Source: Prevotella sp. (GTDB lineage: Bacteria; Bacteroidota; Bacteroidia; Bacteroidales; Bacteroidaceae). From it: a stretch of 64,000 bases of DNA. The DNA lies in NCBI GenBank assembly GCA_017619755.1, contig JAFZRU010000008.1:30095-94094 (forward strand), in the 5' to 3' direction. Position 1 is the stretch's first letter, and every line of letters begins with the position of its first letter. The notes under the pieces are model-generated. The model was not told where the DNA came from. It worked only from the letters and a program-made list of their open reading frames with translations, and did not search any database. The position numbers and the translations under genes were made by a program. Shown here one piece after another: positions 1 through 64,000 of the stretch.

Positions 1-1
1 T

Positions 2-1405
2 GCCGAGGACGTGATTTACCCACAGATACTTGCAGACTTTATTTCTGCCAAGAATCTCATGAAGCCAGAAAGAGCCAATGGTTCAGGTCATGCTGACAAG
101 TTCTGTGCCGAGGCATTCATTGCCCGTGCTTGGATGTTCTGGGCCGGCTTCTATAAGAAAGCTGGTGAGCTCGCCAACGCTGATGCTACCATGAACCTTG
201 TGAACGCCGCTGGTGAGCCTATCACTCAGGAGGGCCTTAATGTCACTTCCATTTCCAAGGCAGATGTCGTAGCTGGTCTTCAAGACATCTATTCCAATGG
301 CGGTTACAAGCTTTGCGAGGATTTCCGCTCACTCTGGCAATACTCCAACAGCTACCTTTGGGACGAGGCACACGACAACGCAGATGGCACAGGCAACCTT
401 GAAGGCACCCATGCATACGCTTTCATCGCTGACATGAAGCGTGAGAACTGCTTCGACCAGCCTGGTATGGGCAACGGCAACACCGAGGAGCTTTTCCAGA
501 TTCAGTTTATGAACGCATCCGATTGGGGCATTGGTGGTACATACAACAATCCCCGTATGTATTCCAACTACCTTTCCTGCTTCTGGGGTCTTCGTAATGG
601 TGCCACCAATGATAATGGTAGGCGTGACAAAACCTATCCGTTCAACCAAGGTTGGGGTCAGGGAACTCCTTCTTGCAACATTTGGGATGATTGGACAGAC
701 GCTGAGAGAGCTGGTGGTTACACGGACATGCGTAAACTCGCTACTCTGATTGACCTCGACAATGAGCTTGAATCCTATACTTATGAGAAGGATGACAATG
801 AGGAGTCTGGCTATGCTGTCAAGAAGTATGCCGATGTCAACCTCGACGCTTGCGCAGCCGACAACGATTCATGGTGGTCAAAAGCTGGAGGTGATAGCTA
901 TACCAGCTCACTGAACAACAAGCAGCAGGGCGACCACTTCGAGGACTACTACCTGATGCGTTATGCTGACGTTCTGCTCATGCTGACCGAGCTTACAGGA
1001 AATGCTTCTTTCATGAACCAGGTTCAGAAGCGTGCCGGTGTTCCTGAGACGCCATATTCTTGGAAGGCACTTCAGGACGAGCGTCGTTGGGAATTTGCTT
1101 TGGAGGGACTTCGTTTCAACGACATGCGTCGCTGGTCTGGCAAAGACTCTGGAACGAATTCATACGCTGCTCAAGCCCTCCAGAAGCAGAAAGGCAAGCA
1201 GGTTGTATGCTATGGCCAGAAGAGTGCCAAGCGTTCTTTGGAACACATGACATCTGCAGGTTGGGCCAAGCGTTACGCTGACACCAATGGTTTCCTCCCC
1301 AAGCCTCAAGCTCAGATGACTCTGATGAACAACAGGATGAAGCAGAACCCAGGATGGGATGAAAATACTCCTGCTGAAGAGTGGACATATAAAGTTCTTT
1401 ATTAA
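2..1405 (+). CDS. SusD/RagB-like nutrient-binding outer-membrane lipoprotein (5' end outside window)
   Basis: The reading frame is open to the left edge, so the N-terminus, including the lipoprotein signal, is missing; 467 residues are visible. SusD proteins are surface lipoproteins that cap a SusC TonB-dependent transporter and bind glycans. The typical late SusD signature is near the C-terminus: DERRWEFALEGLRFNDMRRW, followed by a Pro-rich end (GFLPKPQAQ). An earlier helical stretch with FCAEAFIARAWMFWAGFYK matches the TPR-like part, where SusD proteins usually have A.a.RA..y. The upstream SusC partner would lie just outside the window. A lipoprotein gene follows 20 bp downstream, so the two are probably co-transcribed. 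The family call is firm; the ligand is unknown. Confidence 0.88.
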   Translation, partial: AEDVIYPQILADFISAKNLMKPERANGSGHADKFCAEAFIARAWMFWAGFYKKAGELANADATMNLVNAAGEPITQEGLNVTSISKADVVAGLQDIYSNGGYKLCEDFRSLWQYSNSYLWDEAHDNADGTGNLEGTHAYAFIADMKRENCFDQPGMGNGNTEELFQIQFMNASDWGIGGTYNNPRMYSNYLSCFWGLRNGATNDNGRRDKTYPFNQGWGQGTPSCNIWDDWTDAERAGGYTDMRKLATLIDLDNELESYTYEKDDNEESGYAVKKYADVNLDACAADNDSWWSKAGGDSYTSSLNNKQQGDHFEDYYLMRYADVLLMLTELTGNASFMNQVQKRAGVPETPYSWKALQDERRWEFALEGLRFNDMRRWSGKDSGTNSYAAQALQKQKGKQVVCYGQKSAKRSLEHMTSAGWAKRYADTNGFLPKPQAQMTLMNNRMKQNPGWDENTPAEEWTYKVLY

Positions 1406-1425
1406 TATTATAATTAGTAATCAAA

Positions 1426-2160
1426 ATGAAAAAGATATTATTGCTTATTGCCACAGTATTCGTTTTCGCTGGTTGCGACCCTACTCATGAGGATATCAGC
1501 AATGGTGGCCACATCACTGTTGATGAACTCAAGGCGAAATCCAGTGTCACTGTTGACAAGGCTGCGGACGGCCAGAATGGCAACGTGGTCACTTGTTCTA
1601 CCTCAGCCCCCGTCAATGCCAAGTGGAGCATTGGTGGCAAGGATATCATTGGCAATTATGCTTGGAAGAAGATGAAGCTTGGTGATCATGTCGTCGTGCT
1701 AACTGCTATTTGCCCCGACGGCACCGAGCTTAAAGCTGAATACCCTATCACCTGCAGCGTCGTTACCAACGCTCTCGAGAAGTTCTACATCTATGGCGAC
1801 CCTTCCAAGCCTGAAGAGGTTCCCTTCCAGCCAGGTGCTTGGGATGCAGCAGCCATGCGTTTCAGCTCCACTGAAGGCGCCCATCTGCCCACCATTCCCG
1901 ATGATGTCTATTTTGGCTTCAAGACTTTGATTTTTGACGTCTCAGATGTTACTGACGACTTTGATTTGAAGGTCATGAACGGCTGGTGGAGTAACACCTA
2001 TTACGATCATGTGAAGTGGGTTTCAGGTTTGAATGAGCTTCAGATTACTGAGACCATGGCCAAGGAGTGCGCCAAGGGTAACGGTGGCGAAGGCCGCGAC
2101 CTCGACCTCATGCTGTACAGCGGCTCCATGACGCTCAATTCTGTTTACTATGAGGAATAA
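1426..2160 (+). CDS. Small surface lipoprotein with Ig/PKD-like fold, SusD-associated
   Basis: This 244-residue protein starts with a type II signal peptide (MKKILLLIATVFVFAGC, lipobox Cys17), so it should be a lipoprotein, probably surface-exposed as its neighbours are. Residues about 30-105 alternate in a beta-rich pattern (VTVDKAADGQNGNVVTCS, APVNAKWSIGGK, GDHVVVLTAICPDGTEL) resembling a PKD/Ig-like domain. The second half (KFYIYGDPSKPEE to the end) is also beta-rich and Trp/Tyr-rich (MNGWWSNTYYDHVKWV), as in small glycan-binding lipoproteins encoded behind SusD (SusE/SusF or SGBP position). No enzyme motif is visible. It sits 20 bp after the SusD-like gene and just before a strong terminator, so it is the last gene of that operon. 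The binding role is inferred from position and composition. Confidence 0.7.
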   Translation: MKKILLLIATVFVFAGCDPTHEDISNGGHITVDELKAKSSVTVDKAADGQNGNVVTCSTSAPVNAKWSIGGKDIIGNYAWKKMKLGDHVVVLTAICPDGTELKAEYPITCSVVTNALEKFYIYGDPSKPEEVPFQPGAWDAAAMRFSSTEGAHLPTIPDDVYFGFKTLIFDVSDVTDDFDLKVMNGWWSNTYYDHVKWVSGLNELQITETMAKECAKGNGGEGRDLDLMLYSGSMTLNSVYYEE

Positions 2161-2191
2161 TCATTCCTTATCGGTATAAATAATTAATATT

Positions 2192-2222
2192 AGGCTGACC
2201 CATTTGATTGGGTCAGCCTTTT
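2192..2222 (+). terminator. Rho-independent terminator after the SusD/lipoprotein operon
   Basis: A perfect 11-bp stem (AGGCTGACCCA, 2192-2202, with its complement at 2209-2219) encloses a 6-nt loop and runs into TTTT. It lies 31 bp after the stop of the small lipoprotein gene and closes the operon that enters from the left. Confidence 0.9.
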
Positions 2223-2323
2223 ATGGCAAAAAAAATGACTGATAAAAAGATTCTCAAAAGTTGTGCGCTGCTGTAGGCATAGAAGAACTTGAAACATTGA
2301 AAGAGGAGTTTTTTCAGTTGTTA

Positions 2324-2355
2324 TTTGGCTGATTGGCAGAAAATGCTTATCTTTG
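2324..2355 (+). promoter_or_regulatory. Bacteroidota-type promoter for the 2.4-10.6 kb operon
   Basis: A -33 box TTTG (2324-2327) is followed after 20 bp by the -7 box TATCTTTG (2348-2355), fitting the Bacteroidota consensus TTTG-N19/21-TAnnTTTG. The first start codon of the operon (2383) lies 27 bp downstream of the -7 box. Confidence 0.8.
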
Positions 2356-2382
2356 TCGCTATGAAACAAACAGCTGTAGAAT

Positions 2383-3966
2383 ATGAGGACCAACCAGCGC
2401 AAGTATCCAATAGGAGTACAGACCTTTGAAAAGATAATCAAAGGAGGATTTGTTTATGTGGACAAAACCGATTTGATGTGGAAGATGACAAAGGTGAGCA
2501 ATTATGTTTTCCTTAGCCGCCCCCGCCGCTTCGGAAAGTCGCTGTTATCATCCACTCTCCATTCATTTTTTGCCGGACAAAAGGAGTTTTTTGAGGGACT
2601 GAAGGTGATGCAGTTGGAGCAGGAATGGAAGGAGTATCCTGTCATCCATTTGGACTTGAGCATGGCCAAAGGCAAGGAGTCAGCCGACGAACTTCAGCGG
2701 ACGTTGATGCTGATGCTGTCACGATGTCCATATTTCGATGGAAATGATTTTGAGAAGACACCAGGTGAACGATTGACAGGTATGATTCAGCGTGCATATC
2801 ATCAGACCCAACGTCAGGTAGCGGTCATTATTGACGAATACGATGCACCTTTGCTCGAAGTGCTCCATGAGGAGGAGAATCTGCCTACATTCCGCAAGGT
2901 GATGCAGGAGTTCTATGTGCCGCTCAAGGCCTGCGACCCCTATATCAAGTTCTGCTTCATTACAGGTATCACGAAATTCTCCCAATTAAGCATCTTTTCC
3001 ACCATCAACAACCTGAAAAACCTCTCCATGCGCCCTGACTTTTCTGCAATCTGCGGCATTACGGAAGAGGAAGTGAAGACTGTCTTTGCTGAGGACATCC
3101 AAAGGATGGCAAGAAAATATGAATGCACACCCGAGGAGATGTTTCTTAAGATCAAGAACAGGTATGACGGCTATCACTTCGCAAAGGAGTCGCCCGATAT
3201 TTACAACCCTTTTAGTCTGCTCAATGCTTTCGATGACTGTGAGCTAAATAGCAGTTGGTTCGCCTCGGCCACACCCTCCTATCTTATCCAGCAGATGAAG
3301 CATTTCCGAACAGACATTACCTCTTTGGATAATATGGAAGAGCCAGCAGATGCTTTCGACATTCCTACGGAGGCCATGACCACAGCCCTTCCTTTACTCT
3401 ACCAGAGCGGCTATCTGACCATCAAGAGCTATGACCGCGAGACGGAGATGTACACACTCTCCATCCCCAATCAGGAGGTGCGCATAGGTTTTACCAAGGG
3501 GTTGTTGCCTACTTATACAGGAATAGAGGTTGGCTATACGCAAAAAGGCTTTGCCCTGAGATTCTGGCAAGCTCTGAGAAAGAATGACTTAGAATTAGCC
3601 TTGCAAGAGATGAAGTCTTTCCTCGCCGCCGTACCCTATGTAGAGGGTTTCAAAAAGAAACTGGAGGAGGCCGCCACGGCAGAGGGGTTCTATGAGTACA
3701 CCTTTTGGCTCATCTTCAACATGCTCAACGTCTATACCCGCACGCAAGTCAAGTGTGCCGGAGGCAGAACGGACATAGTGGTATGGATGCCCGATACCAT
3801 CTACGTATTGGAGCTAAAGGTTAATGGTACGGCAAAAGAGGCTCTCCATCAAATCAACACAAAAGGCTACGCCACACCATACGCTACTGATGGACGTCGT
3901 GTGGTAAAGGCCGGCATTCGTTTCAATATAGATTTCCGTACTATTGATGATTGGATAATAGAATGA
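2383..3966 (+). CDS. AAA-ATPase-like protein with C-terminal PD-(D/E)XK nuclease-fold domain
   Basis: The 527-residue protein has the layout of the Bacteroidota AAA-ATPase_like/DUF1703 family. The N-terminal marker YPIGVQTFEKII..GFVYVDKT leads into a P-loop (FLSRPRRFGKSLL, residues 43-55). A Walker B-like VIIDEYDAPL follows at about 148-157. At the C-terminus, D464 and the E477-L-K479 pair in strands RTDIVV and IYVLELKV give the D...ExK core of a PD-(D/E)XK nuclease. The protein has no signal peptide, so it is cytoplasmic. Members are often multicopy in Bacteroidota and their function is not established; a nucleic-acid or defence role is only suggested by the nuclease core. Its stop codon overlaps the next start (ATGA), which suggests translational coupling to the membrane-protein gene. 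Confidence 0.9.
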   Translation: MRTNQRKYPIGVQTFEKIIKGGFVYVDKTDLMWKMTKVSNYVFLSRPRRFGKSLLSSTLHSFFAGQKEFFEGLKVMQLEQEWKEYPVIHLDLSMAKGKESADELQRTLMLMLSRCPYFDGNDFEKTPGERLTGMIQRAYHQTQRQVAVIIDEYDAPLLEVLHEEENLPTFRKVMQEFYVPLKACDPYIKFCFITGITKFSQLSIFSTINNLKNLSMRPDFSAICGITEEEVKTVFAEDIQRMARKYECTPEEMFLKIKNRYDGYHFAKESPDIYNPFSLLNAFDDCELNSSWFASATPSYLIQQMKHFRTDITSLDNMEEPADAFDIPTEAMTTALPLLYQSGYLTIKSYDRETEMYTLSIPNQEVRIGFTKGLLPTYTGIEVGYTQKGFALRFWQALRKNDLELALQEMKSFLAAVPYVEGFKKKLEEAATAEGFYEYTFWLIFNMLNVYTRTQVKCAGGRTDIVVWMPDTIYVLELKVNGTAKEALHQINTKGYATPYATDGRRVVKAGIRFNIDFRTIDDWIIE

Positions 3967-5750
3967 AAAACAAAAGCAAAGCACCCAGTGTCCTCCTCTA
4001 TGTAAGTGTGTTGGTTTTCATTGCATTTGTAGCATATATACTACACATCAACCAGGAGGTACTCTACACGGCACACGACCGTTCCGAATTCATTTACGGA
4101 GCCCCCTTCTTCCATACGCTCCTGTCAAAACCCTTTGGTTTGATGCGGTATGTAGGCGCGTGGCTCACACAGCTCTTTTGTCGTCCAGCCATAGGTGCAG
4201 GTGTGCTGGTGATCATCTGGGCACTCATCTACTTTGTAGGTGCCAAGGCATTCCGTTTACAGGGAAGCCTCTCCGCACTGATGCTCTTGCCTATAGCCTG
4301 CTTGCTCACCTCCATTGTCGATTTGGGCTATTGGGTTTATATCTCAACCATCAGAGGCTATTGGTTCTCACAGTCGGTGGGTTATCTCCTCATGCTGTTG
4401 CTTTTGTGGGCGGCACGTTGCACCCCCCGCAAATGGCATCTTGCCTGGTGTCTGCTTGCCGCATGCCTCTATCCTGTGCTTGGATGGTTTGCTTTGCTTT
4501 TCATTATCTGCCTCGCGCTCACAGAGAAACCCACCTGGCGCGAGTGTGTAGGCATCGTCCTGCTCGTGTTTACCGCCGGCATCTGGCATACGCAGGCCTA
4601 TTCCTATCTGAGAGCCAACGATGTCACGCTGGCCGGCTTCCCCCGCTTCGAAACCCCCATGGACTCAAGCCCGCATCTCTCCATCCCGTTCTGGATACTT
4701 GCTGCTGTCTCCGTGCTCATTCCTATTTGTGGCCAATACCTGGCTCGACCAAAATTCAAGTGGCTTGTGCCGGTGCTGTGTGCCATTGCAGGCATCTTCA
4801 TCACCACGTCGTTTATGTTCCATGACAAGAACTACATCGACGAAATGCGGATGGTGCGCCTTGCTTCCGACGACAACTGGCAGGAAGTCCTCAAAATGGC
4901 AGAAGCGAACAAGAAGCCAACGAGCACGATGGTATTTCTCAAGAATATAGCCCTGATGAACGAAGGCGGCTTATTAGACCGTTCGTTCAAATTGGGCAAC
5001 GATGCCGCCAACCTCCACAACCCCGACACCTTGCACGTCACCCTTTTGGACATCGCTTCGCCTTTGGTATATTACAACTACGGCATGATGAATGAAGCCA
5101 TCCGTCTTAATTTCGAGAATGCTATCCAAGCCGGTTTCTCGCCCTTCTACCTGAAGATGCTTACCCGCTGCGCCTTGGCTGTCGGCGACAAGAAGTTGGT
5201 GGAACGCTACACCACCCTACTCCATCATCTCCCATTCTACGGCGACTGGCAACCGGCACCGGTCACAGAAAAAATCAAGGAACTTCAAACATGCTATCCC
5301 GATGAGATCACCGGCGTTGAGAACAGCGAGAGCTATCTTGTCAATGGCATCAGTCTATGGTACGAATCCGATAGCAAAGTGGCTTCCGAACAGGCGTTGT
5401 TCTATTCCATGCTGCGTTGCGACTCTCGTCGTTTCTGGGCATCGTTGAAAAACTATGTGAAATTGCATCTTGACGAAGAATTTCCCCTGCATGCGCAGGA
5501 AGCCTATATCCTGTTCATGGACAAGTCGCCGGAAGAAAAGCGGATGATGCTCCCCGTGGAGCAGTCCGTTTTCGACCGTTACAAACAGTTCTGGGCTACC
5601 TTGGAAAGTCTGGCACAGCCAGGCATGACCCTTCAAAAAGTAGGTGAGGCCATGCATAAAGAATATGGAGACACCTACTGGTGGTACAACCTCTTCGGAA
5701 GAAAACCTCTTCAATTATCAGGAAAGATTGGAAACGACATTCATGCGTAA
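3963..5750 (+). CDS. Polytopic membrane protein with C-terminal helical repeats (DUF6057-like), copy 1
   Basis: The ATG at 3963 overlaps the preceding stop (ATGA); an in-frame TTG lies 12 bp earlier but is less likely. The 595-residue product has about ten hydrophobic segments in residues 9-290, beginning SVLLYVSVLVFIAFVAYIL. Its second half is soluble and helical (TPR-like), predicted periplasmic or cytoplasmic with no catalytic motif visible. Features shared with the two paralogues at 7278 and 57953 are the segment ahead of TM2-3 (GAWLTQLF / ..YFTQHF / ..FCTQFF), 'YGMMNEAIR'-type and 'FYGDW'-type motifs in the helical half, and an aromatic C-terminus (TYWWYNLFG). From memory this matches DUF6057, a Bacteroidota family of unknown function. 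It is always followed here by a CxxCH lipoprotein gene, pointing to a two-component envelope unit. Confidence 0.82.
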   Translation: MKNKSKAPSVLLYVSVLVFIAFVAYILHINQEVLYTAHDRSEFIYGAPFFHTLLSKPFGLMRYVGAWLTQLFCRPAIGAGVLVIIWALIYFVGAKAFRLQGSLSALMLLPIACLLTSIVDLGYWVYISTIRGYWFSQSVGYLLMLLLLWAARCTPRKWHLAWCLLAACLYPVLGWFALLFIICLALTEKPTWRECVGIVLLVFTAGIWHTQAYSYLRANDVTLAGFPRFETPMDSSPHLSIPFWILAAVSVLIPICGQYLARPKFKWLVPVLCAIAGIFITTSFMFHDKNYIDEMRMVRLASDDNWQEVLKMAEANKKPTSTMVFLKNIALMNEGGLLDRSFKLGNDAANLHNPDTLHVTLLDIASPLVYYNYGMMNEAIRLNFENAIQAGFSPFYLKMLTRCALAVGDKKLVERYTTLLHHLPFYGDWQPAPVTEKIKELQTCYPDEITGVENSESYLVNGISLWYESDSKVASEQALFYSMLRCDSRRFWASLKNYVKLHLDEEFPLHAQEAYILFMDKSPEEKRMMLPVEQSVFDRYKQFWATLESLAQPGMTLQKVGEAMHKEYGDTYWWYNLFGRKPLQLSGKIGNDIHA

Positions 5751-7272
5751 GAAAACAATGAAAAGACATACCCTCCCCTATTTGCAACTTTTGGCCGTTG
5801 CCATGTTGCTCTTGTCCTCGTGTGTGCATCACCCCGACATCCCTTCTTCGTCCAAAGAGGCCAAGTGCCTGCCAGCCATCTTCCCTGACTATTGCGGCGT
5901 CACCGTGCCGTACAACATCGCTCCCCTCAATTTCATGCTTGCGGATAGCACGTACAATGAATGTGTGGCACGTATCACCACCCCCGACGGCCAGCAGCAG
6001 ACCTACGGCAGTGGCGTGAAGGTGCAGATACCCGAGTCGGAATGGCATGACATGCTCGATGCCTCGAAAGGCAAGAGCATAAAGGTAGAGGTATGGGGGC
6101 AGAAAGATGGCGAATGGCTATCGTTCAACCCGTTTGAGATACATGTTGCCGAAGAACCCATTGACGAATATGTGTCGTATCGCCTCATCGAGCCATCGTA
6201 CGTGGCTTGGACCTTCATGGAGATAGCCCAGCGCCATCTCACCACATTTGAAGAGACACAAATCTTCAACAATGAGATCACGATGAATGACAAGACCATC
6301 GGCCAGTGCATCAACTGTCACAGCTATCAGAACTACAAGACCGACAACATGCTCTTCCACGTGCGCCTCTCCAATGCCGGCACCGTCATTGTGAACGATG
6401 GCAAGGTTTCGAGAGTCAATATGAAGCGCGACTATACCATTTCAGGTGGTGTTTATCCTGCATGGCATCCCACCGCCAAACTGATAGCCTTCTCCACCAA
6501 TAAGACAAGGCAGGCATTCCATACTGTCAATCCCAACAAAATCGAGGTTTACGATTTGGAAAGCGACATGATTCTCTACGACGTAGAGACCGACTCTGTG
6601 AGCATCGTCAGCAATGATTCCACGCTTTTGGAGGTGTATCCCACCTGGTCGCCCGATGGCAAATACCTCTATTACTGCAAGTCCGTACCACTTCCTGAAG
6701 AGATGCGCGACAAGGACGTCCGATCCACCTACTCGAAAATACAATACAACCTCTATCGCCGTTCATTTGATTTGGCAACACATGGCTTCGGCGAAGAGGA
6801 GCTTGTCTATGATGCAGCCTCTGCCGACAAGAGCGTCACGCTGCCACGCATCAGCCCCGATGGCCGCTACCTGCTCTTTGCCCTTGGCCAGTATGGCTGT
6901 TTCCATAGCAGGCACCATGATGCAGACATTGTTTGCATCCCTATGAACCAGTATTCCGGCACTGCCCTCACCGCAGAAACCTCTTCGGCCATCGACCTCA
7001 CCCCTCTCAACAGCGAAGGCTATTCTGACAGCTACCCCTCCTGGTCGAGCAACGGTCATTGGATCATGCTTGCCAGTCGTCGTGACGATGACAACTACAG
7101 CCGTGTCTATTTCTCCTATTTCAACAACGGGAAAGTAGGAAAGGCCTTCCTCATGCCGCAGGAAGACCCAGAAGACAACCTCTTCCTTCTGAAGAGCTAC
7201 AACCGTCCGGAGTTCATGGTGGAACCTGTCAAAATCAGCGTTGAAGAGTTTAGTAGGGTGTTTGACAAATAG
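5743..7272 (+). CDS. Lipoprotein with CxxCH haem-c motif and PD40/TolB-like propeller repeats, copy 1
   Basis: An ATG at 5743 overlaps the previous gene by 8 bp; an in-frame ATG at 5758 (MKRHTLPYLQLLAVAMLLLSSC) would align better with the MKK/MKR starts of the paralogues. Either start gives a lipobox (LSSC). A conserved N-terminal block (IFPDYCGVTVPYNIAPLNF) is followed by CINCHSY with C189, C192 and H193 (numbered from 5743), a cytochrome c-type haem-attachment motif in an exported protein. Next comes a possible second ligand region (MLFHVR). PD40-type strands follow: YPAWHPTAKLIAFSTN, YPTWSPDGKYLYY, LPRISPDGRYLLF and SYPSWSSNGHWIMLASRR. A motif RHHDAD near the fourth blade is shared by the paralogues (WHHDAD/WHHEAD). 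Function is unknown; haem binding is predicted, not shown. Confidence 0.85.
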   Translation: MRKKTMKRHTLPYLQLLAVAMLLLSSCVHHPDIPSSSKEAKCLPAIFPDYCGVTVPYNIAPLNFMLADSTYNECVARITTPDGQQQTYGSGVKVQIPESEWHDMLDASKGKSIKVEVWGQKDGEWLSFNPFEIHVAEEPIDEYVSYRLIEPSYVAWTFMEIAQRHLTTFEETQIFNNEITMNDKTIGQCINCHSYQNYKTDNMLFHVRLSNAGTVIVNDGKVSRVNMKRDYTISGGVYPAWHPTAKLIAFSTNKTRQAFHTVNPNKIEVYDLESDMILYDVETDSVSIVSNDSTLLEVYPTWSPDGKYLYYCKSVPLPEEMRDKDVRSTYSKIQYNLYRRSFDLATHGFGEEELVYDAASADKSVTLPRISPDGRYLLFALGQYGCFHSRHHDADIVCIPMNQYSGTALTAETSSAIDLTPLNSEGYSDSYPSWSSNGHWIMLASRRDDDNYSRVYFSYFNNGKVGKAFLMPQEDPEDNLFLLKSYNRPEFMVEPVKISVEEFSRVFDK

Positions 7273-7277
7273 TTCCA

Positions 7278-8810
7278 ATGAAGATTATTCGTTCTATCTG
7301 CACTCTCCTTTTCGGTGTGGCCGTTGTCCTCTTTTTCGGACTGGCCTATCCGCATCATCTGCATTATCAGGAGCAGTATCAACTATTCCTCTTCGACAGC
7401 ACCTACTGGTGGGAGGTTGTCAAGTTATCAGGTGGCATAGCCGACCTTTTAGGACGCTTCTGCACACAGTTTTTCCTATTTGCCTGGGTGGGTGCCCTTA
7501 TCATTGGGGCAATGCTCACGGCAGTGCAGCTCCAGACGCTCCAGTTGGTCAATTCATGGACGAGCCAAGCGGCAAAGCCGAGTGAGGGATGGCTCTATGG
7601 CCTGAGCTTTGTGCCTTCGTTTCTGCTCTGGCTCTTCCTGCTCGACGAGAATGCGCTATTGGGTGGTGTCTGGGCTGTCCTCCTCACACTTCATGCGTCT
7701 TGGCTATTCTCCAAACTACCCAAAGGCAGGGTACAACGTGTTCTGCTCGTTGCCGCCATTCCCATCCTCTATTGGATGGTGGGTCCTGTCTGCATCGTAT
7801 TCTTTTTCCTGCAGGCTCTACGCCCTCAACGCTCTGCATGGTATTGCGGAGTGTTCGTACTTTTGGCTGCCATGCCCATCCTGCTGTCATACTATCTCCC
7901 GGTACCAGCCGACAAGCTATGGTACGGCATCCATTACCATCGCTATCCAACAGAAATACCAGTTCTGCTTTGGGCCGCTGCCTTTTCCATCTTCGTCCTC
8001 GCACTCATTATCCGTGTCTTGACCCATTGGAACAAGGCTCTTCAAACCTCTTTCCTCATTCCTCTTTTCTCATTCCTATCGGTGTTTATTGGCATGGGGA
8101 GTCTCGTCTGGACAAGCAGCAATTTCAAAGCAGAAAAGGTGATGCAATATGATTTCATGGCCTGCCACCAGCAATGGAACCGCATCCTTGAGACCATCAA
8201 CGCCGAAAAGCCCAACAACCAAATCGGTGTCACGGTGCAAAACCTTGCCTTGGCCATGCACGGTCTGCTCGGCGACCACCTGTTCGACTATCACCAAAAT
8301 GGCCTCCATGGACTTCTGCCCGATGTTGAGAGCGATGCGACCAGTCCCATGCCAACAGCCGAGGCATTCTATCAGTTGGGCATGATCAATGTCGCCCAGC
8401 GAACGGTATTCGAGGCCCAGGAAGCCATCCTTGATTTCCAGAAAAGCGCCCGATGCTACAAGCGCTTGGCACAGACCAATCTCATCAACGGCAGTTACGA
8501 AGTGGCTCGCAAATATCTCACGGCGCTGCAAAAAACCCTTTTCTATCGTGGATGGGCCAATGAAACCCTGTCGCTGTTGGGCGACGAAAAGGCGATAGCC
8601 AAGCACCCCGAATACGGACATCTGCGTCAATTTGCCTACGACAAAGACTTTTATTTCAGCGACCATGTACCCCCTGAAATGCTCGAAAGACTCTACTATG
8701 GCAATACTGACAACCGCCTTGCATACGAATATCTGAGAGCCTATTACATGCTGACGGGCGACCGCGAAAGCTATGCCAAGTTACTACTTCACACCTCCAC
8801 CAAGCAATGA
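7278..8810 (+). CDS. Polytopic membrane protein with C-terminal helical repeats (DUF6057-like), copy 2
   Basis: This 510-residue paralogue of the 3963 gene starts 5 bp after the preceding stop. It has a hydrophobic N-terminal half (first segment SICTLLFGVAVVLFFGLAY, then about eight more) and a helical soluble half from about residue 270. The shared landmarks are present: GRFCTQFFLFAWVGAL in the second segment, FYQLGMINVAQR, and FYRGWANETLSLL where copies 1 and 3 have FYGDW. It is about 85-100 residues shorter than the other two copies, mostly through shorter loops in the membrane half. Its ATGA overlap with the following lipoprotein gene is the tightest of the three pairs. No catalytic motif is visible. 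The copy arose by tandem duplication of the pair, followed by strong divergence. Confidence 0.8.
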   Translation: MKIIRSICTLLFGVAVVLFFGLAYPHHLHYQEQYQLFLFDSTYWWEVVKLSGGIADLLGRFCTQFFLFAWVGALIIGAMLTAVQLQTLQLVNSWTSQAAKPSEGWLYGLSFVPSFLLWLFLLDENALLGGVWAVLLTLHASWLFSKLPKGRVQRVLLVAAIPILYWMVGPVCIVFFFLQALRPQRSAWYCGVFVLLAAMPILLSYYLPVPADKLWYGIHYHRYPTEIPVLLWAAAFSIFVLALIIRVLTHWNKALQTSFLIPLFSFLSVFIGMGSLVWTSSNFKAEKVMQYDFMACHQQWNRILETINAEKPNNQIGVTVQNLALAMHGLLGDHLFDYHQNGLHGLLPDVESDATSPMPTAEAFYQLGMINVAQRTVFEAQEAILDFQKSARCYKRLAQTNLINGSYEVARKYLTALQKTLFYRGWANETLSLLGDEKAIAKHPEYGHLRQFAYDKDFYFSDHVPPEMLERLYYGNTDNRLAYEYLRAYYMLTGDRESYAKLLLHTSTKQ

Positions 8811-10288
8811 AAAAAACCATCTATACACTGCTGTCCGTTCTGCTGTTTTCTTCATGCACCGAGACTGTCAGCGATGCCAAGCAGGAAAGTGTTCTGCCAC
8901 CTATCTACCCCGACTACGTCGGTGTCACCATCCCCGTGAACATTGCTCCTCTCTGCTTTTGCATGGCAGACGAGGGGGTGGAGCGAATTGATGCCGTCAT
9001 CACAGACCGCCACGGAAACGACCTTCACTGCCAAGGTGAGAAATCGCTTGATTTCGACCTTTCCGACTGGCATGCACTGCTTGACCAGAACCGTGGAGAC
9101 TCGCTCAGCGTCACCGTGTCGGCCAAGCATGCTGATGGTTGGCACACCTACCGTCCCTTCTCCATCTACGTCAGCCCTGACAGCATCGACTACGGCCTCT
9201 GTTATCGTCTGATCGAGCCAGGATACGAGGTGTGGAGCAAAATGGGCATTTACGAGCGCGACCTTTCCTCGTTTGACGAGCGTGCGTTGATAGAGAACAC
9301 ACAGTTCGAGGGGTGCGTCAACTGCCATAGTTTCAACCGTGGCAACCCTGACGACATGAGCCTGCACATCCGCGGCCCGCATGGTGCCACGCTGCTGCGC
9401 CACTCTACCTCCAAGTCACTCCTACCCCTCACCGCTTACAACACCAAGACCGACCAAACGCTCGGCTTCTGTGTCTATCCCTACTGGCATCCTTCGGGCC
9501 ACTACATCGCCTATTCCACCAACGCCACGAGTCAGCTGTTCCACAGTGCCGACCCCAACCGTATCGAGGTCTTTGACACCGCCTCCGACCTTCAAGTCTA
9601 TGACGTTGAAAATAATGAGTTACTGCTTTCGCCCCTTCTCAAGCAAGACTCCATCTATGAAACCTTTCCCGTTTTCTCCGCCGATGGCCGTTCGATCTAT
9701 TTCTGCGCAGCCCGCGCCCTTCCGAAGGACAGCCATCAACTCGACTCCGTCCGATATAATCTCTGCCGCATCGATTTCGACCCAGCAACAGGTCGCTTTG
9801 GCAGCCAAATAGAAACCATTGTCGATGCAGAGTCCCAACGCAAGTCGGTCTCCTTCCCCCGCCCCTCCTACGATGGCCGTTTCCTTTGCTACACCCTCTC
9901 CGACTACGGACAGTTCAGCATCTGGCATCATGAGGCCGACCTCTATCTCCTCGACCTTGCCACAGGAGAGAGCCGCCCCATGTCCGAGGCCAATTCTAAA
10001 GATACGGAATCGTTCCACAACTGGAGCACCAACTCTCGCTGGTTGGTGTTTAGTTCCCGTCGTGACGACGGTCTCTTCACGCGCCCCTATTTCTGTCACG
10101 TCGATGCCAAGGGGGTTGTCAGCAAGGCCTTCATGCTACCGCAGCAAAATCCTCGCCGCTTCTATCGCGAGCGTTTCCTTTCCTTCAACGTGCCAGAATT
10201 CATCATCCGCCCCACCCGCTTCGACAGTCACAAAGCCAGCCGGCTCATCAACGATGAATACCGCAAGGACTTTGGGGTGAGGAAATAA
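8807..10288 (+). CDS. Lipoprotein with CxxCH haem-c motif and PD40/TolB-like propeller repeats, copy 2
   Basis: The 493-residue protein opens with MKKTIYTLLSVLLFSSC (lipobox Cys17). It then carries the family block IYPDYVGVTIPVNIAPL and the haem-attachment motif CVNCHSF (C170, C173, H174), followed by MSLHIR, the counterpart of MLFHVR in copy 1. Propeller-type repeats include YPYWHPSGHYIAYSTN, FPVFSADGRSIYFC, SFPRPSYDGRFLCY and HNWSTNSRWLVFSSRR. The paralogue motif WHHEAD is present, with Glu in place of the first Asp. It ends in a conserved stretch (SFNVPEFI). Its start overlaps the membrane-protein stop by 4 bp. It is expected in the periplasm or outer membrane, where cytochrome c maturation could act. 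Its biological role is unknown. Confidence 0.83.
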   Translation: MKKTIYTLLSVLLFSSCTETVSDAKQESVLPPIYPDYVGVTIPVNIAPLCFCMADEGVERIDAVITDRHGNDLHCQGEKSLDFDLSDWHALLDQNRGDSLSVTVSAKHADGWHTYRPFSIYVSPDSIDYGLCYRLIEPGYEVWSKMGIYERDLSSFDERALIENTQFEGCVNCHSFNRGNPDDMSLHIRGPHGATLLRHSTSKSLLPLTAYNTKTDQTLGFCVYPYWHPSGHYIAYSTNATSQLFHSADPNRIEVFDTASDLQVYDVENNELLLSPLLKQDSIYETFPVFSADGRSIYFCAARALPKDSHQLDSVRYNLCRIDFDPATGRFGSQIETIVDAESQRKSVSFPRPSYDGRFLCYTLSDYGQFSIWHHEADLYLLDLATGESRPMSEANSKDTESFHNWSTNSRWLVFSSRRDDGLFTRPYFCHVDAKGVVSKAFMLPQQNPRRFYRERFLSFNVPEFIIRPTRFDSHKASRLINDEYRKDFGVRK

Positions 10289-10300
10289 AAGCACCATGCC

Positions 10301-10576
10301 ATGACAGAAATACAGAGACTGTTACTGATTTACTACGTTGTCACCAACGTGGCCACTTTCCTCACGTTCGGCATTGACAAGTGGAAGGCAAAACGCTCCA
10401 AACAACGTATCAGGGAGGCCGCTCTTTTGGTACTGGCCGTTCTTGGGGGTAGCTTCGGGGCTTGGATGGGCATGCAAGTGTTTCATCATAAGACGATGCA
10501 CAAGAAGTTCAAGTATGGCATTCCAGCTTTCATCATTGTCCATCTCGTCATCATCGGATATTTATTCTTCATATAG
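10301..10576 (+). CDS. DUF1294 family small membrane protein
   Basis: The product has 91 residues with hydrophobic segments at about 8-24, 40-58 and 73-91. The family fingerprint is clear: FGIDKWKAKRSKQRIRE, then GGSFGAWMGMQVFHHKTMHKKF and a Gly-Ile-Pro before the last helix. DUF1294 proteins are widespread small inner-membrane proteins of unknown function. The gene starts 12 bp after the second CxxCH lipoprotein gene and precedes a hairpin, so it looks like the last cistron of the operon from 2383. It may simply ride along. Confidence 0.88.
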   Translation: MTEIQRLLLIYYVVTNVATFLTFGIDKWKAKRSKQRIREAALLVLAVLGGSFGAWMGMQVFHHKTMHKKFKYGIPAFIIVHLVIIGYLFFI

Positions 10577-10592
10577 ACAAAATCACATAACA

Positions 10593-10630
10593 TAAGTCCG
10601 CCATGTCTGTTCATTGACATTGCGGACTTA
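10593..10630 (+). terminator. Hairpin closing the 2.4-10.6 kb operon
   Basis: Arms TAAGTCCGC (10593-10601) and GCGGACTTA (10622-10630) pair perfectly. After a C/T mismatch the stem continues with ATGTC/GACAT around an 8-nt loop. No clean T-run follows directly, so it may terminate in both directions or act as an mRNA end-stabiliser. Confidence 0.6.
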
Positions 10631-10675
10631 TTAACTGTCAGTTATTTGTTTTTAAAGGAAGTATGCGGCAATTAT

Positions 10676-10706
10676 TTTGAATATTTTAAAAAAAAGTGTA
10701 TCTTTG
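10676..10706 (+). promoter_or_regulatory. Bacteroidota-type promoter for the CE1-GH3-CE1 operon
   Basis: TTTG (10676-10679), 19 bp, then TATCTTTG (10699-10706): a full match to the phylum consensus, 32 bp upstream of the start at 10739. This sets the start of the three-gene esterase/glycosidase operon. Confidence 0.85.
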
Positions 10707-10738
10707 CACTACAATTACTAACTTAACCAATCAAGACG

Positions 10739-11947
10739 ATGAAAAAACTATTTGTATTGGCTGCCCTCTGCCTAATGGGTATGGCAGCGCAGGCCCAGCA
10801 GAACCTAAGTTGGGGACAAGGCCCACAGGTGGCTTCTCCCGATGTACATGCAGACAACAGTGTGACTTTCAACATTATTGCCCCCGAGGCTCAGAAGGTG
10901 CAGATTACCGGCGACATGTTGCCACCCAAAAAGGTGGAATATCAAGGCAACACCTACGACACCTCAGGCGTGGTTGACCTCGTGAAGAACGACAAAGGTG
11001 TTTGGAGTTATACCACAGAACCCCTGAAGCCCGAGCTATATACCTATAACATGATTGTAGATGGTGTGAAAATCCTTGATCCGCTCAATGTGTACAACAT
11101 CCGCGACATCAACAATCTGTTCAGCGTGCTGCTCATTGGTGGCGACGCACGTACCGATTTATATCAAGTCAACAAGGTGGCTCACGGTACCGTCAGCAAG
11201 GTGTGGTACGAGAGTCCCACAGCAGGACTGACCCGTCGCCTGACGGTATATACCCCCGCAGGCTACGAAACCAGCGGCAAGGAATACCCCGTGTTTTATC
11301 TGCTGCACGGCATCGGTGGCGACGAGAATGCTCGGAGCGAGCTCGGTCGTGCTGCCCAGATTCTCGACAACCTGATAGCCCAAGGGAAGGCCGAGCCCAT
11401 GCTGTTGGTGATGACCAACGGCAACATCTCGCAGGAGGCGTGCCCGGGTGAGACCAGCGAAGGATTTCGCGTGCCAACCATGATGTTGCCCAAGACGATG
11501 GAGGGAAGTTTCGAGACCGCATTCCCCGATGTGGTGAAGTTTATCGAGAAGACCTATCGAGTGAAGAAAGACAAGGCCCACCGCGCCATTGCCGGACTGT
11601 CGATGGGTGGTTTCCACAGCCTCTTCATCAGCATCAACAATCCTGATTTGTTCGGCTACATAGGACTGTTCTCCGCCGCTGTTGACCAGCAGCAGCCCGA
11701 CCCCAACGGTCATCCAGAAATCTACGCCGACCGCAATGCCAAGATTGACGGGTTGTTTGCCAAGAAACCCAACCTCTTCTGGATAGGCATTGGCAAGACC
11801 GACTTCCTCTTCAAGAACAACAGCGACCTGCGCGCCTATCTCGACTCCAAGCACCACAAATACACCTACCTTGAAACCGAAGGAGGTCATATCTGGCGCA
11901 ACTGGCGTATCTATCTTTCAGAATTCACACCCCTATTATTCAAATAA
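10739..11947 (+). CDS. Carbohydrate esterase family 1 (feruloyl/acetyl-xylan esterase type), first copy
   Basis: The 402-residue secreted enzyme has a signal peptide (MKKLFVLAALCLMGMAAQAQ). An N-terminal beta-sandwich of the CBM48/E-set kind spans about residues 25-140 (VTFNIIAPEAQKVQITGD, GVWSYTTEPLKPELYTY). The C-terminal alpha/beta-hydrolase domain has a nucleophile elbow GLSMGG (Ser288), a likely Asp355 (GKTDFLF) and His384 (GGHIWRNW). This layout is typical of CE1 esterases that remove ferulate or acetate from arabinoxylan. In the oxyanion-side loop, HGIGGDENAR has Arg199 where the companion esterase at 14314 has Trp. The gene heads an operon with a GH3 enzyme and a second CE1 esterase. 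Exact substrate is not readable from sequence. Confidence 0.9.
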   Translation: MKKLFVLAALCLMGMAAQAQQNLSWGQGPQVASPDVHADNSVTFNIIAPEAQKVQITGDMLPPKKVEYQGNTYDTSGVVDLVKNDKGVWSYTTEPLKPELYTYNMIVDGVKILDPLNVYNIRDINNLFSVLLIGGDARTDLYQVNKVAHGTVSKVWYESPTAGLTRRLTVYTPAGYETSGKEYPVFYLLHGIGGDENARSELGRAAQILDNLIAQGKAEPMLLVMTNGNISQEACPGETSEGFRVPTMMLPKTMEGSFETAFPDVVKFIEKTYRVKKDKAHRAIAGLSMGGFHSLFISINNPDLFGYIGLFSAAVDQQQPDPNGHPEIYADRNAKIDGLFAKKPNLFWIGIGKTDFLFKNNSDLRAYLDSKHHKYTYLETEGGHIWRNWRIYLSEFTPLLFK

Positions 11948-11952
11948 CGCTT

Positions 11953-14310
11953 ATGAAAAAGACTTTGTTTTATGCCCTCGGTATGGCAGCCCTCCTCATC
12001 GGTTGCGCCCCTACCGACACAGTGAAGAACACCATCAATCAGGAGGACGTGATGAGCAAGCTGTCGCTTGAGGACAAGGCTCACTTCGTGATTGGTACTG
12101 GTATGACAGGCTTCTCCGGCGACGATGCCGTGATAGGCGCCACCAAGAATCTCGTTCCCGGTGCCGCCGGCACCACCTATCCCCTCGATTCATTGGGCAT
12201 CCCCGCCATCGTGCTGGCTGACGGCCCTGCCGGACTGCGCATCGACGCCACCCGCGAGGGAGACTCCGCTACTTACTATTGCACCCATTTCCCCATTGGC
12301 ACCTTGTTGGCCTCGACTTGGAACACCCAATTGATTGGAGAGGTTGGACAGGCCATCGGTGAAGAAGTGAAGGAGTATGGTGCAGACGTGCTGTTAGCTC
12401 CTGCACTGAACATCATGCGCAACCCTCTCTGCGGACGCAACTTCGAGTATTACTCCGAAGACCCTGTGGTGGCTGGAAAGACTGCCGCAGCCTATATCAA
12501 AGGCGTTCAGAAGAACGACGTAGGTACGAGCATCAAGCACTTCGCCGCCAACAACCAAGAGACCAACCGTATGAACACGGATGCCCGCATCTCGCAGCGT
12601 GCGCTACGCGAAATCTACCTGAAAGGCTTTGAGATTGCCATCAAGGAGAGCAAGCCGTGGACGGTGATGACCTCTTACAACTACATCAACGACACGTACA
12701 CCTCCGAAAGCAAGGACTTGGTGGAGACCATCCTGCGCGACGAGTGGGGCTACGAGGGCACCGTGATGACCGACTGGTTTGGTGGCAAGGACGGTGCCAA
12801 ACAGATGTGGGCCGGCAACGACATGCTGCAACCTGGCAAGCAAGAGCAGTTCGACTCCATCGTGGCAGGTGTGAAGAGTGGCAAACTGGCAGAGGCCGAC
12901 CTCGACCGGAGCGTCAGCCGTACATTGAAGCTCGTTGAGAAGAGCCCACGCTACCAAGGCTATCAGTATAGCAACAAGCCCGACTTGAAGGCCCATGCCG
13001 CCGTGACACGCCAGTCTGCTGCCGAGGGCATGGTGCTTATGAAAAATGAGAAGACCCTGCCCTTTGCCGAGAGCATCAAAAATGTTGCCCTCTATGGCAA
13101 CACCTCCTACGACTTCATTGCCGGAGGAACAGGTTCCGGCAACGTCAACCATGCCTACGTGATCTCTCTGCTCGACGGTCTGAAAAATGGCGGCTATGCC
13201 GTCTCTGAAGAACTAAAGACAGCTTACGAGACATATATCGCCGACGCCAAGGAAAAAGCCAAGGAAGACCTTGAGAGACAAGCCAAGAAAGATCCCAAGA
13301 ATGCCATGCTCCTCAGTTTCCTGCCCCAACCGCTGCCAACAGAAAAACTGTTCTCCGCCGACGAACTGACGAAACAAGCCGAGGCTGCCGACATAGCAGT
13401 CATCACGTTCGGACGCCTGTCTGGCGAGTTTGTCGATCGCAAGGTAGCAGACTTCAACCTGAGTGCCTCCGAGCGCCAACTGCTCCAGCAGGTGTGCGAC
13501 GTCTATCACAGAGCCAACAAACAGGTGGTCGTACTTCTGAACATAGGCGGTGTCATCGAGACAGCCACGTGGAAGGACATGCCCGACGCCATTCTCTGTG
13601 CCTGGCAGGCAGGACAGGAGGGTGGCAACAGCGTCGTTGACGTGCTTAGTGGCAAGCAATCGCCCTCTGGCAAGTTCACCATGACATGGCCAGTGAACTT
13701 CACCGACGCCTACTCCTCGAAGAATTTCCCCATCGACGAGAATCCGAGAATCGACATGACCAACCAGGGTCAGAAGGGCAACGTTCGCAACGTTGACTAT
13801 ACCGAATATGAAGAGGACATCTATGTGGGCTACCGTTACTTCGACTCGTTCGACATCCCCGTGAGTTATCCTTTCGGCTATGGTCTGAGTTACACCACTT
13901 TCGAGTATAACGATGCCAAGATTGCCCAGAAAAACGACATCTACGACGTGACCGTCACTATCAAGAACACAGGTTCCCACGAGGGCAAGGAGGTCGTGGA
14001 GCTTTACGTTGCCGCCCCTGACTCGAAGGCTGCCAACAAGCCCGCCAAGGAGTTGAAGGCTTTCGCCAAGACGAAGAATCTGAAGCCGGGCGAGAGCCAG
14101 TCTCTTACACTGAGCGTTACCGCCGACCAGTTGGCTTCCTTCGACGAGGAAGCTTCCGCATGGGTGGTTGCCGAGGGCGAATACCAATTCCTCGTCGCCG
14201 CCTCTGTCCAGGACATCAAGGCCACGCTCACGGCTTCTGTCAAGAACCAGCAGACGAAGGCCCACGACGTGCTGAAGCCCACTGTGAAGCTCAATTTACT
14301 AAAAAGATAA
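11953..14310 (+). CDS. Glycoside hydrolase family 3 beta-glucosidase-type lipoprotein
   Basis: The 785-residue product starts 5 bp after the esterase stop. A lipobox Cys18 (ALLIGC) predicts anchoring to a membrane. The GH3 N-domain shows ADGPAGLRI, the KHFAANNQETNR segment and VMTDWFGG, with Asp274 the predicted nucleophile. The second alpha/beta domain follows (SAAEGMVLMKNEKTLPF, VALYGNTS). The C-terminal Fn3-like domain begins after YPFGYGLSYTTF (about residue 650). A charged helical insertion lies at about 420-460. The sequence style is closest to bacterial beta-glucosidases (BglB type), but GH3 members in xylan loci can be beta-xylosidases or arabinofuranosidases, so specificity stays open. 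It would finish off oligosaccharides released with help from the flanking esterases. Confidence 0.92.
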   Translation: MKKTLFYALGMAALLIGCAPTDTVKNTINQEDVMSKLSLEDKAHFVIGTGMTGFSGDDAVIGATKNLVPGAAGTTYPLDSLGIPAIVLADGPAGLRIDATREGDSATYYCTHFPIGTLLASTWNTQLIGEVGQAIGEEVKEYGADVLLAPALNIMRNPLCGRNFEYYSEDPVVAGKTAAAYIKGVQKNDVGTSIKHFAANNQETNRMNTDARISQRALREIYLKGFEIAIKESKPWTVMTSYNYINDTYTSESKDLVETILRDEWGYEGTVMTDWFGGKDGAKQMWAGNDMLQPGKQEQFDSIVAGVKSGKLAEADLDRSVSRTLKLVEKSPRYQGYQYSNKPDLKAHAAVTRQSAAEGMVLMKNEKTLPFAESIKNVALYGNTSYDFIAGGTGSGNVNHAYVISLLDGLKNGGYAVSEELKTAYETYIADAKEKAKEDLERQAKKDPKNAMLLSFLPQPLPTEKLFSADELTKQAEAADIAVITFGRLSGEFVDRKVADFNLSASERQLLQQVCDVYHRANKQVVVLLNIGGVIETATWKDMPDAILCAWQAGQEGGNSVVDVLSGKQSPSGKFTMTWPVNFTDAYSSKNFPIDENPRIDMTNQGQKGNVRNVDYTEYEEDIYVGYRYFDSFDIPVSYPFGYGLSYTTFEYNDAKIAQKNDIYDVTVTIKNTGSHEGKEVVELYVAAPDSKAANKPAKELKAFAKTKNLKPGESQSLTLSVTADQLASFDEEASAWVVAEGEYQFLVAASVQDIKATLTASVKNQQTKAHDVLKPTVKLNLLKR

Positions 14311-15558
<1,248 letters not shown>

Positions 15559-15578
15559 ACATCCCTTCCTTCACGCAA

Positions 15579-15614
15579 GATGCCGCAAACTCTCGTTAGA
15601 AAGTTTGCGGCATC
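15579..15614. terminator. Hairpin between convergent CE1 and Nudix genes
   Basis: A perfect 13-bp stem (15579-15591 with 15602-15614, arm GATGCCGCAAACT) with a 10-nt loop sits 20 bp after the CE1 stop. No T-run follows, but position between convergent genes suggests transcription end or mRNA protection. Confidence 0.6.
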
Positions 15615-15668
15615 GCATCTTGTTATGGATGATGTCATTCGCCGTATTTTTCCGTACTTGGTTATGCA

Positions 15669-15747
15669 AAGACGGCCTGAAAGGCCAACGAGATACCAGC
15701 CGAGGGCAACGCCCTGGGCTAATTGCTTTTGGCCTTTCAGGCCGTTT
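15669..15747. repeat. Large composite palindrome (REP-like intergenic element, probable bidirectional terminator)
   Basis: Outer arms of at least 15 bp (15672-15686 with 15731-15745, core GGCCTGAAAGGCC) flank an inner GC-rich hairpin (AGCCGAGGGC AAC GCCCTGGGCT). On the plus strand the structure runs into TTTTT. It abuts the stop of the minus-strand Nudix gene. The form is that of dispersed palindromic elements I associate with Bacteroidota intergenic DNA; other genomic copies cannot be checked here. Confidence 0.65.
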
Positions 15748-16182
15748 TTAACTGCACAGCTCGAATTTTGCCAAGGCGTCAGCCATGATTTCGTCATGAT
15801 CGAAAGCAAGTGGAGGGAGGGAATTGACGGGAAACCACTTGGCGTTGGCGGCATCATCCTGTCCACTCACCTCCAATGGTTGATTGACAATGGCAAGGTA
15901 TGCGACGGATATGGTGCGCCCACGTGGGTCTCGATCCACCTTGGAATAGGCTCCAATTTGTTGTACGCGGCTTATTTTCAGTCCTGTTTCCTCTTCCAGT
16001 TCACGAATGGCACATTGCTCCGTCGTCTCATCCATATTGAGGAAGCCACCAGGGATTGCCCACCGACCTTTATAGGGTTCATTTCCACGTTCAATGAGCA
16101 ACACACGCGGCTCAACCTCGGAAGTTATCACCACGCAATCAGCGGTGACAGCAGGTCTTGGATATTTATAAGTGTAACCCAT
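15748..16182 (-). CDS. Nudix hydrolase
   Basis: The 144-residue cytoplasmic protein has a complete Nudix box: Gly46-x5-Glu52-x7-Arg60-Glu61-Leu62-x2-Glu65-x-Gly67 (GGFLNMDETT...RELEEETGL). The N-terminal YPRPAVTADCVVI and later GAYSKVDRDPRGRTISVAYLA fit the ADP-ribose pyrophosphatase/NrtR-domain-like branch, which hydrolyses nucleoside diphosphates linked to another moiety. It lacks the C-terminal winged helix of NrtR regulators, so it is an enzyme only. It starts 29 bp after the GH30 stop on the same strand and is likely co-transcribed. In sugar loci such Nudix genes may deal with ADP- or UDP-linked sugars, but the substrate is unknown. Confidence 0.92.
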   Translation of the reverse strand: MGYTYKYPRPAVTADCVVITSEVEPRVLLIERGNEPYKGRWAIPGGFLNMDETTEQCAIRELEEETGLKISRVQQIGAYSKVDRDPRGRTISVAYLAIVNQPLEVSGQDDAANAKWFPVNSLPPLAFDHDEIMADALAKFELCS

Positions 16183-16211
16183 GATCCCACTCCGTTATGT
16201 TCTTGGTTTCG

Positions 16212-17765
16212 TCAGTTCTTGATGAAGACCTTCTTGGAGGAACCGTCCGTGTATTTTTCTATACACAGCCCGTGCGGGGATTCCAACCGCCGACCGTGCA
16301 AGTCATAATATGCCTTCACCTTGTTTTCGGTCGCCTCCAACTCCTTGATAGAGGCAGATTCGTCGTCAATCATGAAGACGAAAGTGCTCAAGCTTCGTGG
16401 AGGAATGGGAATGGTCAGTTGGTTCACCGGTTCGTCAATCTCGATGGTCTGCTTCTGGCAGAGCTCCGCCGTCCCATTGCCTGTGGAAAGCAGTTGCATG
16501 CCACTCTTCACCTTGAAGGGCAACTTCAGCAGCATTTCGCGACCGTTCTTGGTCGTGTCGATGGCCATCACGATGAGCGAGTCGCCCTTGATGTAGGCTG
16601 AATGCTCAAACATGGCATTGGTGGTGGTGGGTATGGTGGAAGTGGTCTTCAAGCGGGTGGAGCCTGTGACGTACTTCGAGAAGTGAGACATGACGTAAGC
16701 ACGAGGCAGAAGCGTGTTCTTGGTGTTGCCAGGATTATACTTTGACTCACCAGTGCCGACGAATGCCCAGTGAGCGCGCATGTACCAGTAGATGTAACCC
16801 GTGCATCCAGCCTGCATGCACTCGTTCAACTCTTCGGCGAAAATCAGTTGCTCGTGCCAGTTGGGCAGACGGTCGATGTTGTCTGTCACGGAGTGCTCTG
16901 TCATCCACACCTCCTTGCCATATTTTTCGGCCAATTGGGCGGCGCTCTTCATATTGACCAATGGCGGGTGACCGTAAAGGTGACCGGCAATGATGTCAAT
17001 CTGGTCGCGTGCCACCGCGTCGTTCAACAGCATGTTGGAGTACGAGGGGTCAAAGCCCAGAGGCTCGGCACTGATCAAGCGAACCCCATTGTACTTCTCG
17101 CGGTCCAGCATGTGGGCGTAGTTCTTCACCAAAGTGAGTTGCTGCTGGGGAGTGTAGAGACAGCCGGAATAGCTGACCCACCAGTCGGGTTCGTTCTGAA
17201 TGGAGACGGCATCAACGTTGACACCATTGCTCTTCATATACTCCAAGAAGGTGTTCAGCCAAGGGAAGAACTTGTCATAGCAGTCTGTGCGCAACTGCCC
17301 GCGCTGGTTGCCCTGGTCATCGGCATTGCCACCTTGTGCCGTGCCGTTGGTCTTGTACTCACCAGGAGGCGACCACGGTGTGCCGAAGACGATTCCACCA
17401 CGCTGCTTGACAATCTTTGCCGAAGGAAGCGATCCTTTCCAGTCATAGGGAGTGTCCCAGTTGCCCCACTCAGGCACGACAACATCGCCCACGAAATTGG
17501 GAGAGATTTCCATACGCATGATGTTCAGGCCCACCTTTGACAGAGGCCCATAGAGCAGTTCCACAGGTTTGGTGTCAGTGCCGAAGGGACACATGGCACC
17601 ATCGCAGCAAGCAGCGCCGAAGCCCGTCACTTTCTGCAGTGGTTCGTTCTTGACTGTGACCATCACTTTATCTGCGGCGTAGGTTGTCGTGACAGCTGCC
17701 AACAGAAGAATGGTTGCCAAAAAATGACGCATTGTCTGAATAGTAATAGTAAATAGTTGTTTCAT
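16212..17765 (-). CDS. Glycoside hydrolase family 30 enzyme (glucuronoxylanase-like)
   Basis: The 517-residue secreted protein may start at 17765 or at the internal ATG 17732, which begins the signal peptide MRHFLATILLLAAVTTTYA. The (beta/alpha)8 barrel carries SIQNEPDW with acid/base Glu192 and WMTEHS with nucleophile Glu290 (numbering from 17765), both standard GH30 sites. GFGAACCDG and YIYWYMRAHW resemble subfamily 8 xylanases that cut next to glucuronic acid. As I recall those enzymes, the second of two Arg residues after 'WWYI' helps hold the glucuronate; here YMRAHW has Ala there. The C-terminus (YYDLHGRRL...KKVFIKN) resembles the sorting-type tails of other enzymes in this window. With GH67 and CE1 genes nearby, a xylan role is the best inference. 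Confidence 0.88.
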   Translation of the reverse strand: MKQLFTITIQTMRHFLATILLLAAVTTTYAADKVMVTVKNEPLQKVTGFGAACCDGAMCPFGTDTKPVELLYGPLSKVGLNIMRMEISPNFVGDVVVPEWGNWDTPYDWKGSLPSAKIVKQRGGIVFGTPWSPPGEYKTNGTAQGGNADDQGNQRGQLRTDCYDKFFPWLNTFLEYMKSNGVNVDAVSIQNEPDWWVSYSGCLYTPQQQLTLVKNYAHMLDREKYNGVRLISAEPLGFDPSYSNMLLNDAVARDQIDIIAGHLYGHPPLVNMKSAAQLAEKYGKEVWMTEHSVTDNIDRLPNWHEQLIFAEELNECMQAGCTGYIYWYMRAHWAFVGTGESKYNPGNTKNTLLPRAYVMSHFSKYVTGSTRLKTTSTIPTTTNAMFEHSAYIKGDSLIVMAIDTTKNGREMLLKLPFKVKSGMQLLSTGNGTAELCQKQTIEIDEPVNQLTIPIPPRSLSTFVFMIDDESASIKELEATENKVKAYYDLHGRRLESPHGLCIEKYTDGSSKKVFIKN

Positions 17766-17793
17766 AAATGTAGGGGAAACTATAAATCGGCTG

Positions 17794-17825
17794 CAAAATT
17801 ACAAAAATGCGGATGAAAAGCCAAA
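17794..17825 (-). promoter_or_regulatory. Promoter for the GH30-Nudix operon
   Basis: Read on the minus strand: TTTG (17825-17822), 20 bp, then TAATTTTG (17801-17794), a full consensus match. The first start codon is 29 bp downstream. Confidence 0.75.
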
Positions 17826-17993
17826 CAGATTCAAGAAAAACCGCTTCGGATGAAGATAAATAAATAAGGTGTATGATGAATGTTTTGACCGCTTTGAGAA
17901 TGTAAAATGAGTGAAAGACCCTTTTATTCTGCAAATGAGAGAAAATCAAAAGTAATTGAAACATTTCAAAAAGAACGATGCAAGATAGTGAAT

Positions 17994-18001
17994 TAACTTT
18001 G
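17994..18001 (+). promoter_or_regulatory. Probable -7 element for the susC/susD pair
   Basis: TAACTTTG fits TAnnTTTG and lies 109 bp before the SusC start codon. No TTTG is found at the expected -33 distance, as might be expected of a regulated promoter needing an activator. The 343-bp divergent space 17766-18109 holds only this and the GH30 promoter. Confidence 0.45.
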
Positions 18002-18109
18002 CAACATCATTTCAAGAAACTCCATTAATCATTGATGAAATTCAATTTCTTCCTTATAATACCTTAAGTGAATAAACCAAAAATCATAACCCAATCAAAA
18101 CAAAACATT

Positions 18110-21100
18110 ATGTATGTAAACTTAAGAAAAACCATCAGCATGTTGGGCCTTTGCTCCTTGTTAGGGGCGGTTGGCACAACACCAACTTTTGCTGCACCCT
18201 CTGGTTCGCCCATTTCGGACGAAGTGCAGCAAAGCAAGAAAGTGACCGGCAAGGTAATCGACTCCGAGGGCGAGCTCACCGGCGCCACTGTCATGGAAAA
18301 AGGCACCACGAATGGTGTGATTACGGACTACGACGGCAATTTCTCCATCGACGTTGCCCCCGGCGCCACATTGGTCATCTCTTATGTGGGCTACGTGACC
18401 CAAGAGGTGCGCGTAGGCAACCAATCCCATCTGAACATCACCCTTGAGAGCGAGGGTGGCAATCTGAACGAAGTCGTGGTCATCGGTTACGGCACGCAGC
18501 GTCGCGAGGCCGTCACCGGTTCTGTGGCCAATGTGAACGGCGAGAAGCTCAACCAAATTGCCGCCACGAATGCCGCCCAGGCCCTCCAAGGCCGTGTCGC
18601 CGGCGTGTTGATGACACAGACATCCTCCCAGCCGGGAGCAGAGATGCAGATCCGCATCCGCGGCCAGCGCTCCCTTAGCGCTTCCAACGACCCGTTGATT
18701 GTCCTCGACGGCATCCCCTTCATGGGCCAGCTCTCCGACATCAACCCCTCCGACATCAAGTCACTCGACATCCTCAAAGACGCCTCCGCTACCGCCATCT
18801 ACGGTTCCCGCGGCGCCAATGGTGTGATCATCATCACCACTGTGAAGGGTGTGCAAGGCACTCCCGCCAAGGTGACGTACAACGGCTATGTGAATTTCAA
18901 GACCGTCTTCCACGACTATCCCATGATGGACGGCCCCACATTCTCCAAATTCCGCAAGTATGCGGGCTTGTACCAGAACTCCCTTGACGAGAGCGACGAC
19001 ACCAACACCGACTGGCAAGACCTCTATTACCAGACGGGCGTGAGCCACAACCACGACGTGAGCGTTGCCGGCGGCACCAACGGCGGCAGCTACAGCTTCG
19101 GCGCCGGCTACTATCACGACGAGTCTCCCGTTCCCACACAGGCCTACGACCGTGTGAGCGTTCGCGGCAATTTCGACCAGATGGTGGGCAAATGGTTCCG
19201 TTTCGGTCTCAGCACCAACACGAGTTACCGCAAGACCCAAGGCATCAACGACATGTATGGTGTTTTGAGCAAGAGCCCCCTCGCCAGTCCATACGACGAG
19301 AACGGCAACATCCGCCGCTACATCTCTCTTCCTGCCGACGACCAAACCGTTGTCACCAAAGATGTTGTGGAGAGTTTGAAGGACGTCTGGCTTAATGAGA
19401 ACAAAGGTATCGGCACCTACAACACCCTCTTCGGAGAAGTGAAATGCCCGTGGGTGGAAGGCCTCAGCTACCGCATCAACATCGGTTTGAACTTCCGTTC
19501 CTCCAAGGGTGGCAATTTCACCGGAACAGGTGTGAACAACAAGGACGAGAACGCCATCAACGGCGGCGGCATTTCCGAAAACCAGACACGCAACTGGGCC
19601 ATTGAGAACATCGTGACCTACGACCACACGTTCGCCCAGAAACACAACTTCAACATCGTAGGCATGTACTCCGCCGAGGAGACCACCTACGAGTCCACGG
19701 GTGCTTCCGCCCAGGGCATCCCCGCCGACTATTTCCAATATTACGCGCTCGACAAAGCCACAGGTGAGGTGAACCTGAACAACTACAACTACTGGCAGAG
19801 CGGCCTGATGTCTTGGATGGGTCGTGTGATGTACTCATACGACAACAAATACATGGCCTCCGTTGCCATCCGTTCCGATGCTTCCTCCCGTCTGTCCAAA
19901 GGTCACCAGTGGCACACCTACCCCGCCGTCAGTGCCGGTTGGAACATCAGCCGCGAGAGTTTCATGGAGCCTATCACATGGGTTGACAACCTCAAACTCC
20001 GCGTAGGCTACGGCGAGACCTCCAACCAGAGCATCAGCCCCTACTCCACCCTTGGCGGCCTTGCCGTGCGCAACTACAACTTCGGCGACAGCTACAAGGC
20101 AGGTTACTATGTCAACGCCCTTCCCAATCCCGAGTTAGGTTGGGAGTATTCCAAGACATGGAACGTAGGTTTGGACTTCTCGTTGTTGAGCGGCCGACTC
20201 TACGGTTCGTTTGAATATTACATCCAAAAGACCAACGACATCCTTCTCGATGTCTCCCTCCCCTCCACCTCCGGCGTGAGCAGTTTCACCGGCAATATCG
20301 GCAAGACACAGAACAAGGGATGGGAGTTCACCCTCAACGGCATCATCTTGGAGAACAAGAATGGTTGGCATTGGGAGGCTGGTCTGAACTTGTATTCGAA
20401 CCACAACAAGCTGACCGCCTTGGCCTCCGGCGAGGATCGCGACGAGGGCAACCGCTGGTTTGTGGGCCATCCCATCGACGTGATTTACGACTACGAATAC
20501 GAAGGTCTTTGGAACCAGGAAGACATCGTGACCGCAACCCTGCCCGACGGCACCCAGAAGACCAACTTCGAGATTTTGGAGCCGGGCGGCAACTTGGGTA
20601 TGATCAAGGTGAAATACACTGGCGACTATGACGCCAACGGCCTTCCCACCCGCGCCATCGGTCCCGAAGACCGCCAAATCATGAGCATGGAGCCCGACCT
20701 CATCGGCGGTTTCAACACCACTGTAGGCTACAAGAACTTCGACTTGACGGTCATCGGCGCCTTCCAGGTTGGCGGCAAGCTGATCAGCGCCATCCACTCC
20801 TCCAACGGCTACCTGAACATGCTCACCGGTCGTCGTGGCCAGCTCGACATTGACTATTGGACAGAAGACAACACGGGTGCCAAGTATCCGAAACCCGGTG
20901 GCATCCAGAGCGGTGACAACCCGAAATACGGCTCAACCTTGGGTTATTTCGATGCCGGCTATCTGAAGATTCGCGCCATCACCTTGGGTTACAATTTCGA
21001 CAAGCTGAAGGCCGTGAAGGACTTGGGCATCAGCCGCCTCCGCCTCTACGCCACCATTCAGAACCCGTTTGTTCTCTTCTCACCGTTCAACAATGAGAGC

Positions 21101-21247
21101 GGCCTTGACCCCGAGACCAACTCCTGGGCCACGGAGAACACGGCAGTGGCTTACAGCGAGTATGCCGGCAAGCACCGCATGCCCATTGTAGGTTACAACA
21201 CTCCCGCCACCCGCAACTTCCTCTTCGGTGTGAATGTCACGTTCTAA
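18110..21247 (+). CDS. SusC/RagA-like TonB-dependent outer-membrane transporter (xylan locus)
   Basis: The start chosen is ATG 18110 (MYVNLRKTISMLGLCSLL), giving 1045 residues; an upstream in-frame GTG at 18068 lacks a signal-like sequence. Order: signal peptide, carboxypeptidase-regulatory-like beta domain (KKVTGKVIDSEGELTGATV, about 42-115), TonB box region (LNEVVVIGYGTQ), plug with QALQGRVAGVL and RIRGQRSL, ending in DASATAIYGSRGANGVIIITT, then a 22-strand barrel finishing RNFLFGVNVTF. It imports oligosaccharides through the outer membrane with energy from TonB. The susD gene follows 46 bp later. Codon use is strikingly C-ending (GGC, ACC, AAC, CGC), unlike the minus-strand SusC genes at 30.8 and 39.8 kb, which suggests strong expression. 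Confidence 0.95.
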   Translation: MYVNLRKTISMLGLCSLLGAVGTTPTFAAPSGSPISDEVQQSKKVTGKVIDSEGELTGATVMEKGTTNGVITDYDGNFSIDVAPGATLVISYVGYVTQEVRVGNQSHLNITLESEGGNLNEVVVIGYGTQRREAVTGSVANVNGEKLNQIAATNAAQALQGRVAGVLMTQTSSQPGAEMQIRIRGQRSLSASNDPLIVLDGIPFMGQLSDINPSDIKSLDILKDASATAIYGSRGANGVIIITTVKGVQGTPAKVTYNGYVNFKTVFHDYPMMDGPTFSKFRKYAGLYQNSLDESDDTNTDWQDLYYQTGVSHNHDVSVAGGTNGGSYSFGAGYYHDESPVPTQAYDRVSVRGNFDQMVGKWFRFGLSTNTSYRKTQGINDMYGVLSKSPLASPYDENGNIRRYISLPADDQTVVTKDVVESLKDVWLNENKGIGTYNTLFGEVKCPWVEGLSYRINIGLNFRSSKGGNFTGTGVNNKDENAINGGGISENQTRNWAIENIVTYDHTFAQKHNFNIVGMYSAEETTYESTGASAQGIPADYFQYYALDKATGEVNLNNYNYWQSGLMSWMGRVMYSYDNKYMASVAIRSDASSRLSKGHQWHTYPAVSAGWNISRESFMEPITWVDNLKLRVGYGETSNQSISPYSTLGGLAVRNYNFGDSYKAGYYVNALPNPELGWEYSKTWNVGLDFSLLSGRLYGSFEYYIQKTNDILLDVSLPSTSGVSSFTGNIGKTQNKGWEFTLNGIILENKNGWHWEAGLNLYSNHNKLTALASGEDRDEGNRWFVGHPIDVIYDYEYEGLWNQEDIVTATLPDGTQKTNFEILEPGGNLGMIKVKYTGDYDANGLPTRAIGPEDRQIMSMEPDLIGGFNTTVGYKNFDLTVIGAFQVGGKLISAIHSSNGYLNMLTGRRGQLDIDYWTEDNTGAKYPKPGGIQSGDNPKYGSTLGYFDAGYLKIRAITLGYNFDKLKAVKDLGISRLRLYATIQNPFVLFSPFNNESGLDPETNSWATENTAVAYSEYAGKHRMPIVGYNTPATRNFLFGVNVTF

Positions 21248-21293
21248 TTTGACCATCGACAAAGACCATTGACAATAAAATAAAGAGTAGAAT

Positions 21294-23246
21294 ATGAAAA
21301 CTAAAAATATCAAATACATTCTCGCTGCGGGATTGATGTGCTGTGGCCTCTTCACCACTTTCACCTCCTGCTCCGACATTCTCGACGAGCAACCACGCAG
21401 CCAATTCGACCCCTCTTTCTTCACCACGAAGACGGGTATCGAGGGCGGCCTCACCTCTCTCTATGCTCACCTTCGCTACTTCTACGGCAACGGCTACTGG
21501 CTGAACATCTGCGAGACAGGCACCGATGAATACACCTACGCCCAGTCCGCCGACGGCAACTTCAAGGACGCCGACCTCTCCGGCGCCGGCTCCCTGACAT
21601 CGACGAGCAGCCGCTCCGACCTGCTCTGGGGTACCGCCTTCGCCAACATCAACACCGCGAGCGGCATCATCGAGAACGGTGCCTCCGCAGGCATCAGCGA
21701 CGCCCTCTTGGCCGAGGCCTACTTCTTCCGCGCCTTCGACTACTTCCTCTTGGTTCAGACCTTCGGCGGCGTTCCCCTCGACCTTGGAGCCGGTGAGTTG
21801 AAATTCAACACCTCCACCGTCCGCACCTCTGTTCGCAACACCGTTCCCGAGGTTTACACCGCCATCTTCGCCGACTTGGAGAAGGCCGTGGCCGACCTCC
21901 CCGACAATCCTCGTCTCACCGGCACGGTGACGAAGAACGTAGCCCGCCTGTTCCTCTCCAAGGCCTACCTCACCTACGCATGGTGGCTGCAGAACCCGAA
22001 CAACATCCCCACCTACCCGGAGTGCAACCGTAATTCCGGCGAAGCCACCAGCTATTTCCAGAAGGCTTACGACACCGCTGTTGCAGCCATCAACGCTCCC
22101 GGCCCTTACGGACTTCAGCCAACTTTTTATGACGTGAACGTTGCCACCAACGACCGCAACTCCGAGATCATGCTCTACGCCGACCATGACGAGAACGAGA
22201 AATACGGCAACGGCGGCGCCGGCTACGGTTGGGGCAGCGGCAGCTCTCCCGAAAACTTCGCTTACTGGATGGAGACTTGGAACTACACCGAGATGACAGC
22301 CCAGGCTGCCTCCGGCGCCATCATCAACCCCGTTCAGCGCGAAGCCGTACAGGCTCTTGGCCGTCCCTGGACCCGTATGGCCCCCATCGCTGACAACTTC
22401 ATGAACGGCGGTGTGTGGGAAGATGCAGTAAAAACCATCGACTCCCGCTACGATGCCACTTTTACCCTTCGCTACCACACCAACTGGCAGAAAGCCGGCG
22501 GCACAGAGCCCTACGTGTTAGGTGCCAACAAAATGCAGGTGGGTCCCAACGAGGTTTATTTCAGCTGGGTGCCTGAGAGCGAAGACGGAAACATCAACTA
22601 CACCGGCGCCGACGGCAAGTTAGGCTTCGGCGAGATGCCCGGTCGTGCCGACTTCGTAGTGGCCGTGAACCACATCAGCCGCAAGAAGTATCCCATCAAC
22701 TGGAAACTCGGCATCTATCGCACCGACAACAACGGCGGTCTTGGCAGCAAGGTGAACGGCGGCAGCCCCCGTCCTTTCAACATCGCCAAGTTCTCAGAAT
22801 TCTATCTCATCGCCGCAGAGGCAGCCGTGAAGCTCAACCGCAATGCCGAGGCAGTGCAATTGGTCAACGTGCTTCGCGCCCGTGCCGGCAAGCAGACATT
22901 CAATCAGAACGACAATGTAGCCGTCTCTGTTGACAACAGCGCCGCCATGGTAGCCGCCACACCCGCCGTCATCTCCATCGACTACATCCTGGATGAGCGC
23001 AGCCGTGAGTTCTGGGGCGAGGGCTACCGTTGGTACGACCTCGTACGCACACAGAAGTGGGCAGAGCGCGCCAGCACCTATCAAATCGCCGGTACCGGTT
23101 ACACCGACAAGGACTTAGCCACCTACAAGCGTGACATCCCCGCCGGCTATTACCTCCGTCCGATTCCTCAAGGTCAGCTCGACGGCATGGAGATGTCTGA
23201 CGACGAAAAGGAGAATTACCAGAACCCCGCCTATCGTAAGCAATAG
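21294..23246 (+). CDS. SusD/RagB-like surface glycan-binding lipoprotein (xylan locus)
   Basis: The 650-residue lipoprotein has its lipobox at Cys26 (FTSC) followed by the typical SDILDEQPRSQFDPSFF. TPR-like helices follow (LLAEAYFFRAFDYFLLVQTFGGVPL, about 138-165; ARLFLSKAYLTYAWW). The late signature is EFYLIAAEAAVKLNR and DERSREFWGEGYRWYDLVRTQKW, and the protein ends in LRPIPQGQLD. It pairs with the SusC gene just upstream, sharing its high-expression codon style. It should form the lid of that transporter and bind oligosaccharides from the CE1/GH30/GH67-targeted polymer. A terminator follows its stop. Confidence 0.95.
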   Translation: MKTKNIKYILAAGLMCCGLFTTFTSCSDILDEQPRSQFDPSFFTTKTGIEGGLTSLYAHLRYFYGNGYWLNICETGTDEYTYAQSADGNFKDADLSGAGSLTSTSSRSDLLWGTAFANINTASGIIENGASAGISDALLAEAYFFRAFDYFLLVQTFGGVPLDLGAGELKFNTSTVRTSVRNTVPEVYTAIFADLEKAVADLPDNPRLTGTVTKNVARLFLSKAYLTYAWWLQNPNNIPTYPECNRNSGEATSYFQKAYDTAVAAINAPGPYGLQPTFYDVNVATNDRNSEIMLYADHDENEKYGNGGAGYGWGSGSSPENFAYWMETWNYTEMTAQAASGAIINPVQREAVQALGRPWTRMAPIADNFMNGGVWEDAVKTIDSRYDATFTLRYHTNWQKAGGTEPYVLGANKMQVGPNEVYFSWVPESEDGNINYTGADGKLGFGEMPGRADFVVAVNHISRKKYPINWKLGIYRTDNNGGLGSKVNGGSPRPFNIAKFSEFYLIAAEAAVKLNRNAEAVQLVNVLRARAGKQTFNQNDNVAVSVDNSAAMVAATPAVISIDYILDERSREFWGEGYRWYDLVRTQKWAERASTYQIAGTGYTDKDLATYKRDIPAGYYLRPIPQGQLDGMEMSDDEKENYQNPAYRKQ

Positions 23247-23266
23247 GCTTGGAAACATACACTGCG

Positions 23267-23300
23267 AGAGGGCTGTTCCTGTATGGGGGCAGCCCTCTTT
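23267..23300 (+). terminator. Terminator after susC/susD
   Basis: Arms AGAGGGCTG (23267-23275) and CAGCCCTCT (23290-23298), 14-nt loop, then TTT. It is 20 bp after the SusD stop. Confidence 0.75.
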
Positions 23301-23357
23301 CAGTATCAGGCAAGTTTTTGGCTTGATTCTTGCTGTGGTGGTATAAAAAGTATCAAG

Positions 23358-23564
23358 ATGTTGCAATATGTCATTGTGTCAATCGTAGTGGGGCTTAGCG
23401 TGGGTTATCTATGCTTTCGAGCCTGGCGTGCATGGAAAAGTGCCGCCGACCCCTGTTCTGGTTGCGACGGTTGTGCACTGAAAGATATGAAAAGAGGTGG
23501 GAGGGCGTTGAAAAAAGCGAAAAGAGAGTGTATTGACAAAAAAAGAGAGAAAAAATTTGGCTGA
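23358..23564 (+). CDS. Small Cys-rich membrane protein (FeoB-associated/P12 type)
   Basis: The 68-residue protein has one N-terminal membrane helix (YVIVSIVVGLSVGYLCF), then the metal-ligand-like motif DPCSGCDGCALK (Cys-x2-Cys-x2-Cys) and a highly basic tail. This is the look of FeoB-associated Cys-rich membrane proteins, which normally follow feoB and may handle ferrous iron. No feo gene is present here, so it stands alone between a SusD gene and tRNA-Cys. An in-frame ATG at 23283 exists, but the preceding 25 residues do not fit the family. Confidence 0.75.
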   Translation: MLQYVIVSIVVGLSVGYLCFRAWRAWKSAADPCSGCDGCALKDMKRGGRALKKAKRECIDKKREKKFG

Positions 23565-23587
23565 ATGAAATAAAAGGCTTACCTTTG
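23556..23587 (+). promoter_or_regulatory. Promoter of tRNA-Cys
   Basis: TTTG (23556-23559), 20 bp, TACCTTTG (23580-23587); the tRNA begins 18 bp later. The -33 box overlaps the end of the small Cys-rich protein gene. Confidence 0.8.
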
Positions 23588-23604
23588 CAACTGCTTTATG
23601 AGAC

Positions 23605-23676
23605 GGTGCCTTGGATGAGTGGCTTAGTCAACGGTCTGCAAAACCGTGTACGGCGGTTCGATCCCGCCAGGCACCT
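23605..23676 (+). tRNA. tRNA-Cys (anticodon GCA)
   Basis: The acceptor arms GGTGCCT (23605-23611) and AGGCACC (23669-23675) pair perfectly. The anticodon loop CTGCAAA gives GCA, and the T-arm GGCGGTTCGATCCCGCC is canonical. The 3' CCA is not encoded (TCT follows). Its own promoter and terminator flank it, so it is a monocistronic tRNA gene. Confidence 0.97.
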
Positions 23677-23680
23677 CTAA

Positions 23681-23716
23681 AAACCGCAACCTTTTGGGTT
23701 GCGGTTTCTTGTTTTT
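23681..23716. terminator. Bidirectional terminator between tRNA-Cys and GH73 gene
   Basis: Arms AAACCGCAACC (23681-23691) and GGTTGCGGTTT (23697-23707) form an 11-bp stem. T-rich sequence follows on the plus strand (TTTCTTGTTTTT), and TTTTTAG follows on the minus strand, so it can end both the tRNA and the convergent glucosaminidase transcript. Confidence 0.9.
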
Positions 23717-23728
23717 GTCAACTATGCT

Positions 23729-24655
23729 TTAGTAAACTTTCAGTAGGTCTCCCACCTTGATTTGGTAAGACGGTTCGAGGTGGTTGATTTTATATAACGA
23801 GGCGAGTCTCATCCCATATTTTTGCGAAATGGAATACATGCTCTCCCCCTGCGCCACGACATGGCACTGGTTTTTATATTTCCTATCCGCCTTTTTCTGC
23901 TTTTTTCTGAGGTAAACCACTTCTCCCTCATGCAGTTGGTCACCCTTCTCTCGTTCATTGTACTTTGCCAAGTTGGCAGCCGACACGCCGACTTCCTTTC
24001 CTATGCTTTCGTAGGAGTCACCCTTTCTGGCATAGACATAGTAGTTTTGGTTGTAAGCCTTGATAGGATGGATTTGATACGATGTCCTTTTGGCCACTTC
24101 AGTCTGCGTTACCGTCTGCACGGGCTTGTTGTTTTGCTTCGTAGTCATCGTGTCATACTGGTAGAGCTTGTAAGTTTCGATGATGCTGATGAGCCTTTGG
24201 GCGTATTGTGGATTGGTGGCATATCCACACTCCTTGAGACCATTGGCCCATCCCACATAGTCGGTGGTTTTCAGGTCAAAGAGCTTTTTGTACCTCTCCC
24301 GGTAAGCGAGGAACTTGCTATGGTCTTCATAGCTCTCCCTTGCAGAGTCGTAAGCTCTGAATTTCTCCTGCTTCTTGTCATCGTCGTGCCTGATGGTTTT
24401 CCCAGTCCAGCCATTGCACTTGATACCAAAATGGTTGTTGCCACGAGTTGACAAATAACTTTTCCCCGCACCACTTTCGAGCAATCCTTGCGCGAGCGTG
24501 ATACTTGCCGGAATTCGGTATGTCATCATTTCCTCGATGGCAATGTCCTTGTACTGGTCGATGTAAGCCTGAAAATCGGCATTCCATCTCACTTGCGCCA
24601 AAGAGGCATTGGCGCATAACACGAGGCATACGCAAATCAACAAAGTTCTTTTCAT
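23729..24655 (-). CDS. Mannosyl-glycoprotein endo-beta-N-acetylglucosaminidase (GH73) with two LysM domains
   Basis: The 308-residue secreted protein starts with a signal peptide (MKRTLLICVCLVLCANASLAQ). A GH73 domain spans about residues 28-165: IPASITLAQGLLESGAGKS with the likely catalytic Glu60, then NNHFGIKC, ESYEDHSKFL and NPQYAQRLI. Two LysM peptidoglycan-binding modules follow, one around residues 190-235 (YARKGDSYESIGKEVGVS) and one at 262-308 (VVAQGESMYSISQKYGM). It hydrolyses peptidoglycan glycan strands and probably serves in cell separation or wall turnover. It is transcribed towards the tRNA and shares the bidirectional terminator. Confidence 0.95.
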   Translation of the reverse strand: MKRTLLICVCLVLCANASLAQVRWNADFQAYIDQYKDIAIEEMMTYRIPASITLAQGLLESGAGKSYLSTRGNNHFGIKCNGWTGKTIRHDDDKKQEKFRAYDSARESYEDHSKFLAYRERYKKLFDLKTTDYVGWANGLKECGYATNPQYAQRLISIIETYKLYQYDTMTTKQNNKPVQTVTQTEVAKRTSYQIHPIKAYNQNYYVYARKGDSYESIGKEVGVSAANLAKYNEREKGDQLHEGEVVYLRKKQKKADRKYKNQCHVVAQGESMYSISQKYGMRLASLYKINHLEPSYQIKVGDLLKVY

Positions 24656-24744
24656 ATCCTATCAATCAGATACTTGCCTTTTCATATAGGCAAGCATTGT
24701 GTTAAAAAGTAGTAGTAAAATAGTGACTTTTAAAGATTATAGTG

Positions 24745-24752
24745 CAAAGATA
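24745..24752 (-). promoter_or_regulatory. Probable -7 element of the GH73 gene
   Basis: TATCTTTG on the minus strand, 89 bp before the start codon, without a clear -33 TTTG. The leader contains a 7-bp inverted repeat (CTTGCCT/AGGCAAG, 24673-24694). The 163-bp interval 24656-24818 holds nothing else I can support; a self-complementary GGGCGCCC next to six T after umuC is too short to form a hairpin. Confidence 0.5.
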
Positions 24753-24818
24753 GTGAAAAATCTGTGAAATCGTGTTTCAGTTTGTATTTTTTAACAAAAA
24801 AGGGGCGCCCTACATTTT

Positions 24819-26117
24819 TTACTCCACCTCGATGATGTCCGTCCACCTTGTGGTGTAATAGGGGCTTTTCTTCTCCCTCTTGATGGCCTGTGCGAAGCCC
24901 TCCGCCTTTCCTTTTCCCCCTTGGACAGTGTATTGCTGTGCTCCCAGGACAATGGCTTCAGCCCCATTGACCTTGTTGATGTGGTCCATGACCTCATCGA
25001 TTTTCTTCATCTTTTCATATTTTTCGGCATCATAGTCCATAAAATTGGTTTGCACCGCGCTGTCGGGCGAGATGCCCATCACCATGACCCCCGCCTTTTT
25101 ATATTGATATCCAACGAGAAAGACCTTGTTCAGGCATTGCAGGGCCGCCTGTGTGATGGGTATGGTGGATGCGGTGGGTGTAGGCAGCGTGAGTGTTCTG
25201 AACATTCCATATTGCGGGAGGTCTTCCCTGAAATGGTTGGTGTCCACAAAGACCCCCACGACCTCTGCCACGGAGTGCTGCCTTCTGAGTTTGGCGGCAC
25301 ATCTGGCAGCATAGTAGGCCACATGAGTTTTGACTTGCTCGATGTCGGTGATGTTTTTGGGGAAGGAACGTGAGGTGATGATGCTTTTCTTGGTGACCAT
25401 ATCCATATCATCCACGGGTATGCAGTCGATGCCGTTGAGTTCCTTCCACGTCCTTTCAGCCACGATGTTGAAGCTTGACCTCACCCAAGACTGTGCGTGT
25501 GCAGCGAAGTCGTAGGCCGACATCACCCCCATGGTGTTGAGCTTTCGCTCCCATTTCCTTCCAATGCCCCACACGTCTCCAATGGGGAACAACCTCAGTG
25601 CTATTTCCCGCTTTTCATCGTCATCGATGATGCAGCAATGGTTGTAAGCAGGGAATTTCTTGGCAAACTTGCTGGCCACCTTGGCGAGGGTCTTTGTTGG
25701 TGCGATGCCTATGCTCACGGGCATTCCCAAGCCTTGTTTGATGGTGCGATAGAGGTTTTCGCCCCATGCCTTGAGGTCGATGCCCTCCATTCCCTTGAGC
25801 GTGCAAAATCCCTCGTCGATGCTGTAGCGGTGAAATTCGGGAGCAGCGTTGCGCACGATGTTCATCAGCCGCCTTGTCATGTCGGCATACAGCTCGTAGT
25901 TGGAAGAGAAGGCGTAGATGTTGTGTTGTGGGAAAAGGTCTCGGAGTTGGTAGAACGGCGTGCCGTCCTTCACTCCGAGCCTTTTGGCCTCGTTGCTTCT
26001 TGCGACAACGCACCCGTCATTGTTGGACAGCACGACGACGGGCTTTCCGATGAGGTCGAGGCGGAACACCCGCTCGCAACTCACATAGCAGTTGTCAACA
26101 TCAACGAGGGCGTACAT
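24819..26117 (-). CDS. umuC: Y-family DNA polymerase V catalytic subunit UmuC
   Basis: The 432-residue protein begins [18 protein letters not shown] with metal-binding Asp6 and carries the second catalytic site YSIDEGF (Asp101, Glu102). [22 protein letters not shown] and the finger/palm [15 protein letters not shown] are typical of UmuC. It performs error-prone translesion synthesis with two molecules of processed UmuD'. It starts 3 bp after the umuD stop, the classical umuDC order. A 4-nt gap and shared strand make co-translation likely. SOS control is expected for the family, but I see no LexA-type operator. Confidence 0.96.
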
Positions 26118-26120
26118 GTT

Positions 26121-26582
26121 TCATTTGGGCATGCGCCAGTTTTTGATGGTGTATTGCACGACCCCCCAGATGACGAGTTGTTCCTCGGCGGTGATTTTGA
26201 TGGTGGGAAAATCCTTGTTGGCCGGCACGAGGTTGATGTACCCCTCGTCAATGTGTGTGTTGTCGAAGAACTTGAGGGTGTATTTGTTTTCGTAGAAAGC
26301 CACCACGACATCCCCGTTCCGAGGCATGAGGGAGCGGTCGATGACGAGAATGTCACCGTCGCAGATGCCGGCGTCCATCATGGAGTCCCCCCTCACCCTA
26401 CCATAGAAGGTGGTGTCGGGATGGCGTATCATGTCCTTGTTGAAGTCCAGCACATCCACCTCGTATGCCTCGGCCGGCGAGGGAAAGCCAGCCTTGATGC
26501 CCGGTGCATAACTTAGTGTCAGTTTGGTGGAGAACTCACTGATGAGAAACTCCACCTCGTTTTGACGTTCATTTTCCATCAT
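26121..26582 (-). CDS. umuD: UmuD-like S24 peptidase, DNA polymerase V subunit
   Basis: The 153-residue protein shows the UmuD cleavage site Ala31-Gly32 in KAGFPSPAE, the nucleophile Ser67 in GDSMMDAGI, and the general base Lys104 in YTLKFF. The spacings of 35 residues (cleavage to Ser) and 37 (Ser to Lys) equal those of E. coli UmuD (24/25, 60, 97). Upon SOS it would self-cleave to UmuD' and join UmuC. It begins 20 bp after the stop of the GH67 gene on the same strand, and I find no TAnnTTTG box in the gap or in the last ~120 bp of GH67. Its transcription may therefore start further upstream. Confidence 0.95.
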   Translation of the reverse strand: MMENERQNEVEFLISEFSTKLTLSYAPGIKAGFPSPAEAYEVDVLDFNKDMIRHPDTTFYGRVRGDSMMDAGICDGDILVIDRSLMPRNGDVVVAFYENKYTLKFFDNTHIDEGYINLVPANKDFPTIKITAEEQLVIWGVVQYTIKNWRMPK

Positions 26583-26602
26583 AAGACAAGTTGGATGATG
26601 GT

Positions 26603-28567
26603 CTATTTGTCATAGCCATATTCCGGGTTCTCATACATCGAGATGTTGATTTTGAATCGCATCATCTCGTCGAGGTTGTGTACGGGATGCTCCATGTCCT
26701 GCGGTATGGGCCTGTTGGAGAATGTTTGGAAATAAAGCAGGCAAGCATCACGCCACCAAACGGCGTCCCGCGCCTGAATGCGCAATTTCCGCTGCACCTC
26801 CTCGAATCGTTGTTTGTCCACAAAAGGCTTCATGGCATCCCATGTAGCCAGGAAGCCACGTGCTTGTTGCACCCCCTTGTCATACCTGTGACACAACTCA
26901 TCCCACAACGTTCTTCCATTCTTCATCTTGTAATCCCATGGCAGGTGGTGGAACCATAGCAAGTATTTGTCCGGGCAAGTGTTGACATCGTTGTACAAGG
27001 CGCATAACTCCGCAGGATATTGCGACACGGCATCGGAGCCGTTCTTTGTCCGGTCGAAGCCCAGTCCCATCGAGTCAGCCTTGTGATAATAGGCCGGTGT
27101 CCAGTCGCGTCGAATGCCGGGAACATCATACCATGGCTCTGGTCCGTAATGATGCCCACCGGCGAAGATGTGGTGCAGCCCCAATGGCATCATATAGTTG
27201 ACGCAGGCGTCGCGGCTCTCCGTCATCACCTTCACCATGGGTTTCACCAATCCATTCTCATTGTCAAAGGTCTGCCTCATCCATTCCTCTGCAATGTTCT
27301 CCGATGACAGGTCAGGATTCCAGGCAAGTCGTCCGAAAGCATACCAATTTGCCTGTGCAAAATGATGTCCACACCAGTTGACATCATCTCCGATGTTGGC
27401 CACCCCGGCCATGGCCCTCAGGCTTTGCGGCTTGACCAAAGAGAAGAACTCCTTCCACATGGGAGCGAGGAAGACGAGGTGGTTTGCCGCCCCCAGATAT
27501 TCCTGCGTGATTTGGAACTCCACCATCACAGGTGTCTTTTGGACAGAGGTGAAGAGCGGGCTGTATGGCTCGCAAGGTTGGAAGTCCACCGGTCCGTTTT
27601 TGATTTGGATGATGACATTGTCATGGAAAAGTCCGTCAAGCGGCATGAACTCCTCACAAGCTTGCTTGGCCCTGTCCTTGCTTTGCGGGTTATAGACAAA
27701 GGCCCTCCACATGACCATTCCCTTATGCGGCTTGAGGACGTCTGCCAACATGTTGGCTCCTTCCGCATGTGTGCGGCCATAATCGCATGGTCCCGGCTCC
27801 CCCTCCGAATTGGCCTTGACAAGGAAGCCTCCGAAATCGGGTATCATCTTGTATATTTCCGTCACCTTTCCCTTCCACCATTCCACGACATTCTTGTCCA
27901 AAGGGTCGGCCGTCGCCAATCCTCCCAACTTGATAGGAGAAGCGAAATTAACGGAAAGATAGACCTTTATGCCATAGGGTCTCAGGATATCAGCGATTTG
28001 TTTTGCTTTTTGCAAGTTTTCAGCCCCCAGCGCATCCGGCTTGGCATTCACATTGTTGAGCACCGTTCCGTTGATGCCAATGGAAGCATTAGCCCTGGCG
28101 TATGTCTTTAATCTCTGAGGATCAAACTTCAAAAAGATGCTCTTCCCCGCGAATCCACGTTCTACGGTGCCATTGGGGTTGTCCCAATGGTTGAGTATGC
28201 GCAAGTCGAAGGCTGGCTTCTCGCTGACATTGACGGGAACGTCCCCCTGCCCCATCTGCTGGAGTCTGAGCAGATGGTATGCTCCATAGAGCATTCCTGC
28301 GTCATTACTGGCAGCGATGGTGGTTTTCCCACCCTTTGTCGTGATGACATATCCATCCTTAGGCACTCCTTTCTGTTTTTTCAACACCACAGGATTGCCC
28401 GTCCAATACTGCTTGAGTTCATCCATCGCCACTCCCTTGACACCGGTCACTTCAGCCTTGCCGAAATCCTTGTAGCGAAGCCACAGTCTGCTGCCATCCT
28501 CCGCACGTGCCACGGAGGCCACTGTCAAGAGGATTCCCAACATGAATAGGAAAGGTATTCTTTTCAT
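26603..28567 (-). CDS. aguA: GH67 alpha-glucuronidase
   Basis: The start is ATG 28567 (signal peptide MKRIPFLFMLGILLTVASVARA), giving 654 residues. Three residues match the known GH67 active site: Glu255 (NSEGEPGP), Asp328 (GPVDFQ) and Glu356 (FQITQEYLG). Their spacings, 73 and 28, are the same as Glu292/Asp365/Glu393 of the Cellvibrio japonicus enzyme. It removes (4-O-methyl)glucuronic acid from the non-reducing end of xylo-oligosaccharides, complementing the GH30 and CE1 enzymes 10-18 kb away. The signal peptide places it in the periplasm. It is followed at 20 bp by umuDC. Confidence 0.95.
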   Translation of the reverse strand: MKRIPFLFMLGILLTVASVARAEDGSRLWLRYKDFGKAEVTGVKGVAMDELKQYWTGNPVVLKKQKGVPKDGYVITTKGGKTTIAASNDAGMLYGAYHLLRLQQMGQGDVPVNVSEKPAFDLRILNHWDNPNGTVERGFAGKSIFLKFDPQRLKTYARANASIGINGTVLNNVNAKPDALGAENLQKAKQIADILRPYGIKVYLSVNFASPIKLGGLATADPLDKNVVEWWKGKVTEIYKMIPDFGGFLVKANSEGEPGPCDYGRTHAEGANMLADVLKPHKGMVMWRAFVYNPQSKDRAKQACEEFMPLDGLFHDNVIIQIKNGPVDFQPCEPYSPLFTSVQKTPVMVEFQITQEYLGAANHLVFLAPMWKEFFSLVKPQSLRAMAGVANIGDDVNWCGHHFAQANWYAFGRLAWNPDLSSENIAEEWMRQTFDNENGLVKPMVKVMTESRDACVNYMMPLGLHHIFAGGHHYGPEPWYDVPGIRRDWTPAYYHKADSMGLGFDRTKNGSDAVSQYPAELCALYNDVNTCPDKYLLWFHHLPWDYKMKNGRTLWDELCHRYDKGVQQARGFLATWDAMKPFVDKQRFEEVQRKLRIQARDAVWWRDACLLYFQTFSNRPIPQDMEHPVHNLDEMMRFKINISMYENPEYGYDK

Positions 28568-28628
28568 CTTTTTATTGTTTTTGATTATTATGGTTATTTC
28601 AAAAAGTTTTCGACATTCAATATTAGTG

Positions 28629-28636
28629 CAAAGATA
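28629..28636 (-). promoter_or_regulatory. Probable -7 element of the GH67 gene
   Basis: TATCTTTG on the minus strand, 61 bp before the GH67 start; a TTTG at 28649-28652 is too close (12 bp) to serve as -33 box. Confidence 0.5.
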
Positions 28637-28745
28637 CACATTTTCTTTCAAAAATGCTTTAGAAATTGTTTCACTTTTTTGAGATTCTGTGTCACCGCCC
28701 ATTTGTTATGGTATCAGCCTTGGAAATCATACCCCAAAAGACACC

Positions 28746-28773
28746 TAAAAGCCCGGGGTGGTAGCCCCGGGCT
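28746..28773 (-). terminator. Terminator of the long FAS1/SusCD operon
   Basis: On the minus strand, arms AGCCCGGGG (28773-28765) and CCCCGGGCT (28758-28750) form a 9-bp GC-rich stem with a 6-nt loop, followed by TTTT. It lies 60 bp after the stop of the last SusD gene and insulates the GH67 promoter. Confidence 0.8.
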
Positions 28774-28833
28774 GAGAACAACGTGCCATCCAAACCTTCT
28801 TGGAAAAATGAAATCCAAGACATGGCTCCATGC

Positions 28834-30747
28834 TCATTTGAATGGCAGATACCAGTTTTTCTTGTCTTCGAGGTTGACAGTTGGGTTTTTGAATGCCAGT
28901 TTTCTTGCCAACCATCTGCTACCGAAATTGGCATCATATAGTCCGGCCTCGTTCTTGTGCCTTGCGAGGCGCATGAGGTCGTAATACCTGCAACCCTCGA
29001 AAGCGAGTTCCAGCGCATACTCGTCACATAGCAAGTCCTCCACGGCGTTGATGGTGTCCTGCTTCGTGACACCCACGTTCACCCCGAAGGTTTCTGCAAT
29101 CTCCTTCATCTTCTTTCCCACGATTCGGTCAAGTTTGTAAGGTGACTTTCCCGTTTGGTAGCTGGAGCCTCCCTGGCCTCCCCCTCCGGCATAGTCGCTT
29201 GCGGCCTTTCCTGCTCCATGGGTATGAATGCCGAAGGCTGAAGTCCTTGGGAAGAGATAAAGGTTTTCCTCGGAAAGCAAAGGATAGATGCTTTGCAGTT
29301 TGCTGCGCGTTTCCTCAGACAGGTAATTGGCGTAATACTCCCCATTGCTATTTCTCTCAATGAGGTTGTCGCTCAGTCCGTCCTTGAGAATGGCGAAAGC
29401 GGCATCGGGCATTCCGAGTCTGTTGAAAGCCTCTGCCAAGTGGAGCAGCACGGTGCTTGTCCTGTAAAGTACGATATTTGCATACTTGTACTTGTCGATC
29501 CATTGGTGCGTGGAGTCATCCACGAGTGTCTGGTGGATGATGCTCCTCAACCGCATGTCTCCGCATTTGGCGACATTGATGCTGTCGTAGTCATTGATGC
29601 CACCCTTTGCATAATAGTAGTACTCCGTGGAGTCAGACAAGAGGTTGAGAGCGTCGGAAGCCTGAATCTGTATTTCATCGATGTACGGGTTGGTGTTTCC
29701 GTTGGCGCTAAGTTCCTCCGATGTGGCGTAATAGTTGAAGCCAAAAGCGAGCGGGACGTTTGTGACGCATCCGTTCTGACGGTTGACGGCCATGGGGATG
29801 TACGAGATGATGTCCGTGGTGGAGTTCCTGCCGAAAATGTCGCTCCACTGTGGCGAAGTCGTGACCCTGGCCCCAATGAGACTTTGGTCGGGCAGGTCGT
29901 CGTCCCCTTGTTCCCCAAATCTTCCCGAACTGATGCTCTTGGATGCCATGGGTGCGACGTATGGGCTGCTGGTTTCTTGCGCCACTTGTGTGAGATACGT
30001 GACGTATGTCTTGGCAGCCTGGTCGTAGTTCCCCGTTTCGAGGTACAAGTCGCCGAGGACGACAGCCACGGGGATGAAACACAACCTTGGGAGGAAGGTC
30101 TTCGCCGTGCTCTCCCAGTTGGGCGAGCCTACGGCATGCCCTGCCGTCAGTCCGTATGTCGGCACATTGTATGCCTTGTATTTCTCCAATTCGGGTGCGA
30201 GTTGGTCCACGATGCCTTGAAGGTCGAGTTCCGGATACTTGTTGTCATCGATTTGCGTGATTTTCGTCAGCGGCTCGGTGAAGAATGGCACTTTCTCGTA
30301 ATTTCTTCCGAGTTGCAAGTACGCCCAAGCCCTAATGGCCGTCACGGCAGCATATTCATCCATGACAACATTCGTGGAGCCTGTATATAGTTCCGTATTT
30401 CTCTTCGCCAAGTAATAGTTGCAGTTGTTGATGACGCGATAATAGACGTATGCGGAATCGTATTTGTTGGTGATGTTGGCAGAGAAGTTGGCGAGCTGTC
30501 TGAGGTTGTTGTCCGTATAGATGGTGGTTTTCACCAAGTCTCCCCTCATCTCCCCTTGGAAGACATACTGGTCGGCGAGCTGTTGCATGGCCTGGAGTAT
30601 TCCATATCCGTAGAAGACGGAGTCTGTCTTGTCGTTGATCTCCGGTTCGATGTTCTGTCTTGTGCTCTCAGTCTCCAAGATGTCGGAGCATGCCGTCAAT
30701 GCCGCGATGACGCAGCATGCGAAGAGCATTCGTTTGATATGTTTCAT
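28834..30747 (-). CDS. SusD/RagB-like lipoprotein, last gene of the FAS1/SusCD operon
   Basis: The 637-residue protein has a lipobox at Cys20 (ALTACSDILE) and the SusD helical core (AAVTAIRAWAYLQLGRNYEKVPFF, VLLHLAEAFNRLG). The late signature is LLCDEYALELAFEGCRYYDLMRLARH, and the protein ends NWYLPFK. It starts 39 bp after the SusC stop (30787) and should form a complex with that transporter. A Gly-rich surface loop (DYAGGGGQGGSS) is unusual. It is the promoter-distal gene of an operon of about 17 kb beginning at 46.2 kb. Ligand unknown; no enzymes in the operon hint at one. Confidence 0.92.
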   Translation of the reverse strand: MKHIKRMLFACCVIAALTACSDILETESTRQNIEPEINDKTDSVFYGYGILQAMQQLADQYVFQGEMRGDLVKTTIYTDNNLRQLANFSANITNKYDSAYVYYRVINNCNYYLAKRNTELYTGSTNVVMDEYAAVTAIRAWAYLQLGRNYEKVPFFTEPLTKITQIDDNKYPELDLQGIVDQLAPELEKYKAYNVPTYGLTAGHAVGSPNWESTAKTFLPRLCFIPVAVVLGDLYLETGNYDQAAKTYVTYLTQVAQETSSPYVAPMASKSISSGRFGEQGDDDLPDQSLIGARVTTSPQWSDIFGRNSTTDIISYIPMAVNRQNGCVTNVPLAFGFNYYATSEELSANGNTNPYIDEIQIQASDALNLLSDSTEYYYYAKGGINDYDSINVAKCGDMRLRSIIHQTLVDDSTHQWIDKYKYANIVLYRTSTVLLHLAEAFNRLGMPDAAFAILKDGLSDNLIERNSNGEYYANYLSEETRSKLQSIYPLLSEENLYLFPRTSAFGIHTHGAGKAASDYAGGGGQGGSSYQTGKSPYKLDRIVGKKMKEIAETFGVNVGVTKQDTINAVEDLLCDEYALELAFEGCRYYDLMRLARHKNEAGLYDANFGSRWLARKLAFKNPTVNLEDKKNWYLPFK

Positions 30748-30786
30748 CGTTATGATAGTTTTAGCCGAAAATAAAAATCTTTCTAC

Positions 30787-33700
30787 TTAGAGGTTGACTT
30801 TGACCCCCATCAAGAACGCCCTGCTGTGGGCGAGGTTTCCACAGTCGATGCCTTGGTACAGCACGCCCGCCCCATTGGAGAATTCGGGGTCGCTTCCGAG
30901 GTATTTGGTGAACGTGAGCAGATTTTGCGCCTCCGCCCATACGGACAGTCCTTGCAGCCAAGTCCACGACCCAGGAATGGGCAGTTTGTATGAGAGATAG
31001 ACAGACTTGAGGCGGAGATATGACCCATCCTCTATCCATCTGTCGCTGAACCTGTTGTTGCCCATGGGGTCACCGAACGTGGCCTTGGGGATGTCTGTCA
31101 CCTGCCCCTCGTATCTCCATCTTCCCATTTCTGCCACTTGCTGGTTGTAGAAGTTGGAGCCGGCGTTGAGCACCATTCTCTGGTAGTTGAACACATCGTT
31201 GCCCATGCAGTAGTTGAATGCGAGACTTAGGGTGAGGTTCTTCCATGTGACAGTGCCGAAGATGTTTCCGTAGAAGTCGGGGTTGGGGTCTCCGATGACC
31301 TTCTTGTCGGCCTCACTGATCATCCCATCGTTGTTGACGTCGATGAAATGCACGTTGCCCGCCTTGAACTCATGCTTCTGACCAGCCTGGTCTTCCATAT
31401 AGAGGTATGTTCCCTTTCCGGCGGCCCTTGCGTCAGCATCGGTGGCGAAGACACCGGCCGTCTTGTATCCGTAGAACATACCTACGGGTTTCCCCACGGC
31501 GGTGAGGATGTTGTTGTCACCATAGATGGATGAAGTGTATGCGCCGTCCGGAAGTTTGGTCACCTCGTTGTCGTAATGACCGGCGGTGATGCCGAGTTCC
31601 ACGTTCCAATCCTTGGAAACGACAGGCTTGACAGTGAGTGTTCCCTCATATCCCTTGTTCTCCAGTTCACCCTCGTTGCTCCAATACCTGTTGATTCCAG
31701 CGATGGGATTGGAAAAGGACTTCAACGTGAGCAGGTTGTCGGTTTTGTTCATGAAATAGTCGAACTTGAGGCCGATTCTATTGTCGAGCAAGAAAGCCTG
31801 GAGACCGATGTTGATTTTGCGGGTGCTTTCCCATTGGATTTTGTCATTACCCACATTGGTGAGTTGCGTTCCGATGGCGTCATAGTTGTATCTCACCGTT
31901 GTGTATCCTGTTCTTGCAGCATAGTTGCTGATGCCGTCGTTTCCGCTGATGTCGTATCCTGCATTGAGGCGCAGGTAGTTGACGCCGGCGTTCTTGGGGA
32001 ACCACTTCTCATTGGTGATCACCCAACCCAATTGCACACTTGGGAACATGGCCCATTTCGTTCCGAAGAGACTCAACCCGTCGGCATTCTCTCCGAAGCG
32101 GCTGTTGGCCTCTCCGAGCATAGTCAGCGTGGCGAAATACCTATTCATGAAGTTGTAGTCAGCATTGACGTATGCCTGTATCTGCCTCCACTCGTCGTTG
32201 GCACCGGTAATGGTCCTGTATCCCGACCACCCCAACGATGGGTTTTTGTCGCTTGTCGCTCCGTTGGCCTCCACGGCAATGTCGTTGGAGTCGAAAGTAA
32301 ATGAGTTGTATCTCACACCTCCGAATGCGGCAATGGCATGCTTACCGTATTGATGCGACCAGTCGAGCTGCAGCTTCCCTACGATGTTGTTCTCCTTGGC
32401 GAACATGGACTGTGCCTTTGCATACACCCTTCCTGTTCCGGCGATGTTGAAAGACGGCACGTCTCCATAGGGTCTGAAATAGCGTTGAGCGTTTCTGTTG
32501 AGCGTGTAACTGAACATGGCCGTGAGGTCGAGCCCCTTGACGATGTTATAGACCGGCTCCACCCTGACGTTGAAATAGGTGTTCTCCGCCTTGTTCTTGT
32601 TGTCGCCCTCAGCATTCTCGATGATGGAGACGGGATTGGCCAAGTCGTAGGCATGGTTTCTCTCCAGTTGGAAGAAGAGGTCGTCGGCTCCAGAGAGCAG
32701 CGAAGAAAAACCTCCTTTGCCGTTGTTGACGTGCTCGTTGTATTGATAAGGAGCGACGAGCGGCGACTTGATCATGGCCAAGGCGATGGGCGAGACGACG
32801 GTTCCCTTGGAGAAGTCTTCGGGCATACCGTTGTCGAAGAGGAAGTTGTTGGTCCTTGCGATGGAGATGTCGAATTTGGTTTTGAGGTTCCACAGGATGC
32901 TGATGTCGGTATTGAACCTGACGTTCATTCTGTTGAACGAGTTTTCCTTGGCGGCATAGTCGGCATTGACATATCCGAGCGAGAGGTTGTACATGCCGAT
33001 GTCGTCTCCACCCTGCACGTTGATGCTGTAGTTCTGGGTGAGGGCCTGGTCATAGACATAATCGCTCCAGTTGGTGTCGTTGTGATACATGTGGTAATAA
33101 TACCCGTTGGGGTCGTCGTTGAGGAACCTGAAGTCGATGCTCTTCTCCATGATGCCATCGATGGTACCGAGCAACTCCGTTGCATAGGTGCGGTACTGCT
33201 GTGCATTCATGAGTTTGGGCAGTTTCGGCACGAGCGTGAGCCCTGCGGAGATGTTGGCATCGATTCTCGTAGCCATGGAGTGCCCTCTCTTCGTCTCGAT
33301 GAGAATGACACCGTTTCCTCCCCTTGCTCCATAAAGTGCGGTGGCGTTTTTCAGGACAGTGACTTTCTCGATGTCATCAGGTGCGATGTTGGCGAGGATG
33401 TTGTTGTATTGTCCGTCATGGAGAGAGTATCTGTCTCTTTGCATATCGAGTTCCACCCCGTCCACAACGATGAGAGGTTGAGCATCGCTTGTGATGCTGT
33501 TAAGTCCCCTGACGAACATGGCCGCTCCACCATCGACTGCCGCGGAACGCATGATGAGGCGCACGTCTCCTCCGAGTTTGCTTGTCATCTCGTTATCGAC
33601 CGTTACTCCAAAGCGGTTGATTTTCGCCTCTGCCTTGGCGGTGTAGTCGGTACCTGTCCCATACATGGGTTGGAACTTGTCCTTCATCATCTTGATGTGA

Positions 33701-34095
33701 ACCGCCTGGGTGTCGTCACCAGGGATGATGGCCACTTGCTGGGACATGTAGCCCGGAGCGTGCACATACAAAGCCGTGGCAAAGTCAGGCACCTTGATGC
33801 TGAAATTCCCATAGTCGTCGGTCATGGCAGTGTATCTGACATGTCCAAGTGCTTGCAGTTGCACGCCGGCCATGTTTTGGTTGGAGCCCATTTCAGTAAC
33901 CTTTCCCTTGACAACTATGGTGTTGTATTTCTCCACCACGGGTTTTCTTTGCGGCTGCTTGATGGTGGTTTGCACCTCCTCGGTCTCTTCCTCTTCCTGA
34001 GCGAAAGCCGGTGCTGTGCAAAGTGTTGCCGCGAGTGCGCAGAAAAGGAGTCTTCGTCCCATGTTCTGCATGCTATTCAATCGTGTGGTCTTCAT
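30787..34095 (-). CDS. SusC/RagA-like TonB-dependent transporter with atypical N-terminus
   Basis: The ATG at 34095 gives 1102 residues; a TTG two codons earlier also exists. A signal peptide (MGRRLLFCALAATLCTAPAFAQ) is followed by an acidic stretch (EEEETEE). A carboxypeptidase-regulatory-like domain comes next (IVVKGKVTEMGSNQNMAGV, DDYGNFSIKVPD). The plug has MFVRGLNSI, PLIVVDGVEL and KNATALYGARGGNGVILIET. Where most SusC proteins carry EVVVxGYG, this one has only KFQPMYGTGTDYTAKAEAKI, so a canonical TonB box is not evident. The barrel ends GVKVNL. It pairs with the SusD gene downstream and follows two FAS1 lipoprotein genes at 2 bp. Confidence 0.92.
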   Translation of the reverse strand: MKTTRLNSMQNMGRRLLFCALAATLCTAPAFAQEEEETEEVQTTIKQPQRKPVVEKYNTIVVKGKVTEMGSNQNMAGVQLQALGHVRYTAMTDDYGNFSIKVPDFATALYVHAPGYMSQQVAIIPGDDTQAVHIKMMKDKFQPMYGTGTDYTAKAEAKINRFGVTVDNEMTSKLGGDVRLIMRSAAVDGGAAMFVRGLNSITSDAQPLIVVDGVELDMQRDRYSLHDGQYNNILANIAPDDIEKVTVLKNATALYGARGGNGVILIETKRGHSMATRIDANISAGLTLVPKLPKLMNAQQYRTYATELLGTIDGIMEKSIDFRFLNDDPNGYYYHMYHNDTNWSDYVYDQALTQNYSINVQGGDDIGMYNLSLGYVNADYAAKENSFNRMNVRFNTDISILWNLKTKFDISIARTNNFLFDNGMPEDFSKGTVVSPIALAMIKSPLVAPYQYNEHVNNGKGGFSSLLSGADDLFFQLERNHAYDLANPVSIIENAEGDNKNKAENTYFNVRVEPVYNIVKGLDLTAMFSYTLNRNAQRYFRPYGDVPSFNIAGTGRVYAKAQSMFAKENNIVGKLQLDWSHQYGKHAIAAFGGVRYNSFTFDSNDIAVEANGATSDKNPSLGWSGYRTITGANDEWRQIQAYVNADYNFMNRYFATLTMLGEANSRFGENADGLSLFGTKWAMFPSVQLGWVITNEKWFPKNAGVNYLRLNAGYDISGNDGISNYAARTGYTTVRYNYDAIGTQLTNVGNDKIQWESTRKINIGLQAFLLDNRIGLKFDYFMNKTDNLLTLKSFSNPIAGINRYWSNEGELENKGYEGTLTVKPVVSKDWNVELGITAGHYDNEVTKLPDGAYTSSIYGDNNILTAVGKPVGMFYGYKTAGVFATDADARAAGKGTYLYMEDQAGQKHEFKAGNVHFIDVNNDGMISEADKKVIGDPNPDFYGNIFGTVTWKNLTLSLAFNYCMGNDVFNYQRMVLNAGSNFYNQQVAEMGRWRYEGQVTDIPKATFGDPMGNNRFSDRWIEDGSYLRLKSVYLSYKLPIPGSWTWLQGLSVWAEAQNLLTFTKYLGSDPEFSNGAGVLYQGIDCGNLAHSRAFLMGVKVNL

Positions 34096-34097
34096 AC

Positions 34098-35852
34098 TCA
34101 ATTCTCCTTTGCTTCAAATTCATCCATCTCAACAGGCCTCATGATGATGTACGCCACTCGCATGTCGCGTGTGTAAGTAGCCATGTGGGTCTTGTTGAAA
34201 ACGCTGATGGGGTTGCTGATATGAATATTGGGCCTGTAGTCGTCGCCCAGTCCGTTGTAGGCCACGGGGAACTGGAACCTTCCGATGAAGACGGTGTCCG
34301 TCTTGTATGGGTCGTTGATGAACGCCGTCGTCATATTGACCGCCGTAGGCACCCTTGGCAGCGTCCCTCCGGTGAGTAGGCTGTCGGCGTACGCCTTGCT
34401 GAAGTTGTATGTGGCCAGGTTTCCGTTAGCCGCACAATAGCTGAGTTGGAAATTCAGGATGTTGGGCAGTGTGTCATTGGAGATGACGGCCGACGGCAGG
34501 AACACACAATAGAAATTGTATGTTGTGGAGTTGACATCAGGTAGTTCGATGAACACGTCTGGTTTGGAGTATTCGCTGTTGGGATAGATCCAAGTATATC
34601 TGAACTCCTTCACCTCCGGCCCGAAGACAAAGCCCTCTGGATCGTCCACCGGAATGCTCTGTGTGGAGCAATTGAACTTGTTGGCGATGTACCTCGAAGG
34701 GCTGATTTCAATTTCGGGTGCGAACGTTTCCCACGGATAGAAGGCCAGGCTGTCCACGATGTGGGCGAAGCCGTTGCTCATCTCCACCTTTTTGACGGTC
34801 TGTGCAAGCAGTTCGTTGGGATTTGACAGTTTGGTCCTGGTAGTGGTTCTCAACGTGTCGGAGAAGAGCCCCTTTCCAATGACCCACTGGTTGTAAGCGT
34901 CGTTGTTGCTGAAGATGAGGTTTCTCACGAGCTGCCTCTTAGTGAGCGAGTCTGCCAAGTATTCAGCATCCACGGTGACCGTCTTTGAGTTGGTGCCGCT
35001 TGCACTTGCGAACTGTGCCACGTCCTGCACCTTTGTGGTGGCGATGAAATTGAAATTCTGCCTGATTTTGTTGTACATGGCCTCGTATGCCTTGTTGGTC
35101 GGCATAAGGAAAGTGTAGGTACTGTCCTCGTTGGAGAGGCTGGCGTTGAGATACCTTGTGAGTGAGTTGGATGTAATCATGACGGAGTCGATGTACGTCT
35201 GCACACCTCCCACTACGGAGCCTTTCACACTATTCTGCAAGTCGAGCGTGGTGACCTCGTAGCTTTTGAAATAGTTTCTCAGGGAGTCGATATTCTCGCC
35301 CATGGAAAGGTATTCATACAAATTCGGGAAGAACTGCGCCGCTCCGTTCATAAGGTGCATGACACCATTGGAACTTGGCAGGTTGGGCGTTGCGATGTTC
35401 ACGCCGTCGAAGGAGTAATTGCCATTTCCCGTGAAAGGGAACGACTTATCGTTGAGGGTGTGTATCCTCTCGTCAATTTCTCCTGATGCGACATGGATGT
35501 ACTCCGCCACATGGCTTTTCACGAACTGTGCAAGGAGCATGGAGTCGTTGAGTTGCTGATAAGCCGCCATATCGAAAGTGCCGTTGAGTGGCGCCCAGAC
35601 GGTGTATGAGCGTGTTTTGTCAAGCTCCATCTCAAACTTGCTCCTTTTGAGGAGGGAGGCGAAATCGGACAGTTGCGGGTTTTGCGAGATGTTCTGCCAC
35701 AGTGTGATGTTTCCCGACGGGGTGGCATCGGTAGGTGTCTCGTTGTAGTCGTCGAAATCAGAGCATGCCGTGGCAGCGAAAGCCATGGCCGCCATCATGA
35801 TGCCTGCTATATATTGGTATCGTCTCATAAGTCTTCTTTTCTTAAAGTTCAT
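34098..35852 (-). CDS. FAS1 (fasciclin) domain lipoprotein
   Basis: The 584-residue lipoprotein has its lipobox Cys30 after MMAAMAFAATAC (an alternative ATG at 35828 shortens the N-terminus by eight residues). Fasciclin motifs of the 'YTvfAPtn.AF' type occur twice: RSYTVWAPLNGTFD near residue 80 and TYTFLMPTNKAYEAM near residue 250. The linked H2-type segments are GVMHLMN and MSNGFAHIVDSLAF. FAS1 domains mediate cell-surface adhesion in many organisms. The gene lies 9 bp after the preceding FAS1 gene and 2 bp before the SusC gene, so its product probably belongs to that SusC/SusD complex. No enzyme motif is seen. Confidence 0.85.
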   Translation of the reverse strand: MNFKKRRLMRRYQYIAGIMMAAMAFAATACSDFDDYNETPTDATPSGNITLWQNISQNPQLSDFASLLKRSKFEMELDKTRSYTVWAPLNGTFDMAAYQQLNDSMLLAQFVKSHVAEYIHVASGEIDERIHTLNDKSFPFTGNGNYSFDGVNIATPNLPSSNGVMHLMNGAAQFFPNLYEYLSMGENIDSLRNYFKSYEVTTLDLQNSVKGSVVGGVQTYIDSVMITSNSLTRYLNASLSNEDSTYTFLMPTNKAYEAMYNKIRQNFNFIATTKVQDVAQFASASGTNSKTVTVDAEYLADSLTKRQLVRNLIFSNNDAYNQWVIGKGLFSDTLRTTTRTKLSNPNELLAQTVKKVEMSNGFAHIVDSLAFYPWETFAPEIEISPSRYIANKFNCSTQSIPVDDPEGFVFGPEVKEFRYTWIYPNSEYSKPDVFIELPDVNSTTYNFYCVFLPSAVISNDTLPNILNFQLSYCAANGNLATYNFSKAYADSLLTGGTLPRVPTAVNMTTAFINDPYKTDTVFIGRFQFPVAYNGLGDDYRPNIHISNPISVFNKTHMATYTRDMRVAYIIMRPVEMDEFEAKEN

Positions 35853-35861
35853 GGATTTGCA

Positions 35862-37970
35862 TTAATACCAGTCTTCAGAATAGGTGTCGTTGTCCACCAC
35901 ATCGATGGGTACGAACTCCACGAAGTCGAGTTGCCACTTGAGGTCGGTCTCGTCGGGTAGTACGCTCTTGAATCTGAACCAATGCTCATCGCTCTGCTTG
36001 ATGTTGAGCCTTCCGAGAATTCTTCTGAGGCCGGCGTTTCTGTGTCCGCGCCTCATGTTGTATTCCAGCCCGGACTCGTTGTTCTCCGGGTGATCCTTGA
36101 AGCTGTATGGGCCTCTCATATAGCCACGGTTGCGCATGGCCTCGTCGGTCGCCACGCCTTGGTCGTCCTCAAGGGTGAAGTCCGTCCATCCGATGCGCGG
36201 GTCTTCCTTGTCGATACGGACGTCGAGCGGTATGTCAAGCGCCATCATGGTTTGCATGTTGCTGGATGTTCCCATATAGAACTGCATCATCCCTCCGTGT
36301 CCCATGGGTGCATAATAGAGCCTGAACTCGTAGGTTCCCGTGGGCAGCGGAGGCATCTTCACAGCGAGGTCGTAATTGCCCCACCCTTGGAAGCAGTCAG
36401 CCTGGTAAGCGTTGTATGCTCCCCTGACATTGGTCCTGAACCTGTTTTCAGACGTGTAGCTGACGACATTGTCAAAATAGTCGAGCGGGAAAGCCACACG
36501 CGCCCCACTACCACCACCGTTGAGCACGCTGATTTCCGAACTTGAGGATGTTCGGAAGCCATTGTTGATAAGTTCCACCAGGAATGTCTGAGAGTCAAAC
36601 CTCATTCTTTCATGCAGCACACCCTTTGGCACCAGTTCGTCATACACGAGCATGCTCCTGATGCCATGTATGTATCCGTTGTATGCCATGATGTTGGTGG
36701 GATAGCTGAGGTTGCTGTCCGTTGACCTTGCCACCCTTACTCCCGGCCTGACGAGGGTGTGCATGGCTGCGCTTCCAAACGAAGCGAGTTGGTCGGTGAG
36801 GGTGTTGAAAGTGACGTATCGGTTGATGTAGAGTATTTTTCCGGGCTGCGGCTGCCATATCTTCAATATGGTGTGAGGCAGCATGGTCTCGTAGTAGTCG
36901 TACGGCTCCCCTCCGTTGACGTAGTTCCAAGTAGTGAGCCACTTTGATGTATATTCATACACGAGCTCCGTTTCAGGCATTCCTGCGTAGAGGATATGGT
37001 ATGCCACAAACATGTTGAGCGCGTTGAAACGGTTGGTATAGTCATCCCCGGTACTGATGGCAATTCCCTTTTCTGTGGGGTAGTCATACCATGCGGCAGC
37101 TCGCCCATAGATGTTGTTGGCATACTTGATGAGGTCGTCGATGTTGTTGATACCATTTTCCCTCATCACCACATCCGGTTCGGCAAAAATGGTGTATGCG
37201 ATTTTGCATTCTTCGGGTGAGTAAAGAATTTCACCACTGGTGTCGGTGTTGTCGGAAATGGTGTATGTCCTGTCCTTCTTCGCCTTGACAAGCGAGTCAG
37301 CCAGTCCTGTCATCTTAAGCGCCTCGACGAAGATGCTGTACTCCTCGTGCCTTTCCATTTCGCTGACAAGCACCCTGGTGCTTCTGGGAATGACATTGTT
37401 GACCACATGCACGATGCCGTTTGTGACGAGGCTGTCAGGCTGCACGACGACCGCCTTGCTGTTGATGGTCACCCTTCCGATGGAGTCTGTGGTTCCCTCG
37501 GTGGTGATGGGTGTTCCGAGCATGGTGTTGACGCTGATGCCACCTCCTCCAAGTTCGATGGTGTTGTGAATCCCGCTGGCAAGATGGTATTTTGCAATGT
37601 CGTTGCACAAGCTGTCGGAAAGACCTTCGAGGGAATTCTCAGTCATGCTGTTGTGCGGCACGGGACATTCCGTGTCGTTATAAAGGCTGTCGATATAGGC
37701 AGCGATGGCGTCGTTGGTGGGTGCGAAGACCGTATATTCTCCGTATGAAGAGAGGTTTCTGTCGAGCCTGACCCTTGACAGGATGTAGTCGAAGGACTTG
37801 AGTTCGTCTTTTCTTTTGATGAAATCGGAAGCTGTTTCCCCTGTAGCGGTGAAGAGGTCGGACTCGTCAGGCTCCGGGTTGCAAGCAGACAGCAAAGCCA
37901 ATCCTGCGAAAGCGAGCATTGCCGCCATCGCCATCATGCGTCCGTGTTTTCTATCGATGTATTTTTTCAT
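35862..37970 (-). CDS. FAS1 (fasciclin) domain lipoprotein
   Basis: The start is ATG 37970, preceded by a real GGAGG ribosome-binding site (rare in this window); a more upstream ATG at 37988 is therefore unlikely. The 702-residue product has a lipobox Cys30 (ALLSAC). The first FAS1 domain (about 45-205) shows YGEYTVFAPTNDAIAAYI and NGIVHVVNNVIPRS. A second, weaker domain covers about 210-420 (IFVEALKMTGLADSLV, CKIAYTIFAEPDVVM). The C-terminal 250 residues are beta-rich (TGTYEFRLYYAPMGHGGMM) and may be a separate binding module. It follows the SusD gene (37989) after 18 bp. It may sit on the cell surface with the flanking SusC/D machinery. Confidence 0.85.
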   Translation of the reverse strand: MKKYIDRKHGRMMAMAAMLAFAGLALLSACNPEPDESDLFTATGETASDFIKRKDELKSFDYILSRVRLDRNLSSYGEYTVFAPTNDAIAAYIDSLYNDTECPVPHNSMTENSLEGLSDSLCNDIAKYHLASGIHNTIELGGGGISVNTMLGTPITTEGTTDSIGRVTINSKAVVVQPDSLVTNGIVHVVNNVIPRSTRVLVSEMERHEEYSIFVEALKMTGLADSLVKAKKDRTYTISDNTDTSGEILYSPEECKIAYTIFAEPDVVMRENGINNIDDLIKYANNIYGRAAAWYDYPTEKGIAISTGDDYTNRFNALNMFVAYHILYAGMPETELVYEYTSKWLTTWNYVNGGEPYDYYETMLPHTILKIWQPQPGKILYINRYVTFNTLTDQLASFGSAAMHTLVRPGVRVARSTDSNLSYPTNIMAYNGYIHGIRSMLVYDELVPKGVLHERMRFDSQTFLVELINNGFRTSSSSEISVLNGGGSGARVAFPLDYFDNVVSYTSENRFRTNVRGAYNAYQADCFQGWGNYDLAVKMPPLPTGTYEFRLYYAPMGHGGMMQFYMGTSSNMQTMMALDIPLDVRIDKEDPRIGWTDFTLEDDQGVATDEAMRNRGYMRGPYSFKDHPENNESGLEYNMRRGHRNAGLRRILGRLNIKQSDEHWFRFKSVLPDETDLKWQLDFVEFVPIDVVDNDTYSEDWY

Positions 37971-37988
37971 GATTGTTCCTCCTTCCAT

Positions 37989-39767
37989 TTAGTATGACTT
38001 GTTGAAATCTCCCGTTGTCTTGTAGGCGGGGTTCTGCACAAGGAGCGGGCATACGATGATGTCGGCATTGGGAATGGGCATGTAGAGGTACGCCTCGTTT
38101 CTCATCTTGGCTTTGACTGCCGGTGCGTCCGCCCCCTTGCTTCTTGTGGCGAGGTTGAGCATGGCTTCGTAGTTCTCCACCAAGTTGATGCCTTCCACGC
38201 CTTTGGCTACCATCTGCTCACCGTAAGTCTGTGAGTAGTTGACGCCGTTGACGTGCCTGTAGTTGTATCTGAGCAGGTCGTACCATCTCTTCCCCTCGAA
38301 GCACAACTCCTTGAGCCTTTCCTCCAACACGAGTTGTTCCATCTGGTCCTTGGTGTATGAGCGGTATGTGTTCCACTTCATGGAGTCTGTCAGGTTGTCG
38401 GTGTAAAGGGAACGGGTGTTGATCACCTGAACAAGATGGAAGGCCCCTTGCAGCAAGGTGGAGTTGGCCTGTGTGGCAGTCGCCTTCTCCGTGTCTCCCA
38501 TTCCTTCTGGGATGTCGTTGACGAGTTGCACCATGGCCTCCGCCTTCATGAGGATGACATCGGCGAGCCTGTAAACGATGTAGTTTTGGTCAAAACTGTT
38601 GTATGTCCGGTCGTTGGTTCTCGCCGTAGCCACCTTTGAATTAACGGGAAGCTGTGACACCATCTTCTTGATGTGGTAGTAGTCGTCGGAAGAAGTGTAG
38701 CAAGCACCATAAAATCTGAGGTCGGTGCTGCTTGCCGCCGTAGTGGCGAGGTTTCCGTTGGGGAACAGCTGACCGTTGCCAAAGATGTTGGAAGCCCTGA
38801 TGAATCCCTCGGTACTATTGTTGTTGTTATATTTGAACAGGTATTTGCAAAGCCCTGTGTTTCCTGTTGACTGTATCTCGAAGATGCTTTCCTCCGCGTT
38901 TTGGTTGACGAAAAGCTCCGTATAAGCAGCATTTCCTTCTGCAAGTGGGAATTCCTTCTCCACGACCTCGTTGCGCCCCCTGACGTGCTGGCTTTTCTTC
39001 GACGCGATGACCTTGTCACAATATTCGATGCATTTCTGGTAGTCAGCCGTGTTATGCATGACGGACGCCCTCCACAAGTAGATGTCAGCGAGCAGCGCGT
39101 TGACGGCATCGAGGCGGAACCACCCCACCCTTCTCCACTCGCTGGTGGCCATTCCATCAGAGCGCAACATGTTGGGGTTGTTGGACACTTGTTCGAGCGT
39201 TTCAATAAGTTGTCCAATGACATACTCGGGCGAGGACTGTGGAATTTGCATGTCCTGGCTGCTGTTCATATATGCCTGTGTGACGTAAGGCACGTCTCTG
39301 AAATTTCTTACGAGATAGAAATAGCACAGTGAGCGCAGGGCGAGCATCTGACACCTGTCGGCCTCATAGTCCGACTGTGTGTAGTTGGGGTCTTGGTCCA
39401 TGACCTCTGGCGCCCTCTCCAAGACAATGTTGCAATAGTTGATGACAGAATAAACAGAACTCCAATCTGCGAAGGTGTTTGTGGTCTGCATGTTGATGGT
39501 CGATATTTCATCGAGTGCGTCGGGAATGCTTCCGGAGAGCGCCGAAGAGCGCACCATCTCGTCGGAACGGAAATCCCCCCAGATGATGAGCCTTGTGATG
39601 AGCGCCTCGCTTGCCAAGTTTGCGTATGCGGAGTTGACCATGAGCGCCACATCTTCCTTCGATTTCCAGAAGTCCTCGTCAACGGTTTTGTCGTCGGGCA
39701 GGATGATGGTGTCCACACATGACACGAGTGCCATGCAAGCCATAATCATTGAAATATACTTTTTCAT
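37989..39767 (-). CDS. SusD/RagB-like lipoprotein
   Basis: The 592-residue lipoprotein has a lipobox Cys17 (MALVSC). The N-terminal helical region is typical (EDFWKSKEDVALMVNSAYANL; ADRCQMLALRSLCYFYLVRNFRDVPYV). Later come YIVYRLADVILMKAEAMVQL and LVLEERLKELCFEGKRWYDLLRYNYRH, the SusD C-terminal signature, then LYMPIPNADI at the end. It starts 32 bp after the SusC stop at 39800, giving a regular susC-susD order. Two FAS1 genes follow. Confidence 0.93.
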   Translation of the reverse strand: MKKYISMIMACMALVSCVDTIILPDDKTVDEDFWKSKEDVALMVNSAYANLASEALITRLIIWGDFRSDEMVRSSALSGSIPDALDEISTINMQTTNTFADWSSVYSVINYCNIVLERAPEVMDQDPNYTQSDYEADRCQMLALRSLCYFYLVRNFRDVPYVTQAYMNSSQDMQIPQSSPEYVIGQLIETLEQVSNNPNMLRSDGMATSEWRRVGWFRLDAVNALLADIYLWRASVMHNTADYQKCIEYCDKVIASKKSQHVRGRNEVVEKEFPLAEGNAAYTELFVNQNAEESIFEIQSTGNTGLCKYLFKYNNNNSTEGFIRASNIFGNGQLFPNGNLATTAASSTDLRFYGACYTSSDDYYHIKKMVSQLPVNSKVATARTNDRTYNSFDQNYIVYRLADVILMKAEAMVQLVNDIPEGMGDTEKATATQANSTLLQGAFHLVQVINTRSLYTDNLTDSMKWNTYRSYTKDQMEQLVLEERLKELCFEGKRWYDLLRYNYRHVNGVNYSQTYGEQMVAKGVEGINLVENYEAMLNLATRSKGADAPAVKAKMRNEAYLYMPIPNADIIVCPLLVQNPAYKTTGDFNKSY

Positions 39768-39799
39768 ATCCTTATTGTTTCAAAGTTAGATGTAGTGCT

Positions 39800-42700
39800 T
39801 CAGAATCCCACGTTGAGCGTTACAGTGAACTGCTTGGATCGTGGCGTTTTGGCCTGGTCCCTTGCCGGATAGAAACCGGTGGCAGAGATTTCGGGGTCTG
39901 TTCCGCTGTATTTGGTCCAGAGGAACAGGTTGTTCATAGAAGCGTACGCCTGCAGCGTGCTGATTCCCCAAGACTTGATGAGTTTCTTCGGGAAGTTGTA
40001 TGACAGCTGGAGGTTTTGGAACCTGACGAAACTACCGTCCTCGACATACCTGTCGGAGTTTTGGAAATTCCATCCAGAGTTGTAAAGTGCCCTTGGCATG
40101 GGTGTGACATCCCCATCCTTGCGCCATCTGTAGTTGACGGTGGCGCTTTGGTTGTTGGTGCTGTACATGTTCTCAAGGCTCATCCTTGCCAGGTTGATGA
40201 CCTTGTTGCCAAACCTGTAGTTGAAACGCCCTTTGAGCGTCCAGTTTCCATACCTGAGCGTGAGGTTGAAACCACCGTTGACTTTCGGCAGGGAGTTGCC
40301 GAGGTACACCACGTCGAGAGCGTTGATTTGACCGTCGTGGTTGATGTCCTCATAGATGAGGTCGCCGCCCTGGAAGTCGTACTCAGATGTGGTGCCATAC
40401 GCGTATTTCATTCTCTGCGGCCTTCCGGCGTTGGTCATGAGCACCTTTCCATCTTCTCCCACTGCCACGGGAGCAGTTTTTCCGCTGGCAAGGAATGCAT
40501 TGATCCACGCCTCATACTCCGCTGTGGAGAGGTTGTTCTCCCTGCGGTAGTTCTCCAAATAATCGTAGGAGTACTGATACACTCCCTTGTAATGGTAACC
40601 GTAGATGGAGCCGAGCGAGTTGCCAAGCTGCACGCGGATGGGATAACCGTTGGCTTGCGTATTGGAGTTGTTGACAGCCGTTCCCCTCAGCGTGGGGTCC
40701 CATGTGGTGCCGTTGATGGACTGCAGCACGCTCTCGTCCATCTCTTCGAGAATGTTGGAGTTCTGTGCGATGTTGACGCTCACGTCTGCGGAGAACTTTC
40801 CTATTTTGATGAATTTCTTTGCCGTGAGGTTGAGTTCCCATCCCTCATTGGTCATTCTGCCCACATTGGCATAGCTGATGGAGGAGTAGCCCGTCATGGA
40901 CGGGATGGTGATACCCCTTAACAGGTCGGTGGTGTTTTTGTAGTAGTAGTCGAAATCCACCTCGATGAGGTCCTTGAACAGACCGAGGTTGAAACCGATG
41001 TTGTAAGCCGTGGTCTTCTCCCATTTGAGGTCGTCGAGCTTCAGGCCGTCGAGGGTGGCGTATGGCTCGCGGTCGCTTCCCTTTCCGTAGTTTCCTGCCG
41101 AGGTGTTGTATGTATTGTAAAAGAGGTAGTCTCTGTCGGGAGCGTTGCCGGTAATTCCCCAAGACGCCCGCAGTCCGAGCATGGACATGACCTTGTGCGA
41201 CCACTCCATGAAGGGTTCGTCGATGATGTTGTACCTTGCGGAAACTCCCGGGAAGTAGGCCCATTTGTGCTTGGGGCCGAACTTGGAGTTACCGTCAGCG
41301 CTGACTGACAGTCCGAGGCTGTATCGTCCCTCCTTGTAGGACAGGTGGGAGTTGTAAAGCACCTTTTGCGAGTTGGACTTTCCATTACTGCTGGAAGGTG
41401 TTCCGCTGAAGGCGTCCACGGTGGCCGAGGTGATGCCGTTAGGCTGGTGATACATGATGACGGTCTGGTTGTTGTTCTTCATCGTGTTCATCTCATACCT
41501 GACGAGCATGGAAGCCGACCAGTCCTTGTTGTTGAAATAAGGTGTGAAGAGCAACTCCGTCCTGGCTCCGATTTTGGTGCTGTTGTACTCGTAGTTGGTG
41601 GAGAGGTTGTAGTCGCTGCTTGTCCACTGATTGGTGGCGAGTGCTGCCGGATGGTAGGTGGGCTTGCTCTCTGCAAAGATGTCGAAATCCACCCTTCCCG
41701 TAAAGGTGAGCCTGCTCTTGGTGGCGGAGGTGCCGAGAATGTCGTATTTGAGGGTGAAGTCAGGCGTAAGGCGGTAGGTCTTGTCCTTGATCCAAGCGAG
41801 GTGGGCGATGGCGACGGGATTCCCCAAATCCTGGATGTTTCTCAAATCGTACGAGAGATATGCCCCATCGTAAGGCGTGTAACCAGAGCGATATGGGTTG
41901 GGGAGGTAAAACTCGTCGGTGTCTGTCCCGTCGGCATTCTGCCTGTAGATGCTCATGTTGGGAGCCTGCGTCTGGGCGATGGAGAGGAGACTTGGGTTGT
42001 TGACCCCGTTGATTCTTCCCTCATAGTTTTTCAGGTTGTCAGTGTAAGTGAGGGCAAAATTGGTGATGAACCTGATCCTGTCGCTGACGAAATAGTCAAG
42101 TGCGAGGCGCGTGGTGTATTGCTGGAATTTCTGCTTGATGATGGAGCCGGTCTGGTTTTTGTAACCTGCAGAGACGCGGAAGGTAGCCTTCTCGCCACCA
42201 CCAGAGAGGTTGATGTTGTACTCGTGCATGGCTCCGAACTGCTTGACGGCCTTCACCCAGTCGGTGTTGTTGTTCCAATTCTCATATTCGCTCCAAGTAG
42301 GGTCGTAGTTGAGCTCTGCGATGGATGTGGTGCGGTCGGAGCGCTGCGTGGGATTGTAAAATTCCTCCTTCATCAGCATGGTGTAGTCATCACCGTTGAG
42401 GAGGGTGTATCCGTCGGGTTGCCAGGTTCCTGTGAACTTGTACGAGAAATTCACCCTTGGTTTTCCCCTTACACCACGTTTGGTGGTAATCATGATGACA
42501 CCATTGGAGCCCCTGGAACCCCAGACCGACGTGGCGGCAGCATCCTTGAGCACGGTGATGCTGGCGATGTCCTCCACGTTGACGGAGAGAAGCGAGGAAT
42601 ATTGTTCCTCGTCGGCGTTGGCGTAGTCAAAGTCCTCGTCGGGATTGTCAAAGATTTTGTCATCCACGACGATGAGGGGGTTGGCGTTGGCGCTGAGCGT

Positions 42701-43237
42701 GGTGACGCCGCGAAGTCTCATCTGCGTACCTGAGCCAAGGTTGCCGGAATTGTTGACGACATCAAGGCCGGCGATTTCACCCTGCAAGGCCTCATCGACC
42801 GATGTGAAAGCGAGACCCTCCACGTCCGCCATGTTCATGACCTGCTGTGAGACGGTCATCTCTTTCTTTGGTATGAGCAATCCTCCCGAATTACCACTCC
42901 TTCCTTTGACGACCACCTCCGTAAGCGTGGTGTTCTCCGATTCGAGAACGATGTTGAAGATGGTTCTGTCTCCGATGGTGAGCGTCTGGGTCTTGTCTCC
43001 CACGTAAGAGAAGACGAGTTTGTTTTTCTTGCTCTTCACCTGCATGCTGAAATTACCGTTGAAGTCTGTCTGCGTGGCAGAAACGATACGGTTGTTGGCG
43101 TCGCGTTCCACGACGTTACCCATCATGACGGGTCCGTCCTCGTCTTCCACGGTACCTGAAATGAGGATGTCCTGTGCAGCCATGTACTGGCATGCGACAC
43201 CCATCAGTGCTGTGAATATGATTTTTCTTAAACTCAT
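39800..43237 (-). CDS. SusC/RagA-like TonB-dependent transporter
   Basis: The 1145-residue protein starts with a signal peptide (MSLRKIIFTALMGVACQYMAAQ), then a carboxypeptidase-regulatory-like domain (ILISGTVEDEDGPVMMGNVV, FNGNFSMQVKSKKNKLVFSY). The TonB-box region LTEVVVKGRSG is recognisable. The plug has VDEALQGEIAGLDVVNNSG, MRLRGVTTLSANANPLIVVD and KDAAATSVWGSRGSNGVIMIT. The barrel ends KQFTVTLNVGF. It begins 12 bp after the second half of the split FAS1 gene and is followed by its SusD. Substrate unknown. Confidence 0.95.
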   Translation of the reverse strand: MSLRKIIFTALMGVACQYMAAQDILISGTVEDEDGPVMMGNVVERDANNRIVSATQTDFNGNFSMQVKSKKNKLVFSYVGDKTQTLTIGDRTIFNIVLESENTTLTEVVVKGRSGNSGGLLIPKKEMTVSQQVMNMADVEGLAFTSVDEALQGEIAGLDVVNNSGNLGSGTQMRLRGVTTLSANANPLIVVDDKIFDNPDEDFDYANADEEQYSSLLSVNVEDIASITVLKDAAATSVWGSRGSNGVIMITTKRGVRGKPRVNFSYKFTGTWQPDGYTLLNGDDYTMLMKEEFYNPTQRSDRTTSIAELNYDPTWSEYENWNNNTDWVKAVKQFGAMHEYNINLSGGGEKATFRVSAGYKNQTGSIIKQKFQQYTTRLALDYFVSDRIRFITNFALTYTDNLKNYEGRINGVNNPSLLSIAQTQAPNMSIYRQNADGTDTDEFYLPNPYRSGYTPYDGAYLSYDLRNIQDLGNPVAIAHLAWIKDKTYRLTPDFTLKYDILGTSATKSRLTFTGRVDFDIFAESKPTYHPAALATNQWTSSDYNLSTNYEYNSTKIGARTELLFTPYFNNKDWSASMLVRYEMNTMKNNNQTVIMYHQPNGITSATVDAFSGTPSSSNGKSNSQKVLYNSHLSYKEGRYSLGLSVSADGNSKFGPKHKWAYFPGVSARYNIIDEPFMEWSHKVMSMLGLRASWGITGNAPDRDYLFYNTYNTSAGNYGKGSDREPYATLDGLKLDDLKWEKTTAYNIGFNLGLFKDLIEVDFDYYYKNTTDLLRGITIPSMTGYSSISYANVGRMTNEGWELNLTAKKFIKIGKFSADVSVNIAQNSNILEEMDESVLQSINGTTWDPTLRGTAVNNSNTQANGYPIRVQLGNSLGSIYGYHYKGVYQYSYDYLENYRRENNLSTAEYEAWINAFLASGKTAPVAVGEDGKVLMTNAGRPQRMKYAYGTTSEYDFQGGDLIYEDINHDGQINALDVVYLGNSLPKVNGGFNLTLRYGNWTLKGRFNYRFGNKVINLARMSLENMYSTNNQSATVNYRWRKDGDVTPMPRALYNSGWNFQNSDRYVEDGSFVRFQNLQLSYNFPKKLIKSWGISTLQAYASMNNLFLWTKYSGTDPEISATGFYPARDQAKTPRSKQFTVTLNVGF

Positions 43238-43249
43238 GGCATACGACGT

Positions 43250-44602
43250 TTAGAGTTCATTTTTTGCTTTACGTTGCTGATATGCTTTCATGGCCCTGCT
43301 GAAGGCGGCCTTTGTCGCCCACGCCTCGTCAAAACGCCCGGAAGTTTCCCCCGAGAGCGGTTGCGAGATTTGGTGCACGGCGCAGAAAGAGGATGTCACG
43401 ATGGAACTGGCCCGGAGCTTGTTGCTGTTGAACCAATAGTCCCTGGTCATCTTGTTGGCGAGTTGCGAACCTCCGGCGTGGACGGTCACTGTTCTTCCGG
43501 TGAGGTCGGAAACATTGAGCTGCCCTCCTCCACCAGACAGGACAACCTCCTTTGCGATACCCATCTCATCGGCACTGAGGGTGGAATACCTTCCGGCGTC
43601 GATGGTGTTGTCGGCATAAACAGAGTTGGTCATGAAATGATAGCGGACGAAATCTCTGAGAGCCTTGATTTTGAAGTATGCCATGGCCTTGTCGGCTTCC
43701 TCTTGTGGTGTGACGGTATGGTTGTCATCCAACTCAGCGTATTTTTCGAAAAGCTCCTGAATGTCGGCCCATTTGGGCAGTCCGTTGGCGTAGGCGCTCT
43801 TCATGGCAGCATTGTCGGGGGCGAAAAGCGTGTAATTGTAGGTGTTGAACATTTTCACATTGTAGTCGAGGCAAGCCTCCTCAATGCTCGTCGTTCCCAT
43901 CTTGTAGTTTCTCGTGAAAATGGTGTATGCATCCTGCGGCGAGGACCCCGTGGCGGGGTTCACCTCGTCGGAAATGCCAGCCCAAGCAAGTATCTGGGTG
44001 GCTCCGAAGCCGGAACAAGCCTCAAGGAATTCAGAGAATTGGCTGTTCTCGTTGAGCACGGCATACACGCTTTTCGTAGGTGGCTGTACGACGCGGCTGA
44101 TGCGATAAGCATTACCATTCTTCTCATTGTAGATTTGCTTGATTTGTGGTGCGGGGAAATGCTCCGGACTTTCGAGCTGCAAACCTCCCATCACCCTTCC
44201 GTCAACGAAATTTCCATCCACATAGACCTCACCTCCATGCTTTGTTTTGTAAAAATGATTGGCACCGATGAGTTCTCCTTCCGGCAAGACAAGCGTGTGG
44301 TAGTTGAGCACATCAACCAATTGTGTTTTCACCTCTGTGATATTGACCTGCCTTGCATCTCCCTCCACCTGTCCGGTTTCCAAATTGTAATAATATCTGT
44401 CGCATTTGAGATAGGGTTGGTATGTGGCGGTCTTGTCATAGTAGAAATGCAACAAGTCCGGTTGTATTCGTCCATTGGCTTGGTTGTTCTCCCTATGTGC
44501 AAGTGAAGCGGGGTCGAGATAATAGTAGTCGAAAGCGGCATCCTCGGGAATGAAGAAGGCGTAATTGGCACTCATGGCAAGCAGGTAGTACTTGAAGTCC
44601 AC
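43250..44602 (-). CDS. C-terminal part of a frameshifted FAS1 lipoprotein
   Basis: This 450-residue frame opens with GTG and the words DFKYYLLAMSANYAFFIPED, the middle of a FAS1 domain, and has no signal peptide. It overlaps the upstream FAS1 frame by 31 nt. That upstream frame ends ..VMNWAVQDGVANGDYLG before running off into another reading frame, and joining the two restores a continuous FAS1 domain. A further FAS1 domain is visible later (FLEACSGFGATQILAW; YNYTLFAPDNAAMKSAY). It is therefore almost certainly the second half of one lipoprotein rather than an independent gene. It is listed as CDS because the lesion could be a sequencing error. Confidence 0.8.
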   Translation of the reverse strand: MDFKYYLLAMSANYAFFIPEDAAFDYYYLDPASLAHRENNQANGRIQPDLLHFYYDKTATYQPYLKCDRYYYNLETGQVEGDARQVNITEVKTQLVDVLNYHTLVLPEGELIGANHFYKTKHGGEVYVDGNFVDGRVMGGLQLESPEHFPAPQIKQIYNEKNGNAYRISRVVQPPTKSVYAVLNENSQFSEFLEACSGFGATQILAWAGISDEVNPATGSSPQDAYTIFTRNYKMGTTSIEEACLDYNVKMFNTYNYTLFAPDNAAMKSAYANGLPKWADIQELFEKYAELDDNHTVTPQEEADKAMAYFKIKALRDFVRYHFMTNSVYADNTIDAGRYSTLSADEMGIAKEVVLSGGGGQLNVSDLTGRTVTVHAGGSQLANKMTRDYWFNSNKLRASSIVTSSFCAVHQISQPLSGETSGRFDEAWATKAAFSRAMKAYQQRKAKNEL

Positions 44603-46152
44603 CCAAGATAGTCGCCGTTGGCCACACCATCCTGCACGGCCCAGTTCATCACCCTCATGTCAGGATAGACGGACGCAGGTGCCATGACAGCCTGGTACTC
44701 GTCAGGGGCGACAAGTTCGTTGATGACGTAAATGGCTCCGTTGTTGGCAAAGGAAATGTCATATTTCCCGTTCTCCTTTTTGTTGACCATGGAGAGTTGC
44801 ATCCCCATGTTCTCGCTGGCATCGTTGAGGATGGAGGAGAACTTGCTTGGCACCGTAGCCGAGAAAGAAGCTTTCATGAGATTTCTTGTGAAAGCGGTGA
44901 GCACCTGGGGGTTTTTGGAATGCAGGGAGTCAAGGTTCTCCGTGAGGTTTTCGGGTGTGTTGGCCTTGTCTCCATAAATATCAATAAGATAAGCCCCCGC
45001 TCCCCCCGGGAGGAAATATTGTCTGACGGCGTTGTCATCAGGCACGAAGAAAGCACCCACATCCATGATTCTGATATCGAGGTTCCCTGCTCTTGCCACA
45101 GCGGGGTGATATTCGTTCCACCCCGGGTCATAACCAAGAACCTGAGAGGTGGAGAGCGTCTGACGGTAGGGATCCCTGGTGAGCGCCTCTCCTCCTTGGG
45201 AACGAGCGCTAAGATACCTCACCTGATAGATGGAGTCGATGGTGGTTCTTCCGTTGGTGACAGCCCAGTCATTATATTGCTGTGTCGTGGTAGCATCGTA
45301 ATAAGGCACGGCGAAATAGTCCAAGATGTGACTGAAATACTTTGTATTGTCATGTTTTTTCAGCACCTGTGCCATATTTCCCGGCGGCACGATGACATCT
45401 TCCATCTGATGAATGTATCCATTTTGGCAAGTGATGTCCCCATTGACCACCTTGTCGTTGAAGATGTAAGCGGTTTTTCCTTCCTCGGGATAAGGTGTTC
45501 CCGTGAGGATGGCGAAGTCGCTGTTGTCGCCGGCGACAGTGATGTCGTTGTTGGTCATGAACTCCCTTGTAAGGTGTATCATCATCTGGGAGGAGTTGTC
45601 ACGGACGACGTGAATACCCTTGTCATAATAAGGTTTCCAATATACATTGTTCTTTGGCATGGCCTCCTTTCCCGCTATCCACTGGATGGTGTCGATGGTA
45701 CTGACTGTTGACTCATGCCTGATGGCCTGCCCTTTGAGCGGGTCGTTGGTGCCATTATAGACATTGGGCAGCATTTCGAGCAACAACGCATTGTCGAGCA
45801 TGGAAGAATAAAGAAGCAGTTTCTTCTGTGCTTCAGAAAGTTGGTTGTAGCTGCTCACCCCCCATTCGTTGTTTTGGAAGAACCTTGCAAAAGCATCGTC
45901 ATTGGCTGGGAACACCGTCTTTGACCCCGTCTTGTTTAGCACCTCGGCATACCCGAGGTCGTCGATGAGTTTCAAATAGGTATCAAACGTTCCCGTGAGC
46001 AACCCGTTCTTGGCAGGATTCTTCAATTCCTCATAGATACTTCCTCCAAGCCAAGCAGGTTTGGTGTCCGCATCCACCTCCACGTCCTTATCGACGCACG
46101 AGGTTATCATTCCCACAAGCGCAAGAGTGATAGCGAAAAAGAATTTCTTCAT
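44572..46152 (-). CDS. N-terminal part of a frameshifted FAS1 (fasciclin) lipoprotein
   Basis: The 526-residue frame has a lipobox Cys19 (ALVGMITSC). One FAS1 domain lies in about residues 45-265 (YLKLIDDLGYAEVLNKTG; KTVFPANDDAFARFF; NGYIHQMEDVI). A second covers about 265-480 (YFSHILDYFAVPYYDATT; GAFFVPDDNAVRQYF; GAIYVINELVAPDEY). It then enters a third (YPDMRVMNWAVQDG) and ends abruptly with GWTSSTTCLP, out-of-frame coding sequence. One extra G in the G-run at 44602-44604 (minus strand TTGGGTGG) would fuse it to the frame at 43250, giving a four-domain FAS1 lipoprotein of about 960 residues. It is the first gene of the 17-kb operon, 44 bp behind a full-consensus promoter. Confidence 0.83.
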   Translation of the reverse strand: MKKFFFAITLALVGMITSCVDKDVEVDADTKPAWLGGSIYEELKNPAKNGLLTGTFDTYLKLIDDLGYAEVLNKTGSKTVFPANDDAFARFFQNNEWGVSSYNQLSEAQKKLLLYSSMLDNALLLEMLPNVYNGTNDPLKGQAIRHESTVSTIDTIQWIAGKEAMPKNNVYWKPYYDKGIHVVRDNSSQMMIHLTREFMTNNDITVAGDNSDFAILTGTPYPEEGKTAYIFNDKVVNGDITCQNGYIHQMEDVIVPPGNMAQVLKKHDNTKYFSHILDYFAVPYYDATTTQQYNDWAVTNGRTTIDSIYQVRYLSARSQGGEALTRDPYRQTLSTSQVLGYDPGWNEYHPAVARAGNLDIRIMDVGAFFVPDDNAVRQYFLPGGAGAYLIDIYGDKANTPENLTENLDSLHSKNPQVLTAFTRNLMKASFSATVPSKFSSILNDASENMGMQLSMVNKKENGKYDISFANNGAIYVINELVAPDEYQAVMAPASVYPDMRVMNWAVQDGVANGDYLGWTSSTTCLP

Positions 46153-46195
46153 AGGTCAGTTATTAGTTATGTTGATTGTTTTCAAGAATATTTTG

Positions 46196-46226
46196 CAAAT
46201 TTACTTCATTTTTGGGAAATGTCAAA
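46196..46226 (-). promoter_or_regulatory. Promoter of the FAS1/SusCD operon
   Basis: Minus strand: TTTG (46226-46223), 19 bp, TAAATTTG (46203-46196): a full consensus match. No other full match is apparent in front of the genes down to 28.8 kb, and the gaps between them are 2-39 bp. Confidence 0.85.
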
Positions 46227-46389
46227 ACAAAAAAAGGTTGAAAAAATGGGAATGACCTTTAAAAAACGCTCAATATGAATAGAAAGCAATCATGCTGGCT
46301 GTAATACAGCCACAAACGGAACCAGAGGGAGGAACTGAGCGGAAAACCGAGAGGGAAACCGAGGGAGAGGAACTGAAAGGCGAGAAGCG
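46227..46389. other. Purine-rich intergenic segment with short direct repeats
   Basis: Between the FAS1 operon promoter and the next terminator there is no gene. The sequence 46317-46385 is almost pure purine on the plus strand. It has a 10-bp direct repeat (GAGGAACTGA at 46329-46338 and 46367-46376) and a repeated AAACCGAG (46344, 46356). A small hairpin TGGCTG-TAATA-CAGCCA lies at 46296-46312. Function unknown. Confidence 0.5.
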
Positions 46390-46422
46390 CGAAGAGGGTG
46401 GCATGTTTTGCCACCCTCTTCG
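46390..46422 (-). terminator. Hairpin after the large CBM-like gene
   Basis: A perfect 13-bp stem CGAAGAGGGTGGC (46390-46402) with 46410-46422 and a 7-nt loop, 50 bp after the stop at 46473 on the minus strand. No T-run follows, so termination is probable rather than certain. Confidence 0.65.
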
Positions 46423-46472
46423 TAGATGAATGATGCTATCCAGCTGTTGCCGGATGCGAGTTATCGGGGTTC

Positions 46473-49400
46473 TTACTTGACGAAGAACTTCTTGCCATTG
46501 ATGATGTAGATGCCCATCTGGAGGTTCTTGACACCCTCGATGCTGTCGGCCACCTTCACGCCGGCGATGTTATAGACACCCTTGGCGAGTTTGTCGGAAC
46601 CTGGGATGTACTGAGCAGTCGAGATGCCGTCGGGGTTGTTGATGATGGACTTGGCGTCCTTGATGGTCTCGGCCAGCCAGTTGCGTGCGTTGAGGATGTT
46701 CTTGATGGTCTTGGTGTTCTCAGAAACTTGAGCCTCGCTGGCATAGATGCTATTGTCGCCTCCAAGGACGGCCTTTGCATCGGCCACGCGACACTTCACG
46801 CGCCTGAGATTGAACTGCAAAGCCTGGTTCTCAGTGTTCTCGTTGGCAGCGAGGATGGCCTCACCCTCTGTGACGAGTGCATTGAGAGCTTCCTTGGCAG
46901 CTACGATATACTCGGCGGGGGCACCGCAGTAGAGCAGTTGGTTGTCGCTGAAGCCATAAGTGTTGGCTCCCTCCTTGTCCACCTGTCCGAAGGAACTCAT
47001 ACCAAACTCCACTTCCTCTGCTCCGTCAGTCTCCTTTACATAAACAACGGAGTACTTGCTCATCCAATAACCAGTGAGATAAGTATTCTCCACGTCGGGA
47101 CGCATGACACAAGCATGGTTGTAAGCATAATGGCTATGCACACGCACAGAGTCGGGCGCTCCATTGGGGCCGAAGAACATCTTGACTTCCGACTTGTTGA
47201 AGATGGTGTCGAGCACGACTCCTGTCTCTTCGTCATTGATGACCGTGTACATATAGGCATCGTAGGCAGTCTTGCCGTCGTTCCAAGCAAAGGCACTTGT
47301 CTTGTACTCATACACACCAGCGTCGGTGATGTTGATGGTCTGGACAAACTTGCTTTGCGGTGAAGCGGTTTCGCCACGCCATACGGCGGCGAAAGTACCA
47401 TGCTCAGCACCACGGTCGGCACCATCACCGCGCTTGAAGTTCTCCTTGCTGGTATTGTTTGCGGAGAGGGTCCATCCACTGATGTTGGAAGCAAAGTAGG
47501 GGTTGGTGATGTTCTGCTCGGAAGGCATGGCATAGCTGCCGAGAGAATTGAGGAATACTGCCATGGCCTCCTTGATTTCAGCGTTCTTGCTGTCGAATGC
47601 ATCCTTGTCGCTGCCGTCGCTGCCATCCACGGTCTCAGCAATCATGGCTTTGGCCTGCTCCACGAGTGTGGTGAGTTCAGCCCTGCGGCTGGCATTTCCA
47701 CCCTGGTTGTTGTTGAGGATTTCATCAGCCTCAGCCACGGTGGCCTGCAGTGTGGTGTACGAAGCGTTGAGGCTGCTGAAGGTGTTGCGAGCGGAGTTCA
47801 TGGCACGCACGATAGCGAGCACGTCGTCGGAAACCTTCGTCTCACCCTCGGTGAAGAGCTTGTAGCGGATGCCGTCCTCATCGAGAACCACCTCGTCCTT
47901 GACGTAAGCCTGTGAGGCGACAAAGAGTTCGGTCTGCTCGTCGAGAGTGGCTTTGAGAGCGTCCTTGCCCCAGGGATAACCATCAGCCTTGGCAAGCTGC
48001 AAATCCTGGTTGATGAGGTCGATGCGCTTGACCACCTCTGCTTGCTGAACGATGATGTTGGCCACCTCTTGTGCATAGCTCACGTCATCGTTGCTCTTTT
48101 CGAGCAGACGGATTTGCGGGTTGGAGAGGAAGAGCACGCCACCAAGTTTCTGTCCCACCATGTCTTCGCGGAGTGTGAATGAAACGCCAAGTGTGAGAGA
48201 GCCACCCTTCTCACCCTGTCCAAATACGGTGTAAGTGTTGAAATTGATGTGGTCGAGGTTTCCACAGTCCACCTTCTCGCCCTCTGCAGTCTCGATGACG
48301 GTGTTGTCAGTGAGTTCTGTAGGTCCTGCATAGAGTGTCACTCCGTTGAAGTCAAGGTCGTTATTGGCCGTGTAGCGAACAGCAGATGCCGTACCCACCA
48401 TGTGGTAACCCTTGAGGTCGATGGAGAGCATGTAAGTTCCCGAGTAAGGGAGGTTGGTCAGCGTGATGTACTGTGTGGCATTGGGCAAATCGTAGGTAGC
48501 TTGGATGTAGTTGGTGATGACATCGTCGGAGTTAGCTCCGGCATATCCGTCACCATGGAACCATCTTCCACCCGAACCGCTCCAAGGACCTATGCCATTG
48601 GCTCTTTGTGTCTTGCCCAACTGCGACCAGCGCTGGTAGCCATTGACGACGAACATATCGGCGGAGTTCTCATTGAGGAAGTTGTTGAGAGCCATATCGT
48701 AGCTTCCCATCATGTCCTCAGCAGATGCGATGTCGTCGAAGATGGGATTGTTCTCCTCAAGCATGGCGTGTATTTGTGCCACAGTGCCTCTGAAATCCTC
48801 ACCGTCGTTGACAAATTCCGGACGGGCCAAGAGCATGTCGGCGTAAGCAAGCTTGCGCTCGATGATGCGTGTGTCGTACACCTGCAGCACGGGGTAGATC
48901 TCGATGTTGGTGATCATGGTGCCGGTGACGAATTTCTCGAGGTGCATGACGATGTGCTGGTTGTCCTCGATGGTGGCGGTGTAGGAGATTGTTTTCCACT
49001 CAGCATTGAAGCTCTCAGTGGAAGCGACGGTATAGACGGTGTCCACGCCTGTGCCAGAACCATAGACAAAACTTCCGTCACCATTGACGAAGAAGTTGGC
49101 ATAGTTGTTGTCGGTGGCGGTAAGCGAGAAAGCTCCTCCGGCCTCTCCTTTCACTTGGAATGAGATGACGTAGGTGCCAGCTCCCGGCTGCCATTCGTTG
49201 CAGAAGGCGGCGCCCTCAGTAGCCCCGAGGCTCTTGATGACACTCTCCCCGTTGGGGCCCATACCCGGTTCCACCGACCAAGTCTCTGCTGATGGTGCAG
49301 CTTTTTCAGCGTCATACCATCCGTTGACGCCGTCGGCGAAATCACCGTTGGTCACGATGTTCGTTCCCGTGACCTTCAGCCTCTGTGTGGAGGTGAAGAT

Positions 49401-49478
49401 GTACTCGTTCACCTCATAGGCGAATGAGCCCATTACACTAACCACTGCGAGCGCTGTGAGAAGTAGTTTTTTCCTCAT
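46473..49478 (-). CDS. Large secreted protein with carbohydrate-binding-like modules and helical linkers
   Basis: The start is ATG 49478 (signal peptide MRKKLLLTALAVVSVMGSFA), giving 1001 residues. Two galactose-binding-like modules of the CBM4/9/22 style open with NGDFADGVNGWYD (about residue 42-54) and NPYFASNISGWTL (about 657-669). A further beta-rich part with SGTYMLSIDLKGYH lies at about 340. Helical stretches between and after them (for example LTTLVEQAKAMIAET; ALNALVTEGEAILAAN) look like FIVAR/coiled-coil spacers. The C-terminus GVYNIAGVKV...MGIYIINGKKFFVK is a sorting-type tail shared with the neighbouring enzymes. No catalytic domain is recognised. It stands at the end of the pectin-type gene group and probably binds polysaccharide at the cell surface. 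Confidence 0.8.
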   Translation of the reverse strand: MRKKLLLTALAVVSVMGSFAYEVNEYIFTSTQRLKVTGTNIVTNGDFADGVNGWYDAEKAAPSAETWSVEPGMGPNGESVIKSLGATEGAAFCNEWQPGAGTYVISFQVKGEAGGAFSLTATDNNYANFFVNGDGSFVYGSGTGVDTVYTVASTESFNAEWKTISYTATIEDNQHIVMHLEKFVTGTMITNIEIYPVLQVYDTRIIERKLAYADMLLARPEFVNDGEDFRGTVAQIHAMLEENNPIFDDIASAEDMMGSYDMALNNFLNENSADMFVVNGYQRWSQLGKTQRANGIGPWSGSGGRWFHGDGYAGANSDDVITNYIQATYDLPNATQYITLTNLPYSGTYMLSIDLKGYHMVGTASAVRYTANNDLDFNGVTLYAGPTELTDNTVIETAEGEKVDCGNLDHINFNTYTVFGQGEKGGSLTLGVSFTLREDMVGQKLGGVLFLSNPQIRLLEKSNDDVSYAQEVANIIVQQAEVVKRIDLINQDLQLAKADGYPWGKDALKATLDEQTELFVASQAYVKDEVVLDEDGIRYKLFTEGETKVSDDVLAIVRAMNSARNTFSSLNASYTTLQATVAEADEILNNNQGGNASRRAELTTLVEQAKAMIAETVDGSDGSDKDAFDSKNAEIKEAMAVFLNSLGSYAMPSEQNITNPYFASNISGWTLSANNTSKENFKRGDGADRGAEHGTFAAVWRGETASPQSKFVQTINITDAGVYEYKTSAFAWNDGKTAYDAYMYTVINDEETGVVLDTIFNKSEVKMFFGPNGAPDSVRVHSHYAYNHACVMRPDVENTYLTGYWMSKYSVVYVKETDGAEEVEFGMSSFGQVDKEGANTYGFSDNQLLYCGAPAEYIVAAKEALNALVTEGEAILAANENTENQALQFNLRRVKCRVADAKAVLGGDNSIYASEAQVSENTKTIKNILNARNWLAETIKDAKSIINNPDGISTAQYIPGSDKLAKGVYNIAGVKVADSIEGVKNLQMGIYIINGKKFFVK

Positions 49479-49541
49479 AAGTTTAAGATAAATAATTAAT
49501 AATTGGTTGAATTGATATAGGTTTTGTTGCTTTTGTGGGAG

Positions 49542-49573
49542 CAAATATACATTAATTTTATAGAACAGGCAAG
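49542..49573 (-). promoter_or_regulatory. Promoter of the CBM-like secreted protein gene
   Basis: Minus strand: CTTG (49573-49570, one mismatch to TTTG), 20 bp, TATATTTG (49549-49542). The start codon is 63 bp downstream. Confidence 0.65.
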
Positions 49574-49607
49574 TGAGTTGTCATTTTTTTAAGTAAAAAA
49601 GCATTCT

Positions 49608-52037
49608 TTACTTGTATATTTTCCTCACCCTGTCACCTTGTTGAATAAAATAAACCCCCTTGGGCAAGTTACCCAACATCGACCCAGGCATCCTTCTTCC
49701 AGCCATGTCATACACGGCAGTTATTTGACTTACCGTATCCTCCATTGGCTGTTCCAAACCACTTGCCTCCACCACATGGACCACGAGCGTGTCTTCCACC
49801 ACCTCCGTGCTGCGCCCGGTAAGTTTGAGCATGATTTTGTAGTCGCCTGTCTCTTCAGGCCGCCCCTTAAAGGAAACAGTCCTGGTGTCATTATCCACCG
49901 CCCCCTCGAATCCCTCGGGCAAAGCGTAGAATTTTTTCGTCCCGCTTGGCGTGATGCTTCCCGATATGGCCACGGTCTTGGCGTAACGCGTAGCACTCAC
50001 GTATTCCATTTCACCCCCTTGCTCCACGGTGAATTCCTTTTGGTCGTTGAGCAGTCTTGGCATCATGGCCTCCGCCAAGTTGTACCCCAAGTGGGGAGGC
50101 TGATTGTAGGCGGTGTTCTGCCAGCAAACGGCCATGCGGTAGGTGTGGTCGTGCATAAGCGTGGGAACTCGATTGGCTGTTACCACGTTGGTGGAATAGA
50201 TGCCCAAGCAAGTCTCCGCATCCGTGACACTATAAAGGATGAGTTCCTCTCTCCAGTCGCCGAAGAGGTCGGCCAGGAGGTTGGGCGTGTTTTTCGTGCC
50301 GTTGCAAGTGGAGCCGGGTCCGAGGTTGTAGAAGGTGGCGAGACGGCTGAATGTCTTGCTGTTGTCGTTGTATTTATTGAGTGTGTTGCCGTCGAGCAAA
50401 GCGTCCTGCAACGTTCCGTCCCAGTACATGCGGAAGTTGAGGGAACCACTTGCCGAGGAAGCCACCTCCCCAGTTGTCGCACTTCTTTGATGCCTTTCAT
50501 CAGCAGAGCTAAACCACCAGTCGTGTGTTTTGGCACTCAGCTGTGCCGCCATTCCCCGTCCGTTGTCCACCCCTTGGTTCCCTCCCTTGAAGAGGATTTC
50601 CCCTGTAGCCGCGTCGTGCAAGTCCCAGGAGTAAGCGCCCTTGCTTTCATGCACCTGAAAGACCTGTATGCCCTGCCTTCCGGGAATCATGCTTCCCAAG
50701 TGTATGGCATCACCATGTCCAAAGCCGGTGGCGTAGAGCAGTTTGCCGTCGTTGTTGAGTGCCGCAGAACCCCAGACCACTTCGTCACATCCGTCTCCAT
50801 CCACATCCCCTATGCTAAGGTTGTGGTTGCCATTGCCGAACATGGTTGCGCTTCCGGATCCGGAGGTGGGCTTGAGGTTGGAGAAAGTCTTGGTGTTCCC
50901 CCCTCCTTGTGCATCGAATGTGGTAAGGGTATAGTTGTTCCTCGTTTTGGCGGAATGCAGCCATTTGGGGTGAAGTTGCTGTCCGTCGAAATCCACAGCC
51001 CAGATGAATGCGTAGCCGTAATACCCCCTGCAGAAGATGCCGCTGGCATTGTTTTCAGGTCCGTCGAGACACGCCACAGCTGCAAGGTATCGCTCACCCC
51101 TGTTGCCATACGAGCCGGAGTCGTTCTTGTTGTCCACGTCACCCCAGTTGACGGTTCCCGCCGCCTCTCCTCCCAATCCCATGTTGCGGTTGGGGTTATA
51201 GAAGATGGTGTGGATGGCCTCTCCTGTCTCTCCCTTGAAGACGGTGAGGTATTCCTGTCCTCCGTTGACGCGCCCACCGCTGACGAGCCAACTCTTGTTG
51301 TTGGCTGCCGCCTTGATGACCTCCTCGGTAGCAGCTTGGTTGACGTAAACACCTTTTCCATCGATGCTTCCAGGTGCCGTCTTGCACATCATCTCCGCCT
51401 TTCCGTCTCCATCGAAGTCATAAACCATGAATTGCGTGTAGTGAGCCCCGGCGCGTATGTTCCGACCCAGGTCGATGCGCCACAATTTGGTGCCATCGAG
51501 TTTGTAGCAGTCGATATATACGTTTCCCGTATAGCCGCTTTGCGAGTTGTCCTTGGCGTTGGAGGGATCCCATTTCACGAAGATCTCGTATTCGCCATCT
51601 CCATCAACATCACCCGCCGAACAGTCGTTGGGGCTGTAAGTATATGTCTCGCCCTCGAGGGTTCCGCCTTTAGGCCGGTCAAGAACGAGTTTCTTATAGG
51701 CTTTTTCCCATGGTGTTACGGCCTTGGTTGTATCGACAGCCATTCCGTTGACTTTTGTCACCACTTGGTATTTGTTCCCTTTTGTGTTGTCCAAATAGCA
51801 TGTCTCATAAAGGTCGGTTTTCACCACCTTCCCGTCACGTATGACATCGAAGGTAGTGGCATCTTCATCATCGGTGCCGAGGAAGCGCCAACTAAGGAAG
51901 GTGCGGCTCGCTCCTGAAGAAGAAGGCAGAGCCACAAGCCCCCTGTCGAGTTTTTCCATTTGTGTCGCAGGTGTGATTTGTGCAGTTGCCGGCATCACCA
52001 TCATCACCGCCATGGATAAAGTGTAGATAGTCTTCAT
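49608..52037 (-). CDS. Rhamnogalacturonan lyase, polysaccharide lyase family 11
   Basis: The start is ATG 52037 (signal peptide MKTIYTLSMAVMMVMPATAQ), 809 residues. An N-terminal Ig-like segment (MEKLDRGLVALPSSSG; FLSWRFLGTDDEDATTF) is followed by the PL11 beta-propeller. Its calcium loops are plainly visible as GDVDGDGEYE, YDFDGDGKAE and GDVDGDGCDE. Other family words are KWDPSNAKDNSQSGYTGNVY, DLFGDWREELI and MHDHTYRMAV. It cleaves the rhamnose-galacturonate backbone of rhamnogalacturonan I by beta-elimination. The C-terminus (AVYDMAGRRM...LPKGVYFIQQGD) is a sorting-type tail. It lies behind the GH2 and carboxylesterase genes on the same strand, after a 123-bp gap that holds its own -7 element. 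Confidence 0.94.
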   Translation of the reverse strand: MKTIYTLSMAVMMVMPATAQITPATQMEKLDRGLVALPSSSGASRTFLSWRFLGTDDEDATTFDVIRDGKVVKTDLYETCYLDNTKGNKYQVVTKVNGMAVDTTKAVTPWEKAYKKLVLDRPKGGTLEGETYTYSPNDCSAGDVDGDGEYEIFVKWDPSNAKDNSQSGYTGNVYIDCYKLDGTKLWRIDLGRNIRAGAHYTQFMVYDFDGDGKAEMMCKTAPGSIDGKGVYVNQAATEEVIKAAANNKSWLVSGGRVNGGQEYLTVFKGETGEAIHTIFYNPNRNMGLGGEAAGTVNWGDVDNKNDSGSYGNRGERYLAAVACLDGPENNASGIFCRGYYGYAFIWAVDFDGQQLHPKWLHSAKTRNNYTLTTFDAQGGGNTKTFSNLKPTSGSGSATMFGNGNHNLSIGDVDGDGCDEVVWGSAALNNDGKLLYATGFGHGDAIHLGSMIPGRQGIQVFQVHESKGAYSWDLHDAATGEILFKGGNQGVDNGRGMAAQLSAKTHDWWFSSADERHQRSATTGEVASSASGSLNFRMYWDGTLQDALLDGNTLNKYNDNSKTFSRLATFYNLGPGSTCNGTKNTPNLLADLFGDWREELILYSVTDAETCLGIYSTNVVTANRVPTLMHDHTYRMAVCWQNTAYNQPPHLGYNLAEAMMPRLLNDQKEFTVEQGGEMEYVSATRYAKTVAISGSITPSGTKKFYALPEGFEGAVDNDTRTVSFKGRPEETGDYKIMLKLTGRSTEVVEDTLVVHVVEASGLEQPMEDTVSQITAVYDMAGRRMPGSMLGNLPKGVYFIQQGDRVRKIYK

Positions 52038-52076
52038 TGTGTAGTTTGTTAGGCTGTTGAACGTTGAATTTGGTTG

Positions 52077-52084
52077 CAAAGATA
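52077..52084 (-). promoter_or_regulatory. Probable -7 element of the PL11 gene
   Basis: TATCTTTG on the minus strand, 39 bp before the start codon. The -33 region has only ATTG at 21 bp, so the match is partial. Confidence 0.55.
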
Positions 52085-52160
52085 ATACATTATTCTATAT
52101 GTTCCCAATGGAAAAACGTACGAAATACGGGGAAAAACATACCATGGGGACACCCGATAA

Positions 52161-53732
52161 TCAATTTTTCGGATGTGTCTTCCGAAACTCATCCAATTGC
52201 TTAAAGCAATGTTTGTCAATCAATTGTTCGAGTTGTCTGTCCGGGTTGTGGCGTATTTTGCATTTGTGGTCGAAAATCATCAGGTTGCCGTTTTTCGCCG
52301 TATAGGGTTTCCATTTGGGCAACCCTTTGATGTTGGGGTCCCCGGTATGTGCGAAGGCGGCCCAAGCACTGCTCATCAAGTCAGCCAACTTCAAGTCTTT
52401 CTCCGTGGGCGAAGGCAGTTCGTTTTTGGAATGATGGAGCGTGTTGAAGCAGAACTTCAATTCATGTCCGTGAATGGAGCCGTTGTTGACGGGCGACCTC
52501 CAAGTGAACATATAAGCATAGGTCTTGGCCTGTCTGCTTTCCGCTATGTAATCGGCCGTGATAATCGTCTTGGGCCTGAAGAGCCAGTCGATGCTCACCA
52601 AATCCTGGGGAATGTATTTGGGGTATGCCTTGGCAAAGGCGCGGACATACGCTTCCGTGTCCTCCCCGAAGACAGGTTTCAGGTTTTCCTTGGCTTGTTG
52701 CAATGTCATCGGCTGGTCGTATGCCAATCGTTGCAGTTCGTTGAAAGTGGTGCCGATGATGATGGGAATGTCCGAAGAGATGTCTGCGAACCCAGGTTGG
52801 AAAGGCTGTTGCAGCAACGTCACCCCATCCGGCGACGGGCCGAAGCCCCACATCATGGGTGTTCCCGGCTTCCTCGTCCCGATGCTCGCCGCCATCGCCC
52901 TTTGTCCTGCGGCATAGAGTTCCTTGTAGGGAACGTCCTTGATTTGGTCCACGTGCTCCTTGTCAATGCCCAATTCCTTGAGGACAGCAAGCCCCAGCTC
53001 GCGTGTCATCTCCTTCGTATTGACGTTGAGGATGGTTCCGCTGAGGATGATGGCCTTGTGAAACAGACCCTTTGCCTGCGGCATGCACAACAAGGTTCCC
53101 ACCTTTCCTCCTCCACCCGACTCTCCGAAAATGGTCACATTGTTTGGGTCTCCTCCAAACCTGTCGATATTGTCCCTGACCCATTGCAGTGCCGCGACGA
53201 CATCCAACATTCCCACATTGGCGGAATACTTGTATTTTTCAGAGCAATCCGAAAGGTCAAGGAAGCCAAGGATGTTGAGTCTGTGGTTGACGCTCACCAC
53301 TACGACATCCTTCTGCGCCAATGCCATGCCCGGATTCCAAGCCGAGGTGCCGGAGTCGAACCCTCCTCCGTGCAGCCACACCATCACCGGCTTTTTCCTA
53401 TCAACATCCATGGTCCACACATTGAGTACGCAAGAGTTTTTCTCCGACATCTCATCCTCGGAGAGTTCTCGTCCATAGGTGGGTTGCATGGCCTGCGGCC
53501 CCCAATGGTCGCAAATCCTCTCGCCCTCCCATTTGTCAACAGGCATGGGCGGCATGAAACGTTCCACCTTGGCGTAAGGGATGCCAAGGAAGGCGACCGT
53601 GTTCTCTTGATTAAAACCTTTCACCCATCCCGACTGTGTTTTCACGAAATAGGGATTACTTGGTTGTCCGCACAGCAACGATGCATGGGTCAACATCAAG
53701 GCCACCAAGGGCATCATCCATTTAGCTTTCAT
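52161..53732 (-). CDS. Type-B carboxylesterase (alpha/beta hydrolase, CE10-like)
   Basis: The 523-residue secreted protein (signal MKAKWMMPLVALMLTHASLLCG) shows the carboxylesterase type-B pattern. VAFLGIPYAK comes first, then the oxyanion hole HGGGF (residues 121-125) and FGESGGGG with nucleophile Ser205. The late segment GSIHGHELKFCFN supplies the catalytic His. It starts 7 bp after the GH2 stop and is almost surely co-transcribed with it. Beside a PL11 lyase and a GH2 enzyme it may remove acetyl or other ester groups from pectin, but the family also contains non-sugar esterases, so the substrate is inferred from context only. Confidence 0.9.
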   Translation of the reverse strand: MKAKWMMPLVALMLTHASLLCGQPSNPYFVKTQSGWVKGFNQENTVAFLGIPYAKVERFMPPMPVDKWEGERICDHWGPQAMQPTYGRELSEDEMSEKNSCVLNVWTMDVDRKKPVMVWLHGGGFDSGTSAWNPGMALAQKDVVVVSVNHRLNILGFLDLSDCSEKYKYSANVGMLDVVAALQWVRDNIDRFGGDPNNVTIFGESGGGGKVGTLLCMPQAKGLFHKAIILSGTILNVNTKEMTRELGLAVLKELGIDKEHVDQIKDVPYKELYAAGQRAMAASIGTRKPGTPMMWGFGPSPDGVTLLQQPFQPGFADISSDIPIIIGTTFNELQRLAYDQPMTLQQAKENLKPVFGEDTEAYVRAFAKAYPKYIPQDLVSIDWLFRPKTIITADYIAESRQAKTYAYMFTWRSPVNNGSIHGHELKFCFNTLHHSKNELPSPTEKDLKLADLMSSAWAAFAHTGDPNIKGLPKWKPYTAKNGNLMIFDHKCKIRHNPDRQLEQLIDKHCFKQLDEFRKTHPKN

Positions 53733-53739
53733 ATTTCTG

Positions 53740-56700
53740 TTATTTGACTATTTTTTTACCGTTGAAGATATAAATACCTTTGGGCAGAGAGGACAACAGC
53801 GAAACATCGGTGGCACGTTTTCGCCCTTGAAGGTCATAAATGCCCAAGTCGAGGACGGCCTGTTCGTCGCTGACGTGTTCGATGGACGTGCTGGTTGACT
53901 CCGCTTGAATACCAATCTCTGCGGCGGAAGTCCACTTGTTTCCGTTGATTTCAGACAAGGCGACGAACTTGAGGTATCTTCCTTGTTTTGGTACGGTGAG
54001 TTTGGCCACCTGCATGGCTGTCGTGTTTTTGAATTCACCCTTTGCCACAGGAGAGCCCCACTGTGTGCCGTCATTGCTCAAATACACCTCGAAAGACTTG
54101 ACCATTCCATTTTGGTTGCCGTCATTGCGTGCAATGTAAGTGAATGCCGTCACCCTGTAGGTATTGACCATGTCCACCACCAAGGTATGGGGACATGGTG
54201 GTTCTGTACCCCAGTATTCCGTATGCCAGAACGTGTTGATGTTGTTGTCGAAGGCCAAGCGGGCTTCGTTGCCGCTATGGTCACTGTCCACGCTCACCAA
54301 TTTCCATACACCCTTGTTGATGAAGAGGTCAAACTGGTAAGTCATCACCTGACTGTCCATCATTCCCTCCGCCGTACTGTAAGCCTTGATGTTACAGGCA
54401 TCATTGTGAGCGAGTGCGTTCGTGTATTTCTTGTATTCGCCGCCATCCATACTGTAATAGATGGTGGCGCCTTTTGTCGGAGTAGTCATCTTGATGGTTC
54501 CGATGTTTGTTCGCTCACAACTCACGGGTTGGCATACAGGCATCGCCACACGTGCCTTTTGAGCCATATCGCTTTCTGTCGTCAGCGGCATGATGAAGAA
54601 GCGGAAGGCCGTATTGCTCGCCCGTAGTTCATATTTGTCCATCACGTCCGAACCGCAACTGGCATTGCCCAAGCCACGAGTGGCGGCATCCAAAGAGACG
54701 ACCGTGTTGTCACATGTCTTCCATTGGTGGGTGTGCTTGCTCCGGTTGTCGCGGTTGGTATAGTTGTCCTCGGGGCGGAAATGGACAGCAGAAGCAGCCA
54801 TCTCGTCCGGGGCGACAAAAAGCAACCCCTTGCCCTCGCTGTCGGTCACTGCCATCCACCGCACCTCCTGCTTGGTGCCATGCTCCTGCGGCAGGATGTA
54901 TTCTTCATATTGGTCTTTGACCGTACTCTTGTAGATGCCTGGCAGACAAGCCTCCTTACGATCCACATAACTGTCCCACGGGCCACGTCCGAACCAGAAA
55001 AGTTGCTCCATCGACGAGGGCATCTCCAATTTAAATCCCAATTTTGGCAGGATGGCTCCCGTGGCGGAAGGCTTGACAAAGGCATCGGTCATGATGGTGC
55101 CATCGGCACAGACGATGAACAGAAGGCTGACATCGAACGACGTGCCGTTCTGTCCCGTATGTGTGCTGTGCATGGTGACGCTGGCAGTCTTCCCATCATC
55201 ACTCTTCTTGTATTCCATGGAAGTGCCGCGAGCGGTCAGTTTGCGCAGTCCCATCGCATCCCAAGAACCCGACTGTCTCCCATCATTGTCGGTAGGAAGT
55301 CTGAAGACGTTGAGAAGCAATGGCTTGCTCATCATTTCCACGCCATTGTAGAAATAACTGCTCAACGTGCCAGAAGTCTTGTTGAACACAACCTTGAAAG
55401 AGGCGTTGCCCACCGTCAAGCCACTATTGGTCTCTTCCACATCCAAATTCTCCGAAGCATTGAGTTGGGCGAAGTCATACAGAGGCTTTTCGGCTTTCTT
55501 CACCTGCAGCCTCTCCTCGGCGACGACATAGCCGGCATCAGCCCAGAGCGTACTTTCCTTCTGTGTCGCCTTGAACTCCAAGAACGCTTCTTTCGATGCA
55601 TCCAAAGCATTCAGAGCGGAGGTGTCAATGGTGACCTGCGCACTGTCGCCAGGGGCCACCGCTTGGCTGATCTCACCCGAGGAGAGTGGGTTGCCCTCTT
55701 CATCCATCAAGACATAGCGCACGTCATAATGGGTGCTGGAAAGGAAAGCTTGCTTGTTTTTGATGAGGAATTGCGAAGGTTTGTTCTTGACAGCCTTGAA
55801 CTCCAAGGGTTGATAGATTTTCTTGGTGTTGTATGACTTGGAGGTGAGGGTCCAGTCAGGATGGACAAGGCCGTTGATGCAGAAGTTGCCATCATTGGGA
55901 GCGTCACCGAAATCCCCTCCGTATGCCCAATATTCCTTTCCGGCCGCGTTTTTCGTGAGCAAGCCCTGGTCCTTGAAGTCCCAGATAAACTCACCCGTCA
56001 GGCAAGGATATTTCTCATAAAGGTCGAACATCTCCCTCACGTTGCCCATCGAATTGCCCATCGAATGGCTGTTCTCACACTGGATGTGGGGCTTTTGTCC
56101 GCTCTTGCCTTGTCTGGAGGAGCCTATCCATTCGATGTGTTCATAACCACCATACATCGAGCTGGACACATCGGCGTAGTCGCTGTTCCCCTCGTAGTGC
56201 GTCAGGCGGGTTTTGTCCAGTTGCTTGATGGCATTTCCCACATATTGGAAATTGACCCCATTTCCCGACTCGTTTCCAAAAGACCATATAAAGATGCAAG
56301 GATGATTGCGCATCCACCGCACTTGGTTGGTGGAGCGTTCCACCATTGCCTGCCGGAAGAGTTCCACCGACGAAAGCTTTTGGTTGGCATGACATTCCAC
56401 GTCCGCCTCTGCGAGGACATACAAGCCATATTTGTCGCAAAGGTCATAAAAGACGGGGTCGTTGGGATAGTGTGACGTGCGGACTGCGTTGATGTTCAAA
56501 CGCTTCATTGTCTTGATGTCCTCCTCTATCTCCTCGTCTGTGATGGCACGACCATTGACAGGGCTGAAATCATGCCGGTTGACACCATGGAAGACCATAC
56601 GACGCCCATTGATGATCAGTGCGCCATCGGCCCGTATGCCCACTTCCCTGAAACCCACTTTCCCTCCACGAATGTCGATGGTTTTCCCTTCACTGTCTTT

Positions 56701-57723
56701 CAATATCAGCACGAGGTCATAGAGGTTGGGGGTCTCGGCAGTCCATTTCAAGGGATTGGACACCACCATGTCAAAGCTGAGTTCCGATGACGTCGTCACC
56801 TGCTTTCGGGCGGAAGCGACCTCGGCACCCTCTCTCTCGATGCGCACTTCCACCTCGCCTCCTGTCACCGCCTCCACGCCAGTGAGGCTGACTTTGACAT
56901 TTGTCTTGGCATTCGTGTAGGTGACATCCAAGTCGGTGGTGAAGAAATAGTCGCGTATCTGGCTCTTTGGTGCGGACCAAAGGAAGCAGTGTCGCTGTAT
57001 GCCAGTCAATCTCCAATAATCCTGGCATTCGAGGAACGAACCGCTGGTGAAACGATATACTTGCAGGGCGATGGTGTTCTCACCGTCTGTGAGATAAGGA
57101 GTGATGTTGAATTCAGAGGGCAGATAGGAATCTTCGCTGTATCCCACACGTTGCCCGTTGACCCAGAGATAATATCCATGGCCCACGCCGTTGAAACGCA
57201 CATAGACATCCCTCCCCTCCCATGACGACGGGATGGTGAACGTTTTGCGATAGGTGCCCACGGGATTGGGCATTGAACTGTTGTATGTGAACCATGAGGG
57301 TCTGCTGGCCATCACACTGTAAGTGTTCTCGTCGAAAGAGAAAGGATAGGCCACATTGCAATAGAGCGGCTTGTCCCATGGCATGCCATTGTGCAGCCCC
57401 CATACCTGCCAGCTTGAAGGAACGTCGATGTCCACCCATGCGCCATCATCGAAAGTCTGTGCGCATGTTTCGTTCTTTACCGCAGAAGGAGATTTCACCC
57501 ATAAGAACTTCCATTTGCCGTCGAGCGACATATAATAAGGCGAGTCCTTCATATCCTTGGAGGCCACGTCTTGCTCGTTTGCCCAGGGTATGCCGACAGT
57601 ATGGGCCACCTCGCGATTGACACTGGTGATTTTGGGGTCATCCCATTCCTTGCCGGTCTGGGCGAATGACGGTTGAAAGGCCGATGCGGCTGCTACAATG
57701 AATAGTCCTTTGATCATATTCAT
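53740..57723 (-). CDS. LacZ-type GH2 beta-galactosidase with chitobiase-like and F5/8 type C domains
   Basis: The 1327-residue secreted enzyme (signal MNMIKGLFIVAAASAFQPSFAQ; a second ATG at 57717) follows LacZ. The jelly-roll sugar-binding domain is at about 40-250 (GYYLWVNGQRVGYSEDS). The barrel has acid/base Glu485 (FGNESGNG) and nucleophile Glu550 in CENSHSMGN, where LacZ has CEYAHAMGN. The small-chain domain follows at about 780-1060 (WFGRGPWDSYVDRK). Added behind are a chitobiase-like module (GATIYYSMDGGEYKKY, about 1090), an F5/8 type C (discoidin) module (AFDNNINTFWHTEYWG; about 1170-1285) and a sorting-type tail (GIYDLQGRKR...LPKGIYIFNGKK). It probably trims beta-galactosides, for example galactan side chains of rhamnogalacturonan I. 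Confidence 0.93.
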   Translation of the reverse strand: MNMIKGLFIVAAASAFQPSFAQTGKEWDDPKITSVNREVAHTVGIPWANEQDVASKDMKDSPYYMSLDGKWKFLWVKSPSAVKNETCAQTFDDGAWVDIDVPSSWQVWGLHNGMPWDKPLYCNVAYPFSFDENTYSVMASRPSWFTYNSSMPNPVGTYRKTFTIPSSWEGRDVYVRFNGVGHGYYLWVNGQRVGYSEDSYLPSEFNITPYLTDGENTIALQVYRFTSGSFLECQDYWRLTGIQRHCFLWSAPKSQIRDYFFTTDLDVTYTNAKTNVKVSLTGVEAVTGGEVEVRIEREGAEVASARKQVTTSSELSFDMVVSNPLKWTAETPNLYDLVLILKDSEGKTIDIRGGKVGFREVGIRADGALIINGRRMVFHGVNRHDFSPVNGRAITDEEIEEDIKTMKRLNINAVRTSHYPNDPVFYDLCDKYGLYVLAEADVECHANQKLSSVELFRQAMVERSTNQVRWMRNHPCIFIWSFGNESGNGVNFQYVGNAIKQLDKTRLTHYEGNSDYADVSSSMYGGYEHIEWIGSSRQGKSGQKPHIQCENSHSMGNSMGNVREMFDLYEKYPCLTGEFIWDFKDQGLLTKNAAGKEYWAYGGDFGDAPNDGNFCINGLVHPDWTLTSKSYNTKKIYQPLEFKAVKNKPSQFLIKNKQAFLSSTHYDVRYVLMDEEGNPLSSGEISQAVAPGDSAQVTIDTSALNALDASKEAFLEFKATQKESTLWADAGYVVAEERLQVKKAEKPLYDFAQLNASENLDVEETNSGLTVGNASFKVVFNKTSGTLSSYFYNGVEMMSKPLLLNVFRLPTDNDGRQSGSWDAMGLRKLTARGTSMEYKKSDDGKTASVTMHSTHTGQNGTSFDVSLLFIVCADGTIMTDAFVKPSATGAILPKLGFKLEMPSSMEQLFWFGRGPWDSYVDRKEACLPGIYKSTVKDQYEEYILPQEHGTKQEVRWMAVTDSEGKGLLFVAPDEMAASAVHFRPEDNYTNRDNRSKHTHQWKTCDNTVVSLDAATRGLGNASCGSDVMDKYELRASNTAFRFFIMPLTTESDMAQKARVAMPVCQPVSCERTNIGTIKMTTPTKGATIYYSMDGGEYKKYTNALAHNDACNIKAYSTAEGMMDSQVMTYQFDLFINKGVWKLVSVDSDHSGNEARLAFDNNINTFWHTEYWGTEPPCPHTLVVDMVNTYRVTAFTYIARNDGNQNGMVKSFEVYLSNDGTQWGSPVAKGEFKNTTAMQVAKLTVPKQGRYLKFVALSEINGNKWTSAAEIGIQAESTSTSIEHVSDEQAVLDLGIYDLQGRKRATDVSLLSSLPKGIYIFNGKKIVK

Positions 57724-57777
57724 GATGTTTCAGTTTTTAGGATTCGGTTTCCGGTTTCACTTTTTCATTTCCGTCTG

Positions 57778-57785
57778 CAAAGGTA
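57778..57785 (-). promoter_or_regulatory. Probable -7 element of the GH2-carboxylesterase operon
   Basis: TACCTTTG on the minus strand, 54 bp before the GH2 start. No TTTG at the -33 distance. It shares a 229-bp divergent region with the promoter at 57889. Confidence 0.55.
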
Positions 57786-57888
57786 TTAAAAAAATCGCTT
57801 TTTCACACCATCTATTCCACAATCATAGCCTTCAAATGATGCAAAGTTGACCAAATTTAACACACTTGCAATGGTTTCCCCATTTTTA

Positions 57889-57920
57889 TTTGGCTTTTCT
57901 CTTGTTTCTTCGTACCTTTA
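57889..57920 (+). promoter_or_regulatory. Promoter of the third membrane-protein/CxxCH operon
   Basis: TTTG (57889-57892), 20 bp, TACCTTTA (57913-57920; one mismatch to TAnnTTTG). The start codon 57953 is 32 bp downstream. Confidence 0.7.
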
Positions 57921-57952
57921 CCACCCGAAAACCATCTCATGTAAAACTGACG

Positions 57953-59788
57953 ATGAAAAGACTATTAAAACCCATGGCTCTCTGGCTGGTCACCTTGATT
58001 GCGGTGGCTTCTGCCTTGCTTTTTTATGAAGCCGACCTACTTTGGAAGGTTCAGCAGCACAACGTATTCCTCAACACTTCTTCATTCTTCCATCAGATGA
58101 TGACGGTGCCGGGTGGCATGCTTTCTTATCTATCGGCATACTTCACCCAGCATTTTTACCATCCCTGGGTGGGCGTGATATTGCTCTGCTGCTGGTGGCT
58201 GCTGTTGATGTGGCTGACGAAACGTACGTTCAACATTTCCAACAAATGGACGGTGTTGACGTTGATTCCCGTGGCTATCCTGTTAGTGGCCAACATGGTT
58301 TTGGGTTACTGGGTTTACATCATCAAACTGCCTGGCTATTTCTATGTAGCCACTATTGGAACGACGGCTGCAACGGCCCTGCTATGGGCATACCGAAAAA
58401 TGCCAGAGAAGCCATGGCTTCGTGCCGCTTTCATCGTGCTGGTGACACTTGCAGCCTATCCGCTGATGGGAGTCTATGCGCTGGCTGCCGCCGCGCTCAT
58501 GGCTGTGATGGAGTGGCGTCTTTCCAACCACCCCTCCCCTCTAAGTTCTCGAATCTTAACAAGTGTTGCTGCACTGCTCAGCATCATTTTCATCCCGCTG
58601 TTCTATTATCGTTTCGTTTACTGCGGAACCAACATCATCGACATCTGGCGAACAGCCATTCCTGTCTTTGCCGTTTCTGACAATTACCCCCAATTCTACA
58701 TCCCATACTATGCGCTGGCCGTCTTCTTCCTGTTGATGGCCCTCACCTACCGTAGAGAGCGCGTCAAGAAGGAATCCAAATCCTCTCCATTCATCCAATT
58801 CCTACCCCCGTTCATCATATTCCTCATCATCGGCGGCTCCGTTTATTATTTCTGGTACAAGGATGCCAACTTCCACCATGAACTGAGCATGCAGCGTAGC
58901 GTGGAGCAAGCCGACTGGGAAGGTGTCATCAAGGAAGGAACAAAGCAGGACGGAGAACCCACCAGGGCCATCGTGATGATGCACAACTTGGCACTGAGCC
59001 GATTAGGACGTCAATGCGACGAGATGTATAAATTTCCCAAAGGGTCGAAGAAATACAACACTCCCCTACCAGTCTTCATGTATAACATCGCAGGTCGCAT
59101 GATGCTCTATCAGTATGGTGCCATGAACGAGTGCCACCGTGTGTGTATGGAAGAAGGGGTGGAATACGGTTGGAACGTAGAACAGCTGAAAGACTTGGCC
59201 CGTTGTGCCATCTTCAACAAGGAGGCGCAAACGGCCATGAAATTCCTCGACATCCTCCGACATACCTTTTATTATGGTGATTGGGCCGACCACATGGAGA
59301 AGTTGCTCAACGATCCGAAGCAGTTGGCCAATGACAAAGAAACGGGCCCCATCACCCACATGATGCATTACACAGACAAGTTGAATGCGGTGGAAGGCTA
59401 TGTGGAGAGGTTCCTGATGAACTCGTTGGCACAAGAGGATGCCGACGACCTCTACTTCCAAGAACAAGCCGTCTTGGCCGCCTTATGGACAAGAGACCCC
59501 GACCTCTTCTGGCCCCGCTTCGAACATTATATGGAACTGAACGGCGACAGAAATGTGCCTCGCATTTTCCAAGAGGCCGCATGGCTCTTCGCCAACATGC
59601 AAGGCATGGAGGGACTGGAGGAGTGGGAACTTGAGCCAGGTGTCAAGGAGAGCTTCAACGCTTTCATGCAACAGATGCAGCGATTCAAAAAGGCGCCCAA
59701 TGAAAGCACCAAGAGACAGATGTACCTGTCTTTCAGCAACACCTACTATTTCGAATACTTTTTCTTAAGAGACATTACCTACTATTAA
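57953..59788 (+). CDS. Polytopic membrane protein with C-terminal helical repeats (DUF6057-like), copy 3
   Basis: The start is ATG 57953 (MKRLLKPMALWLVTLIAVAS), because the promoter rules out the longer frame from 57866; 611 residues. About ten membrane segments occupy residues 8-320 (LSAYFTQHFYHPWVGVILLC; NMVLGYWVYIIKLPGY). The helical soluble half carries the family motifs LYQYGAMNECHR and HTFYYGDWADHMEKLL, and an aromatic C-terminus TYYFEYFFLRDITYY. It is closest to copy 1 (shared LGYWVYI). It is followed after 1 bp by a CxxCH lipoprotein gene, repeating the arrangement seen twice at 4-10 kb. No catalytic residues are recognisable. Confidence 0.82.
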   Translation: MKRLLKPMALWLVTLIAVASALLFYEADLLWKVQQHNVFLNTSSFFHQMMTVPGGMLSYLSAYFTQHFYHPWVGVILLCCWWLLLMWLTKRTFNISNKWTVLTLIPVAILLVANMVLGYWVYIIKLPGYFYVATIGTTAATALLWAYRKMPEKPWLRAAFIVLVTLAAYPLMGVYALAAAALMAVMEWRLSNHPSPLSSRILTSVAALLSIIFIPLFYYRFVYCGTNIIDIWRTAIPVFAVSDNYPQFYIPYYALAVFFLLMALTYRRERVKKESKSSPFIQFLPPFIIFLIIGGSVYYFWYKDANFHHELSMQRSVEQADWEGVIKEGTKQDGEPTRAIVMMHNLALSRLGRQCDEMYKFPKGSKKYNTPLPVFMYNIAGRMMLYQYGAMNECHRVCMEEGVEYGWNVEQLKDLARCAIFNKEAQTAMKFLDILRHTFYYGDWADHMEKLLNDPKQLANDKETGPITHMMHYTDKLNAVEGYVERFLMNSLAQEDADDLYFQEQAVLAALWTRDPDLFWPRFEHYMELNGDRNVPRIFQEAAWLFANMQGMEGLEEWELEPGVKESFNAFMQQMQRFKKAPNESTKRQMYLSFSNTYYFEYFFLRDITYY

Positions 59789-59789
59789 T

Positions 59790-61286
59790 ATGAAGAGACT
59801 GCTTTTGTTCACCGCCATGGCCACCCTGTTAGTGGCTTGTGGAAACCAGATACCCCAAAATTTCTGGGAGTCGGACAAACTCCCGAGCATCTATCCCGAC
59901 TACACCAACGTCACGGTGCCAGTCAACATCGCACCGCTGACCTTCCAGATTGACGGAAAGGCTGATGATGTGGTGGCCAGGCTATCGATTGGCGAAGAAG
60001 AGGTCATTTGTGGAGGGCACAAGATACAGCCCGATGCTGACGACTGGAAACGACTGACCGAACTTGCCAAAGGCGACTCCATCAAGGTGGAGGTCTTTGT
60101 GGAGCTTAACGACAGTTGGACGCGTTTCAAGCCATTCAACATTTACGTCTCACCCGATTCCATCGATCCTTACATCAGTTATCGTCTTATTCCGCCTTCG
60201 TATGTCACCTACGAGGAACTGACCATCAACCAACGCTGCTTGGAAAACTACGATGAAAGCGTCATCTATGACAACATGCTCTGCTCCGAGGGGAGCGATG
60301 GACAGTGTATCAACTGCCACAACTACCAGCAATACAACCCTGAAAGGATGCAGTTCCATGCCCGTCAGAACATGGGCGGTACCATCATCGCTTACGATGG
60401 AACTATCAAAAAAATAGGCATGGGGCACGATTCCATCCTTTCTGCCGGGGTCTATCCCACTTGGCATCCCTGGCTCAAACTCATCGTCTATTCCACCAAC
60501 AAGACAGGCCAGATCTTCCATAGCGTCAATCCCAACAAGATCGAGGTGTTCGATTCGGAGAGCGACCTCATTGCCTATAATGTGGAGAAAAACGAAGTGA
60601 CCAATATCGAGAACGACACGACGGAGATGGAGTGCTTCCCCTTCTGGGCTCCCGATGGCAAGACTCTCTATTACTGCAGTGCCCACTTCGAGTACCGCGA
60701 CACGATTGAGAAGGGAGCGGAGTTTACCATGCGGACCCAAGAGGCAAAATACAACCTCTACAAGAAGAGTTTCGACCCCGAAACCATGCAGTTTGGACCA
60801 CGTCAGTTGGTCTTTGCGGCTGATTCCATCGACAAGAGCGCCACTCTGCCCCGCATCTCGCCCGATGGCCGGTTCCTGATGTTCACCCTTGCCCAATATG
60901 GCGTTTTCCACATCTGGCACCACGATGCCGACCTTTGGATGCTGGATTTGAAGACTGGCGAAGTTCGGAACATGGAAGAAATCAACTCACCTGACACGGA
61001 GAGTTATCACTCCTGGTCAAGCAACGGCAAATGGGTGGTGTTCAGCAGTCGCCGCTATGACGGCAACTACACACGTCCGTTCATCGCCCATATCGACAAC
61101 AACGGTCGCGGCAGCAAGCCCTTCGAACTGCCTTGTGCCGATCCCGACAACCATCGTCAAATGCTGAAAAGCTACAACGTCCCCGAGTTGATGCGCGGAC
61201 CTGTCACCATCAAGCCACAACAGTTCGCCGATGCCCTCAAACAAGATCCCACCCCCGTGAAATACGTCCATAAACTTAGTAAATAA
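59790..61286 (+). CDS. Lipoprotein with CxxCH haem-c motif and PD40/TolB-like propeller repeats, copy 3
   Basis: The 498-residue lipoprotein (MKRLLLFTAMATLLVAC, lipobox Cys17) has the family block IYPDYTNVTVPVNIAPLTF and the haem-attachment motif CINCHNY (C173, C176, H177), followed by MQFHAR. The propeller-like repeats are YPTWHPWLKLIVYSTN, FPFWAPDGKTLYYC, LPRISPDGRFLMF and HSWSSNGKWVVFSSRR. The motif WHHDADL is intact. The end KSYNVPELMRGPVTI matches copy 1 closely. All three copies keep the CxxCH, the Met-x-x-His (MLFH/MSLH/MQFH) a short distance after it, and the HHD/EAD motif, marking these as the functionally constrained sites. The role is unknown. Confidence 0.85.
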   Translation: MKRLLLFTAMATLLVACGNQIPQNFWESDKLPSIYPDYTNVTVPVNIAPLTFQIDGKADDVVARLSIGEEEVICGGHKIQPDADDWKRLTELAKGDSIKVEVFVELNDSWTRFKPFNIYVSPDSIDPYISYRLIPPSYVTYEELTINQRCLENYDESVIYDNMLCSEGSDGQCINCHNYQQYNPERMQFHARQNMGGTIIAYDGTIKKIGMGHDSILSAGVYPTWHPWLKLIVYSTNKTGQIFHSVNPNKIEVFDSESDLIAYNVEKNEVTNIENDTTEMECFPFWAPDGKTLYYCSAHFEYRDTIEKGAEFTMRTQEAKYNLYKKSFDPETMQFGPRQLVFAADSIDKSATLPRISPDGRFLMFTLAQYGVFHIWHHDADLWMLDLKTGEVRNMEEINSPDTESYHSWSSNGKWVVFSSRRYDGNYTRPFIAHIDNNGRGSKPFELPCADPDNHRQMLKSYNVPELMRGPVTIKPQQFADALKQDPTPVKYVHKLSK

Positions 61287-61316
61287 GGGAACTTTGTACT
61301 CCCACAAAAAGAACAG

Positions 61317-62174
61317 ATGAATAGAACAGGGATATCGCTCATCGCAGCATTTATTTTCCTTCCATTCGTAGCCAACGCACAAGTGGAAAATCCACGCGGC
61401 ATCTACAAAATGATGACGCTCACAGGCAAACAAGGGGAAATCAAGGCACCTTTCGACCAATACAAAATCTGCACGGACAGCGTCACCCTGATGCTCAATG
61501 TGCAAGGCAGACAGTTTTCGTTGGGCAATACCGACAAAAACGTGCTCAACTTTACAGGCGAGGAGGCCGATGCTCACGATGCCACCGCCACCCGCATTTT
61601 CAACAGCAACGCCAACCATTTCACGCTGAAATGGTGGAGCACCACACCCAGTCATTTATACTTCCCACATAATGATTGGTGTACCGAATATTACGAGTCG
61701 GGACAATACTCCGAGAATGCCAAGGTCATTCTCGATGCCCTCTCCTCACCCACCGCCACCGACCATCGTATTCCTTTTATCGGCACTTGGCGGATGGTTG
61801 GCATGATGGACGAGCTCCGAGATACCAAACGACAATTGGAAAAACTTCGCGAAGGCAACAGGTTCAAAACAAATATCGGCTACCTTATCTTCACCCCCGA
61901 CCATGTCATCATGTATAGCAACAGCAGAAGTGGCGGCAGCATCGACCATGTCGCCTATGCCAGTAAAAAGAAAATCATGATTGGGAAGAACGATGCCAAC
62001 AACACCCCCCGAAGAGCTACCGAACACGCCATCACCTGGTTCGGAAAAGACTGCTTCGCCATGGAAGTCCAATTAGAAGGTTATCGCACCGACCACGAGA
62101 TTTGGGAGCGTGTGACAGATACAACGCCCTTGCTCAACAAGATTGCCAGCCGTTACATTTCTGGAAGTCGCTGA
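61317..62174 (+). CDS. Secreted lipocalin-like (DUF4488-type) protein
   Basis: The 285-residue protein has a signal peptide (MNRTGISLIAAFIFLPFVANA). It seems to contain two similar beta-rich halves: NPRGIYKMMTLTGKQGE..FDQYKICTDSVTLML (about 25-120) and FIGTWRMVGMMDELRDTKR..IGYLIFTPDHVIMY (about 148-285). The second ends AITWFGKDCFAMEV..DHEIWERV, as in lipocalin-like DUF4488 proteins. It begins 30 bp after the third CxxCH lipoprotein gene and is probably its co-transcribed partner; no equivalent follows the pairs at 4-10 kb. Lipocalin folds bind small hydrophobic ligands. The family call is tentative. Confidence 0.65.
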   Translation: MNRTGISLIAAFIFLPFVANAQVENPRGIYKMMTLTGKQGEIKAPFDQYKICTDSVTLMLNVQGRQFSLGNTDKNVLNFTGEEADAHDATATRIFNSNANHFTLKWWSTTPSHLYFPHNDWCTEYYESGQYSENAKVILDALSSPTATDHRIPFIGTWRMVGMMDELRDTKRQLEKLREGNRFKTNIGYLIFTPDHVIMYSNSRSGGSIDHVAYASKKKIMIGKNDANNTPRRATEHAITWFGKDCFAMEVQLEGYRTDHEIWERVTDTTPLLNKIASRYISGSR

Positions 62175-62205
62175 AGATTATCGTGCTGTGCGGTTGAGTA
62201 TGTTA

Positions 62206-62733
62206 TTACAATGAACGACCAAGTTCGTATGCCTCATTCAAGGCTTCTGTCTGCTTGATGTCGCCTTTTTCTTTCACGCGTCTTACAAGCACCTTGCCAG
62301 CATCTTCCATGTGGAAGAAGTTCAGGCACAATTGATACTGCGTGAGGATGCTGTCGAACAATTCCGGCAAAGAAGCGGCGCCAACAAGCAGCAGGGCGGC
62401 TTTCTTGATGTGGAACGTATCGCGGATGGGATTGTGGCAACGGTCGATGATGGCCTTCAGCTGTGCACTCAAACCATAGAAATAAACAGGTGAAGCTATT
62501 ACGAGCATATCGGCATTCGCCATCTTCTCATAGATGATGGCCATGTCGTCCTTCTGGGCGCAAGTGTTGTTCTTGAAACATGCGTTGCACCCCACACACG
62601 GATTCACTTTGTAATCACGCACGGAGACCGTTTCCACTTGATGCTTTTGTGACGCTCCTTTGACAAAAGCATCCACCAACAATTCTGTATTGCCACTCTT
62701 TCGTGGACTTCCACATAATATCAGTATGTTCAT
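62206..62733 (-). CDS. Iron-sulfur flavoprotein-type NAD(P)H-dependent FMN reductase
   Basis: The start ATG 62733 gives 175 residues beginning MNILILCGSPRKSGNTELLV, the flavodoxin-like FMN-binding loop. A compact cysteine motif C46-x2-C49-x2-C52-x5-C58 (PCVGCNACFKNNTC) is that of iron-sulfur flavoproteins carrying a 4Fe-4S cluster. ASPVYFYGLSAQLKAIIDR is the second flavin-contact segment. It is cytoplasmic and likely a redox enzyme of oxidative-stress defence. It is transcribed alone, convergent with the lipocalin-like gene. Confidence 0.9.
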   Translation of the reverse strand: MNILILCGSPRKSGNTELLVDAFVKGASQKHQVETVSVRDYKVNPCVGCNACFKNNTCAQKDDMAIIYEKMANADMLVIASPVYFYGLSAQLKAIIDRCHNPIRDTFHIKKAALLLVGAASLPELFDSILTQYQLCLNFFHMEDAGKVLVRRVKEKGDIKQTEALNEAYELGRSL

Positions 62734-62812
62734 TCTGTTTTTTCTGAAAATTACGAGTAGTTGACATCCATTTCTGACTGACCATCTTCCTTGATTCTTG
62801 GAAAAGGTCATG

Positions 62813-62820
62813 CAAATATA
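62813..62820 (-). promoter_or_regulatory. Probable -7 element of the flavoprotein gene
   Basis: TATATTTG on the minus strand, 79 bp before the start; no good -33 box. Confidence 0.5.
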
Positions 62821-62853
62821 CAATAATTCGATGAGAATATTCGAAAAAATGTG

Positions 62854-62861
62854 TAATTTTG
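62854..62861 (+). promoter_or_regulatory. Probable -7 element of the MBL-fold gene
   Basis: TAATTTTG on the plus strand, 70 bp before ATG 62932 (28 bp before the alternative ATG 62890). It lies back-to-back with the flavoprotein promoter. Confidence 0.5.
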
Positions 62862-62931
62862 CATAGGCAAGCAACCCAAACAACAAAAAATGCCACCTTG
62901 GCACAGAATTCCTTTTGACGATACCAGTACG

Positions 62932-63726
62932 ATGCATTTCACAGTATTGACAGACAACAGAACCAACGACAGCCGTCTCTTGACAGAGCATGGGCTGTCC
63001 ATCCTCTTGAAAACGGAGCGACATCATTTTTTGCTTGATACAGGAGCAAGCGACGTGTTTGTCAGAAATGCGGAAATGTTAGGCGTGGATCTTGATGATG
63101 TTGACTATGTTTTCCTTTCTCATGGCCACAACGACCATGTTGGGGGCTTACGGTATTTTCTGAACCTCAACCAGCAGGCGAAAGTCATTGTTTCGCCCGC
63201 TGCGTTGAGCGGAAAGTTCTATTCCAAGCGGAACAGTCTGCATAGTATAACGACAGCGTGGCCAGAAATGGCAAGAGACAGGCTTGTAGCGACCAGCCAG
63301 ACCATTCAGGTGGACAAAGGCATCCATGTCATAGCCCATATCCCACATGTTCATCCGATGCCGAAGGGGAACCAATACCTCTACGTTCAAGATGCCAATG
63401 AAGAGTATGTGCATGATGATTTCTGTCACGAACAGGCTCTGTATGCAGAAGGTCTGTTATTCACAGGCTGCGCCCATAGTGGACTGGAGAATATCTTAGC
63501 AGCTTGCCCTTGGCCTGTCCATACCGTTGTTGGCGGCTTTCACTTGATTGACGGTCAAGAAACAAGAGAAGAACTGATGGAATTGGCTCTCAGACTGAAA
63601 ACCAACTATCCGAGGACACAGTTCCATACCAGCCATTGTACTGGGGACAAAGCTTTTGAAGTGATGAAAAGCATCATGAGTGAGCAACTACAACTCTTCT
63701 CTTGTGGCACAATAGCACAAATATGA
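62932..63726 (+). CDS. MBL-fold metallo-hydrolase (dihydropterin/ribofuranosyl-type subfamily)
   Basis: The start at ATG 62932 (MHFTVLTDNRTND) is chosen because this family begins with exactly such a strand; an in-frame ATG at 62890 would add 14 residues without similarity. The 264-residue product has HFLLDTGAS, the metal site SHGHNDHVGG (His64, His66, Asp68, His69), the later metal ligand segment FTGCAHSG, and GGFHL near the end. These are the marks of the MBL subfamily that includes the archaeal beta-ribofuranosylaminobenzene 5'-phosphate-related synthase-like hydrolases. It is cytoplasmic; the substrate is unknown. Confidence 0.9.
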   Translation: MHFTVLTDNRTNDSRLLTEHGLSILLKTERHHFLLDTGASDVFVRNAEMLGVDLDDVDYVFLSHGHNDHVGGLRYFLNLNQQAKVIVSPAALSGKFYSKRNSLHSITTAWPEMARDRLVATSQTIQVDKGIHVIAHIPHVHPMPKGNQYLYVQDANEEYVHDDFCHEQALYAEGLLFTGCAHSGLENILAACPWPVHTVVGGFHLIDGQETREELMELALRLKTNYPRTQFHTSHCTGDKAFEVMKSIMSEQLQLFSCGTIAQI

Positions 63727-63842
63727 GGATTCAACGTTTCTTCCAAAAGAATGAGGAGCTACCGCTGACATCTTTATCAGCTGTTGAGTAACGAATTGGG
63801 CAACACACAAAATGAAGTTTTCTAAGCCTCCGGCTTGGATGG

Positions 63843-63913
63843 TCACAACCACCCCGCCCCCTCCTTGTCCTAAGGGGTTTTCACAACCACCCCGCCCCCT
63901 CCTTGTCCTAAGG
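63843..63913. repeat. Two 33-bp direct copies of a GC-rich palindromic repeat
   Basis: The 33-bp unit starting TCACAACCACCCCGCCCC occurs at 63843-63875 and 63881-63913, 38 bp apart. Copy 2 extends to a 9-bp hairpin CCCCTCCTT-GTCCT-AAGGAGGGG (63896-63918); copy 1 has lost the last bases of the arm. The stretch 63727-63842 contains nothing I can support. Confidence 0.8.
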
Positions 63914-63936
63914 AGGGGTACCTACCCTCCCCCCGT

Positions 63937-63960
63937 CCCCCTCCCGACATCGGGAGGGGG
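63937..63960. repeat. Perfect GC-rich hairpin at the right edge
   Basis: Arms CCCCCTCCCG and CGGGAGGGGG pair perfectly over 10 bp around ACAT. With the two adjacent repeats it forms a cluster of intergenic palindromes reaching the window edge; no T-run follows. Confidence 0.75.
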
Positions 63961-64000
63961 CTCAACCGCTCCTACTCGTCGCTCTTACATTAAGGTACCC

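Follow-up and report, generated by a model that had tools for sequence, protein, structure and literature searches.

The window analysed here, a stretch of 64,000 nucleotides of Prevotella sp. DNA, contains three pairs of adjacent genes, each formed by the gene of a DUF6057 membrane protein (M) and the gene of a lipoprotein (L) with a PD40 propeller and a CxxCH motif. The locus raises the question of whether the two proteins act together in the cell envelope, as the preliminary description had proposed, and of what the motif of the lipoprotein is for. All six open reading frames are placed on the forward strand and were confirmed, with the spacing first described for them. M1 (3963..5750, 595 aa) overlaps L1 (5743..7272, 509 aa) by 8 bp, the C-terminally short M2 (7278..8810, 510 aa) overlaps L2 (8807..10288, 493 aa) by 4 bp, and M3 (57953..59788, 611 aa) is separated from L3 (59790..61286, 498 aa) by a 1-bp gap. 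L1 has an alternative start, an in-frame ATG at 5758, which would turn the M1/L1 overlap into a 7-bp gap. The CxxCH, MxxH and HH[DE]AD motifs noticed earlier are indeed present in the three lipoproteins, the last two as MxxHxR plus HH[DE]AD. The cysteine motif reads CINCH in L1 (6307..6321), CVNCH in L2 (9314..9328) and CINCH in L3 (60306..60320, residues 173-177), whereas the histidine motif, also on the forward strand, reads HHDAD (6913..6927), HHEAD (9926..9940) and HHDAD (60918..60932), respectively. Its first histidine is H377 in the numbering of L3.

In the genome of the window, which is 86% complete, there are five M and as many L, every one adjacent to its partner. A tandem M-L-M-L quartet, in which the second M lacks the C-terminal ~70 residues, occupies 3963-10288 of the window and is also found in a different genome of the same genus (G020:C47:31752-37966).

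M1, M2 and M3 are members of the Pfam family PF19529 (DUF6057), to which Pfam assigns no function. Their scores are 248, 475 and 325 bits (E 2.6e-73, 5.7e-142 and 1.7e-96) against a curated cut-off of 29.8, and the match of M2 spans positions 6-491 of 569. L1, L2 and L3 contain PD40 repeats and score 30.5, 30.2 and 35.6 bits with the TolB equivalog model, far under its cut-off of 343.15. In the NCBIfam scan of the window proteins no model reached its cut-off. A sequence search of the PDB with M3 alone returned no relatives; an M profile retrieved 54 sequences at E 10 or below, none of them a GT-C enzyme by name, and the best match was a zinc antiporter (E 0.0055). A defence-system protein was considered and rejected: when M1, L1, M3 and L3 (four of the six proteins) were scanned, the sole match was that of L1 to a type I specificity subunit (E 0.011), which was taken as chance. 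The literature search, which covered mostly papers outside subscription, found no paper on the M/L pair and none containing 'DUF6057'. None of the sources examined gives DUF6057 an L partner or the proposed GT-C/TPR-like architecture.

The idea of a module supposed homologues to be usually paired, and this is borne out by adjacency and by genome-wide copy counts. A protein scan of genome contigs with L3 returned 250 relatives. The best 80 of the 250 were kept, in 79 loci with titles of Prevotella, Prevotellaceae, Bacteroidaceae or Bacteroidales, and all 83 L-type open reading frames of this set are preceded by an M gene of the same strand, at a distance of 1.5 kb at most. Strong L and long-type M were found in an identical set of 49 among 392 genomes of the order of the window, the Bacteroidales. 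In this survey up to three candidates were scored per genome, the sets were compared on 48 genomes with the window's own apart, and the weak L matches of G104, G186 and G239 (E 1e-25 to 1e-29) were left uncounted.

A fuller count, with M taken down to about E 2e-14 and up to 33 L candidates scored per genome, comprised 48 genomes: 42 of the 49 pair genomes (those outside it are G173, G252, G265, G329, G344, G367 and G377), four more of the genus and two that contain the short type of M only. Four weak L rows (G096, G251 twice and G315; E 1e-29 to 1e-33) were excluded and seven short-type M were kept separate, which gives totals of 117 L and 120 long-type M. Of the 46 genomes with L, 43 have as many M as L, with 1 to 7 copies of each; in G134, G287 and G382 there is a single surplus M, which is partial in two of the three. 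In at least 107 pairs the two genes are no more than 1 kb apart, 95 of these pairs being in the order M to L, 10 in the order L to M and 2 on opposite strands; this is a slight undercount, as the greedy pairing divides the tandem arrays of G219 and G028 wrongly. The order M to L is usual, not fixed. The genomes with unlinked L (G065, G088, G137, G310, G318 and G415) also have unlinked M. In a phylum-wide sample of 295 other genomes, two have L; neither is from the class of the window, and each has M directly upstream and the motif CMNCH. Among 99 loci selected for L or M (for L in most cases), both are present in 97 and the next commonest family in 13.

Unpaired DUF6057 proteins were weighed as a refutation of the module and set aside, being either a short branch (~385 aa) or M of the long type with no linkage to L. 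The genomes with such M mostly hold an unlinked L as well, the exceptions being G134, G287 and G382. The short branch is without L in both genomes tested (G371 and G261) and is possibly a second, glycogen-linked branch of the family. In 7 of 7 loci (L037-L043), the short DUF6057-like protein comes after what appears by eye to be the end of a GH13 glycogen branching enzyme.

The distance matrices of M and L, compared over 112 distinct M-to-L pairs, correlate with r 0.965, and 1000 shuffles reach no more than 0.25. Shared ancestry inflates a correlation of this kind, so paralogues within one genome were also compared, at the loci with a mapped genome. The true partner proved a better fit than the paralogue 44 times out of 48; these ordered comparisons are interdependent. 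The gap from M to L has a median of 3 bp and is 20 bp or less in 91 of the 112 pairs. M and L thus co-occur, have equal copy numbers and co-evolve, which strongly supports the claim that they act together as an envelope unit; that they constitute an obligate two-protein unit is well supported. The pair is found in some gut and rumen bacteria, with up to seven copies per genome.

The predicted structures have a mean pLDDT of about 93. Fold comparison confidently assigns the L3 model a TolB-like architecture, in which a six-bladed propeller follows a small N-terminal domain. L shares this propeller fold with TolB of the Tol-Pal system; on the other hand, it has a lipid anchor and the CxNCH motif, reaches 30-36 bits where the equivalog model asks for 343, and has a DUF6057 protein as partner. 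The N-terminal propeller of the hydrazine synthase alpha subunit has 9% identity with L, and both haems of that subunit are placed in its middle and C-terminal domains according to PMC12758564.

For M, the model of M3 indicates, with moderate confidence, a GT-C-like membrane core (about residues 1-305) and a TPR-like half from about residue 304. The account of M as a protein of about ten helices with a helical-repeat half was a fair one, as the model has about nine membrane helices as well as amphipathic ones, and then the repeat half; the GT-C-like core is a point that the preliminary description had not foreseen. Glycosyltransferases of the GT-C fold are integral membrane proteins with lipid-linked sugars as donors, and their first periplasmic loop carries the catalytic acid. 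The fold comparison gave seven GT-C rows for the M core, whose closest known counterparts would be the glycosyltransferases STT3/PglB/AglB, Pmt4 and AftD. In 71 of 73 rows M has an acid at 26-40, but at differing positions; in this it departs from those enzymes, as it does in having a lipoprotein partner. The TMTC enzymes of animals, which are eukaryotic, combine a GT-C core with TPR on the lumenal side, a plan that M would share according to its model. TMTC enzymes are not known to have a propeller partner.

The lipid-attachment cysteine is present in 60 of 60 diverse L. Surface lipoproteins of Bacteroidetes carry the export signal K-(D/E)2 or Q-A-(D/E)2, according to PMC5080379. A loose proxy for it, two adjacent acids soon after the cysteine, was found in 1 of 60 L versus 6 of 15 SusD tails, some of the tails apparently being misassigned by the simple pattern. 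L therefore probably faces the periplasm.

The best reading, to which a probability of roughly 0.55 is given, is that of an obligate periplasmic unit formed by a GT-C-like/TPR-like M and a TolB-like L with an essential Cys/His site. M would have a GT-C-type core in the inner membrane, followed by the TPR-like domain, which a positive-inside reading places in the periplasm. The TPR-like half may bind the propeller of L. Then L, lipid-anchored and apparently not a surface lipoprotein, would present or gate the substrate for M, and CxNCH together with H377 would make up an essential site, for a cofactor or for redox chemistry. As part of the family adjoins SusC/SusD genes, the unit is probably one for the handling of envelope glycans or glycoproteins. 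The chemistry of the unit (glycosyl transfer, haem) is what we infer. For DUF6057, an uncharacterised Pfam family, this means an obligate partner, a probable architecture and a site that can be tested. Should M prove to be an active GT-C enzyme, gut and rumen bacteria would have a glycosyltransferase family with a lipoprotein as its partner; a haem-binding L, in turn, would be a c-type haem protein with a TolB-like propeller as its scaffold.

The odds are about even between a covalent haem c attached to L by CcsBA and a non-haem metal or thiol site. The conservation of CxxCH extends well beyond the three copies of the window, as the idea of a module supposed: CxNCH is present in 145 of 146 distinct complete L. 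It is also present in 60 of 60 L of the diverse alignment, in which the asparagine before the second cysteine is invariant. Other highly conserved positions include R192 and H377 (60 of 60 each), H407 (59), H190 (58) and H226 (58). The two motifs that follow CxxCH hold only in part outside the window. The histidine of MxxH (58/60) and the first histidine of HH[DE]AD (60/60) are kept, while the methionine of the former (M187, 40/60) and the second histidine of the latter (12/60) are not. The methionine is ruled out as a conserved haem ligand. H407 is weakened as an obligatory ligand, since L1 of the window has CINCH yet a proline at the H407 column, and for the same reason H377 is the better candidate.

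A tentative alternative to the best reading is that L is a true c-type cytochrome, with CcsBA-attached haem and H177 plus H377 (or H190) as iron ligands, and that the pair is a redox/gas sensor or an electron carrier to the glycan-use machinery. The near-invariance of CxNCH in an exported protein points to it, as does the distribution of the assembly genes: PF01578 (CcsA/CcmC/CcmF type) was found in 48 of 49 pair genomes versus 270 of 343 others (Fisher p 0.0003), although so many genomes without the pair also have it, and genome size and lifestyle could account for part of the association. The exception, G315, has a pair with CLNCH and neither PF01578 nor PF05140 was detected in its ~240 contigs, where a gap is possible; taken as it stands, it argues against the cytochrome. 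In a set of 60 relative genomes, PF01578 occurs in 19 of the 23 with long-type M, and the four others (G014, G022, G023 and G046) are only 56-81% complete. All 11 genomes with long-type M that were tested for ResB have it. In G412 (L194:9259-17376), one pair lies ~1.5 kb from a ccsBA-type gene and ~7 kb from genes with 20 and 12 CxxCH motifs. In c-type cytochromes, the haem motif is in a helical turn of the cytochrome domain. The L3 model, in contrast, has no cytochrome c fold, and its residues 172-180, with CxNCH, form a propeller strand; the model was made haem-free, so this is not proof. The invariant asparagine means that the motif exceeds the haem signature, and the variable methionine also speaks against a cytochrome. 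The haem reading of the preliminary description has in its favour the motif, the co-occurrence of PF01578 and one natural variant, and against it the modelled fold and the methionine. The window's genome also has a ccsBA-type gene after a protein with two CxxCH motifs (L197:3595-8701), which is likely a c-type cytochrome locus.

The natural variant is the sole L without CxNCH, L223 of the genome G137 (L223:3562-4959, minus strand), which keeps 46 of 60 strongly conserved columns. The 14 lost columns include C173, C176, H177, H377, H407, R132, E252 and D255. The loss of histidines along with the motif favours a cytochrome, and it suggests, from this single natural case, that some of the residues lost together form one site. 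L223 offers a natural comparison protein for the question of the cofactor.

It is more doubtful that the pair is a trans-envelope tether similar to Tol-Pal, in which M would be a dead scaffold, L a TolB-like protein and CxNCH a structural or metal site, joining the inner and outer membranes and lying, in some lineages, near glycan-import complexes. The seven GT-C rows for the M core and the acid at 26-40 suggest more than a scaffold, and a pair restricted to 49 of 392 genomes, with up to 7 copies, is unlike a general tether.

A more specific version of the glycan-handling unit, namely a redox-gated periplasmic glycosylation unit new to bacteria, in which a GT-C enzyme M, its TPR-like half binding the substrate, would work only with a dedicated L that holds haem c or another redox cofactor at CxNCH/His377 and copies would be dedicated to individual SusC/SusD loci, is regarded as unlikely. 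M is also unlikely to be the general O-oligosaccharyltransferase of the phylum, since no more than 49 of the 392 genomes of the order have the pair. The O-oligosaccharyltransferase of Tannerella forsythia is called unknown in PMC8729774.

A SusD-family gene (2..1405, forward strand; PF07980, E 2.3e-18), cut by the start of the window, lies upstream of M1-L1-M2-L2 and is preceded in the genome by a 1083-aa SusC-type open reading frame. It is followed on the same strand by a small lipoprotein-like gene (1426..2160) with no Pfam match. Downstream of the quartet there are two esterases and a GH3 gene. With home-made models, SusC/SusD were detected in 11 of 27 diverse pair loci versus 1 of 20 arbitrary stretches from twelve genomes (p 0.007). 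The proportion is 13 of 46 (p 0.048) with all the diverse pair loci, the 19 added ones, of which 2 are positive, being short stretches mostly with unlinked M or L. In the L3 clade, SusC/SusD are present in only 8 of 79 loci. Frequent in the diverse loci and rare in this clade, these genes link to glycan uptake only a part of the family. That the pairing is a by-product of polysaccharide-utilisation islands moving as blocks, with M and L without joint action, would agree with the SusC/SusD genes near the diverse loci and is very improbable in view of the 97 of 99 loci with both proteins against 13 for the next family, the equal copy numbers in the six genomes with an unlinked copy of each and the within-genome congruence of 44 in 48.

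Among the 25 families listed in each case for the L3 clade, the same-strand genes next after L include GH97 (6 of 45) and GH43 (5 of 45), and the more distant ones GH10 (5 of 70); no enrichment of CAZymes is claimed. Blocks with SusD, a small lipoprotein, M and L were also recognised by eye in L195, L198 and L204. A lipoprotein-like gene of ~190 aa, DUF4369-like by eye, lies just before M in these loci (L195:10729-11304, L198:3346-3909 and L204:5366-5956) and may be a third member of some units. In the window, an AAA-ATPase_like/PDDEXK_9 gene (2383-3966) separates M1 from the SusD operon, with a 4-bp overlap at the start of M1. On the other side of the quartet, at 10739-15558, the GH3 gene lies between two esterases that are related to each other and have CBM48-like parts, one of them under the Pfam cut-off.
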